Of a stretch of DNA of 41,194 bases, positions 1 to 41,194 are shown piece after piece. This stretch comes from an uncultured bacterium (GTDB taxonomy: Bacteria > Actinomycetota > Actinomycetes > S36-B12 > CAIYMF01): NCBI GenBank assembly GCA_903927265.1, contig CAIYMF010000194.1, positions 1-41,194 of the forward strand, in the 5' to 3' direction. The notes beneath the pieces are model-generated. The model searched no databases and was not told the origin of the DNA. It was given only the letters and a program-made list of their open reading frames with translations. The translations under genes were made by a program, and so were the position numbers. The stretch's first letter is position 1, and each line of letters opens with the position of its first letter.

Positions 1-221
1 ACAAACGTTGCCGTGGCCGCCGCACCGGGTCCACTGGCATTCACTGCACGCACTTGAAACTGATACGTCGCGCCGGCAACTGCCCCGGTATCGGAGTACA
101 CGCGTGCACGACCCACGCTTCCCCACGTCGTAGCGCTTGGCTGCCACGCCGACCACACCCCGGATCCAGCGGCGTGGCCGCGCCCCCGGTGCCCCTGTCT
201 GTCACGCAGATGACGGTGCGC
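1..221 (-). CDS. Fibronectin type III domain protein, partial, start unclear
   Basis: The minus strand from about 160 to the left edge reads as the second half of a fibronectin type III domain: VWSAWQPS, then RVYSDTG, then the typical strand pattern TYQFQVRAVNASGPG. The frame runs off the left edge, so the 3' end is missing. Upstream the same frame is closed by TGA at 224-222 and has no ATG; a GTG at 158 is the only evident start, and it would cut the domain in half. A different minus-strand frame begins with ATG at 253 and contains RTVICVTDRGTG, which would fit the start of such a protein. A frameshift (real or a sequence error) near 150-200 would join the two. Domain identity is fairly sure; gene structure is not. 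Confidence 0.55.
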
Positions 222-341
222 TCACACACCTCACCCATTTGGTCGCTATTCATTTGTTATCTCGGTGACAGTCAAAGGGTGCGGTTATCCCTTACCCTCG
301 TGTCACACAAAGAATTGTGCCGATTACGGAGGGTTACTTTC

Positions 342-2315
342 ATGATGCGTCGTTGGCTCACGCGAGTAGTGGTTCTGGCCGTGACGGCCCTCGGTCTGCC
401 CGTGCTCGCGGGAGTCGGCCCAGCAGCGGCGTCACCCGGCTGGATCGATGGCGGCTTCGCCAACAGTTCGATCATCAACTGCGGCTCAATCATCTGGGGT
501 TCGCCCTACAGCGAGTTTGGTCTCATGACCTACACCGGCTACTACGGCGACCTCGGCTCTGCAGTGCCCTCACCCAAAGCTGGCGACACGTTCTATGTTC
601 ACGTCGTGGTGGGAGCACCTGGAAACTCCTGCTCCGGCCAACTGGCGTGGGTCGACATCCAATTGCCGACCGGTGTCACAGCGGCGGGTGCACCTGTGTG
701 CTACTACGACGGTGTCAGTTCAACTGATACCGCATGTCGCGCGATGGCGTCGCCATATAACTCCGGTGCACTCTCGATCGTTCGTTCTCTCGGCTCCAAC
801 TTCAACACCGAGGTATGGGCAGCGCCCACGGGGCACACCTTGGATTACGTCTTGCCGGTGACAGCGAGCGGCCCCGTGAGTGGCACGTTGCGCTCCTACA
901 TCCGCGCACTCGACGGAAACAGCAACCCGTGGCTCACGCCCACTTCCGGGATGTACGTAGCACCCAATGGAACGAGCGGTCCGCCAAGTATCGGTTACCT
1001 GAGCCCGTCTACAACCATCACTCCGGGCGCCACGCCTGGCTACAACTCGGTCGCCATGCTCACCACTGGAGTTGCTGGCACGGGTCGATTCATTATCGGC
1101 ACCTCAGCCGGCTCGAACTCACTCGGAACGGCCGACGATGTTGTGGGTGCCATCGGAGTCGGGGAGTGGGTCATTAACAACAACTGGGAGAACAGCAGTA
1201 ACCAGGTCAAAGCCTTCGTACCCCGAGCCACCTACCACTGGAAACTGTGCTTCACACCGAGCGGCGGAAGTGAACAGTGCGGCGCCGATCAAACGTTCGT
1301 CGCCGTTGGTGCCGACTCCGTGCGGCCTACCGTCAGTTCAGTCACGTACCTCGGCGCCAATGCCGGCACCGCACTAGATCCCGTTACATCGAAAGCCGTG
1401 TCGTTCAAGATGACGTTCAGTGAGCCCGTCCAAGGCGTGGGCAACTGCCTCACTGAATCAACCGGGGGCCTGTCGGCAGGCATTATCCAGTTGTCCCCCT
1501 CAACTGGCCTGTCGACGTCGTACCTCGTTACCGTCCCCAACGTTGGCCTCGGTTCCGGTGTGATCGGAGTCGGTGTGATGTCGTGTCCGTCAGTCACGGA
1601 CGCAGCCGGTAACACGCTGTCGAACAGTGCCAGCAACAGCGTCATCGTGAATCGCACGGTTGATGACACCACTGCACCTGCGATCGCCACCCTCGCACTG
1701 CCCGCAGTGTCACTCTCGACCGCAACCCAGAAGTGGAACGCCTCTGACGCGGTCGGCCTCGGTTCGTTCCGAGTGAAGTCGCGCACCACTTCTCAGGGCG
1801 GTGTAGTCGGTGCGTGGACTGCCGGAACTTCGTACAGTCGCACTCTTCGCCAAGCACCACTCGCAACAGTTCGTGGTGCCACCCGCTGTGACAGCGTGAC
1901 CGCCTACGACACCAGCGGCAACTCCACCACCGCAGCCACCCGTTGCACCATCACGCCCTTCGACGAACGCAGTGTGAGTAGTACCGGAACGTGGACTAAG
2001 CCAGCGAATTCATCGGCCTACTACGCCAGCACCATTTCCAAGAGCAGCCAGGTTGGCGCCACCAAGTTCCTCACCGGCGCCAAGGGCAACCGCGTCGTCG
2101 TCGTTGCCCAGAAACGGCCAGGCGCTGGCACGATTCAGGTGCTCGTGAACGGTGTCGTCAAGAGCACCATCAGCCTGGCCGCGACTTCAATCAAGAACAA
2201 GCAGGTGTTCACGGTCGTCGTGCCGTCGTTCACCAACGCCAAGGTGAGCGTGCGCGTCAAGACCGCCGGAACCACCGGCGTCTGGATCGACGGATTCGGA
2301 GTGGGAACCCTCTAA
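342..2315 (+). CDS. Secreted protein with Ig-like domains
   Basis: A 657-residue protein of unknown function. I chose the ATG at 342 because GGAGGG lies 8 nt upstream and because it starts a clear signal peptide: MMRRW, a hydrophobic stretch, then a GPAAAS cleavage region near residue 30. The open frame continues upstream to 54, but that part has no protein-like character. The mature part is rich in Gly, Ser, Thr and Val. Near residues 325-440 there is a bacterial Ig-like stretch (VRPTVSSVTY, VSFKMTFSEPV, VTDAAGNTL), and a second related unit follows (DTTAPAIATL, VTAYDTSGNST). The C-terminal 110 residues form another beta-rich unit ending in [10 protein letters not shown]. Cys pairs suggest disulfides outside the cell. 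No LPXTG or transmembrane anchor is visible. Its last 4 nt overlap the end of the convergent amidase gene. Confidence 0.8.
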   Translation: MMRRWLTRVVVLAVTALGLPVLAGVGPAAASPGWIDGGFANSSIINCGSIIWGSPYSEFGLMTYTGYYGDLGSAVPSPKAGDTFYVHVVVGAPGNSCSGQLAWVDIQLPTGVTAAGAPVCYYDGVSSTDTACRAMASPYNSGALSIVRSLGSNFNTEVWAAPTGHTLDYVLPVTASGPVSGTLRSYIRALDGNSNPWLTPTSGMYVAPNGTSGPPSIGYLSPSTTITPGATPGYNSVAMLTTGVAGTGRFIIGTSAGSNSLGTADDVVGAIGVGEWVINNNWENSSNQVKAFVPRATYHWKLCFTPSGGSEQCGADQTFVAVGADSVRPTVSSVTYLGANAGTALDPVTSKAVSFKMTFSEPVQGVGNCLTESTGGLSAGIIQLSPSTGLSTSYLVTVPNVGLGSGVIGVGVMSCPSVTDAAGNTLSNSASNSVIVNRTVDDTTAPAIATLALPAVSLSTATQKWNASDAVGLGSFRVKSRTTSQGGVVGAWTAGTSYSRTLRQAPLATVRGATRCDSVTAYDTSGNSTTAATRCTITPFDERSVSSTGTWTKPANSSAYYASTISKSSQVGATKFLTGAKGNRVVVVAQKRPGAGTIQVLVNGVVKSTISLAATSIKNKQVFTVVVPSFTNAKVSVRVKTAGTTGVWIDGFGVGTL

Positions 2316-3733
2316 CTCACCCGCGTCGCCCAGGGAGCTGCATCCTCAAGTTCGTACGCGAGTGACAGCAGCGTGCGCTCGTTTCCATACGCCGCGCCCA
2401 CCTGCACACCGATCGGAACACCGTGCGAACTGCGGCCGAGCGGCAACGAGATCGCAGGGGAGCCGGACACGTTCTGCATGGGGGTAAACGACGTGTAGCG
2501 CAACAAACGGGTGAGATGCGTGCGAAAATCGACGTCGGGTCCGAAGTAGCCGATCGGTGCAGGCGCGTGCCCCAACACCGGAGACAGCACCACGTCGTAA
2601 TTGGCGAAGACTGGTTCGCGATCGCGCGCAAAGCGACGCAACCGGCGCAACGATCCGGGTAGCCGCTCGGCCTCGCGCGTGAACAGTGATGCCAATCCGT
2701 CGGTCAGCTTCTCGGTGCGTGTTCCATCAAAGCCTGGCCCGTACAACCGCCTGCCACCCTTCTTGAGCACAAACGACAAGAACGCCCAGTAGCGCAGGAA
2801 GTCGGGTCCGAATTGATCCTCGACAGGCAGCGGAACCACCTCGACATAGTGGCCAAGTCCCTCGCACAGTGCCGCCGCGGCAGTGACTGCGTCGACAACC
2901 TCCGCCGACACCGGCAAGTCGCGCAACCCATGCGTCATCAGCCCAATGCGCAACCTCTTCGAATCAGGTTCGCGCACCATGCCGATTTCAGGAAGTGTCG
3001 GATTGCGATACACCTGCTCGGCCAGCGAGTAGTACAGCGCCGTGTCGCGCACCGAACGCGTGACGACTCCTTGCACGGTGAGGTTCACCGGCAGGCGATC
3101 AAGTTCAGGCATATCAATGGTGCGACCGCGCGACGGCTTAAGGCCCACCAACCCACAACACGACGCGGGAATGCGAATCGAACCGCCGCCATCGTTAGCG
3201 TGCGCCATCGGAACAACACCCGCAGCGACCAACGCCGCAGAACCACCACTTGAACCACCCGTCGAGTAGCCGATGTTCCACGGGTTGCGCGTCGCCCCAA
3301 ATCGCGTCGACTCGGTCGTGGCCGTCAAGCCGAACTCCGGCAGCGTCGTCTTGGCGATGGGACTCACACCCAATCCGAGGAACTGCGCCACCCACGGCGA
3401 ACTGGCGTCGGCCGGCTGAGCCGGCATCGCCCACGAACCCTCGGTGGTGGTGAAGCCGGTGAGCGGCTCGTTGTCCTTGATCAGCGTCGGAATGCCGGCA
3501 AGCGGAAGTTCGGTATCGCTCGACGCACCCGCTGCCGACGCATCGTCGACCCACCACGCCACAGCATTCAAGGTCGGGTTGACAGCCCGGGCGCGCGCGA
3601 TGGCTGCCTCACGCAGTTCGGCCGCCGAAACATCGCGACGTGCGAGGCGCTCAAGTAACGCCGTGGTGTCGTCAGTACCGAGTGCATCGTCAGTGGTGGC
3701 ATCAACCTGCTGGGAATTCGAGGGCGTCGACAT
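2312..3733 (-). CDS. Amidase signature family hydrolase
   Basis: A 473-residue amidase-signature enzyme that hydrolyses an amide bond; the substrate cannot be told. The catalytic Ser-cisSer-Lys set is visible: Lys86 in [11 protein letters not shown], the Ser161/Ser162 pair in [11 protein letters not shown], and the nucleophile Ser185 in [11 protein letters not shown]. Length and the C-terminal half ([34 protein letters not shown]) fit the family's hydrolases for linear or cyclic amides such as 6-aminohexanoate oligomers and amino-acid amides. No signal peptide, so cytoplasmic. The ATG at 3733 is preceded by TAGGGT and 6 nt, suggesting a leaderless message. It stands alone between a convergent secreted protein and the DUF1801 gene. 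Confidence 0.93.
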
Positions 3734-3745
3734 GTGCCTACCCTA
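3734..3745 (-). promoter_or_regulatory. -10 box and leaderless start of the amidase gene
   Basis: On the minus strand TAGGGT is followed by 6 nt (AGGCAC) and the ATG at 3733. No Shine-Dalgarno sequence lies between them. This matches the actinobacterial TANNNT box with transcription starting at or next to the start codon. Confidence 0.5.
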
Positions 3746-3781
3746 CGCGGCGGTCCGCGGCGAACAGAGTCGATCCGTGAG

Positions 3782-4141
3782 CTATTTGCCCCGCTCGTCA
3801 ACGTCGGCCAAACGCGTTCGCACCAGCCTGCGCACGAGCGCCTGGCTCAACGGCTTGTCTGACGGAAACTGCAGGGTGCCACGACTGGTCGTAAACCCTT
3901 CGATTTCGTCTCCGAGTTTGTCGAGCACCGCACCACTCATCGGGAAGTAACTGCAGTGGCGCTTGAATGCAGCGAACCCTGCGATGGAGTGCCCGCCACG
4001 CTTCAACGTCGGAATGTTGTAGGTGATGCACTCGACGGCACCGGGCAGGGCGGTGTGGATGCGCTTGCGCAGCACGATCAGGGTTGAGCGATGCGGCTCA
4101 GGAACCGTGGCGAGGTAGTCGTCAATATCAGCGAACGGCAT
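3782..4141 (-). CDS. DUF1801 (YdhG-like) domain protein
   Basis: A 119-residue soluble protein that covers a whole DUF1801 domain: a start with IDDYLATVPEPHRSTL, the central ECITYNIPTLKRGG and AGFAAFKRHCSYFPMSG, and the end GTLQFPSDKPLSQALVRRLV. The family has a small alpha/beta fold; one Bacillus member (frataxin-like YdhG) has been linked to iron, but a general function is not established. The ATG at 4141 is preceded by TACTGT and 6 nt, suggesting a leaderless transcript. It is divergent from the MoxR operon, with only 46 nt between the two starts. Confidence 0.88.
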   Translation of the reverse strand: MPFADIDDYLATVPEPHRSTLIVLRKRIHTALPGAVECITYNIPTLKRGGHSIAGFAAFKRHCSYFPMSGAVLDKLGDEIEGFTTSRGTLQFPSDKPLSQALVRRLVRTRLADVDERGK

Positions 4142-4153
4142 CGCGCCACAGTA
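4142..4153 (-). promoter_or_regulatory. -10 box and leaderless start of the DUF1801 gene
   Basis: On the minus strand TACTGT is followed by GGCGCG and the ATG at 4141. There is no ribosome binding site between. The 46-nt divergent region therefore carries two -10 boxes, one for each strand. Confidence 0.5.
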
Positions 4154-4175
4154 CTACGGTCAGTCCTCACTGGCT

Positions 4176-4187
4176 TATGCTCATCGC
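4176..4187 (+). promoter_or_regulatory. -10 box and leaderless start of the MoxR operon
   Basis: TATGCT at 4176-4181 is followed by CATCGC and the ATG at 4188. No Shine-Dalgarno sequence is present, so the operon message probably starts at the start codon. Confidence 0.5.
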
Positions 4188-5183
4188 ATGACCCACGAGG
4201 CCACCGGCCGCCCCACCATGACAAGTCAGCAAGCCGACGAGTTCGCGGCCGAGGTGTCCCAGATCGGGGCCGCCGTGAACTCATTCATTCAGGGCAAGCC
4301 CGAGGTAGTGTCACTGTGCCTGACCGCAATGCTCGCGAGCGGACACGTGCTACTCGAAGATGTTCCCGGAGTCGGTAAAACCTCGCTCGCCCGCAGTTTC
4401 GCGGGAGCTTTCGGTACCGACTGGCAGCGCATTCAGTTCACTCCCGACCTACTGCCCGGTGACGTCACCGGTGTCTCGGTGTTCCACCAAGACACCAATA
4501 CCTTCGTCTTTCACCCTGGCCCGATCTTTTCCCACGTCGTTCTCGCCGACGAAATTAACCGCGCCTCGCCGCGTACGCAGTCGGCCCTGCTCGAAGTGAT
4601 GGAAGAGCGCACGGTCACCATCGACGGACGCCCACACCCGGTGCCCAATCCCTTCCTGGTGATGGCAACTCAAAACCCCGTCGAGATGGACGGCACGTAC
4701 CCATTGCCCGAAGCGCAACTCGACCGCTTTCTGATCAAGACCCGCATGGGTTACCCCGACCACGGCGCCGAGGTGCGCGTGCTCACGGGCGAGCACGGTG
4801 GTGCCGCAATCGAAAATGTCGAACGGGTCAGCAGCCCCGAGCGCATCGGCGCACTCATCGCTTCAGCTCGCACGGTCTACGTTGCGCCCAGCATCATCGA
4901 CTACATCGTTCGACTCGTTGGTCACACGCGCACGATGCCGCAATTCCGACTGGGCTCCAGCCCGCGTGGTGCCCTTGGCCTTCTTCGCGCCTCACGCGTA
5001 CGCGCCGCAATGGAAGGACGTCCGCACGTTCTTCCTGGCGATGTGCAGGCATTGGCAGAACCAGTGCTCTCGCACCGCGTCCTGCTCTCCGCCACGTTCG
5101 AGATCTCCGGTGGTCTGCCTTCCGACGCAATCGCTGAAGCCGTCGAGGTGGTGCCCGCACCTCCTCAGGAAACGGGCGCATGA
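4188..5183 (+). CDS. MoxR-family AAA+ ATPase
   Basis: A 331-residue AAA+ ATPase of the MoxR group, which act as chaperone-like ATPases helping to mature or regulate partner proteins. Walker A is PGVGKTS (60-66), Walker B is VVLADEINRA (117-126), sensor 1 is VMATQNPVE (158-166), followed by the family's YPLPEAQLDRFL. The C-terminal lid holds SPRGALGLLRASRVRA. Length is typical. It is the first gene of a three-gene operon; its stop overlaps the DUF58 start by 4 nt (ATGA). In such operons the MoxR protein is thought to work on the DUF58 protein and its partners at the membrane. A second in-frame Met lies at residue 11; I kept the first because of the -10 box at the right distance. Confidence 0.95.
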   Translation: MTHEATGRPTMTSQQADEFAAEVSQIGAAVNSFIQGKPEVVSLCLTAMLASGHVLLEDVPGVGKTSLARSFAGAFGTDWQRIQFTPDLLPGDVTGVSVFHQDTNTFVFHPGPIFSHVVLADEINRASPRTQSALLEVMEERTVTIDGRPHPVPNPFLVMATQNPVEMDGTYPLPEAQLDRFLIKTRMGYPDHGAEVRVLTGEHGGAAIENVERVSSPERIGALIASARTVYVAPSIIDYIVRLVGHTRTMPQFRLGSSPRGALGLLRASRVRAAMEGRPHVLPGDVQALAEPVLSHRVLLSATFEISGGLPSDAIAEAVEVVPAPPQETGA

Positions 5184-6316
5184 CCGTCAGGGGACGAGCA
5201 CTCTTACTCGTCTCTGTCATCGCGGTAGCCGCTGGCTGGCGCTTCAATTGGCCTGAGATCACAGCTCTCGGAGCGGCCGGTATCGCAGCCGTCATGGCGA
5301 TTGTGCTGGTGCTCGGAACCAAGCCGCGCGGAACGCTGTCAGTTGACCAGGAGTCTTTGCGCGTTGTGCGCCTGCAATCAGCATCAGTACGCGTCACCCT
5401 GGATTCGGATCGACCGCGCCGAGCGATGCGATTGGTAGAGGGAGTCGACGCTTCGAACCCCACCGGCTCAGTGCGCATCACGCGCGTTCAGCAAGCATCA
5501 ACCTCGAGCTTGCGATTTCCACTCGATACCTCACAGCGCGGTCAACGCCCCATGGGACCCTTCACGTTGGTGCAAGGTGATCCGTGGGGCATTGTCCAAC
5601 GCACGATCGACCGTGCAGAAGGTGGCGTCGTCACCATCCAGCCGCGGGTGTTTCCGGTACGCCGCGCGCTCGTGAGCCAGAACATCATCGGCGATGCTGA
5701 CAGCGCCGCCAAGCAACGTGGTGACGTTCACTTTCACGCCCTGCGCGACTACGTATTGGGCGATGAAGCACGCATGGTGCACTGGCGATCATCGGCGCGC
5801 GCCGGACACCTCGTGGTGAAGCAGAATCTCGCACCAACCTCCGAAGGAACCACCATCGTGCTCGACACCGATGTTTCGGCGTACGGCGACGATCATCAGT
5901 TCGGTAAGGCGTGGCTCCCCGAGCGATTCGAGGCAGCCATCGAAATCGTCGCCTCGATCGTGGTGTCATTGCCCAAGGGATCGGGCCAGGTCAACATTGT
6001 CACGACCGCCGCGGGAAGCCGACCGTCGTCGGCAGCTTCGGGAGCCGCCAGCAGTTTGCTTGATCGTCTGGCCGTTGTTGAAGCATCACCGCCGCTCGAG
6101 GTCGTACCCGCCCAACTCGTATCGGCCGTTCGCTCAACTCGCTGTTCGCGTTTGATCGTTGTCACTGGAACCCCCTCGCGCACCCTTCCGCTCGCAATCG
6201 TCGCCGCCACGCGCGTTGTCGGTGGAACCCTGGTGGTGCGAGTCGGCGCTTCAAAGCCGACGCCTCTCGCCGGATTGCGCGTGCTCGATGTCGCAGGAGC
6301 CGAGGACCTCGTATGA
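5180..6316 (+). CDS. DUF58 domain protein, membrane-anchored
   Basis: A 378-residue protein with two short N-terminal membrane segments (about residues 7-20 and 27-46) and a cytoplasmic or surface-facing DUF58 region. The family hallmark is DYVLGDEARMVHWRSSARAG (190-209), preceded by HFHALR, where the paired Arg and Trp are conserved. Downstream lies a von Willebrand A-like fold (TIVLDTDVSAYGD, IVASIVVSLPKG). Its start overlaps the stop of moxR and its own stop overlaps the next start (both ATGA), so the three proteins are translationally coupled. Family members work with MoxR ATPases; the exact role is unknown. Confidence 0.93.
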   Translation: MTVRGRALLLVSVIAVAAGWRFNWPEITALGAAGIAAVMAIVLVLGTKPRGTLSVDQESLRVVRLQSASVRVTLDSDRPRRAMRLVEGVDASNPTGSVRITRVQQASTSSLRFPLDTSQRGQRPMGPFTLVQGDPWGIVQRTIDRAEGGVVTIQPRVFPVRRALVSQNIIGDADSAAKQRGDVHFHALRDYVLGDEARMVHWRSSARAGHLVVKQNLAPTSEGTTIVLDTDVSAYGDDHQFGKAWLPERFEAAIEIVASIVVSLPKGSGQVNIVTTAAGSRPSSAASGAASSLLDRLAVVEASPPLEVVPAQLVSAVRSTRCSRLIVVTGTPSRTLPLAIVAATRVVGGTLVVRVGASKPTPLAGLRVLDVAGAEDLV

Positions 6317-7533
6317 CCGCGACCCTTCCCGACACCGACACCGACCGCGGTCTTCCTCGCACGTCGTCGGCGAGTATCACGCGCCGCACCGATGAGCACC
6401 CCGACCGATGGCCGCTGATCGCTACGGTCATCACCTGCCTGATTGCTGCGTTGTCGTATGCCGGAGTGGTCAGCATGGGAGCCCTCGGCGTGTACGTGAT
6501 GGTCGGAGTCGGCGTTGGTGCCGTTGCAGCCAATCGCGGACGTGGCACGGGCGCCTGGTGGCGCGGTGCACTCGTCGGCTCAATCGCGGGGTTGATCTGG
6601 GCAGAAGCTGTGAACATCTATGGTGGCGACATCAGCGGACCTATCGCACGCTCAACGTTCGTGGTGTCGGTCGGCACCGCTTTCGCCGTTGCTCTGATTG
6701 ACAGTCCGGCGCCTTCGATGTTCCTTGTTCCAGTCGGAGGCATCATCCTCGGTGCGATGACACTCGGTGGCGCCGGCGAAGTAGGTCTCATCGCGATTGC
6801 CACTGTCGTCAGCGCAGTGGTCACCTTGGCACTCATTGAACGTAAGCGTCGCCGGTGGTTGATACCTGCGCCCGCCAAACTGGCAACGCTCGCACTGTCG
6901 CTGATCCTGGTCGTCACGATGGCGGCTGTTGTTTCGGTGATGCAGGTCTATCGCACCGGCACACATACTCAAGCCGGCTCGAGCACGGTCGATCCGTCGA
7001 TTCGACCCCCGTGGCAGCCCACGCCTACACCAACGCCCACTCCGACGCCGAGCCCTTCATCGACAACGACGCCTACGCCGCCGCCCCTGCCACCACCCGA
7101 AGATTCACTGCTCGTCAAGGCACTGCCCTATCTGCTGCTGTTAATCCTCATCGTCGCCGTCGTCCTCCTGACACTCTGGATCTGGCACCGATGGAAGCTC
7201 GCTCGACTGCGACGTCACTTACGTTCCGGCACGCCTGCCCAACGCACGATTGGCGCCTGGCTATGGGCCAAGAATCGACTCGCTGCTCGCGGCATTCCGT
7301 TTGCTGCCAATGTATCGCCGGATCTGATGGTCAACGCGGAACTACCGCTGTCGATGACTCCCGAATCGGCCGACCACCTACGCACGCTTGCGGTGTACGT
7401 GCGCGATGCGGCCTTCACCGATCCCGCGCTCGCCGAGTCGGTGGCTGATGCGGCGTGGAGTGAAGCCGATCAACTTGTCGCGGGTGTCAAGCGCTCGCGC
7501 GCGCACCACGGCGTACGCGCCGCACACCGCTAG
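6313..7533 (+). CDS. TgpA-like membrane protein without a transglutaminase domain
   Basis: A 406-residue membrane protein in the position where MoxR/DUF58 operons usually carry a TgpA-type transglutaminase. The N-terminal 200 residues hold about six hydrophobic segments (LIATVITCLIAALSYAG through LATLALSLILVV). A Pro/Thr-rich linker (residues about 233-260, PTPTPTPTPTPSPS) replaces the usual extracytoplasmic transglutaminase core. A last membrane helix (ALPYLLLLILIVAVVLLTL) leads to a cytoplasmic DUF4129-like tail (TIGAWLWAKNRLAARGIPF, MTPESADHLRTLAVYV). No Cys-His-Asp triad exists: the sequence contains no Cys in the linker region. Only the two membrane parts of TgpA remain, so this is either a domain-loss variant or an independent analogue that scaffolds the complex. 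Confidence 0.8.
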   Translation: MTATLPDTDTDRGLPRTSSASITRRTDEHPDRWPLIATVITCLIAALSYAGVVSMGALGVYVMVGVGVGAVAANRGRGTGAWWRGALVGSIAGLIWAEAVNIYGGDISGPIARSTFVVSVGTAFAVALIDSPAPSMFLVPVGGIILGAMTLGGAGEVGLIAIATVVSAVVTLALIERKRRRWLIPAPAKLATLALSLILVVTMAAVVSVMQVYRTGTHTQAGSSTVDPSIRPPWQPTPTPTPTPTPSPSSTTTPTPPPLPPPEDSLLVKALPYLLLLILIVAVVLLTLWIWHRWKLARLRRHLRSGTPAQRTIGAWLWAKNRLAARGIPFAANVSPDLMVNAELPLSMTPESADHLRTLAVYVRDAAFTDPALAESVADAAWSEADQLVAGVKRSRAHHGVRAAHR

Positions 7534-7538
7534 GACGT

Positions 7539-10500
7539 TCAGCGGCCTGCGGGCTCGCCGCCGACCGGTGGCAGATAGGTCCACTGCGCGTTCTCGGGAA
7601 GCGACACCTGAGGGCCGCACTCGCGCAACTCATCGCAGCGAGCGCGATACTCAGCGAGGGCTCCCCCGGCGTCGGGTAGGGAGCTCAGTTGCGCCGAGAG
7701 GTGCCTATCGGCCCGACGGTGCAGGATGCGATCGAAGTCAACGAGCCGATTGACCCCCGACCAACCCGGTTCAGTGGGGAACTCACCGCGTGACACATTC
7801 TCGGGCGACTCATAGGCGCCATCGAAGGTGATACCCATTGAGGCAAGTCGGTGTTCGAGCAACACCATGCTTTCGTCGAATCGCTCGACGACTCCGATGA
7901 AGAGATCGGGCCGATCGAGATCGATCAGGTGCGGGTTAAGTTGCCAGCCAAGGAATGGTCCGCTGACACCGAAGTGCTGAGGCGACAGGAGCCGCGACTG
8001 GTAGTTGGACTCAACGGTATTGACCACACGCCGCAGGTAGTTGGCAAACGACTCACCAGGAAAACGTGGCGATGCCGAGCGCTGTTCAAAACGGAAGGCC
8101 GAAATCAGACGGGCAAGCGGCTCGCGCACGAAAGCCACAGTGATCGCCGCGAGCCCGGAATCGGCATCGGGCACCGTCGCGAGATGCGAACTGATGGCGC
8201 GAGCGTTCGCGAGGTCGACTTCATCGCGAATGCGCTGCCACGGAAGACGTCGCCCGATGCTCTCGGACTCGACATACGACACCTGGCCCGGAAAATTGCG
8301 TTCGAGAATCCAGTTGAAGGTTGTTCCCGCACACTTGAAGCCATGCACATGCATGAGGCGCACACCGCGAGCGTCGACTTCTGGCGCTTCCTGCTCGCGC
8401 GGCTGCGTGGTGACCACGCTGACAACTACTGGCTCGAACGCAGGTTCGGGTTCAACGATGACGACGGGCTCGCTTGCACTCACGGCTGCTTGCGTGGCCA
8501 CACCGATCGGAAGCGCCCACGACGTCGGACGACGTCCCTCCTGCCACCCCCACACCACGTAATGCACCGCCGGATCGATGTCACTCTCGGCCACATCGGG
8601 ATACGTGGCGAGGTACCAAGTGGTGTCAAACGCCGGTCCTGGTGAACGCCCTTCACGCCACCCCTGCGTCGTGTAGTGCTCAAAGGGATCCACCCCCGCG
8701 GCAGCGACGTCGGGGTAATTTGCGCGATACCAACGAGGATCGACCAAGCCCGACACCGCAAGAGCCGCAAGGTGCTCGGGACTTGCGCCCACGGGTGTAC
8801 CGCCGGTGGACGCCCGCCGACGCAGTCGACCCCAGCGCTGCGCGATTCGGTACGAACGCCCCGCCTGAACATCACGCGCGGCCGATGCCTCAGTGAGTGC
8901 TCTGGTCAGAATGTCGCGCACGTCATCACTGCCTCGATCAGTCGGAGCAAGTGCCGGACTCGTGGCCACGTACCCACGACTCTCATCACCGACACCGGCG
9001 AGGGCAGCAGATCGCAACCGTTCGATTTGCTCGGTGAGGACATCCCCTGCAAGTTTCGCGTCAGTGAGTTGCGCACGAAGTCCGCTGCGCTCGCGATCGG
9101 CTTCGGCGATGTAGCGCTCAGCACTTTCTAATGACGGCAGTGGCAGCGCGGCTGTGCCCCCGCTCTCATCACTGGCATCTTCACTCTCACCGCCGAGAAG
9201 TGAGCGCACTGCGGTGCGTACTGCTGCCGGCGAATAGTTCTGTGCGATGAGTTGACGCCCTTGGGTCGACAAACGCTGCCACAGCACGTCATCGGCACAC
9301 ACCACGGCAATAGCCGAAGCGAATGCCAGTGGCTCTGCCTCAATCAACGCGTGCTCGCCGGACACCAGCGGCATGCCCTCGGCGGCGACGGGTGTTAACA
9401 CCGACGCAACTCCGTGCGACAGCGCTTCACCGACTTTGCCCTTAAGTCCCGCACCAAATCGCAAGGGCGCTACGACGACCCTGCAACTCGCGTAGAAGGG
9501 TGCCAGATCAGGAACCCAGCCGAGCACGTCGATGCGAGGATCGTCGTCGAGCGCCATGATCTCGGCGGGGGCATCCGGACCAATGATGCGCAGTCGCAAT
9601 TGCGGATTGTGCTCCCACACCGACGGCATGACTTCATCGACAAGCCACTGAACTCCATCGGCATTGGGTGGGTGGCGAAAGTTGCCAACAAAGAGAATGC
9701 CGTCACGGCCACTCGGTGATGCCCAGTTCTCGAGCGTGGTGTGCACGTTCGGAACGACGGCCGTGGCGATTCCTTCTTCATCGATCAACAACTGCTGTTC
9801 GACCGGGCTGACCACGACGACGACGTCAACGGACTTCATCAAGCCGATCTCAAGTTTGCGAGTCGCCTTCGCGTCAGGCGCTTCGCCAAATTCGGTGCCG
9901 ACAGCAACTGCTCGTTGCTCGCGGAGGAAGTGCAGGTCGACCGTGTCGTACACGATGCGAGCATCGGGAAGTACTTCGCGGAATTTCGACACATATCGGT
10001 GCGTGACATCAGGTCGCGAGAGCCACACGTGACTCACAGAATCCTTCAATGCTTCAAGGTGCGGCCACCAGGTGTCTTCCGTACCAAGCACTTCGACGCC
10101 CTCAGCCTCAAGACGCCGGGTGTACGGAGGTCGACGCCAGCCGTTGACAGGAAGAAAAGTGACCCCGTAGCCATCGCGGACAAGTCCCCGCATGATGGAG
10201 AACAGTCGCAACGAGCCCGAATCACGATCGGCGGTCGGTACCTCGTTGTCGACCACGATCACACGCGAGCGCACGCGCTCGCGCGCCACCATTACATGTT
10301 CAGCCCCCGGCGGTTGCTGCTCGCGAAGGGCCGCCGCATGACGCTCAATGAACGTCTCGCGGTTGATGACTTGATGCCGCTTGAGGCCGCTGTTCTCGTC
10401 GGTTCCGTGCGACTGGCCTTCGAGGTGTACGACAACCGACGACGGCTGGAACCACACTTCACCGCCGGCCTCGCGTGCAGCGAAACATGCGTCGGTGTCT

Positions 10501-11126
10501 TCGTAGTACGCCGGAGCGTAGCGTTCGTCGAATCCGCCCCGCGCGCGAAGGAATTCGCCATCAATCAGCAGCGAAGCAGCCGAGCAGTAGTCAACTCGGC
10601 GCTCATAGCGAAAGGCCGGACCATCGGGATCTCCGCCGCGGCCGAAATTCCAACCTGAGCCATCGGAAAAGATGATGCCGCCGGCCTCTTGCACAGTTCC
10701 GTCGGCAAAGACAAGCTTTGACCCCACGGCCAAGGCTCCGCGCGACTGCATGGTTTCGAGCAGCGGGTCAATCCATCGACCTTGCGGAAGCGTGTCGTTG
10801 TTGAGCATCAGAATATGGCGGCCTCGCGCCGCCTCGATGCCACGGTTGGCAGCTCGTAGATAGCCCACATTTTCGGTGAGTGTTACCAGCTGAAGTCCAC
10901 GTATCTTCGCGAGTCGAATTGAGGTGTCATCGGGCGACGCGTCATCGACAACGATCACTTCAACCCGGGCGCTGTTCGCCAACTGCGCTTCGTGAATCGC
11001 CCAGAGACAGTCAAGGGTCATCGGCACCTTGCCATACGCGCAGATGACAACTGACACGTCGGGGCGCGGTCCTGGATCAATGAACTCCCACTGCCACTGC
11101 GGGATGGGGTCGCGGGCGTGACTCAC
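7539..11126 (-). CDS. GT2-GT4-sulfotransferase fusion glycosyltransferase
   Basis: A 1195-residue protein of at least three enzyme domains. Residues 20-245 form a GT2 glycosyltransferase (VSVVICAYG, VEVIVVDDASPDD, ENVGYLRAANRG, LMLNNDTLP, GGFDERYAPAYYEDTD). Residues 285-645 form a GT4 domain (RVIVVDNEVP, GILFVGNFRHPPNADGVQW, RFGAGLKGKVGEALSHG). A coiled coil follows at 660-750. Two repeats of about 38 residues (DPRWYRANYPDVAAAGVDP at 796-814 and TTWYLATYPDVAESDIDP at 835-852) lead to a sulfotransferase-like domain with a 5'-phosphosulfate loop HGFKCAGTTF (928-937) and the partner motif FVREPLARLISAFR (999-1012). It is the last gene of the export operon; its ATG overlaps the wzt stop (ATGA). 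It likely adds sugars to the exported glycan and may sulfate it. Acceptors and sugars are unknown; donor use of PAPS is inferred from the family. Confidence 0.88.
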   Translation of the reverse strand: MSHARDPIPQWQWEFIDPGPRPDVSVVICAYGKVPMTLDCLWAIHEAQLANSARVEVIVVDDASPDDTSIRLAKIRGLQLVTLTENVGYLRAANRGIEAARGRHILMLNNDTLPQGRWIDPLLETMQSRGALAVGSKLVFADGTVQEAGGIIFSDGSGWNFGRGGDPDGPAFRYERRVDYCSAASLLIDGEFLRARGGFDERYAPAYYEDTDACFAAREAGGEVWFQPSSVVVHLEGQSHGTDENSGLKRHQVINRETFIERHAAALREQQPPGAEHVMVARERVRSRVIVVDNEVPTADRDSGSLRLFSIMRGLVRDGYGVTFLPVNGWRRPPYTRRLEAEGVEVLGTEDTWWPHLEALKDSVSHVWLSRPDVTHRYVSKFREVLPDARIVYDTVDLHFLREQRAVAVGTEFGEAPDAKATRKLEIGLMKSVDVVVVVSPVEQQLLIDEEGIATAVVPNVHTTLENWASPSGRDGILFVGNFRHPPNADGVQWLVDEVMPSVWEHNPQLRLRIIGPDAPAEIMALDDDPRIDVLGWVPDLAPFYASCRVVVAPLRFGAGLKGKVGEALSHGVASVLTPVAAEGMPLVSGEHALIEAEPLAFASAIAVVCADDVLWQRLSTQGRQLIAQNYSPAAVRTAVRSLLGGESEDASDESGGTAALPLPSLESAERYIAEADRERSGLRAQLTDAKLAGDVLTEQIERLRSAALAGVGDESRGYVATSPALAPTDRGSDDVRDILTRALTEASAARDVQAGRSYRIAQRWGRLRRRASTGGTPVGASPEHLAALAVSGLVDPRWYRANYPDVAAAGVDPFEHYTTQGWREGRSPGPAFDTTWYLATYPDVAESDIDPAVHYVVWGWQEGRRPTSWALPIGVATQAAVSASEPVVIVEPEPAFEPVVVSVVTTQPREQEAPEVDARGVRLMHVHGFKCAGTTFNWILERNFPGQVSYVESESIGRRLPWQRIRDEVDLANARAISSHLATVPDADSGLAAITVAFVREPLARLISAFRFEQRSASPRFPGESFANYLRRVVNTVESNYQSRLLSPQHFGVSGPFLGWQLNPHLIDLDRPDLFIGVVERFDESMVLLEHRLASMGITFDGAYESPENVSRGEFPTEPGWSGVNRLVDFDRILHRRADRHLSAQLSSLPDAGGALAEYRARCDELRECGPQVSLPENAQWTYLPPVGGEPAGR

Positions 11127-11866
11127 TGGGCTTCCCGTGATGCGTGGTAGTGACGCAACGCCGCGCCTACCGGGCCGAGGAATGTCACCCGGCCTCGATC
11201 AAGTACCAGTGCCTGATCGCAGAATTCCTGCAGGAACGCGTCGGAGTGGCTTGCGAGCACCAAGATTCCTGCGCGCAGCATGAACTCGTTCAGTCGTTCC
11301 TTGGCACGAGCGGTGAACTGAGCGTCGGCCGTTCCGATGCCCTCATCGAGCAACAAAATCTCCGGTTCGATTGCGGTGGAGATGGAGAACGACAGTCGCG
11401 CCACCATTCCTGACGAATACGTGCGCACGGGGTGATCGATGCGGTCACCCAGGTCGGCGAAGGCCGCGATTTCAGCGGCCTTTGACTCCATCTCATCGCG
11501 CGAATGTCCGAGGAGCATTCCGCGGATCATGATGTTCTCGCGCCCGGTCGCGTCGTAACTCATACCAAGGCCGAGATCGAACATGGTGGCAATCTCACCC
11601 TCCGACTGCACGTATCCCGCAGTCGGAGTCAGGATGCCACCCATCACACGCAACAGCGTCGACTTGCCCGCACCATTAGGTCCGATCAGCCCAATGCGGT
11701 CGCCATCCTTGAGGCTGAAGTCAACTCCGTCGAGGGCGCGGATCCACACCGTGTCGTAATCGACACTGCGCTTGAGGTGCCTCAGGAGTGTTCCCTTGGC
11801 GTTGCGACCTGAGACCCCGAAGATCGGAATATCAACGGTGACGTCATTGAGCGTCATGTTGGCCAT
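11123..11866 (-). CDS. wzt: ABC polysaccharide export ATPase
   Basis: A 247-residue ATP-binding subunit of a Wzm/Wzt type glycan exporter. Visible are Walker A GPNGAGKST (62-70), the signature YSSGMVARLSF (150-160, the SGM variant usual for glycan exporters) and Walker B ILLLDEGIGTAD (170-181). The N-terminal region with LDGVDFSLKDGDRIGLIG is typical. There is no C-terminal carbohydrate-binding domain, so chain-end recognition by Wzt is not expected. I chose the ATG at 11866 with GGTGGGG 5 nt upstream; a GTG at 11872 overlapping the wzm stop as GTGA is an equally possible start. Its stop overlaps the start of the GT fusion. It pairs with the wzm gene directly upstream. Confidence 0.94.
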   Translation of the reverse strand: MANMTLNDVTVDIPIFGVSGRNAKGTLLRHLKRSVDYDTVWIRALDGVDFSLKDGDRIGLIGPNGAGKSTLLRVMGGILTPTAGYVQSEGEIATMFDLGLGMSYDATGRENIMIRGMLLGHSRDEMESKAAEIAAFADLGDRIDHPVRTYSSGMVARLSFSISTAIEPEILLLDEGIGTADAQFTARAKERLNEFMLRAGILVLASHSDAFLQEFCDQALVLDRGRVTFLGPVGAALRHYHASREAQ

Positions 11867-11868
11867 GG

Positions 11869-12702
11869 TCACCCCACCCAGTACGCAATCCAGCGTCGGT
11901 TGCGTCCGAAGAGCACCAAGGCGAGAAGTCCGTTGACGATGGTGATGCTGATGATGACCAGCCATACGAAGGGGCGCACCGGCTCATTGAGTAGCGGAGC
12001 CCGAACAGCTTCGAGGAAGTACGCGAATGGATTCCAGATCACCGCGGCGCGGCTCGGCAGCGAATCGACCATCCAGAACACGGGAGTAATGAACATCATC
12101 AACTGCATCGCGCTTGCCACGAACGGCGCGATATCTCGGTAGCGCGCGCACACCGGACCGAGCCATAGGCACACGAAGAACGCATTGAGCACGATGGCGA
12201 GCAATCCGAGCGGGGTCAAAATGAGCGCCCACGGAGAGGGCACTACTCGAAGCAGTATCAACAGCAGCACGACTGGCACCACGTTGTGGGCGAACGTCCA
12301 CACGTGGCTCGCGACGGTGCGATACGAGTAGATCGACAGGGGAAGCGAGGTCGAACGGATGTATCCGGCCTGTCCGAAGTAGGCCTTGGTTGAATCAACG
12401 ATGGATGTGCTGATCAAGCCCCAGACAAGGAAGCCGATCGCGACGTAGGGCAAGAAAGTGGTGAAGTCTTGGCGGAAGAGTCCGGCGTAGACCACCGAAA
12501 TTCCGAGAACGAAGGCCGACATCTGGATAGTGATCCAGAACGGACCGATACGGCTGCGACGGTACTGCGCGATCAAGTCTTGGTAGGCGATCATCCACCA
12601 GAGTTGGCGTCGCTGCCAGCCCGCGCGGATGTCGGAAAGTGCTACCGAAATGGGGTGTTTGACCTCGGGAGGTGACCCTGGCGTGATGGCCGTGGCGCTC
12701 AT
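11869..12702 (-). CDS. wzm: ABC polysaccharide export permease
   Basis: A 277-residue ABC-2 type membrane subunit with six hydrophobic segments (for example AFVLGISVVYAGLF, FLPYVAIGFLVWGLI, VVPVVLLLILLRVV, ILTPLGLLAIVLNAFFV). Near residue 45 is the family's RRSRIGPFWITIQMS and in the second half FITPVFWMVDSLP, both common in Wzm/RfbA/TagG permeases. Its ATG overlaps the stop of the upstream RgpF-WbsX gene by ATGA, and its TGA overlaps or abuts the wzt start, so exporter and glycosyltransferases are made together. It would move the lipid-linked glycan across the cytoplasmic membrane. Confidence 0.95.
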   Translation of the reverse strand: MSATAITPGSPPEVKHPISVALSDIRAGWQRRQLWWMIAYQDLIAQYRRSRIGPFWITIQMSAFVLGISVVYAGLFRQDFTTFLPYVAIGFLVWGLISTSIVDSTKAYFGQAGYIRSTSLPLSIYSYRTVASHVWTFAHNVVPVVLLLILLRVVPSPWALILTPLGLLAIVLNAFFVCLWLGPVCARYRDIAPFVASAMQLMMFITPVFWMVDSLPSRAAVIWNPFAYFLEAVRAPLLNEPVRPFVWLVIISITIVNGLLALVLFGRNRRWIAYWVG

Positions 12703-14894
12703 CGCTCGTACTCCTTCTGCTCAGGTGCAGCAGCGGACTCGACGCTGGACTCACACTCTCTCGGACCTACGACGTCGTGAATGGCCTCGAGGTTCCCTCG
12801 CGCAAACCGCTGATCAGGCTCGAGGTGGGCACCCTCAGCCCATTCATTCCAGGCATTGACGAACACCAGGGGCTCGGGGCCAGCGGCCACTGCTGCCTCC
12901 GAGGCCGAGGCCACCCATCGTCGGAAAGTCAGCGGGTTGCTGCCATGGAAGACATAGGCGGCCGATCCGCGTCGCGCCGTATTGTCCCAACCGGGCATCA
13001 CCCCAGGGTGAATGCGCAGCCCGCCCGGGCCGCTGGTCGACAGATCGGCGCCGCGTACGGCCGCTTCGTACGAAAGCACGTCCCCGGAGTTTCCTTGGTC
13101 GTATCCCGCAGCATCATCGGCCAGCGACTCGAGTCCGATACCTGATCCGGGGGTGAAGCGAACCAACGAGTCGAGGGAACTGAGCACGGTGGCGGGGATG
13201 GGTTCAAAGTCGCGCGACGGAACGACAGCGGCCACATGCAGGCCGCCGAGTCCGGCAGCCTCAGCGCGCGCCTTCCACACGGCAATTGCCGCGGCGGCAT
13301 TCGGGATGAGCCCTACTCGGTAAAGCACGAGCAGAGGAAGTCCGTTGACCTGCACATACCGAGGATCGCTCAGCGCCGGAAGGATGTCGTCGAAATAGCG
13401 CTCGGCCCACCCATCGGGAAAGGTTTGGCTCACCAAGACGTCCGAGTCGAGCCCGTCCCAGCGTCGCGTCCAGTTCTCATTGGCCCAACACAGCGCGAAA
13501 GGAAACGGGATGGTCGGATCGGCAAGCAGCGACTCAAGGGGTTCATTGAGAAGCGTGCGCCCGTTGAACCAGTAGTGGTGCATGACAAAGCCATCGACAC
13601 CGTGTTCAGCAGCCAGTTGCGCCTGCTGACGCATCACGTCGGGACCTAGACTGTAGGCACCAAGTTCGGTGGGGACATGCGGTTGCAGATGGCGTGCAAA
13701 GAGCGGTGCGGCACTTTCAACATTGCGCCAGTCAGTGAAGCCTTCGCCCCACCACTCATCGTTCTCGGCAATGCGGTGGTACTGCGGCAGATAAAACGCA
13801 AGCACCCGCGGACGTTCACTCACAGCGCGACTACGGTGCAATCGGCTCGGCACATCGTCCATCGTGACAATCTGCTGTCCGCTCGCCGTCACCAACAGAC
13901 CGAGCAGACGCTCGATGGCGTGCGCTGTGGTGGCATCGGTTTGCCCACCCTCATCAGGGAAGTCGTCGACGCTGAGATCGAGATCGGCCAACCGCTGCAA
14001 CACCCACGGGCGGCACCAGAACATTGACCCGGCCGCAAACTCGAGAGTGTCGGGATCGATGGCAAGGGGAAGCCGGGCCGCCAGCGCTTGGACGAGCGGC
14101 TGATTGCGACCCCAGTGGTCAGGGCCTGACACGTGACCGGTCGGCGCGATGATTCCGACGGACGGATCACGGCTGAGTAGTTCGATGACGTGCCCCACCT
14201 CGCTCGGTGACGGAAGCAGTCCATCAAGCAAGCGAATGCGCCAACCGTCTCCATCAATGCGGTGCGGGGATCGCTTGGTATGCACCTTCAGAATCGCCTC
14301 GTAGCCGTCGAAATGACCTTCATTGGCCAGCGCGACCAACGGTCCGAGGTCTCGGCCCCTGTTGGGCACCGTCTGAACGCGGGCGTAAGGGAAGTGGCCC
14401 ACGATGCGGGGGACGAGCCAGTCGGCGCGATCGTCGACCAACGTCACGAGCAAATCAAAAGGTTCGGGGATACGCGCCAGCCGACTGGCGATGTCGTCCC
14501 ATACCTCGGGGTAGTAGACATGCGCGACGACGAGCACCCGTGACTTCCGAATGGGAACAGCGCCGCCGGGGCGTCGCGCTCGCAGCGTGTTTGGAGGTGC
14601 TGCGAGTCGGTGGACCAACTCAGCTAACTCGGGTTCGACGGCCGTGGGTGGGAAGAGACCGGCCACCGGTGCGGCAACCGGACCACCGGTCACGCGGCGA
14701 CGGATTCGTCGGGGCACCTGGCGAACTCGCCGAACTCGCCCGGCCACCATTCGAATCGGTGAGGTGACCCGCCATGAACTGGAGGACAGCACCTCGTCCA
14801 TCTGCCGCCGATACTCGGCAAGGCCGGCTTCGAGTTGGGACACGCGCAGCCGAAGCCGCTCGTTCTCTTCGAGAACCGCGTCGAGCAACTCCAA
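12699..14894 (-). CDS. RgpF-WbsX glycosyltransferase fusion
   Basis: A protein of about 731 residues that opens the export operon. A short coiled coil (1-40) ends in VLSSSSWRVTSPIR, a motif often found at the start of glycan-assembly proteins. Residues about 113-350 match the rhamnan synthesis F (RgpF) domain (VLVVAHVYYPEVWDD, VPNRGRDLGPLVALANEG, ILKVHTKRSPHR). Residues 362-710 match the WbsX domain (VLAFYLPQYHRIAEND, WWGEGFTDWRNV, HYWFNGRTLL, ALCWANENWTRRWDG, FVNAWNEWAEG). Both domains occur in O-antigen and capsule loci, with limited biochemical proof. The start is uncertain: the frame stays open to 15353, into the divergent gene. I chose TTG at 14894 because AGAGAGG lies 8 nt upstream and the coiled coil begins there. 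Its stop overlaps the wzm start. Confidence 0.85.
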   Translation of the reverse strand: MELLDAVLEENERLRLRVSQLEAGLAEYRRQMDEVLSSSSWRVTSPIRMVAGRVRRVRQVPRRIRRRVTGGPVAAPVAGLFPPTAVEPELAELVHRLAAPPNTLRARRPGGAVPIRKSRVLVVAHVYYPEVWDDIASRLARIPEPFDLLVTLVDDRADWLVPRIVGHFPYARVQTVPNRGRDLGPLVALANEGHFDGYEAILKVHTKRSPHRIDGDGWRIRLLDGLLPSPSEVGHVIELLSRDPSVGIIAPTGHVSGPDHWGRNQPLVQALAARLPLAIDPDTLEFAAGSMFWCRPWVLQRLADLDLSVDDFPDEGGQTDATTAHAIERLLGLLVTASGQQIVTMDDVPSRLHRSRAVSERPRVLAFYLPQYHRIAENDEWWGEGFTDWRNVESAAPLFARHLQPHVPTELGAYSLGPDVMRQQAQLAAEHGVDGFVMHHYWFNGRTLLNEPLESLLADPTIPFPFALCWANENWTRRWDGLDSDVLVSQTFPDGWAERYFDDILPALSDPRYVQVNGLPLLVLYRVGLIPNAAAAIAVWKARAEAAGLGGLHVAAVVPSRDFEPIPATVLSSLDSLVRFTPGSGIGLESLADDAAGYDQGNSGDVLSYEAAVRGADLSTSGPGGLRIHPGVMPGWDNTARRGSAAYVFHGSNPLTFRRWVASASEAAVAAGPEPLVFVNAWNEWAEGAHLEPDQRFARGNLEAIHDVVGPRECESSVESAAAPEQKEYER

Positions 14895-15283
14895 TTCCGG
14901 CCCTCTCTGAGCACAGGGGGCGGGTCGTACGCCGTCCCTTTGACTGGGTTTCAGTCTAGAGGCAGCCGCAGCCCTCACGTTTGAGCACACCCGGTGATCA
15001 TCGACCGACTCGCCGCCCGAGGGCATCTCCTGACCGAAGAAGCCCAACTCGGTCATCGATTGACCAAAGAAGCCTGAGTGAGGAGTGGGGTTCGCACCTG
15101 GGCCTACCGCGCGTAGGGAAATCCCTACGCCGGGTTTGTGTTCCCGCCTCAGATAGCGGAGAGTAATCGATCGTCCCATCAGCAACGGGTCAATTCGGGC
15201 ATCAGTGGAGCCAAACGGGCCTCTGCTGCGTCTGAACCACGGACCGGGAAAATCTCGGCAGCACACAGCGATAGGAGGTACGG
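14895..15283. promoter_or_regulatory. Divergent intergenic region of the polysaccharide locus
   Basis: About 390 nt separate the export operon (minus) from the sugar transferase (plus). For the minus operon a TAGACT box at 14958-14953 would give a leader of about 50 nt to the TTG start. Two copies of a GACC(G/A)AAGAAGCC direct repeat lie at about 15031 and 15062. A perfect 20-nt palindrome is at 15111-15130. The minus frame stays open here but without domain-like sequence. Confidence 0.45.
15111..15130. promoter_or_regulatory. Perfect palindrome, candidate operator
   Basis: GCGTAGGGA is followed by AA and its exact complement TCCCTACGC, a 9-nt inverted repeat with a 2-nt spacer. It lies in the middle of the divergent region between the two polysaccharide transcription units. 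The shape fits a dimeric helix-turn-helix regulator (LuxR/NarL-like sites often carry TAGGG half sites); that assignment is inference. Confidence 0.5.
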
Positions 15284-16012
15284 ATGACCACAGACTCCGC
15301 ACTTCCGCCACGCGTGATGTTCCCATCGGTGATGGCTGATCTGTCGTACTCACTGCTTCCAGCCGCCCCTGCGCCGGCGAAGTTGGCCATAGCGCCCGCC
15401 ACCACGATCAGTTCGACCTTTCTGACCGCCAAGCGGATCATCGACGTGGTGCTCTCCACCCTCATGCTTCTCGTGCTTCTTCCGTTCATGCTGGTCATTG
15501 CACTGGCAATCATGCTGACCAGTCGCGGCCCGGTTCTACTCGTGCAAGACCGGGTCGGATTGAGAGGTGAGCCGCTCGGAATGCTCAAGTTCCGCACCAT
15601 GATTGATGGCGCCCACGAAATGCGCGACGAAATCATCGGTCGACCCGACGAAGGCATCCTCGATCGATACCGCGACGATCCGCGCATCACCCCTGTAGGT
15701 CGCGTTCTGCGCCGCTGGTCATTGGATGAGCTTCCGCAGTTACTCAATGTGCTCGGCGGTTCGATGTCACTGGTGGGACCTCGCCCGATTCTTCCCGAGG
15801 AAGTGGCACTGCTTTCGCCCATCGATCACCGTCGCCACGCCGTCAAGCCCGGTATCACCGGACTGTGGCAGGTGCGCGGCCGCAAAACGGTCACGTGGGA
15901 TGACCGAATGGTCCTCGACCACGCCTACCTCGACGAATGCTCGGTGCGACTGGATTCAGCCATCTTGGTGCGCACTCTCGGGGCCGTCGTGCATGGCGTC
16001 GGCGCTTACTAA
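15284..16012 (+). CDS. Undecaprenyl-phosphate sugar phosphotransferase
   Basis: A 242-residue phosphoglycosyl transferase of the bacterial sugar transferase family, which moves a sugar-1-phosphate to undecaprenyl phosphate to start glycan assembly. After a 45-residue N-terminal part comes the membrane hairpin (VVLSTLMLLVLLPFMLVIALAI), then the core motifs GPVLLVQDRVGLRG, MLKFRTMIDGA, ITPVGRVLRRWSLDELPQL, MSLVGPRPILPEE and PGITGLWQVRGR. It has the short PglC-like layout and lacks the large N-terminal membrane half of WbaP. A strong AGGAGGT lies 7 nt before the ATG. It is divergent from the export operon and is its likely entry enzyme. Which sugar phosphate it uses cannot be read from the sequence. 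Confidence 0.95.
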   Translation: MTTDSALPPRVMFPSVMADLSYSLLPAAPAPAKLAIAPATTISSTFLTAKRIIDVVLSTLMLLVLLPFMLVIALAIMLTSRGPVLLVQDRVGLRGEPLGMLKFRTMIDGAHEMRDEIIGRPDEGILDRYRDDPRITPVGRVLRRWSLDELPQLLNVLGGSMSLVGPRPILPEEVALLSPIDHRRHAVKPGITGLWQVRGRKTVTWDDRMVLDHAYLDECSVRLDSAILVRTLGAVVHGVGAY

Positions 16013-16034
16013 CCAACCCCTCCGCCGTCACACC

Positions 16035-16106
16035 TCCACCACCACCACCACCACCCCCCCCGCATCGGGGGCACCCAAGCGCGCACCTAGCGCGCAGCGC
16101 CGCCCC
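16035..16106 (+). repeat. Structured intergenic repeat, copy 1, with CCA run
   Basis: A run of CCA triplets and C residues (16035-16060) leads into the 34-nt repeat at 16061-16094 (identical with copy 2 for 35 nt). An inner stem GCGCGC / GCGCGC (16079-16084 with 16090-16095, loop ACCTA) and a 5-bp outer stem (16068-16072 with 16102-16106) can form. It lies just after the sugar transferase and in sense with it. It overlaps the 3' end of the convergent ribokinase gene and provides that gene's stop codon. Confidence 0.75.
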
Positions 16107-16926
16107 AGTCCCCTAGCTCCCAGCCCTGAGCGCCACGGATTTCCACGGCGCGTGCACCCGCGCCAACCGCCAACTCCAGCGCTTCCTGCCGACCAGCACC
16201 CAACGCCAACGCTGCGGCAAGTGCACCGGTGAACGCATCGCCCGCCCCGGTGGAATCGACGACGTGTGCGTCAGGACTCGGTACAGCAAGCTCGCCCCAC
16301 CGCGCCCCAGCTGCGCCGCGGGTCATAACCACTGACGAATGGCTCAGCCCCGCGCCCATGAGCGCGGCGTACTCACTCTCATTGACGACCAGAATGTCGC
16401 AAAGTTCAAGCATGTCGATCGGAAGCACTGCGAACGGTGACGGATTGAGCACGACGATCGCGCCCGCCGCGTGACCTTTCACGATCGCTCGGCACACCAC
16501 ATCGACGGGAACTTCCAGTTGCAGCAGCACCACATCTCCCGGGCCAAAGTGCGCCTGCTCGACATCGTCAGGTGTGAGCGCGGAATTCGCCCCTGCCACC
16601 ACGACAATGCAGTTCTCCCCATGTGCATCGACGAGAATCACTGCGTGGCCCGTGACCAGCCCTGACACAACTCGAAGCGAACCCACACCAACGCCTCGCT
16701 GTTCGAGCCCGCTCCGATAGCGACCGCCATTGTCGTCATCACCAAGGCAACCCACGAGCGTCACGCGCGCGCCCGCGGCGCTCGCGGCGACCGCTTGATT
16801 GGCGCCTTTACCACCTGGGTAGGTGCGGAAATCGCGCCCCGCGACGGTCTCACCCGGCGCAGGAAAGGTCTCCACATTCGCGACGAGATCAATATTCAAC
16901 GATCCGACCACCCATACCTGCGCCAT
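16087..16926 (-). CDS. Ribokinase-family (PfkB) sugar kinase
   Basis: A 279-residue PfkB-family kinase closest in pattern to ribokinase. The N-terminal motif GSLNIDLVANVETFPAPGET, the glycine-rich GGKGANQAVA (38-47) and the anion-hole/catalytic motif DSTGAGDAFTGAL near residue 230 are intact. It would phosphorylate ribose or another sugar with ATP in the cytoplasm. An AGGAG lies 7 nt before the ATG. It is the last gene of the second polysaccharide operon, 9 nt after the acyltransferase, and no ribose transporter is nearby, so another sugar substrate is possible. Its last codons and the stop TAG lie inside the intergenic repeat. Confidence 0.9.
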   Translation of the reverse strand: MAQVWVVGSLNIDLVANVETFPAPGETVAGRDFRTYPGGKGANQAVAASAAGARVTLVGCLGDDDNGGRYRSGLEQRGVGVGSLRVVSGLVTGHAVILVDAHGENCIVVVAGANSALTPDDVEQAHFGPGDVVLLQLEVPVDVVCRAIVKGHAAGAIVVLNPSPFAVLPIDMLELCDILVVNESEYAALMGAGLSHSSVVMTRGAAGARWGELAVPSPDAHVVDSTGAGDAFTGALAAALALGAGRQEALELAVGAGARAVEIRGAQGWELGDWGGAAR

Positions 16927-16935
16927 CGTGGGCTC

Positions 16936-17838
16936 CTAGCCCGTCGCTAGTTCATTCGCGCGATACGCCGGGAAGTAACCCGTACTCACATTCACAGACA
17001 GTCGCTCGTACCGCGGTGCATCCAGCACGGCCGACAGCAACCACGTCGGTCGTGTGTGTGTGGCCCACCGGCGCTTGAACACCGACAAGCCGTCTTCGTC
17101 AGAAGCCGTCGCACCCGCACCCGCACCCAAACTCAACCACTGTGCGCGCGCGCTGAAGAATTCAACGGCACACGCGGTCAACCCTGCGGCCGCCTGCAAT
17201 CGGTACGCCTCGTCGGTGACACCCACGAGATGCAGATAGGCGACATCGTCACGCTGCAGGTAGACGTGAGCGGCGACAACGATCCCCTCCTGCCGGGCCA
17301 CGATCAGTTGCGCACCCGACAACTGCAGTTGCTCAGCAAGGGCAGTTGGCGACATCGCCCGTAGGCCCGTGAGACCAAAGCGCGCGGAAAGGTTGCTGTA
17401 CAACTGAACCCAGTCATCGACGTACTGCATCGGATCATCGGCAACCTCAATCTGCAGCGACCGCGCAGCCCGCCGTGCGTTACGCCGCTGACCCTGGTCT
17501 CCGATTGTGGCCAGTGGCTGCTGCACATCGATGACGAAGTGGTCTTTCCACGGCACTAGCCGAACACCGGGGACACCTTCGAGCATCGATGCCGACACGT
17601 CCCCGAATGGATCGGTTACCAACACCAGCGACACGAGTTCGGGCGCGAGAGCCCGAAGATCGTCAGGCAATCCATCCCAGTGAGGCGCGCTGAAGAGTGG
17701 GTAACACCCCATAGCGTCACGGTCATTGCTACTAGGTACCGCACGCTCGAGTAACCAACCGCCACTCGCAGGCAACAATCGAGGCGTTCCGAACTCGCGC
17801 AGCGAGGCCGCGTAGGCCGGATCGGAATACGCCAGCAT
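16936..17838 (-). CDS. FemAB/GNAT-like acyltransferase
   Basis: A protein of about 300 residues with the double-GNAT layout of FemAB/BioF2-like acyltransferases: RRNARRAARSLQIEV in the middle, LIVARQEGIVVAAHVYLQ as the core strand pair, and SLGAGAGATASDEDGLSVFKRRW near the end, a typical Gly-rich and FKR motif. Such enzymes in surface glycan loci add an amino acid or acyl group to an amino sugar. The open frame goes up to 17913, overlapping the upstream GT2 gene by 56 nt. I chose the ATG at 17838; GTG at 17850 is an alternative, and neither has a strong ribosome binding site. The DegT aminotransferase in the same operon may provide the amino group that it acylates. Confidence 0.78.
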   Translation of the reverse strand: MLAYSDPAYAASLREFGTPRLLPASGGWLLERAVPSSNDRDAMGCYPLFSAPHWDGLPDDLRALAPELVSLVLVTDPFGDVSASMLEGVPGVRLVPWKDHFVIDVQQPLATIGDQGQRRNARRAARSLQIEVADDPMQYVDDWVQLYSNLSARFGLTGLRAMSPTALAEQLQLSGAQLIVARQEGIVVAAHVYLQRDDVAYLHLVGVTDEAYRLQAAAGLTACAVEFFSARAQWLSLGAGAGATASDEDGLSVFKRRWATHTRPTWLLSAVLDAPRYERLSVNVSTGYFPAYRANELATG

Positions 17839-17857
17839 CGGGCCTGTCACCGTCAAC

Positions 17858-18802
17858 TCACGCTTCGAGCTGCTCAACACGTGCACGCAATGAGTCGCGA
17901 TCGGCGATGACATCGGCCAGTTCCGTGCGAAGCCGAGTCACCGAAGGCAGCGGGTCGTCAGAATGCCACATCACCTCAAGCACTCGATTGCGAAAGCCCT
18001 GCTGCATCTCACCGCGCAGATGCGTTGCCATGAACCACAGGCAATCAACTTCCGCCGTTCGACGAAGGTCGTCGTCACGTTCAGCCCAAAAGTTCTGACC
18101 GTGCAATCGGTAGCGCGACATCACATCGGGGAAATAGCCGATGTCACCAGACTCAGCGGCCAAGGAGAACATGATGTAGTCCTCGGGCTGCTGGTTAGTG
18201 AGCGCACGCAACACCTCAGGGCGAAGTGCAGACGTACGAATCATGGCTGTGCACGACATGATCATGTTGCCTTCAACCAGCGCCGAACCTGGGGTGCGTT
18301 CAACGCGTTGCTGCCATTGATCGAGGTACTCGATCAGGTGCTGTGCGTACTCCTCGCTACCACCTTCGTTGCTGATCTCAACTCCGTGGTGCGAAATCGT
18401 GCACCACGGACGCTCCTCCATGAACTGCTTCTGACGCTCGAGTTTGGTTTCGTCAATCCACAGATCGTCGCCGTCGCAGAAGGTGACATACGGAGTACTA
18501 ATGCCACCGAAGTAATCGCCGATGGTCGGCTTGCCCTGACCCATCTGATTCTCGCGTTGCAGTACCAACTCGATGCGACCCGGATTGGCGACCGCGAGGC
18601 GACGCAGAATGCGCGGCGTGTTGTCAGTTGATGCGTCGTCGTGCACGCGCACGTGGAACTTCGCCGGATCCATGGACTGGTTCAGGATGCGCGTAACGAC
18701 TTCTTCAATAATCGACTCGTTGTTATACGTCGTGACAACAACCGCCACCTCAACACCGTCGGCGAACGGCGTGCCGAAGTGCTCCGGTACGGATGCACTC
18801 AT
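17858..18802 (-). CDS. Family 2 glycosyltransferase
   Basis: A 314-residue GT-A fold glycosyltransferase: VAVVVTTYNNESIIEEVV at the start, RVHDDASTDNTP, the DxD region TFCDGDDLW, and SRYRLHGQNFWAE near residue 240. A short C-terminal coiled coil (RLRTELADVIADRDSLRARVEQLEA) ends the protein. No membrane helix. Its ATG overlaps the stop of the DegT gene (ATGA). It probably transfers the sugar made by this operon to the growing glycan; donor and acceptor are unknown. Confidence 0.92.
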   Translation of the reverse strand: MSASVPEHFGTPFADGVEVAVVVTTYNNESIIEEVVTRILNQSMDPAKFHVRVHDDASTDNTPRILRRLAVANPGRIELVLQRENQMGQGKPTIGDYFGGISTPYVTFCDGDDLWIDETKLERQKQFMEERPWCTISHHGVEISNEGGSEEYAQHLIEYLDQWQQRVERTPGSALVEGNMIMSCTAMIRTSALRPEVLRALTNQQPEDYIMFSLAAESGDIGYFPDVMSRYRLHGQNFWAERDDDLRRTAEVDCLWFMATHLRGEMQQGFRNRVLEVMWHSDDPLPSVTRLRTELADVIADRDSLRARVEQLEA

Positions 18803-19884
18803 GCAACCGCTCCTTGAACTGACTCAATAACCGAAACCACGCGGTCAACCTCTGCCAACGTCAAGTCGCGATGGAACGGCAGACCAAGCACCGTTGACAC
18901 CACAGCATCCGACACGGGAAAGCCTCCCGTCGGAGATACGACGTCAGCGGTGTCGAACGCCGACATCTGATCGCAGCGTTTCTCCCACCAACGTCGAGAC
19001 TCAATCGACTGCGCTGCGAGTGCCACCTCCACAGCATGTCGAATTTCGGGCGTGGGGAAGCGCAGAATCCAATAAGGATTGACTCCCGGGTACGACGAGC
19101 AAGGCGAACCCAGACCGAGTCGCGCCTCAGCCGCCTGCACCAATTCGCGAGCGGCCCGCCACTCACGCTCTTCCTGCTCCCATTGATCGAGGGCAGCCAA
19201 CCCATATGCGGCACCGGGCTCGGACAACTTCGCGTTGGTGCCCGGTACATCGGACGAGCGAGTCACCACGAAACCCAGGTTGGTGAATGACCGGAAGCGC
19301 TCGGCCGCCGCGTCAGTTCCGAGAATGACGACGCCACCTTCGCCCGCACCCAACACCTTGGTGGCATGCAACGAGACCACCACCGCCCACGTCGCGGGCA
19401 AACCAGACAGATCGAGATCGGTCGCGCCACCTGACGCCGCGGCATCAAGCACCACGTACTTCCACTGACTCCAGCGCGCGAGTTCAAACTGGGCGCCGAA
19501 CGGTAGAACCGGAACGATGGCGTCGCGCTGTGAAGGTTCGTTATCGACATCGATCTGCCAATCGACGTCAGACACATCATGGAAGGCGATGCGATGTCCG
19601 GCACTCGCGATTGCGATCGGAGTCGCTGGGAAAGTCCAACTCGGGCAATGCACGGTAGTACCGGCTGGAAGCATCTCAAGCGCGCCCTGCAAGCCAAGGG
19701 TGGCACTGCTGCACGTCACCACGCGACTAGCGGAAACATTGAATCGCTCGGCGTAGCGGGCCTCAAGTTCGGTGACCAACGGGCCAAAGTTCGAATAGGT
19801 TCGGGCAGCGTCCATGCGCCGCAGGTACCCGGCCACCGCATCAGCCTCAGGTAGTCGCGGCCACATCACCCTCACGCGCTCCAC
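18799..19884 (-). CDS. DegT/DnrJ/EryC1/StrS aminotransferase
   Basis: A 361-residue PLP-dependent sugar aminotransferase of the DegT family. The Schiff-base lysine is Lys176 in SLHATKVLGAGEGG; the PLP-binding Asp is Asp147 in VVLDAAAS; YSNFGPLVTELEARYAERF near residue 30 and CSSATLGLQGAL are family marks. It would convert a keto sugar nucleotide (or other keto group) to an amine. The first start is GTG at 19884; ATG at 19866 is a possible alternative. It lies 49 nt after the SDR gene and is coupled to the downstream GT2. Whether the substrate is a sugar nucleotide is inferred from context. Confidence 0.9.
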   Translation of the reverse strand: MERVRVMWPRLPEADAVAGYLRRMDAARTYSNFGPLVTELEARYAERFNVSASRVVTCSSATLGLQGALEMLPAGTTVHCPSWTFPATPIAIASAGHRIAFHDVSDVDWQIDVDNEPSQRDAIVPVLPFGAQFELARWSQWKYVVLDAAASGGATDLDLSGLPATWAVVVSLHATKVLGAGEGGVVILGTDAAAERFRSFTNLGFVVTRSSDVPGTNAKLSEPGAAYGLAALDQWEQEEREWRAARELVQAAEARLGLGSPCSSYPGVNPYWILRFPTPEIRHAVEVALAAQSIESRRWWEKRCDQMSAFDTADVVSPTGGFPVSDAVVSTVLGLPFHRDLTLAEVDRVVSVIESVQGAVA

Positions 19885-19933
19885 CCGTGAATCCTATGGC
19901 GCGCGGTGCGGCTTCATTGACGTCAGACGCGAA

Positions 19934-20701
19934 CTAGTGCTCGACGATCGAATTACCGCCGTCGACAACGATCGATTGGCCCGTGATGTAGGCGGCATCG
20001 GAACTTGCGAGGAAAGACACCGCGTGGGCGATATCTGCGGGCGTACCTACCCGACCGGCAGGAATCGAGGTCGCAGTCTGTTCAAGAGCGCCGGGATCGG
20101 TGTAGAGGGCGAGCAAGCCCTCGGTCGCGATCGTTCCGGGCGCCACACAGTTCACCGTGATACCCAGCGGAGCCAGTTCAAGCGCCGCTGATCGGGCGAA
20201 TCCTTCCTGCCCCGCCTTGGTTGCCCCGTAATGAGCGAGCCCTGCGATTCCTGTACGCGGTCCGGTAATCGACGTGATGAGCACGATGCGTGGATCTCTT
20301 CCTACCCGCAGATAAGGAATCGCGCTGCTCACCAACACCATCGTGGAGGTGAGGTTCGTATCAATCACCGACTTCCAGTCGCCGACCGACATCTGCGCCA
20401 ACGACTGCTTCGGATAGACGCCCGCACTGTGACACAGAATGTCGAGTCCCCCGAGCAGCCCAGCAGCAGCTTCCACCAGCGCGGCCGCTTCGTCCGCGTC
20501 AGCAAGATCAGCCGCGATGAATTCGACGCGTGTTCCCGACGGAACAACCAGGTCAGCGGCAATCCGCTGCCCGAGTGCAACGTCACGACCACTGAAAACG
20601 ACGGACGCACCGCACGCGACAAAATCGTCGACAACACCTCGCCCGATTCCGCGCGTGCCACCTGTGACGAGTGCGCGCTTCCCACGCAGGTCTGCCGACA
20701 C
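19934..20701 (-). CDS. Short-chain dehydrogenase/reductase
   Basis: A 255-residue classical SDR. The dinucleotide motif is TGGTRGIG (13-20), the structural NAG motif appears as HSAG (91-94), and the catalytic set Asn115, Ser144, Tyr158 (HYGATKAG) and Lys162 is complete. The C-terminal part with VNCVAPGTIATEG and ITGQSIVVDGG is typical of the FabG-like group. The GTG start lies 2 nt after the ADH stop, so the two are cotranscribed. A keto or hydroxyl sugar intermediate is a plausible substrate given the neighbours, but the family is too broad to say. Confidence 0.92.
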   Translation of the reverse strand: MSADLRGKRALVTGGTRGIGRGVVDDFVACGASVVFSGRDVALGQRIAADLVVPSGTRVEFIAADLADADEAAALVEAAAGLLGGLDILCHSAGVYPKQSLAQMSVGDWKSVIDTNLTSTMVLVSSAIPYLRVGRDPRIVLITSITGPRTGIAGLAHYGATKAGQEGFARSAALELAPLGITVNCVAPGTIATEGLLALYTDPGALEQTATSIPAGRVGTPADIAHAVSFLASSDAAYITGQSIVVDGGNSIVEH

Positions 20702-20703
20702 GG

Positions 20704-21921
20704 CTAGCGAGACGCCAGCGCGAGAGCAGTTCCGAAAGCCGTGAGCACCTCATCGCGAGACCACGGTGCCGGAGCCATCGTGATGAAGAAGTCGTCAAGC
20801 GCGGCGTTGGCGAGTGTGTCGAGATCGTCATCAGTCACGCCGAGGCTGCTCAGTACCGGGAAATCGAGTTCGCGCAGAATGCGCGTGACGGCGCGCACCG
20901 CGCGCGAACCGTCGCCGCTGCCATCATCCGGTTCGCCCAGAGCATCGGCTACTCGCTCAAGTTGCGCGGGCACATGGGCACGCTCGCGCTCGAGAGTCTC
21001 AGCCAGCACCAGACCAATGGTGAGCCCGTGAGGAACATGCTTCAGGCCTCCGATCGCCTGACCCAGCGAGTGCTCGGCGGTGCAATCGGAAATGTTCATC
21101 GTGAGTCCGGCCATCATGCTGGCGCACGACATTTCCGATCGGGCCGCGGTGTTACTGCCGTCGCGGTAAGCGAGTACCAACGACCGGCCCATCATGGCGA
21201 TCGCCTCGATAGCAATGGCGTCACCAATCGGAGTGCGGCACTTGGCCACCATGCCGGCGATTGCTTGCGCGAGCGCATCAATTCCGGTGTTGGCCGTCAT
21301 CGACGGCGGCATGCTGTAGGTCAGTCGCGGATCGACAAGCGCGTACTGCGCACGCAGGTTGGCATTGGCAATTCCAGCCTTGCGACCGGCAGCAGGGTCG
21401 GACACGACGGCGCCACCGGACACCTCCGAACCAGTACCAGCACTCGTGGGCAGCGCCACGAGCGGCATCGAGGGCGCGGGGTACGTGCGATCGGATGCGA
21501 GGAATTCGGTGAAGGTAATGCCGCGCTCGCCACACAGTCGCGCGGCTTTCGCAGTGTCGATGACCGACCCGCCGCCAATTGCCACCACGCAGTCGCAGTC
21601 GGCGGCGATCAGCGCGGCGATGGCATCGTTGACCATGTCGAGGGTGGGTTCACCCGCCGGCTTGCCAAAGCGAGTTGCCGTGATGCCATCGGTGGCATCG
21701 AGCAGGGCCAGGAGGGCCGCCACAGGCGCGTTGAACGTTTCAATGCCCTCATCGAGCATCACAAAGGGACGGCTCGAGCCCGCTTCGGCAAGTACGGCCG
21801 GCAAGGTGTCGGCGACACCCTCACCAAAACGAATGCGCACCGGCAAGTGGTTACCAAAGGCAGCGATATCAACAGGGGCAGCGGAAGAGGCAGCGGAAGA
21901 GGCAGCGGAAGGCATCGTCAT
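20704..21921 (-). CDS. Iron-type alcohol dehydrogenase with altered active site
   Basis: A protein of about 405 residues of the group III (iron-containing) alcohol dehydrogenases. NAD-binding motifs GGGSVIDTAKAA (116-127) and PTSAGTGSEVSGG (158-170) are intact. Compared with E. coli FucO, the metal ligands Asp (Asp215 here), first late His (His284) and last His (His298 in VPHG) are kept. The His of the usual DALxHAIE is Gln219, and the catalytic His four residues after His284 is Gln288. It may thus use another metal arrangement or have lost dehydrogenase activity. The true start is the ATG at 21921 or 21915; the open frame further upstream overlaps the fcl gene. The N-terminus carries a low-complexity Ala/Ser stretch encoded by a 12-nt repeat. 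Confidence 0.88.
   Translation of the reverse strand: MTMPSAASSAASSAAPVDIAAFGNHLPVRIRFGEGVADTLPAVLAEAGSSRPFVMLDEGIETFNAPVAALLALLDATDGITATRFGKPAGEPTLDMVNDAIAALIAADCDCVVAIGGGSVIDTAKAARLCGERGITFTEFLASDRTYPAPSMPLVALPTSAGTGSEVSGGAVVSDPAAGRKAGIANANLRAQYALVDPRLTYSMPPSMTANTGIDALAQAIAGMVAKCRTPIGDAIAIEAIAMMGRSLVLAYRDGSNTAARSEMSCASMMAGLTMNISDCTAEHSLGQAIGGLKHVPHGLTIGLVLAETLERERAHVPAQLERVADALGEPDDGSGDGSRAVRAVTRILRELDFPVLSSLGVTDDDLDTLANAALDDFFITMAPAPWSRDEVLTAFGTALALASR
21877..21912 (-). repeat. Three tandem 12-nt repeats inside the ADH gene
   Basis: Three copies of GGCAGCGGAAGA (plus-strand reading, last base of the third copy changed to G) lie directly after the ADH start. On the coding strand they give an Ala-Ser-Ser-Ala stretch. 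The repeat is in frame, so copy number changes would only lengthen or shorten the N-terminal tail. Confidence 0.85.
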
Positions 21922-21962
21922 GCCCCCGACTTTACCCCGCCCCCACTGTCGCCCCCACTTTC

Positions 21963-21995
21963 CGCATGGGGGGACACTCAGCACGCATAGGCGCA
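21963..21995 (+). repeat. Possible degenerate copy of the structured repeat
   Basis: CGCAT followed by a G run, then CAGCACGCATAGGCGCA, resembles the 34-nt repeat with several changes and small gaps. The C-rich lead before it (CGCCCCCAC then CCCCCACTTTCCGCAT) also resembles the lead of copy 3. The stems are poor and no plus-strand gene ends here, so this may be a decayed copy or chance. Confidence 0.3.
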
Positions 21996-22021
21996 GTTTT
22001 CTTACCACACCATCTGGGAAA

Positions 22022-22957
22022 TCAGGCAGCAGTGATCGACTCCACGTACCAGTCGTACGTCTCGGAAATACCCTGGCGCAGCCCGACTCGCGCCTGCCAG
22101 CCCAGAGCCGACAACCTCGACACATCGAGCAACTTACGAGCGGTTCCATCGGGCTTTGTCGCATCCCACCGCACGTCACCCTCGAAGCCCACCACCTCCG
22201 CCACGAGCGCGGCCAATTCACGAATCGTCACGTCTGATCCGCAGCCGACATTAATCGGCCCCACGTCGTCATAGTTTTTCAGCAGGTGATCGGTCGCCGC
22301 CGCCACATCCGCGGTGTGCAGGAATTCACGCCGCGGCGTTCCGGACCCCCACAGTGTCACCGAGTCACCGGAAACCTTGGCATCGTGGAACTTACGAATC
22401 ATGGCTGGAAGCACGTGCGAGCTCGTGAGATCGAAGTTGTCACCTGGCCCGTACAGATTCGTCGGCATTGCCGAAATCCAACGACGCCCGAACTGCTGTC
22501 GATAGGCGTTGATCGCGAGGACGCCCGAGATCTTGGCGATGGCGTATGCCTCATTGGTCGGCTCAAGGGGGCCAGTCAGCAGCGAGTCTTCGTGAATGGG
22601 CTGAGGAGCCAACTTGGGGTAAATGCACGAAGAGCCCAGGAAGAGTAACCGCTCGACTCCCGCCGCGTGCGATGCCTCAAAGACGTTGGTCTGAATGCGC
22701 AGGTTGTCATTGAGAAAGTCCACGGGGTACGTGGAGTTGGCCAGAATTCCACCGACTCGAGCCGCTGCCATCACCAGGGTGCCCGGCCGGGCCGAACCAA
22801 TGGCATCGAAGGCCGCATCGCGATCGCGCAGATCAACGTCGGAACTCGCGTGGCCCACGACATCGGTGCGTCCTTGCGCGAGGAAGTGCCGCCAGACTGC
22901 CGACCCCACGAGGCCGCGATGTCCTGCGATGTAGACCGGACCTTCGATGTCGATCAC
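22022..22957 (-). CDS. fcl: GDP-L-fucose synthase
   Basis: A 311-residue extended SDR that turns GDP-4-keto-6-deoxy-mannose into GDP-L-fucose by epimerisation and reduction with NADPH. The N-terminal GHRGLVGSAVWRHF, AAARVGGI, LFLGSSCIYPKLAPQPI, the catalytic YxxxK in NEAYAIAKISG, and ISAMPTNLYGPGDNFD and RREFLHTAD are all family hallmarks. I chose the GTG at 22957, which has GGAGGG a few nt upstream and gives the usual length; the longer frame overlaps the divergent gmd gene. It works with that gmd gene, 66 nt away, and leads the second polysaccharide operon. Confidence 0.96.
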   Translation of the reverse strand: MIDIEGPVYIAGHRGLVGSAVWRHFLAQGRTDVVGHASSDVDLRDRDAAFDAIGSARPGTLVMAAARVGGILANSTYPVDFLNDNLRIQTNVFEASHAAGVERLLFLGSSCIYPKLAPQPIHEDSLLTGPLEPTNEAYAIAKISGVLAINAYRQQFGRRWISAMPTNLYGPGDNFDLTSSHVLPAMIRKFHDAKVSGDSVTLWGSGTPRREFLHTADVAAATDHLLKNYDDVGPINVGCGSDVTIRELAALVAEVVGFEGDVRWDATKPDGTARKLLDVSRLSALGWQARVGLRQGISETYDWYVESITAA

Positions 22958-23023
22958 GACACCCTCCACTGATTCGCTAGTGTCGCCAGCATAGGCTCTT
23001 GAAGACCACCGAATCAGGGGGAC

Positions 23024-24382
<1,359 letters not shown>

Positions 24383-24466
24383 TCATCGTGTGAGGCTCGA
24401 AACCCTTGGAAGTCGCGCACCGGTACACGATCGGATGACGGTGGTTGCCCCTCAGCATTCCTCACC

Positions 24467-24479
24467 TATCGTTGAAGGC
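24467..24479 (+). promoter_or_regulatory. Promoter and leaderless start of the secreted repeat protein
   Basis: TTGCCC (24445-24450), a 16-nt gap and TATCGT (24467-24472) form a plausible -35/-10 pair. The ATG at 24480 follows the -10 box by 7 nt, which fits a leaderless transcript and supports that start. Confidence 0.5.
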
Positions 24480-26792
24480 ATGACGGTGTGGGGTCGTGGG
24501 CTCGCTCTGGCGAGCGCGATCGCACTCTCGGCAACGTTGCTGCCAACAGCAGCCTCGGCACTTCCTACCGCCGACCCACCGCCACTCACTCAACCTGCCG
24601 GCGTTGCCAACCTACGCGTCACGACGTCGGGACACATGCGCACCTTCATCGGTATCGCGCGTACCACCACCGGTAGTTGGATTACTACCTCTCCCCGCGG
24701 CATGCCCGAGCAGACCGCCACGATCGTGGTTCCTGGAACCGGCACCCCCGTGTGGGGTGACTGGGATGGTGACGGCGTCGCCACTCCCGGCCGCTATCAA
24801 CGTGGAGTGTGGACCGAGGCAACTCAACGTGTCGGCACGGCAACTCTCACAGTCGGCAAGCACTACGGTGGTGTTCCTGCCGACATACCCATCACCGGCG
24901 ATTGGGATGGTGATGGGCGTACCGACCGCGGCGTCTATCGCGCTGGCACATTTCATTGGAGTTTGACGCGCGGAGGCATCGCGGTATTCCCCTTCGGTCG
25001 CGACGGTGACCAACCGATCGTCGGTGATTGGAACGGCGACGGACGCATCGACGTTGGTGTCGTTCGTGGCAATCTGTGGTTCTTGAGACTGGCCACCACC
25101 AGCCCCCTTCCCCCAGGGCTGGGGTCCGAGGTCACCGGCACGACAGATGGACTCCTTCGCACCCTCAGTTTCACTTACGGACTGTCGACCGACACCCCTG
25201 TTGTAGGCGATTGGGACGGCGACGGGGTATTCACGCCGGGCCTCGTGCGCGACGCCAGTTCGTGGCACTTGGTTCGCACGTGGGCGACCCTTGCCACCCC
25301 CGACATCACCACGCGCGCAGTTCCACCAAGTTTCGTACCCCTGCCCGTGCCGTCACCCACCAACTACACGCGCGGTCGATGTCCCACAGCTAGCCCTACT
25401 CTCGTGCTTCAACAAGCGCCACTCGCAGCGATGGTGTCGCCGCCCGCGGCACTCATAGCACCGGCTATCACCAGCCCCGGTCAGAGCGCCAACGGCTGGG
25501 CGCTTCTACGCGATTCGCTACGCGACGAAGCACGCTATCTCGTGCGCAGCGATCTCACGACACGACTACAGGTACAGCGAAACCGCAGCTACATCGACGT
25601 GCTATCAACAGACCGTCGAACGCAGGAATACGCGGTACGGCGATTGGGTAACGCGGCCTACGCTGTATCGCTGGCACGCTCGACCGGAGCATTTACAGCA
25701 CCGAACGACCCGTTCGATGCAACTCCCGAAGCACCGTTCGTTGACCCTGTCGTTGCAGATGCCTATGTCGACTGGTTAGTACGCAGCGTCGCCTGCCAAC
25801 ACGTGAGCACATCACCGGGCGGATGGGGCCGCAACAGCCAGTCGGCCCTCTGGACGTACGTCACTGCTACCGCGGCGTGGTACGCGTGGGCCCGCACTCC
25901 TACGCAAGTGCGCGGATACGTTGCAGCGATGGTGGCCGACGAGGCCGATACCGTGGCCGCACGCCCTCTCGGTTATTGGCGCGACCGCTCCGGTGCCTTC
26001 ACTGGAAGCCCCGGCAACACACGTGCCGAAGATGTCTCGTGGGACGCAATGATCGTTGCCCTCGCCGCCTCCATGATGCCGAGTCACCCGCATGCCATCG
26101 CGTGGCGCACTGCCTTGGTGCAGCACAGCGTGGCGTCGTTCGCGCGTCCCGCTGATCTCCAGTCGCTCACCGCAGTCAACGGCATCGTGCCCGCCCGCTT
26201 CCTTCAAGGAACGAATGCCAACGATGACGGCACGGTGGTCAACCATGGCACCCTCAATCCCGACTACATGGCAGCAGTCGCACAGAACTGGATCAGCGGA
26301 TTCACTCTGCGGGCTGCGCTACAACCGGTTCCGGTCGCGACACTGTACAACGGTGCCCGCGTCTACAACGCGCTTCGTGTAGTGAGTTTTCCTACCGCGA
26401 CGTGGCCGAACGCCACTGCCCCCGGTGGCACCATTTACCAATCGAACGGATCGATTTACTTCCCCGGCACTGTGAGTTGGGGCCGTGAACGCAGAGGAAT
26501 CTGGACATCCACCGACGCCCTGGCTCGACTGGCTCGCGTCGATACCGATCCAACCATTGCAATGAACGCCGGTAACTACCTCTGGCTGCACGCACGAGAT
26601 CAGCGGCTCTTGCAATCGCGTTTCCTTGATGGCCACAGTTACGCCGACGCAAGCTTAGAAGACGTCTACCCGGGTGGTCGCGAAGAGTACAACGCTCAAC
26701 AACTCGCCGCCGGCTACTGGGCCCGCGCGGTCAATGACTCGATTCCGCTGCGACGCGATGTGCGCGTGTACAGCGAAGCCCGTCCGTTGTAG
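24480..26792 (+). CDS. Secreted protein with GDWDGDG repeats
   Basis: A 770-residue exported protein. The start at 24480 gives a clean signal peptide (MTVWGRGLALASAIALSATL, cleavage near AASA at residue 27). Residues about 85-270 hold four repeats, each centred on GDWDGDG or GDWNGDG (positions 93, 140, 182, 243), followed by a GxxR/xxGV pattern; the DxDxDG spacing suggests calcium binding in an FG-GAP/VCBS-like blade. The C-terminal 400 residues are helix-rich and Trp-rich (GGWGRNSQSALWTYVTATAA, LGYWRDRSGAFTGSPG, NPDYMAAVAQNWISG, SWGRERRGIWTSTDALARLA, SLEDVYPGGREEYNAQQLAA), recalling the alpha/alpha toroid of polysaccharide lyases and glycosidases. I do not recognise the family; a glycan-acting role is only a guess. 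Its end is 8 nt from the convergent carrier gene. Confidence 0.82.
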   Translation: MTVWGRGLALASAIALSATLLPTAASALPTADPPPLTQPAGVANLRVTTSGHMRTFIGIARTTTGSWITTSPRGMPEQTATIVVPGTGTPVWGDWDGDGVATPGRYQRGVWTEATQRVGTATLTVGKHYGGVPADIPITGDWDGDGRTDRGVYRAGTFHWSLTRGGIAVFPFGRDGDQPIVGDWNGDGRIDVGVVRGNLWFLRLATTSPLPPGLGSEVTGTTDGLLRTLSFTYGLSTDTPVVGDWDGDGVFTPGLVRDASSWHLVRTWATLATPDITTRAVPPSFVPLPVPSPTNYTRGRCPTASPTLVLQQAPLAAMVSPPAALIAPAITSPGQSANGWALLRDSLRDEARYLVRSDLTTRLQVQRNRSYIDVLSTDRRTQEYAVRRLGNAAYAVSLARSTGAFTAPNDPFDATPEAPFVDPVVADAYVDWLVRSVACQHVSTSPGGWGRNSQSALWTYVTATAAWYAWARTPTQVRGYVAAMVADEADTVAARPLGYWRDRSGAFTGSPGNTRAEDVSWDAMIVALAASMMPSHPHAIAWRTALVQHSVASFARPADLQSLTAVNGIVPARFLQGTNANDDGTVVNHGTLNPDYMAAVAQNWISGFTLRAALQPVPVATLYNGARVYNALRVVSFPTATWPNATAPGGTIYQSNGSIYFPGTVSWGRERRGIWTSTDALARLARVDTDPTIAMNAGNYLWLHARDQRLLQSRFLDGHSYADASLEDVYPGGREEYNAQQLAAGYWARAVNDSIPLRRDVRVYSEARPL

Positions 26793-26800
26793 CGAGCAAC

Positions 26801-28261
26801 TTAGCTGGACAGGCGCTTACGTCGACGCAAGCGGGGATCGAGGAGGGCATCGCTCCACGCTGCAATCATCGCTCGAGCCGGAATCAGCGCACACGCGGCA
26901 ACGATCAGCGCAATCACCGGCGCCAGCACGGGCTGGCCGAGCCACGCGACCAGCCACGTCACGAGGCCAGCCACTATCAGCCCGAGAGCGACCGGCACGA
27001 CGCCAACCAAGAAGGAGACCCGTGCGCGCTTCTCGTCGGGCACGACAGCCAGAGCAGCGTGCCGAGCGACTTCAGAAATGCTCCAGCGCGGAAGCAACCA
27101 GGCAATGATGCCGATCATGAGCAGCGGCACGAACTGCCCCGCCAGCAGTCCGACCATGATGAGCAGGGCCCCAACGATCGCCGCCACCGGCAGTACGGCG
27201 AGGGAGCCGGGGATATTGAGGCGTTCGACAATGCGCGTCATATAGAACTTCTGCAAGAGCGCGCAGAGTACGTAGACGATGACGGCAGTTCCTCCGTAGA
27301 GCATTTGAAGTTTGGCCTCATCACCGAGAATGCGATCGCCTGACGTCAAGAACGATGCTTCGAGGGTGAGTCCGGCAGCGAAAACGAGGACGGAGGCGAT
27401 CAAAAGCGCGTGGAAGGCTTTGATTCCGCCGACGAACTCCCAGGTTGATTTCATCGATGTGCGCAGGCTTTCATCTCGCCCATGTCCACGGCTAATGACG
27501 CGACCGGTGAGTGCCCGAGGAAGCAGAATTGGTATGAGCACGAGAATGATCGGGCAGATGATCAGCACTGACCAGAGCGGAAGATTCAACGGTACGAAGA
27601 AGAGAGGTGCGATCGCTGCCAGTGCGAGGCCGGAGATCTCTCCGCCGTACTGCCACGATGTAATCCAGGGGTAAACCTTGCGACCTTCACCAGCATTGAA
27701 CAGGTCACCGACGATCGCCCAGATGATGAACGGAAGGAGGAAGAGTAACTGGTCCGAAAGCAGCACAACGAGTCCGTTGCCCCAGAGTGTTGTGGGCTCG
27801 TAGGCAACGAGCACCAACGCGAGGACAAACAACACGACATAGATAATCGCGATGCGCACCAGTGCCTTGTCACGGCGGATTCGGTCGATCCACGTCATCT
27901 GCAAAATAGCCGAGAAGATCAGAGCAAATCCGCCGAGGATGAAGATGATCACCAGCGCCGTCGGACCAAGCAGGGAAACGAACCGGGCGGAGGCGACAAT
28001 CTCCGTCAGACACCCGACGAAGAAGGTGGCGGCAAGCGCCCACGCCATCGGACGACCACGCAATCGAAGCGCCTGCATCGCCGACACACTGCCAGCATCT
28101 TCCAGCCGCGAGCCGAGCGGCGCGGTGGCATCGGGCACGATGCCGTCGGCAGCTGCGTCGGGGATCGGCACCGAGCTCTGGGGTTTGCGGGCCGTGACGA
28201 AAGCCCAGGGGTCGTCGTCGCCCACGGGCGAGTCAGGTGACGGTGGGTTAATCTCCCGCAT
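26801..28261 (-). CDS. Polytopic carrier, MFS/nucleotide translocase-like
   Basis: A 486-residue membrane protein with about twelve hydrophobic segments after a 75-residue cytoplasmic N-terminus. The central stretch LLFLLPFIIWAIVGDLFNAG then KVYPWITSWQYGGEISGLAL resembles the ATP/ADP translocase (TLC) branch of the MFS superfamily, where a similar W-x-x-x-GD-x-F and a following Gly-rich helix are found. Substrate unknown; an ordinary MFS exporter is the alternative. I chose the ATG at 28261 because the sequence before it lies in the upstream GNAT gene. The start overlaps that gene by 14 nt, so the carrier is the third gene of the HAMP-GNAT-carrier operon. Confidence 0.78.
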   Translation of the reverse strand: MREINPPSPDSPVGDDDPWAFVTARKPQSSVPIPDAAADGIVPDATAPLGSRLEDAGSVSAMQALRLRGRPMAWALAATFFVGCLTEIVASARFVSLLGPTALVIIFILGGFALIFSAILQMTWIDRIRRDKALVRIAIIYVVLFVLALVLVAYEPTTLWGNGLVVLLSDQLLFLLPFIIWAIVGDLFNAGEGRKVYPWITSWQYGGEISGLALAAIAPLFFVPLNLPLWSVLIICPIILVLIPILLPRALTGRVISRGHGRDESLRTSMKSTWEFVGGIKAFHALLIASVLVFAAGLTLEASFLTSGDRILGDEAKLQMLYGGTAVIVYVLCALLQKFYMTRIVERLNIPGSLAVLPVAAIVGALLIMVGLLAGQFVPLLMIGIIAWLLPRWSISEVARHAALAVVPDEKRARVSFLVGVVPVALGLIVAGLVTWLVAWLGQPVLAPVIALIVAACALIPARAMIAAWSDALLDPRLRRRKRLSS

Positions 28262-28988
28262 GATTCGTACCCCTGAGTCGTTGAGAATCGGGTGGTTGGG
28301 TGCACCGAACCACGGTGGGATTGTCCGAAGGCAAATTGTAGTGATCAAGCAGGAAAGCTTCGGCACCGGCCACTGCGACCTCCGAGACATCGAGCGGAAT
28401 GTCGGGCAGGTGATGCGCCATGAGTGTGAGTTCGTTGAAATTGAATGTTGGCTCGCCAAACGACGACCACGCTGCACCATGAAGGGGCTCGGCGTAGTCG
28501 ACAGGGAGATCGACAAAACCCCACTTGGTCAAGATCGGCTTAACAGCGTGGGCGACCTCCCCCACGTAGGCAAGGATCTCGACTCCGTGCCCGATCGCAT
28601 CCGCAGCCACCACGTCAATCGCATGATCCTCGAGCAACTTACCGAGACCGCGCCCGCGGAATTCGTTTTCGACGGCCATGTAGAAGCCGACCCCCACACG
28701 TCGCCGCAAGTTAGTAGCAAACATGATGTACCCGGCGGGGACGTCATCGATGAAGAGCAGTGTTTGATGGTTGACGATTCCGTTCCTCAATTGAGGCAGC
28801 CGGGCGTTCTCTTCAATGATGTCGATGACGTAGTCATACTCGCTGTACCACCGGTTGTGCATGTCAATCAGAATCGCCAGGGCCTCAGGCTCCGGACCCA
28901 CAGTCAGGTCGGCCAGCCGATTCTCACTCATCAGGACAACTTCATCTGACTCGCGCACCATGGGGATTTGGTGACGTCCACGCTTCAC
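28248..28988 (-). CDS. GNAT-family acetyltransferase
   Basis: A 246-residue protein with a GNAT core: FIDDVPAGYIMFATNL, then VGVGFYMAVENEFRGRGLGK, where RGRGLG (111-116) is the acetyl-CoA pyrophosphate loop, then VEILAYVGEVAHAVKPILTKWGF as the alpha4-beta loop. A further 75 residues follow (GAAWSSFGEPTFNFNELTL and so on) that are not part of a standard GNAT. The GTG at 28988 overlaps the stop of the upstream HAMP gene as GTGA; Met codons at 28961 and 28931 are alternatives. It is coupled to both neighbours, so it likely acts with the HAMP receptor and the carrier. Substrate unknown. Confidence 0.85.
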   Translation of the reverse strand: MKRGRHQIPMVRESDEVVLMSENRLADLTVGPEPEALAILIDMHNRWYSEYDYVIDIIEENARLPQLRNGIVNHQTLLFIDDVPAGYIMFATNLRRRVGVGFYMAVENEFRGRGLGKLLEDHAIDVVAADAIGHGVEILAYVGEVAHAVKPILTKWGFVDLPVDYAEPLHGAAWSSFGEPTFNFNELTLMAHHLPDIPLDVSEVAVAGAEAFLLDHYNLPSDNPTVVRCTQPPDSQRLRGTNHAGD

Positions 28989-30151
28989 TCAACCCGAGTG
29001 GGGGTGGTGTCGTCGATGCTGTCCAACTCGTCCATTCTTTTGCGCATACTGTCAGCCTTCGCCGTGATGGCAGAGAAGAAGTCGGAGTCGGTGATTTCAT
29101 TGACAGCCTGCTCACGCTTCTTGGCATCGATCTCGATCGTCAGCCGCTTGACCTGAGTCTTAAGGTGCTTCTCACGAGCTCGAACCTTGTCGACCATCAC
29201 CTCGAAGGATTGTGAGAGAACGACCATCTCATCCGGAACACGAGTCTTCGTGACCTTGGACAGGTCAACATCGTAATCTCCAGCCGCGATGAGCGTCGTG
29301 GCCGCCGTCAGACGCTTGAGTGGTCGCGTCAAGAAGGTCGACACCATGACGACCAAGCCGAGTAGGAGAAGGTAACCAATCAGCAGTACCGGCAAAATGT
29401 TGCGCAATGCGGCGCTACGAACCTCGTCTACATAACTGGTGTAGTAGTCGACACCGATCGCCATCGCAGTGCCATTGGCGGATTTCAGCGGTGCGTAGGT
29501 CGAGATGTAGGTGCCGGTCGAGTCGGTGTAGGCCGGCTGGTTGGTAACAGAGGTCAGACCCTCGAGCATGTAGTCGTACGTTGACTTGGGGGCTCCCGGC
29601 TCGGAGGGTCCACCGACCGTGTCGGCAACTGAGCCGCGCCACGGGTTGGCGAACGAAGGCCTCGGGTCCCACACGACTCCTGGATTCGTCATCCAATACA
29701 ACTTGCCGTCAGCGGAATCCTTGAAGTACGTGTAGGGGCGCGCGCCGGAGGGATCCACCAAGGTGGTGCCGTCAAGTCCACCGGTAGGAAGTGGCCCACC
29801 TGTCACGGCGAAGATGACATTGAGCGCATTGGACTGGCTCAGATAGAGAGGATCCTGAGTGAGCACGTCGAAATCATTGCTGGGTTTGGGGATTGTGGCC
29901 AACAGCCGCTCTAAACCCTTGGTATCGAGAGTTTCCGAAGCCCCTTGGGCCGTCTGTTGAAGTTCGGCCACGAGTCGATTCTGGGCCTGTTCGGTGACGA
30001 ATCGGACGACGAAAAGCGCCAACAGGCCGAAAATGATCGTGAAGGCGACTGCGAAGGCCGCGAGCATCTTGCCGCGCATTCCGAATCGGACCCGAGTGAC
30101 AGTGTGCTCATCGTCCGCAGTACCAGACGCCTCAGTGGTGGCAGTCGACAT
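28985..30151 (-). CDS. HAMP-domain membrane receptor without output domain
   Basis: A 388-residue membrane receptor. A first helix (about 29-52, MLAAFAVAFTIIFGLLALFV), an external sensor region of about 195 residues (TYFKDSADGKLYWMTNPGV, YISTYAPLKSANGTAMAIGV, a Cache/PAS-like pattern), a second helix (about 250-273, NILPVLLIGYLLLLGLVVMV) and a HAMP domain (about 274-325, RPLKRLTAATTLIAAGDYDV). A coiled coil and a short acidic tail (ITDSDFFSAITAKADSMRKR) end the protein. There is no kinase, cyclase, GGDEF or methyl-accepting output domain, so it must signal through partners. The start at 30151 is preceded by GAAGGGA at 11 nt. It heads an operon with the GNAT and the carrier, and lies divergent from a MinD-like ATPase, which is the most likely partner by position. 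Confidence 0.88.
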   Translation of the reverse strand: MSTATTEASGTADDEHTVTRVRFGMRGKMLAAFAVAFTIIFGLLALFVVRFVTEQAQNRLVAELQQTAQGASETLDTKGLERLLATIPKPSNDFDVLTQDPLYLSQSNALNVIFAVTGGPLPTGGLDGTTLVDPSGARPYTYFKDSADGKLYWMTNPGVVWDPRPSFANPWRGSVADTVGGPSEPGAPKSTYDYMLEGLTSVTNQPAYTDSTGTYISTYAPLKSANGTAMAIGVDYYTSYVDEVRSAALRNILPVLLIGYLLLLGLVVMVSTFLTRPLKRLTAATTLIAAGDYDVDLSKVTKTRVPDEMVVLSQSFEVMVDKVRAREKHLKTQVKRLTIEIDAKKREQAVNEITDSDFFSAITAKADSMRKRMDELDSIDDTTPTRVE

Positions 30152-30652
30152 AGTGTTTCGCAGTCCCTTCAGGTTCGGATAATACGTGCGCGAGGCCACC
30201 CTCTGGGTGCACTCGGCTGGCACACACAACCCCTAAGGGCGACACGATAGCACCGTCATTCGGGGCTCCTCGGCACAATGTCCCGGCGGCCTCCGGGCTC
30301 GTCAGCGAACCTCGCGTGAGGCGGTCAGGGCTACTTCGATCGCCTCGGCCAGCGCGGTCCGGCCGCAACCACAAGAAGGGCGATTCCGAGCAGAGGAACC
30401 CACATGCGAGGGGAGCCGAAGCGGGCAATTCGGTCGGTGAGTTCGACCGGCGAGACAACTCGGGCTTCATGCTGATCGTCGACGCTCCTCGAGGCACCTC
30501 CCGGTCTCAGCCAGCCCCTGTGGCGGACGTCGCCACGACTTCGCAGTCTTGACCGCCGCTCGTAATAGGGAGGGCACATTGTCAGCCCGACCGCGAGGCG
30601 ACACAATGGGGCTTCTGACACGTAGACCATCACGAGAACCCGAGGTAGTTGA
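30152..30652. promoter_or_regulatory. Divergent region between HAMP operon and MinD-like gene
   Basis: About 500 nt. A TATTAT box at 30184-30179 on the minus strand lies about 27 nt before the HAMP start and is a likely -10 box. Near the plus-strand gene GAGGT lies 5-6 nt before the ATG at 30653. The middle holds a possible small membrane-protein gene (30331-30579, minus). Nothing else recognised. Confidence 0.4.
30331..30579 (-). CDS. Possible small single-helix membrane protein
   Basis: An open frame of 82 codons from ATG at 30579. The N-terminal part is basic and Arg-rich (CPPYYERRSRLRSRGDVRHR), the middle reads VVSPVELTDRIARFGSPR, and a hydrophobic segment MWVPLLGIALLVVAAG precedes a basic end (PRWPRRSK), a normal topology for a tail-anchored protein. 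No good ribosome binding site is seen and no family is recognised. It could be a true small partner in the MinD/HAMP module, or a chance open frame in high-GC DNA. Confidence 0.35.
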   Translation of the reverse strand: MCPPYYERRSRLRSRGDVRHRGWLRPGGASRSVDDQHEARVVSPVELTDRIARFGSPRMWVPLLGIALLVVAAGPRWPRRSK

Positions 30653-31417
30653 ATGACCACCGTTATCTCCGTCCACTCATTCCGTGGTGGAACCGGGAAG
30701 AGCAACACCTCGGCGAACCTCGCTGGTCAATTGGCCGCAGCAGGCAACCGGGTCGCCGTCATCGACACCGATGTCCAGAGCCCGGGCGTTCACGTGCTTT
30801 TCGGATTTGAGGAGGCCCTCGAGCCCAACCTCAATGACTACCTGTGGGGCAAGACGTCCATCGCCTCCGCGGCGCACGACGTCACCGCTCGGGTCACCGA
30901 GAGCGTTCCGGTGGTCGAGGGCGGGCAACTGTTCCTCGTGCCCTCGAGCGTCAAGGCCAGCGACATCGCGCGAGTCTTGCGCGAAGGTTACGACGTCGGC
31001 ACGCTCAACGACGGCTTCCGCGATCTTGCCAAGGACCTCTCACTCGATTACCTGATCATCGACACACACCCCGGTCTCAACGAAGAGACGCTGCTGTCCA
31101 TCACGATTAGCGACATCTTGTTGCTGATCCTGCGCCCCGACCGTCAAGACTTCCAAGGAACGGCTGTCACGGTCGACGTCGCGCGTCGCCTCGACGTTCC
31201 GAGCCTGCTGCTGGTGCTCAACATGGTGCCCGGGGGAATCGACCTCGACGATCTACGCTCGCAGATGGATGCCGCGTACGGTGCCGAGACTGCGGCAATT
31301 CTGCCGCTGGCCGAGGACGTCGTGCGCAACGCCTCGGGCGGAATGTTCTCGCTACTTGAGCCCGACCACCCCTGGTCGCAGGGCATTCGCACGATTGCCG
31401 AGCGCGTCAGCTCGTAG
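30653..31417 (+). CDS. MinD/ParA-like ATPase
   Basis: A 254-residue ATPase of the MinD/ParA/SIMIBI group. The deviant Walker A is FRGGTGKSN (10-18): the nucleotide Lys16 is present, but the signature lysine at position 11 of MinD is Arg. Asp in AVIDTDVQSPG and in YLIIDTHPGLNEETL are the switch I and Walker B parts. LNMVPGGIDLDDLRSQMD and PLAEDVVRNASGGMFSLLEP give the usual second half. It has no C-terminal amphipathic helix as clear as in MinD. No parB, minC or minE is nearby. Instead it lies divergent from the HAMP/GNAT/carrier operon, suggesting spatial control or signalling for that system. GAGGT precedes the ATG. Confidence 0.9.
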   Translation: MTTVISVHSFRGGTGKSNTSANLAGQLAAAGNRVAVIDTDVQSPGVHVLFGFEEALEPNLNDYLWGKTSIASAAHDVTARVTESVPVVEGGQLFLVPSSVKASDIARVLREGYDVGTLNDGFRDLAKDLSLDYLIIDTHPGLNEETLLSITISDILLLILRPDRQDFQGTAVTVDVARRLDVPSLLLVLNMVPGGIDLDDLRSQMDAAYGAETAAILPLAEDVVRNASGGMFSLLEPDHPWSQGIRTIAERVSS

Positions 31418-31429
31418 TTCCGGCCTCAA

Positions 31430-31475
31430 CGCATCGGGGGCACCCAAGCGCGCACCTAGCGCGCCTGAGTGCCCC
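31430..31475 (+). repeat. Structured intergenic repeat, copy 2
   Basis: The best-formed copy. The outer stem is GGGGCAC (31437-31443) with GTGCCCC (31469-31475), 7 bp. After a symmetrical internal loop (CCAA and CTGA) the inner stem is GCGCGC (31448-31453) with GCGCGC (31459-31464) and loop ACCTA. It lies 12 nt after the MinD-like gene, in sense with it, and just before the end of the convergent binding-protein gene, so it may stop transcription from either side. No U run follows. Confidence 0.85.
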
Positions 31476-31486
31476 AACGTTGTGTA

Positions 31487-32668
31487 TCAGTACTTAGCGC
31501 CGACTGCCGTCGCCCAGTCCTTGTTCACGTGGAACTCGCCAGCGTCATTGACGCTGAGGAACACGACCGTGGCCGGATCGCGGTTTCCGTTCGCCGGGTC
31601 GATGGTGACCGAACCCGTGACTCCCTGCCACTCCTTCACCCCGTTGAGGAACGTGGTGAGCTTGGCGGCATCAAAGCCGCCCGCCGACGTTGCCGCAGCG
31701 GCTAGCACATTCATGGAGTCGTAGGTGTACGGACTCCACGTTCCGGGTGCCGAGCTGAACGCGGCCGTATAGTCGGCGACGAACTTCGGGCCACTCGGGA
31801 AGTCAGACGGCGCCGGAACACCGACCACTGAGCAATTCTTCGCCGCAGCGTCACCGGCAGTAGTGATGAAGCCGGGGTCGTCCGACGCGTAGTCGGCGAC
31901 ACACGTGGCCGTCACCTTCTGGTCCAGCATTTCCTTAGCGATGAGCCCGCCTTCGGGGAAGTACGTCGCCGCGTAGATCACATCGGGTGACGTCGCGGCA
32001 GCGGCCTTCACCTGCTCTGCGTAACTCGACTTGCCAGGCTCGATCGCCGTGTACTGCGTGATCGTCACACCGGCCTTCTCAAGATCGGTCTTCAGCGACG
32101 ACGCGAGTGACTGCGTGTAGTTCTGGCTTGAGTCATAGATAATCGCAACCTTCTTGGCGCCAAGCCAGGTGGTGAGACCGGTTGATGCGACGGGCGCGAT
32201 CTGGTAATCCATCGGCTGCAGGGTGAAGCCCATGCTGTTGGTGCTGCTGTTCGACGTAAGACGCATCGGAACCAGCCCGGCGGCCTGATAGATCGGCAGG
32301 GTCTTCACGCCCACACCCGAGTTATACGGACCAATCACTCCGTCGAGACCAGCAGTCACAGCGGCATTCGCGGCCGACACCCCGGTGTCGGGATTCGCCG
32401 CGTCGTCGATGGGCACGATCTCGATCTGCTTGCCGTTGATACCGCCCTTGGCGTTCAAGGCCTTCGCGGCCAAGGTGGCGCCGTTCACCATGGCGACACC
32501 GGTGACGCTTTGGTCGCCGGTAATGGGTCCCTCGACGCCGATGCGGAGGGTGCCGGAACCTGACGAACCTGCAGTTGAACTAGAGGCAGTACCTGAACCT
32601 CCCGAGGAACAGGCGGCGAGTGAGAGTGCGAGGACAGCGCCAGCAACGGCGAATTGACGATTCATCAT
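31487..32668 (-). CDS. Branched-chain amino acid-type ABC binding lipoprotein
   Basis: A 393-residue substrate-binding lipoprotein of the LivJ/periplasmic-binding type I group. The signal sequence ends in the lipobox LSLAAC (Cys20), followed by a Ser/Gly-rich linker. The mature protein begins with LRIGVEGPITGDQSV and shows ANAAVTAGLDGVIGPYNSGV, VAIIYDSSQNYTQSLASSL and SPDVIYAATYFPEGGLIAKE, all in the places expected for this fold. It would bind amino acids, amides or similar small molecules outside the cell. The permease and ATPase genes are not in the window, so it is an orphan here. I chose the ATG at 32668, 6 nt after a TATGCT box; 32665 is also possible. Confidence 0.93.
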   Translation of the reverse strand: MMNRQFAVAGAVLALSLAACSSGGSGTASSSTAGSSGSGTLRIGVEGPITGDQSVTGVAMVNGATLAAKALNAKGGINGKQIEIVPIDDAANPDTGVSAANAAVTAGLDGVIGPYNSGVGVKTLPIYQAAGLVPMRLTSNSSTNSMGFTLQPMDYQIAPVASTGLTTWLGAKKVAIIYDSSQNYTQSLASSLKTDLEKAGVTITQYTAIEPGKSSYAEQVKAAAATSPDVIYAATYFPEGGLIAKEMLDQKVTATCVADYASDDPGFITTAGDAAAKNCSVVGVPAPSDFPSGPKFVADYTAAFSSAPGTWSPYTYDSMNVLAAAATSAGGFDAAKLTTFLNGVKEWQGVTGSVTIDPANGNRDPATVVFLSVNDAGEFHVNKDWATAVGAKY

Positions 32669-32680
32669 TAGATCAGCATA
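32669..32680 (-). promoter_or_regulatory. -10 box and leaderless start of the binding-protein gene
   Basis: On the minus strand TATGCT is followed by GATCTA and the ATG at 32668, with no ribosome binding site between. The same six-base box precedes moxR at the same distance. Confidence 0.5.
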
Positions 32681-32701
32681 GCCCCACCGCGACACCACCC
32701 C

Positions 32702-33331
32702 TTACAGGTAGCGCGCGATCACCATTGCGGCGATGACAGCGATCAGCAGCACGGCAATGGCCGTGTCGGCACCGAGTTCGAGCGCCCGGCAGACCCGTGC
32801 ATGCCAGCGCCCCGGGAAGCGGATATTTCCGTCGAGAATATTGACTCGCGTGAGCGACGTGAACACAAAAGTGGTCGTCACCGTCACCAGCAAACACCAC
32901 GGACAGAGCGCATGAATCACGAAGTAGGCCTGCAAGAAGAGCCAATAAGCGAACCCGATTGCGATCAGGTACAGCGACTGTGCGCCGAGCATGAACCAAC
33001 GGGGGAAGAGGACACCAGCCAGAGATGCAACGGCGATCGTGATGACGATCGGCTCGAAGATGAGTCCGAGGAACGCGTTAGGAAACCCCAACACGTGCGC
33101 TTGCCACGACAAACCAACCGTTGCGCACGAAATCTTCGACGAGATATTGCATGAAAGTTCGGCATAGGGATTAGCTGCGAGAGCTACGGCATCAATCGCG
33201 AGGACCATCGACGCAAGCAGCGAGAGCAGCGACGACACCAGCATTTCAACGAAAGTCCAGCGGTGGCGCGGGCCCGTGACTGTCTCATTGCCGACGGAAT
33301 CCGCCTCAAGGTCACCGTCAGCAATCGACAT
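32702..33331 (-). CDS. Vitamin K epoxide reductase (VKOR) family protein
   Basis: A 209-residue membrane protein with about five helices. The family cysteines are present: Cys61 and Cys69 in ELSCNISSKISCATVG and the active-site CPWC (Cys143 and Cys146) in IHALCPWCLLVT; LGFPNAFLGLIF is also typical. In actinobacteria VKOR reoxidises DsbA-like proteins with quinone as acceptor and so replaces DsbB in disulfide formation. A DsbA partner is not in the window. The Cys-containing secreted proteins here are possible clients. The C-terminal extension of about 50 residues ends in a further hydrophobic segment. Confidence 0.93.
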   Translation of the reverse strand: MSIADGDLEADSVGNETVTGPRHRWTFVEMLVSSLLSLLASMVLAIDAVALAANPYAELSCNISSKISCATVGLSWQAHVLGFPNAFLGLIFEPIVITIAVASLAGVLFPRWFMLGAQSLYLIAIGFAYWLFLQAYFVIHALCPWCLLVTVTTTFVFTSLTRVNILDGNIRFPGRWHARVCRALELGADTAIAVLLIAVIAAMVIARYL

Positions 33332-33378
33332 GCCTTGATTGTCTCACTTTCTGGGCGAAACTCTTCAGCCGCACGCAC

Positions 33379-33391
33379 TACTGTCGTCGAT
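33379..33391 (+). promoter_or_regulatory. -10 box and leaderless start of the phosphatase gene
   Basis: TACTGT at 33379-33384 is followed by 7 nt and a GTG at 33392. No Shine-Dalgarno sequence is present. The box supports the choice of this GTG over the longer open frame that overlaps the divergent VKOR gene. Confidence 0.45.
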
Positions 33392-34165
33392 GTGAGCAGC
33401 GAGATTTCCGATGACCTAGCGTTGGCACTGCATTTGGCTGACATAGCGGCAGAAGTCACGATGGCTCCATTCGGGCGCCGGCTGCCCGTCACCCACAAGC
33501 ACGACAGCACTCCCGTCACTGAAATCGACCAGGCCACCGAACGTGCGATTCGTCGCGCGGTTGCCGAGCACCGCCCCGACGACGGCGTACTCGGAGAAGA
33601 AGAGGGCCTCGACGAAGGCACCAGCGGTCGAGTGTGGGTGATTGACCCCATTGATGGAACGCGCATGTACGCCGAGGGGATTCCACTCTGGACCACCCTT
33701 ATCGGGCTACGCGACGACACCGGGGTTAGGGCCTCGGTGGCCGATGCTCCCGCGATCGGTGAGCGAATCTATGCCACCCGCGGTGGAGGAGCGTGGCTAG
33801 GTGATCGACGCCTCGCCGTGTCGACTGTCAACGCCCTGCGCGACTCCTTCGTCGTGCATTCATCCGTCGAGGAATACGTGCGCACAGGGCAGTTGGAACA
33901 ACTCGCCCGCTTCGTCAGCTCGTCTCGCGGAAGCCGGGGGCTTTCCGACGCGTGGGGGCACCTTCTGGTCGCACGCGGATCCGCTGAAGCGATGGTCGAA
34001 GCAACGTCGTGTTACGAATGGGATTGGGCCGCGACGAGCCTCATCGTTGAAGAGGCCGGCGGCGTTGTCAGCGCGGTCGATGCACTGATGCCCTCACCAG
34101 GCTGCCGACTACTCGTCACAAACGGACTCGTCGATGCGCAAGTTCGCGAGGCCTTGCGCGGCTAG
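33392..34165 (+). CDS. hisN: Inositol monophosphatase family, HisN-like phosphatase
   Basis: A 257-residue metal-dependent sugar/alcohol phosphatase. The metal-binding motifs are complete: GEEEG (68-72), DPIDGT (85-90) and WDWAAT (210-215), followed by VEEAGG. The start VTEIDQATERAIRRAV and PLWTTLIGL fit the histidinol-phosphatase (HisN) branch used by actinobacteria, in which the last step of phosphate removal in histidine synthesis is done by this family. An inositol-1-phosphatase role cannot be excluded. No other his gene is nearby. The gene is divergent from VKOR and ends 8 nt from the convergent DHOD-like gene. Confidence 0.85.
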   Translation: MSSEISDDLALALHLADIAAEVTMAPFGRRLPVTHKHDSTPVTEIDQATERAIRRAVAEHRPDDGVLGEEEGLDEGTSGRVWVIDPIDGTRMYAEGIPLWTTLIGLRDDTGVRASVADAPAIGERIYATRGGGAWLGDRRLAVSTVNALRDSFVVHSSVEEYVRTGQLEQLARFVSSSRGSRGLSDAWGHLLVARGSAEAMVEATSCYEWDWAATSLIVEEAGGVVSAVDALMPSPGCRLLVTNGLVDAQVREALRG

Positions 34166-34173
34166 CAGTGCGA

Positions 34174-35184
34174 TCAGGCTGACGGTTCGGGCTTCCATGA
34201 ATGCAATACCCGCTGATACTGCGAGCGCTCAAACGCTGCAGGGTCTCCGCTGGTGTGTTGAGTAACACTGCCTTTCAATTGCTCCACCGACTGGTAGCCG
34301 TGGTCGTCCATCCACACCGAGAGTTCGTTGATTAACTCGGAAGCGCGCTCGGGACCTCGTCGCAAAAGTTCAGCCGTCGCCATCACGACATCGGCACCTG
34401 CCAGCAACCCCTTTGCAATCTCAGTTCCGAGGTGCACACCGGATGTCAGCGCAAGTGACGTCTGGGGCAATTGCGGCCTCAAGATCGCAATCCATCGCAG
34501 CGGCAAACGAATCTCACCAGCGTGCGACAAGTTGAGCGTCGGCTTGACGTCGAGCGTCTCAAGATCGAGATCGGGTTGGTAAAAGCGATTGAAGAGCACG
34601 AGCCCATCGGCACCGGCCTCAACGATGCGCGCCGCCATGTTCGCAAGCGAGCTGAAGTACGGCGAAATCTTCACCGCGAGCGGTACGTCGACTGCCGCCC
34701 GCACCGATCGAACGAGTTCGAGGTATCCCTCTTCGACGTCTGCGGCACTACGAGTCGGATCGAGCGCCACGTCGTACATATTGAGCTCGATTGCAGCGGC
34801 ACCCGCGGTAACCAGTTCACGGGCGTAGTGCACCCAACCGCCTGCCGTATTTCCGTTGAGGCTGGCGATGACCGGAATGTCGAGCCGTCGCGCCGCACCT
34901 TCGGTGAGTTCGAGGTGGCGATCGAGTAGAAGATGATCAAAGGTGAAGTCGGCGAAGTACTCGGTACCTTCCGGGTTCACACCCGAACCCGCTTCGACGT
35001 GATCGTTGAGTCGCGTGGCCTCGGCTTCAATTTCCTCTTCAAACAAACTGGGAAGCACCACCGCGCCGACACCGGCCGCTTCCAGCCGCAGGAGATCGGC
35101 CAATGACGACGTGAGCGGTGAGGGAGATGCAACCAAAGGCGCCCGCAATGGGAAGCCTAAGTACGTCGTGGAGAGGTCGGTCAC
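34174..35184 (-). CDS. Dihydroorotate dehydrogenase-like flavoprotein
   Basis: A 336-residue TIM-barrel protein of the dihydroorotate dehydrogenase-like group. The barrel strands are visible (DIPVIASLNGNTAGGWVHYA, AIELNMYDV, VPLAVKISPYFSSLANMAA, GADGLVLFNRFYQPDLDLE, LALTSGVHLGTEIAKGLLAG, ADVVMATAELLRRG). It would bind FMN. Genes of this group often lie next to pyruvate:ferredoxin oxidoreductase genes, and here the GTG start overlaps the nifJ stop as GTGA, so the two are coupled. Its true substrate is not established; it is unlikely to be the pyrimidine enzyme because it lies outside any pyr cluster. Confidence 0.9.
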   Translation of the reverse strand: MTDLSTTYLGFPLRAPLVASPSPLTSSLADLLRLEAAGVGAVVLPSLFEEEIEAEATRLNDHVEAGSGVNPEGTEYFADFTFDHLLLDRHLELTEGAARRLDIPVIASLNGNTAGGWVHYARELVTAGAAAIELNMYDVALDPTRSAADVEEGYLELVRSVRAAVDVPLAVKISPYFSSLANMAARIVEAGADGLVLFNRFYQPDLDLETLDVKPTLNLSHAGEIRLPLRWIAILRPQLPQTSLALTSGVHLGTEIAKGLLAGADVVMATAELLRRGPERASELINELSVWMDDHGYQSVEQLKGSVTQHTSGDPAAFERSQYQRVLHSWKPEPSA

Positions 35185-38100
35185 GATGGTTCCTCCTCAT
35201 TGGGAATGGCTCTCTCAACGCCGGCAAGTTGTTCGTAGTAGTGCCAGCGCTCATCGACATCGGCTTGTGCCAGGGCCTGAAGATGATGGGCAGTCGCCGG
35301 ATCGCTGCGCTCAAGCACCGCGAAGCGAGCCTCAACCTGCTCGAACTCATGCAGCGGAATGGTCGGCTTCTTGGAATCGAGGCTGAACGGATGCGTGCCA
35401 GCTTCCGGGCTTGGGTGGTACCGGTACAGGGGCCAGTAGCCAGACGACACCGCTGTCTTCTGGTGCCCCATCGAGGTCGGCATGTCGATGCCGTGCGCGA
35501 TGCAGGTTGAGTAGGCGATAACCAAACTCGGCCCCTCATGCTCGGCCGCTTCAATCAATGCCCGCACCGATTGTGTTTCGTTTGCCCCAATTGCGATCTG
35601 CGCCACGTACACGTTGCCGTACGCCTGAGCAAGAAGGCCGAGATCTTTCTTCGCGGTTACTTTGCCCTTGACAGCGAACTTGGCAGAGGCTCCGCGCGGG
35701 GTCGACTTCGAAGCCTGACCACCAGTGTTTGAGTAGACCTCGGTGTCGAGTACCAACACGTTCACATTGCGACCGCTCGACAGCACATGATCAAGTCCGC
35801 CAAATCCGATGTCGTACGCCCATCCGTCACCACCGACGATCCACACACTGACGGGAACGAGGGCGTCAGCCAAACTCAGCAGCCGAAGCGAGCGCACCTC
35901 GGTAGTTCCAGACAACTGCGCGCGCAATTGCTCGACGCGCGTACGCTGCTCGGCGATGCCCACTTCGTCAGTGGACGCCGGCTCGCGGTCGAGGAGATCG
36001 GCTGCGAGGTCACGCCCGATGTCGGGTGCCAGCTCAGCCACCAGTCGTCGCGCCTCATCGCGCTGCACATCAGCACCGAGTCTCATCCCAAGACCAAACT
36101 CCGCATTGTCTTCGAATAGTGAGTTCGCCCACGCGGGTCCGCGACCGGCTGCGTTCTTTGCCCACGGCGTGGTCGGTAGGTTCCCGCCGTAGATCGACGA
36201 GCACCCGGTCGCGTTGGCGATCACCATACGATCGCCGAACAATTGGCTCACCAACTTCAAGTACGGGGTCTCACCACAGCCCGAGCAGGCACCTGAGAAT
36301 TCGAAGAGCGGCTGCAGCAACTGCGATCCCTTGACCGTTTCGTGGCGAACCGCTGTGCGATCGATCTCGGGAATAGCGAGAAAGAACTCGTACGAGGCGC
36401 GCTCGTCATCGCGATGTTCTGCAGCTGCTTCAAGGTTGATCGACTTGTGACGCGCTTCGGACTTACTGCGCACCGGGCAGACGTCGACACAGATTCCACA
36501 GCCGGTGCAGTCGTCAGGCGCCACCTGCACACTTAGCCGGGTGCCGGGTGGAAGATCACGTCCGACGGTGGCCTTACTTCTGAACCCCTCGGGTGCGCCG
36601 ACGAGGTCAGCTTCCGAGTACGCCTTCATGCGAATCGCGGCATGCGGGCACACAATCGTGCACTTGCCGCAGTCGATACATAGGCTCTCGTCCCAGATCG
36701 GAATCTCTGCTGCGAGGCCACGCTTCTCCCAGCGAGCAGTACCCGTGGGAAACGTTCCGTCGACCGGCAGCGCACTGACCGGCAACAAGTCACCTTCACC
36801 GTTGAGCATGCGCGCGGTGACATCGCGCACGAAGTCGGGTGCTTCCGCTGGCAGTGGCGGCATGCGATGCAGCGCGCTCGATGCGATCTCGGGAACGACC
36901 ACACGGTGCATTTCCGCGAGTGCACGATCGATCGCAGCGAAGTTGCGATCAACTACTGCACGCCCCCGACGCGAGTAGGTCTTCTCAACGCTCTTCTTGA
37001 TCAGTGCGATGGACTCATCTGCAGGAAGCACTTCAGATAACGCGAAGAAGCAGGGCTGCATCACCGTGTTGATGCGCGCGCCCAGGCCGGACTCACGTGC
37101 GATGGTGCTGGCATCGATGGTCCACAACTGCAGGTTCTTGTCGATGATCTGCTGCTGAACTTCAACCGGAAGTTGATTCCACACTTCATCTGCGGCGTAC
37201 GGGCTGTTGAGCAGAACCGTCGCACCATCGCGGGCAACATCAAAGACTGGAAGTCGCTCGAGCAGTGAGAACTGATGACAGGCAACGAAGTCGGCACCAG
37301 TGATGAGATAGGTCGACCGAATCGGTTCAGGCCCGAACCGAAGGTGCGACACAGTAACTGACCCCGACTTCTTCGAGTCGTAGACGAAGTAGCCCTGCGT
37401 ATAGAGATCGGTGCTGTCACCGATGATCTTGATTGATGACTTGTTCGCGCCCACCGTTCCGTCACTTCCGAGGCCAAAGAACACACATTGCTTCGCTGTC
37501 GTGGCGAGCTCAAAGTCGGGGTCGTCGCTCAGTGAGAGGTGAGTGACATCGTCAACGATGCCTACTGTAAAGCGTGGCTTGGACTTGGCCGATGACAATT
37601 CCGCGAATACCGACGCGACGTTGGCAGGCGTGAATTCCTTTGATCCCAGGCCATATCGCCCGCCAATGACCCGTGGTTGGGTTCCGAGCCAGTGTTCCGA
37701 CAACGCCATTACGACGTCGAGGTGCAACGGTTCTGCCGGTGCGCCAGGCTCCTTCACGCGATCGAGTACCGCGATCGAACGCACAGTCGAAGGCAACGCA
37801 TCGATGAATTGCTGCGTGGGGAAAGGACGGTAGAGCCGAATTACCAAGGCCCCGACCTTCTCGCCGGAAGCCGCGAGTTGGTCTACCACCTCGGTGGCAG
37901 CACCCACTCCTGAACCCATGAGCACCACGACACGCTCGGCGTCGGGTGCGCCCACGTAGTCGACAAGCGAGTACTGGCGCCCGGTGAAGGTGGCGAGTTC
38001 GTCAAAGACAGTCTGTACAACATCGGGCACCGCATCGTAAAAGCTGTTCGCGGCCTCGCGTGCCTGGAAGAAGACGTCGGGGTTCTGCGCACTTCCACGC

Positions 38101-38735
38101 AGCACCGGGTGTTCGGGTGTGAGGCCGAGTGCACGGTGCGCCAACACATCGTCGATACGAACGAGCCCGGAGATCGCGTCATCTTCGAGTAGTTCGATCT
38201 TGTTCACTTCATGCGAGGTGCGAAACCCGTCGAAAAAGTGCACGAATGGCACACGCGTACGCAGAGTTGCCGCGTGCGAAACCAAGGCGAAGTCGTGCGC
38301 TTGCTGAACGTCGGAGGCACACAGCATGGCCCAGCCAGTACTGCGCGCAGACATCACATCCGAGTGGTCGCCGAAAATCGACAGAGCATGAGTGGCGAGA
38401 GTGCGTGCTGCCACATGGATGACCGCAGGCGTCAGTTCACCCGCGATCTTGTACATGTTCGGCAGCATGAGCAGCAGACCCTGTGAAGCGGTGAAGGTCG
38501 TTGCGAGGGCTCCTTTTTGCAGAGCTCCATGCAGGGCACCCGCCGCGCCCCCTTCCGACTGCATTTGGATGACCAGTGGCACAGTTCCCCAGAGATTGGG
38601 GCGACCATCCGCGCTCCACGCGTCAACCGACTCGCCCATGGGGGAGGCCGGTGTAATGGGATAGATCGCGCACACGTCACTGAGACGGTAAGCGATGATC
38701 GCGGCGGCTTCATTGGCGTCGATGCAGGCCCACAT
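35181..38735 (-). CDS. nifJ: Pyruvate:ferredoxin (flavodoxin) oxidoreductase
   Basis: A full-length 1184-residue single-chain PFOR that splits pyruvate with CoA to acetyl-CoA, CO2 and reduced ferredoxin or flavodoxin. Domain I starts with ANEAAAIIAYRLSDVCAIYP and TPASPMGE. Two ferredoxin-type 4Fe-4S sites are CIDCGKCTIVCPHAA (near 685) and CTGCGICVDVCPVRSKSEAR (near 740). The third cluster is set by CSGCGETPYLKL and later Cys residues including ATGCSSIYGG and STCIAHG. The TPP site is GGDGWAYDIGFGGLDH near 968. The ATG at 38735 lies 6 nt after TAGGTT; the GGAGGG directly before the ATG is too near to act as a ribosome site. The enzyme is usually oxygen-sensitive, so the host probably meets low-oxygen conditions. 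Confidence 0.97.
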   Translation of the reverse strand: MWACIDANEAAAIIAYRLSDVCAIYPITPASPMGESVDAWSADGRPNLWGTVPLVIQMQSEGGAAGALHGALQKGALATTFTASQGLLLMLPNMYKIAGELTPAVIHVAARTLATHALSIFGDHSDVMSARSTGWAMLCASDVQQAHDFALVSHAATLRTRVPFVHFFDGFRTSHEVNKIELLEDDAISGLVRIDDVLAHRALGLTPEHPVLRGSAQNPDVFFQAREAANSFYDAVPDVVQTVFDELATFTGRQYSLVDYVGAPDAERVVVLMGSGVGAATEVVDQLAASGEKVGALVIRLYRPFPTQQFIDALPSTVRSIAVLDRVKEPGAPAEPLHLDVVMALSEHWLGTQPRVIGGRYGLGSKEFTPANVASVFAELSSAKSKPRFTVGIVDDVTHLSLSDDPDFELATTAKQCVFFGLGSDGTVGANKSSIKIIGDSTDLYTQGYFVYDSKKSGSVTVSHLRFGPEPIRSTYLITGADFVACHQFSLLERLPVFDVARDGATVLLNSPYAADEVWNQLPVEVQQQIIDKNLQLWTIDASTIARESGLGARINTVMQPCFFALSEVLPADESIALIKKSVEKTYSRRGRAVVDRNFAAIDRALAEMHRVVVPEIASSALHRMPPLPAEAPDFVRDVTARMLNGEGDLLPVSALPVDGTFPTGTARWEKRGLAAEIPIWDESLCIDCGKCTIVCPHAAIRMKAYSEADLVGAPEGFRSKATVGRDLPPGTRLSVQVAPDDCTGCGICVDVCPVRSKSEARHKSINLEAAAEHRDDERASYEFFLAIPEIDRTAVRHETVKGSQLLQPLFEFSGACSGCGETPYLKLVSQLFGDRMVIANATGCSSIYGGNLPTTPWAKNAAGRGPAWANSLFEDNAEFGLGMRLGADVQRDEARRLVAELAPDIGRDLAADLLDREPASTDEVGIAEQRTRVEQLRAQLSGTTEVRSLRLLSLADALVPVSVWIVGGDGWAYDIGFGGLDHVLSSGRNVNVLVLDTEVYSNTGGQASKSTPRGASAKFAVKGKVTAKKDLGLLAQAYGNVYVAQIAIGANETQSVRALIEAAEHEGPSLVIAYSTCIAHGIDMPTSMGHQKTAVSSGYWPLYRYHPSPEAGTHPFSLDSKKPTIPLHEFEQVEARFAVLERSDPATAHHLQALAQADVDERWHYYEQLAGVERAIPNEEEPS

Positions 38736-38747
38736 CCCTCCAACCTA
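38736..38747 (-). promoter_or_regulatory. -10 box and leaderless start of nifJ
   Basis: On the minus strand TAGGTT is followed by GGAGGG and the ATG at 38735. The purine run touches the start codon, so it cannot serve as a normally spaced Shine-Dalgarno sequence; a leaderless start fits better. Confidence 0.45.
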
Positions 38748-38833
38748 GGACGACGAGAGGCCCGATCGTGAGGGCCAAACGTCAGTACCTCGGGCGCGCA
38801 AGGGAGAACCTGTGGCGCGCGTCACAGCATGAA

Positions 38834-38871
38834 AACGGCGGCGCTGACGAAGACTCGTCAACGCCGCCGTT
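38834..38871 (-). terminator. Intrinsic terminator after the DUF2853 gene
   Basis: AACGGCGGCG (38834-38843) pairs with CGCCGCCGTT (38862-38871), and TGACGA (38845-38850) with TCGTCA (38855-38860), loop AGAC. Read on the minus strand the hairpin is closed by GCCGCCGTTTTC, giving a short U run. It ends 18 nt after the DUF2853 stop and separates that gene from nifJ. Confidence 0.88.
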
Positions 38872-38888
38872 CAGCGACTGGATCTCGC

Positions 38889-39200
38889 TCAGGCGAGCTT
38901 GCCCATGGTGCCAGTGGCCGTTGCCAGCAGGTAGTAGAACGTCACGCGGTGCTTACGGTTGACGCCCTTCATCTGCTCGACGACGGTGGCGATGCCGGCG
39001 TCGGCTTCCTCGGCCGTGAGGCCCAAAGCTTTGGCGGCGAAACCGTCACGCACCGTAGCAAGTTCGGTGGGGTCGGTGGCGGAGACGAGCGATGAGTCAG
39101 CGCCGCGTAGGGCGATACCGCAGTACTTGACGATCGCGGTGACCGCTTCTTCGTTAACCGGGCTGACGTACGTGGCGATGTCGTCGGCGTACTCGGACAT
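38889..39200 (-). CDS. DUF2853 family protein
   Basis: A 103-residue soluble protein matching the whole DUF2853 family: MSEYADDIATYV at the start, IVKYCGIALRGADSSLVSAT, the turn DPTELATVRDGFAAKALGL, and the end NRKHRVTFYYLLATATG. The family forms a small helical bundle of unknown function. I chose the ATG at 39200 because GAGGGAG lies about 7 nt upstream; the longer frame to 39299 adds non-homologous residues. A strong terminator follows it, so it is a single-gene unit. Confidence 0.92.
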   Translation of the reverse strand: MSEYADDIATYVSPVNEEAVTAIVKYCGIALRGADSSLVSATDPTELATVRDGFAAKALGLTAEEADAGIATVVEQMKGVNRKHRVTFYYLLATATGTMGKLA

Positions 39201-39302
39201 ATGGGACTCCCTCAAGGATTGAACGCACGGTTGTGGCGTGACCAAAATGCTAGTTGAGCGATCCGGTTGATGTCGGGTCGAAACGGCATATTCCCACACT
39301 GT

Positions 39303-39824
39303 TCACTCGACCCCCAGCGCGGCGAGAACAGCTCGCATTTCCTTCTTTCCAGGAGCTAACCAGCCGATGTTGCATTGGATCTTGGCCTCAATGTCACTCT
39401 CCGCGAGAACAATGCGACGCGTGGGTCCGGTCTTGGTGCTCGTGATGGTCGACGTGGCACGGGGAAAGCGGGCGAAAACGGTGGTCGGCCCAGTGCCTGA
39501 GCGCACGTTTCCCTGCCAATCCATCAGCACGATCTCGTCGGCGGTGACCGCCAACACCATCACCGGAGTCACGCCCGCGGCATCGGCCGAGCCCTGATAG
39601 ACCGCGTGCTTGGCCCCCACGAAGCCGACTCCCTCCACCAATCCGGAGGCCAGCGCGCTGTCGACTCCGAGCGCCCCCAGGGCCGCGTCACCGGCCATGG
39701 CACCGGCAACTCCCCCTGCCATCGGTTTCACCACGCCGATATCGATGACGAACAATCCCGCAACTGTGACGGGCGTGCCGAGAAGGGACGAGGAATCGTT
39801 GCGCAACGCCGCGTAGTTAACCAT
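39303..39824 (-). CDS. Hypothetical protein with Gly/Ala-rich hydrophobic region
   Basis: A 173-residue protein I do not recognise. Residues 15-70 are small and hydrophobic (VTVAGLFVIDIGVVKPMAGG, AGAMAGDAALGALGVDSALA), possibly a weak membrane-associated hairpin. Residues 85-170 look like a small beta domain (VMVLAVTADEIVLMDWQG, TVFARFPRATSTITSTKTG, RIVLAESDIEAKIQCNIGW), similar in rhythm to PH-like domains of actinobacterial hypothetical proteins. The ATG follows TAGCCT by 6 nt, suggesting a leaderless message. Frame, length and codon use fit a real gene. Confidence 0.75.
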   Translation of the reverse strand: MVNYAALRNDSSSLLGTPVTVAGLFVIDIGVVKPMAGGVAGAMAGDAALGALGVDSALASGLVEGVGFVGAKHAVYQGSADAAGVTPVMVLAVTADEIVLMDWQGNVRSGTGPTTVFARFPRATSTITSTKTGPTRRIVLAESDIEAKIQCNIGWLAPGKKEMRAVLAALGVE

Positions 39825-39836
39825 GGGGTCAGGCTA
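39825..39836 (-). promoter_or_regulatory. -10 box and leaderless start of the hypothetical gene
   Basis: On the minus strand TAGCCT is followed by GACCCC and the ATG at 39824. No ribosome binding site is seen. Confidence 0.4.
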
Positions 39837-39841
39837 CATAC

Positions 39842-39887
39842 TGGGCGCCGAAACGCGCTAGGTGCGCGCTTGGGTGCCCCCGATGCG
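39842..39887 (-). repeat. Structured intergenic repeat, copy 3
   Basis: The reverse complement of 39854-39887 is identical to the 34-nt repeat core. The inner stem keeps six pairs with one G-U. The outer stem keeps 5 of 7 pairs (GGGGCAC with GCGCCCA). It lies 24 nt after the phosphodiester glycosidase-like gene and in sense with it, like copies 1 and 2 after their genes. Confidence 0.78.
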
Positions 39888-39911
39888 GAAGTTAGGGGGA
39901 AGGTGGGGGCG

Positions 39912-40817
39912 TTAGGGAGTCAGTGCGACGACGAAATCTTTCTTGAATTGGTCGTAGTAGGAGTCGGGTTCGCGGTAGACCCCAGGATGCACTCGATGGC
40001 CCACTGGCGGGTTGGACCTCACCGGCGAGTTGTAAAAGAAGCCCATGGGCCACGACTGATTCATATCGAGCATCACGGCGGTTTGGACGTGGGCGGCAAC
40101 CATCGCGGCGGCCATCACCGAGGGCTTCACGTTGTAGCCGTAGGCGTACACGACGGAACCGTCGGCCAAGACACCAGCGGCCGAGCGAATCGCCTTCCAC
40201 AGCCCCTTGTCGGCCTCACCCCACGTCGCCTCGTTGTCGGTGGCCTTCGTCATCGCTTTGCCCTTCCACACCAACGGCGGAAGGTTCTGTCGAATGGACA
40301 TCGCACCGGCCGTCGTTTTCAAGTCACGGCCCCACACCTGAACTTTGAGTTGACCAGTTTTGGTCACGACCAGGGCGGCATAGCCGTTGCGCATTCTCTG
40401 CACGGTCGTACCGTTGTAGAAGTACCCGCCCACCCCGTCGCCGAGACGAAATCCACCGTTGAACGCCGCCGCCATGTGCGGAACCCACGTTGATGGACGG
40501 CGATCGATCGCCCGCATGGGGCTGCCTTCGGGCTCCATCGGGCCGGGAATCAAACGGAACTTCAGCAGGCTGGCATCGATCCACATCAGTGCGACCGCGC
40601 CGTTCTTGATCAGCGTGTGGTAAACAACGTGCCGCCCCTTCACCCGCACGTTCGAGGGGTGCCACACGGTGCCCCCGATCACCGGGGGAATGTGGTTGAC
40701 CACAGCCGCGGGCACAACACTGACCGGGGCGATCACCTGTGCAGTGGCACTGGGAATGACTGCAGTGGCAGCGATGGAAATGCCGACTGCTGCCGCTAAC
40801 AGTGTTCTCGTTCTCAC
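39912..40817 (-). CDS. Secreted phosphodiester glycosidase (NAGPA)-like protein
   Basis: A protein of about 301 residues with a signal peptide (VRTRTLLAAAVGISIAATAV, cleavage near SATA). The mature part fits the phosphodiester glycosidase family: MWIDASLLKFRLIPGPMEPE, PHMAAAFNGGFRLGDGVGG then YFYNGTTVQ, GYAALVVTKTGQLKVQVWG, IRQNLPPLVWKG and AVMLDMNQSWPMGFFYNS. Such proteins remove sugar-phosphate diesters from glycans; here it could act on the cell's own or foreign surface glycans. I chose GTG at 40817 with GGGGG 5 nt upstream; GTG at 40835 or TTG at 40841 are possible, as TACGAT lies just before them. Confidence 0.82.
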   Translation of the reverse strand: MRTRTLLAAAVGISIAATAVIPSATAQVIAPVSVVPAAVVNHIPPVIGGTVWHPSNVRVKGRHVVYHTLIKNGAVALMWIDASLLKFRLIPGPMEPEGSPMRAIDRRPSTWVPHMAAAFNGGFRLGDGVGGYFYNGTTVQRMRNGYAALVVTKTGQLKVQVWGRDLKTTAGAMSIRQNLPPLVWKGKAMTKATDNEATWGEADKGLWKAIRSAAGVLADGSVVYAYGYNVKPSVMAAAMVAAHVQTAVMLDMNQSWPMGFFYNSPVRSNPPVGHRVHPGVYREPDSYYDQFKKDFVVALTP

Positions 40818-40901
40818 CGTTACCCCCGTTCGCACTTGCAACGATCGTAAGCGACGAATGGGCCGGCATCGCGCAGATACCCCGAATGGCTGACGGGGTT
40901 T

Positions 40902-41194
40902 CTACCGGGACAACGCGTCGGCTGCCACGTCGACGGGGGTGAGATCGACGCACGCCGCACCGGAGAACGGATTATCGATGTCGCGCACCAACAAGATCAG
41001 GTACGTGTACGCCAGTGCCAGAACCCCCGGCACCACCCAGCGCATGATCGGTGAGGTGAAGTCGATGATGACAAGTAGCGCCAACACGATGAAGACAAGC
41101 AGCACCATCAACACGTATCCCGCACGGATGAAACTGGTGTTGCGAATCGTCTGACTGCGCGACAGCGTGTTCGACAAGTCCGAACTTGATACCA
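40902..41194 (-). CDS. DUF4239-like membrane protein, C-terminal part
   Basis: An open frame that enters from the right edge without a stop, so the 5' part is missing. Two hydrophobic segments (AGYVLMVLLVFIVLALLVII and IMRWVVPGVLALAYTYLILL) are followed by RDIDNPFSGAACVDLTPVDV. The D-x-D-N-P-F-S-G motif after a last helix is what I know from the C-terminus of bestrophin-like DUF4239 membrane proteins. A TTG at 41177 could start a separate 91-residue protein, but the frame stays open before it and the motif fits the end of a longer protein. Confidence 0.7.
   Translation of the reverse strand, partial: VSSSDLSNTLSRSQTIRNTSFIRAGYVLMVLLVFIVLALLVIIDFTSPIMRWVVPGVLALAYTYLILLVRDIDNPFSGAACVDLTPVDVAADALSR

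Follow-up and report, generated by a model that had tools for sequence, protein, structure and literature searches.

Three identical copies of a 34-nt core, CGCATCGGGGGCACCCAAGCGCGCACCTAGCGCG, lie in the window, by which we mean the whole 41,194-nt stretch of DNA analysed here. The original prediction placed them at 16061-16094 (+), 31430-31463 (+) and 39854-39887 (-), and the sequence, re-read at all three sites, bears out every coordinate and strand. Each copy lies, as had been described, 3' of a gene on its own strand, namely a sugar transferase, a ParA/MinD-type ATPase and a phosphodiester glycosidase gene, with gaps between stop codon and repeat of roughly 50, 14 and 25 nt, respectively. 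Copies 1 and 2 also adjoin a convergently transcribed gene at its 3' end (pfkB and Peripla_BP_6, respectively). Parts of the initial description required correction. The repeat is not 34 nt long, the true unit (hereafter F1) being a 46-nt sequence running from GCATC to CCCCA, and the inventory of the window was incomplete, a sister repeat (F2) having been overlooked (Table 1).

Table 1. Repeat units, their leaders and paired units in the window, its genome (G000) and the genome of its congener (G001).
Feature	Position	Strand	Context or basis
F1 copy 1, 46-nt unit	16062..16107	+	After the Bac_transf (PF02397) sugar transferase gene; overlaps the end of convergent pfkB
F1 copy 1 leader, pyrimidine-rich, G-poor, with CCACCACC repeats	16013..16061	+	Sequence and family-wide composition
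F1 copy 2	31431..31476	+	Between convergent ParA/MinD-like and Peripla_BP_6 genes
F1 copy 3, 1-nt deletion within CCCC	39842..39886	-	Between a NAGPA-family gene and a downstream co-directional gene
F2 copy, 46-nt sister repeat, GCATSGGGGG...C-rich frame	21964..22009	+	
F2 copy leader, pyrimidine-rich	21930..21963	+	Sequence and family composition
F1-F2 facing doublets	G000: L107, L108, L136, L141, L142; G001: L121, L128, L149, L161		
F1-F1 doublets	L116:3930-4170; L152:3990-4230; L159:3915-4163; L123:4010-4245		Around a related ~125-nt palindromic segment (GAAATCTGCC...GGCAGATTTC)

The F1 unit, which includes the block CCTAGCGCG, is laid out as GCATC GGGGG CACCCAAGCGCGCACCTAGCGCG YYNNGGCG CCCCA. 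Across the F1 alignment the first 33 nt are nearly invariant, columns 34-41 are variable, and CCCCA then recurs. The two-part hairpin with an ACCTA loop proposed at the outset is recovered on folding, with GGGGC-a-CC pairing with GG-c-GCCCC and an inner stem of GCGCGC-ACCTA-GCGCGY; copy 2 is the best-paired in the window (MFE -31.2, z -4.6, for the 57-nt stretch folded). Pairing of the outer arm, another element of that proposal, is good in copies 2 and 3, but folding of copy 1 favours an alternative CCCCCG-CAU-CGGGGG hairpin. The covariation expected of such a structure was not borne out, no compensatory changes being seen among the F1 copies in the covariance-model alignment, because the 5' arm never varies. 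Variants of the 5' inner stem (GCGCCT and GCTCCT) occur in both species without a compensating change. A pyrimidine (C or T) occupies column 34, which faces G18, in 90 of 90 F1 copies, as would be needed for G-C or G-U pairing with G18. The leader upstream of the unit is composed of 75% C+T and approximately 11% G over 30 nt (intergenic 30-mers are 50% pyrimidine), with the pyrimidine excess peaking at -1 to -9. On the 3' side of the unit, family-wide composition revealed no T enrichment, and a consensus scan found no U-run near copy 2.

F2 was uncovered by a blind de novo k-mer search of genome regions. Its 46 nt are arranged as GCATG GGGGG ACAYTNAGCACGCATAGRSGCAGTTTTCYTA CCCCA with a pyrimidine tract ahead, such that the two families have a common frame (pyrimidine tract, GCAT[C/G]GGGGG, related middle, CCCCA) and equal length. 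The F1-type hairpin is not formed by F2 on folding, the mean z being -1.3 as against -3.8 over 48 copies of F1.

That many copies would be found genome-wide was correctly anticipated, the window's genome holding approximately 49 of F1. With up to three mismatches allowed, the F1 core occurs at 47 places in G000 and a reversed-pattern control at 0, a number greatly in excess of chance, while a covariance model trained on 31 copies detects 49 in G000 and 44-47 in G001, the sole congener compared. The latter, the Lac Pavin MAG JAPLAU01, was also the only other species matched by the F1 pattern scan of genome_contigs; comparisons within the genus thus cover two genomes, both of them MAGs. The exact F1 core is absent from all other species in genome_contigs, and a survey of 166 genomes of the order gave more than stray three-mismatch F1 matches in these two alone. 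F2 has 48-51 copies in G000 and 44-45 copies in G001, and a search of 38 further genomes of the order found none. Viral contigs yielded zero exact matches to either core, the plasmids searched no relative, and Rfam 15 no match to the window at E up to 1. Both families lie almost wholly outside called ORFs, with only two copies of each within them. F1 and F2 are restricted to a single genus of lake actinobacteria, whose two known species both carry them; a repeat search in other genera of the family returned repeats unrelated to either. One such genome, G005, has a palindromic repeat of its own (GATGTCACTGGTGAAACGG...CCGTTTCACCAGTGACAT, e.g. L203, L205 and L208), with 68 arm matches genome-wide, and this repeat hardly occurs in the family's other 16 genomes. 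In G002 (L171, L176, L183 and others), palindromic repeats of sequence GTCGAGCGTAGTCGA are grouped into large inverted clusters and are numerous over 384 kb.

The repeat had been said to lie always in sense with the preceding gene. This holds for all three window copies but, genome-wide, for 36 of the 46 F1 copies that have a gene called upstream of them, and individual cases may be wrong, as genes were called on a MAG with a simple codon-score caller. The resulting bias in G000 (36:10) is significant for F1 (p 8e-5), whereas F2 follows a same-strand gene in 25 of 47 cases, which amounts to no orientation bias, and the two families differ in this respect (Fisher p 0.016; both p-values take sites as independent). 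A general sense trend is therefore real for F1 only. The median distance of F1 past the stop codon is 44.5 nt.

Comparison of the two species, which differ at approximately 12% of bases, relied on ortholog pairing by purpose-written scripts. Orthologous sites are occupied in G001 for at least 41 of 49 F1 and at least 42 of 51 F2 copies; two apparent absences of F2 are in fact occupied sites with a 1-nt difference in a run, so the real shared fraction is higher. The F1 copies of the window correspond to L126 (copy 1), L162 (copy 2, with an identical 3' arm) and L146 (copy 3, without the CCCC deletion) in G001. Divergence between orthologs is 0.0195 per site in the F1 core, as against 0.18 and 0.11 in the 60 nt upstream and downstream, respectively; the variable 3' arm diverges at 0.15. 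In columns 2-33 of F2 it is 0.045, with changes mostly in a few free columns. The copy-specific GCGCCT and GCTCCT variants occupy matching loci in the two species, and this locus-bound inheritance implies that the likeness of copies is not kept by gene conversion. A slowly evolving core and the near-complete sharing of sites indicate an element that no longer moves and is under constraint; the conservation of F1 and F2 reflects purifying selection on sequence, rather than recent copying. Since F2 is constrained yet folds poorly, the property under selection must be more than an RNA hairpin. At one locus of G000 (L134:3954-4004, compared with L280), synteny with G001 ends 4 nt past an F1 copy, as though joint gain or loss of a gene and F1 had taken place.

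Neighbouring units less than 3.5 kb apart in G000 are facing, with heads outside, in 19 cases, tandem in 6 and pointing away from one another in 0. The spacer of F1-F2 doublets is mostly 21 nt and otherwise 22-23 nt. Two of these doublets were folded: in L142 (G000), F1 and F2 pair with each other to give one long hairpin (z -5.9), and L121 (G001) has the same outer stem in a weaker fold (z -2.2). The palindromic segment of roughly 125 nt inside some of the F1-F1 doublets looks like an older full-length element. Other doublets enclose ordinary genes. Those with Pfam matches (alpha/beta hydrolase, serine dehydratase, fumarase, MFS) led us to reject a reading in which facing or tandem units form gene cassettes around single genes; further enclosed genes, judged by eye from their translations, are PpdK-, Dus- and surface-protein-like. 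L123:4190-4340 of G001 contains decayed tandem copies of the 5' half of F1 together with their pyrimidine leader.

The suggestion that the repeat is REP-like gains support from its approximately 49 copies, its intergenic placement, a head motif before the hairpin and the inverted doublets. With confidence that is about evenly balanced, we propose that F1 and F2 are REP/REPIN-like sister families whose GCAT head is new and which lack Y1/RAYT, that they have a sequence-specific role, and that F1 copies are 3'-UTR hairpins. Under this proposal, the units would have spread in the ancestor of the genus through an enzyme, and would then have been frozen in place and kept by purifying selection on their sequence. 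Sense-transcribed F1 copies would most likely constitute 3'-UTR hairpins. Rho binds C-rich, G-poor RNA, and the C-rich, G-poor leader may be a Rho-loading-type site, while the hairpin (GGGGC...GCCCC / GCGCGC-ACCTA-GCGCGY) may mark the end of the RNA or protect it from 3' trimming. A 3'-UTR hairpin preceded by a Rho-site-like tract is the probable role of F1.

The terminator without a U-run, or RNA-end stabiliser, that was first envisaged is compatible with F1 in view of its 36:10 sense bias, strong hairpin and C-rich leader, but leaves F2 unexplained: this family is equally constrained outside a few columns, poorly folded and unoriented, and a 3'-UTR role alone is consequently insufficient. 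That F2 is fixed although neither folded nor oriented suggests the involvement of a sequence-reading factor, protein or RNA, and the uncompensated variants of the F1 5' inner stem likewise point to one. We infer such a factor for both families, and it might read either RNA or DNA. A more specific version, which we regard as rather doubtful, is that the approximately 100 fixed intergenic sites, foldable in F1 and not in F2, are read by a sequence-specific factor as a polar element, e.g. a directional transcription barrier or loop anchor. Were this the case, the facing pairs and pyrimidine leader would give polarity to near-invariant 46-nt motifs private to the genus.

If the reader is a DNA-binding protein, F1 and F2 may be binding sites of a putative genus-specific chromosome organiser, polar transcription barrier or domesticated recombinase recognising GCATSGGGGG ... 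AGCRCGCA..TAG ... CCCCA, and the F1 hairpin would be incidental. We consider this unlikely, though by no means far-fetched. It would accommodate the constraint on both families where F1 alone folds, their common frame and equal 46-nt length, the indifference of F2 to gene orientation, the facing arrangement of doublets, and the GCGCCT and GCTCCT variants inherited uncompensated in both species. It fits less well with the significant sense bias and strong self-hairpin of F1, or with a pyrimidine at column 34 opposite G18 throughout, as a G-U or G-C pair needs, and no candidate protein has been identified. A distinctly improbable alternative is that F1 is a genus-specific family of U-less intrinsic terminators, akin to TRIT of M. 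tuberculosis. The sense bias, the strong hairpin and the median placement 44.5 nt past genes speak for such a family, but 10 of 46 F1 copies have no preceding sense gene, an invariant 5' arm and loop are unnecessary for a terminator, no T-run follows F1, and the sister family forms no hairpin.

The inverted arrangement of units raises two further possibilities, both concerned with mobility or rearrangement. F1 and F2 might be the ends of mobile or recently mobile MITEs, their conservation stemming from recent copying, which would agree with facing doublets bearing terminal inverted repeats, the common palindromic interior of roughly 125 nt in F1-F1 doublets, and the F1 copy 4 nt from the lost-synteny junction at L134. 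We find this very improbable, given that at least 41 of 49 F1 and at least 42 of 51 F2 sites are common to species some 12% diverged, that locus-specific variants are inherited, hence without homogenisation, that no target duplication was seen in doublets by eye, and that the enclosed genes are ordinary. An active MITE is rejected by the sharing of F1 and F2 sites between the species, the apparent F2 absences being 1-nt indels in occupied sites. The notion that facing pairs serve as DNA invertase sites (invertons) draws on the single genes or short segments that inverted pairs flank, and is scarcely credible: the interior has the same orientation in 13 of 13 doublets present in both G000 and G001, which refutes inversion at the species level. 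Two constrained REP-like sister families with a sequence-specific role remain our preferred reading.

Comparison with known repeats places this reading in context. The TRIT study reportedly describes a repeated actinobacterial hairpin 3' of genes, and by that description TRIT resembles F1; the existence of F2 and the invariant 5' arm of F1 would be unexpected of a terminator. TRIT (RNIE; cited in PMC3526491) is a proposed M. tuberculosis terminator motif. ERIC- and Correia-type MITEs have inverted-repeat ends and a palindromic interior, as do some of the doublets described here, but F1 and F2 are mostly single units with no target duplication seen and no turnover between species. The closest parallels are the REP/REPIN elements of the GTAG and CGTC super-families, which are short, intergenic and lineage-restricted, with a fixed unpaired head beside the hairpin foot, and which occur singly and as head-outside homo- or heterodimers with spacers of approximately 20-100 nt, mostly between co-directional or convergent genes (Di Nocera 2013, PMC3733652). 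CGTC REPs, moreover, lack a dedicated transposase (PMC3733652). F1 and F2 resemble REP/REPIN elements in their intergenic units, head and hairpin foot (the hairpin being strong in F1 and weak in F2), occurrence as singles and head-outside homo- and heterodimers, range of spacer lengths, gene context and lineage restriction. They differ in their 46-nt units, GCAT head and pyrimidine leader, in the poor folding of F2, in the lack of a Y1/RAYT gene in their genomes, and in the retention of both sites and letters across species. The RAYT/Y1 transposase (PF01797) was found in 0 of 2 genomes of the genus by a search that was positive in 5 of 14 control genomes. The head GCAT[C/G], present in essentially all copies, is neither GTAG nor CGTC, and by this sequence F1 and F2 are outside both super-families. 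The CGTC group has in common with them the missing dedicated transposase and the dominance of head-outside dimers, but has simple stems of 8-9 bp and another sequence, and is mostly alphaproteobacterial. To our knowledge, REPs are not usually as position-stable as F1 and F2, which amount to about 100 REP-like units per genome at the same sites in two species approximately 12% diverged, with no REP transposase found. The usual view of REP-type repeats is that they are slow, selfish elements, and whether they benefit the host is debated. Evolution of the core at a pace 5 to 9 times slower than that of the flanking sequence is direct evidence that REP-like repeats can be under site-by-site selection, and the conservation of F1 and F2 turns the benefit of REPs to their host into a testable question.
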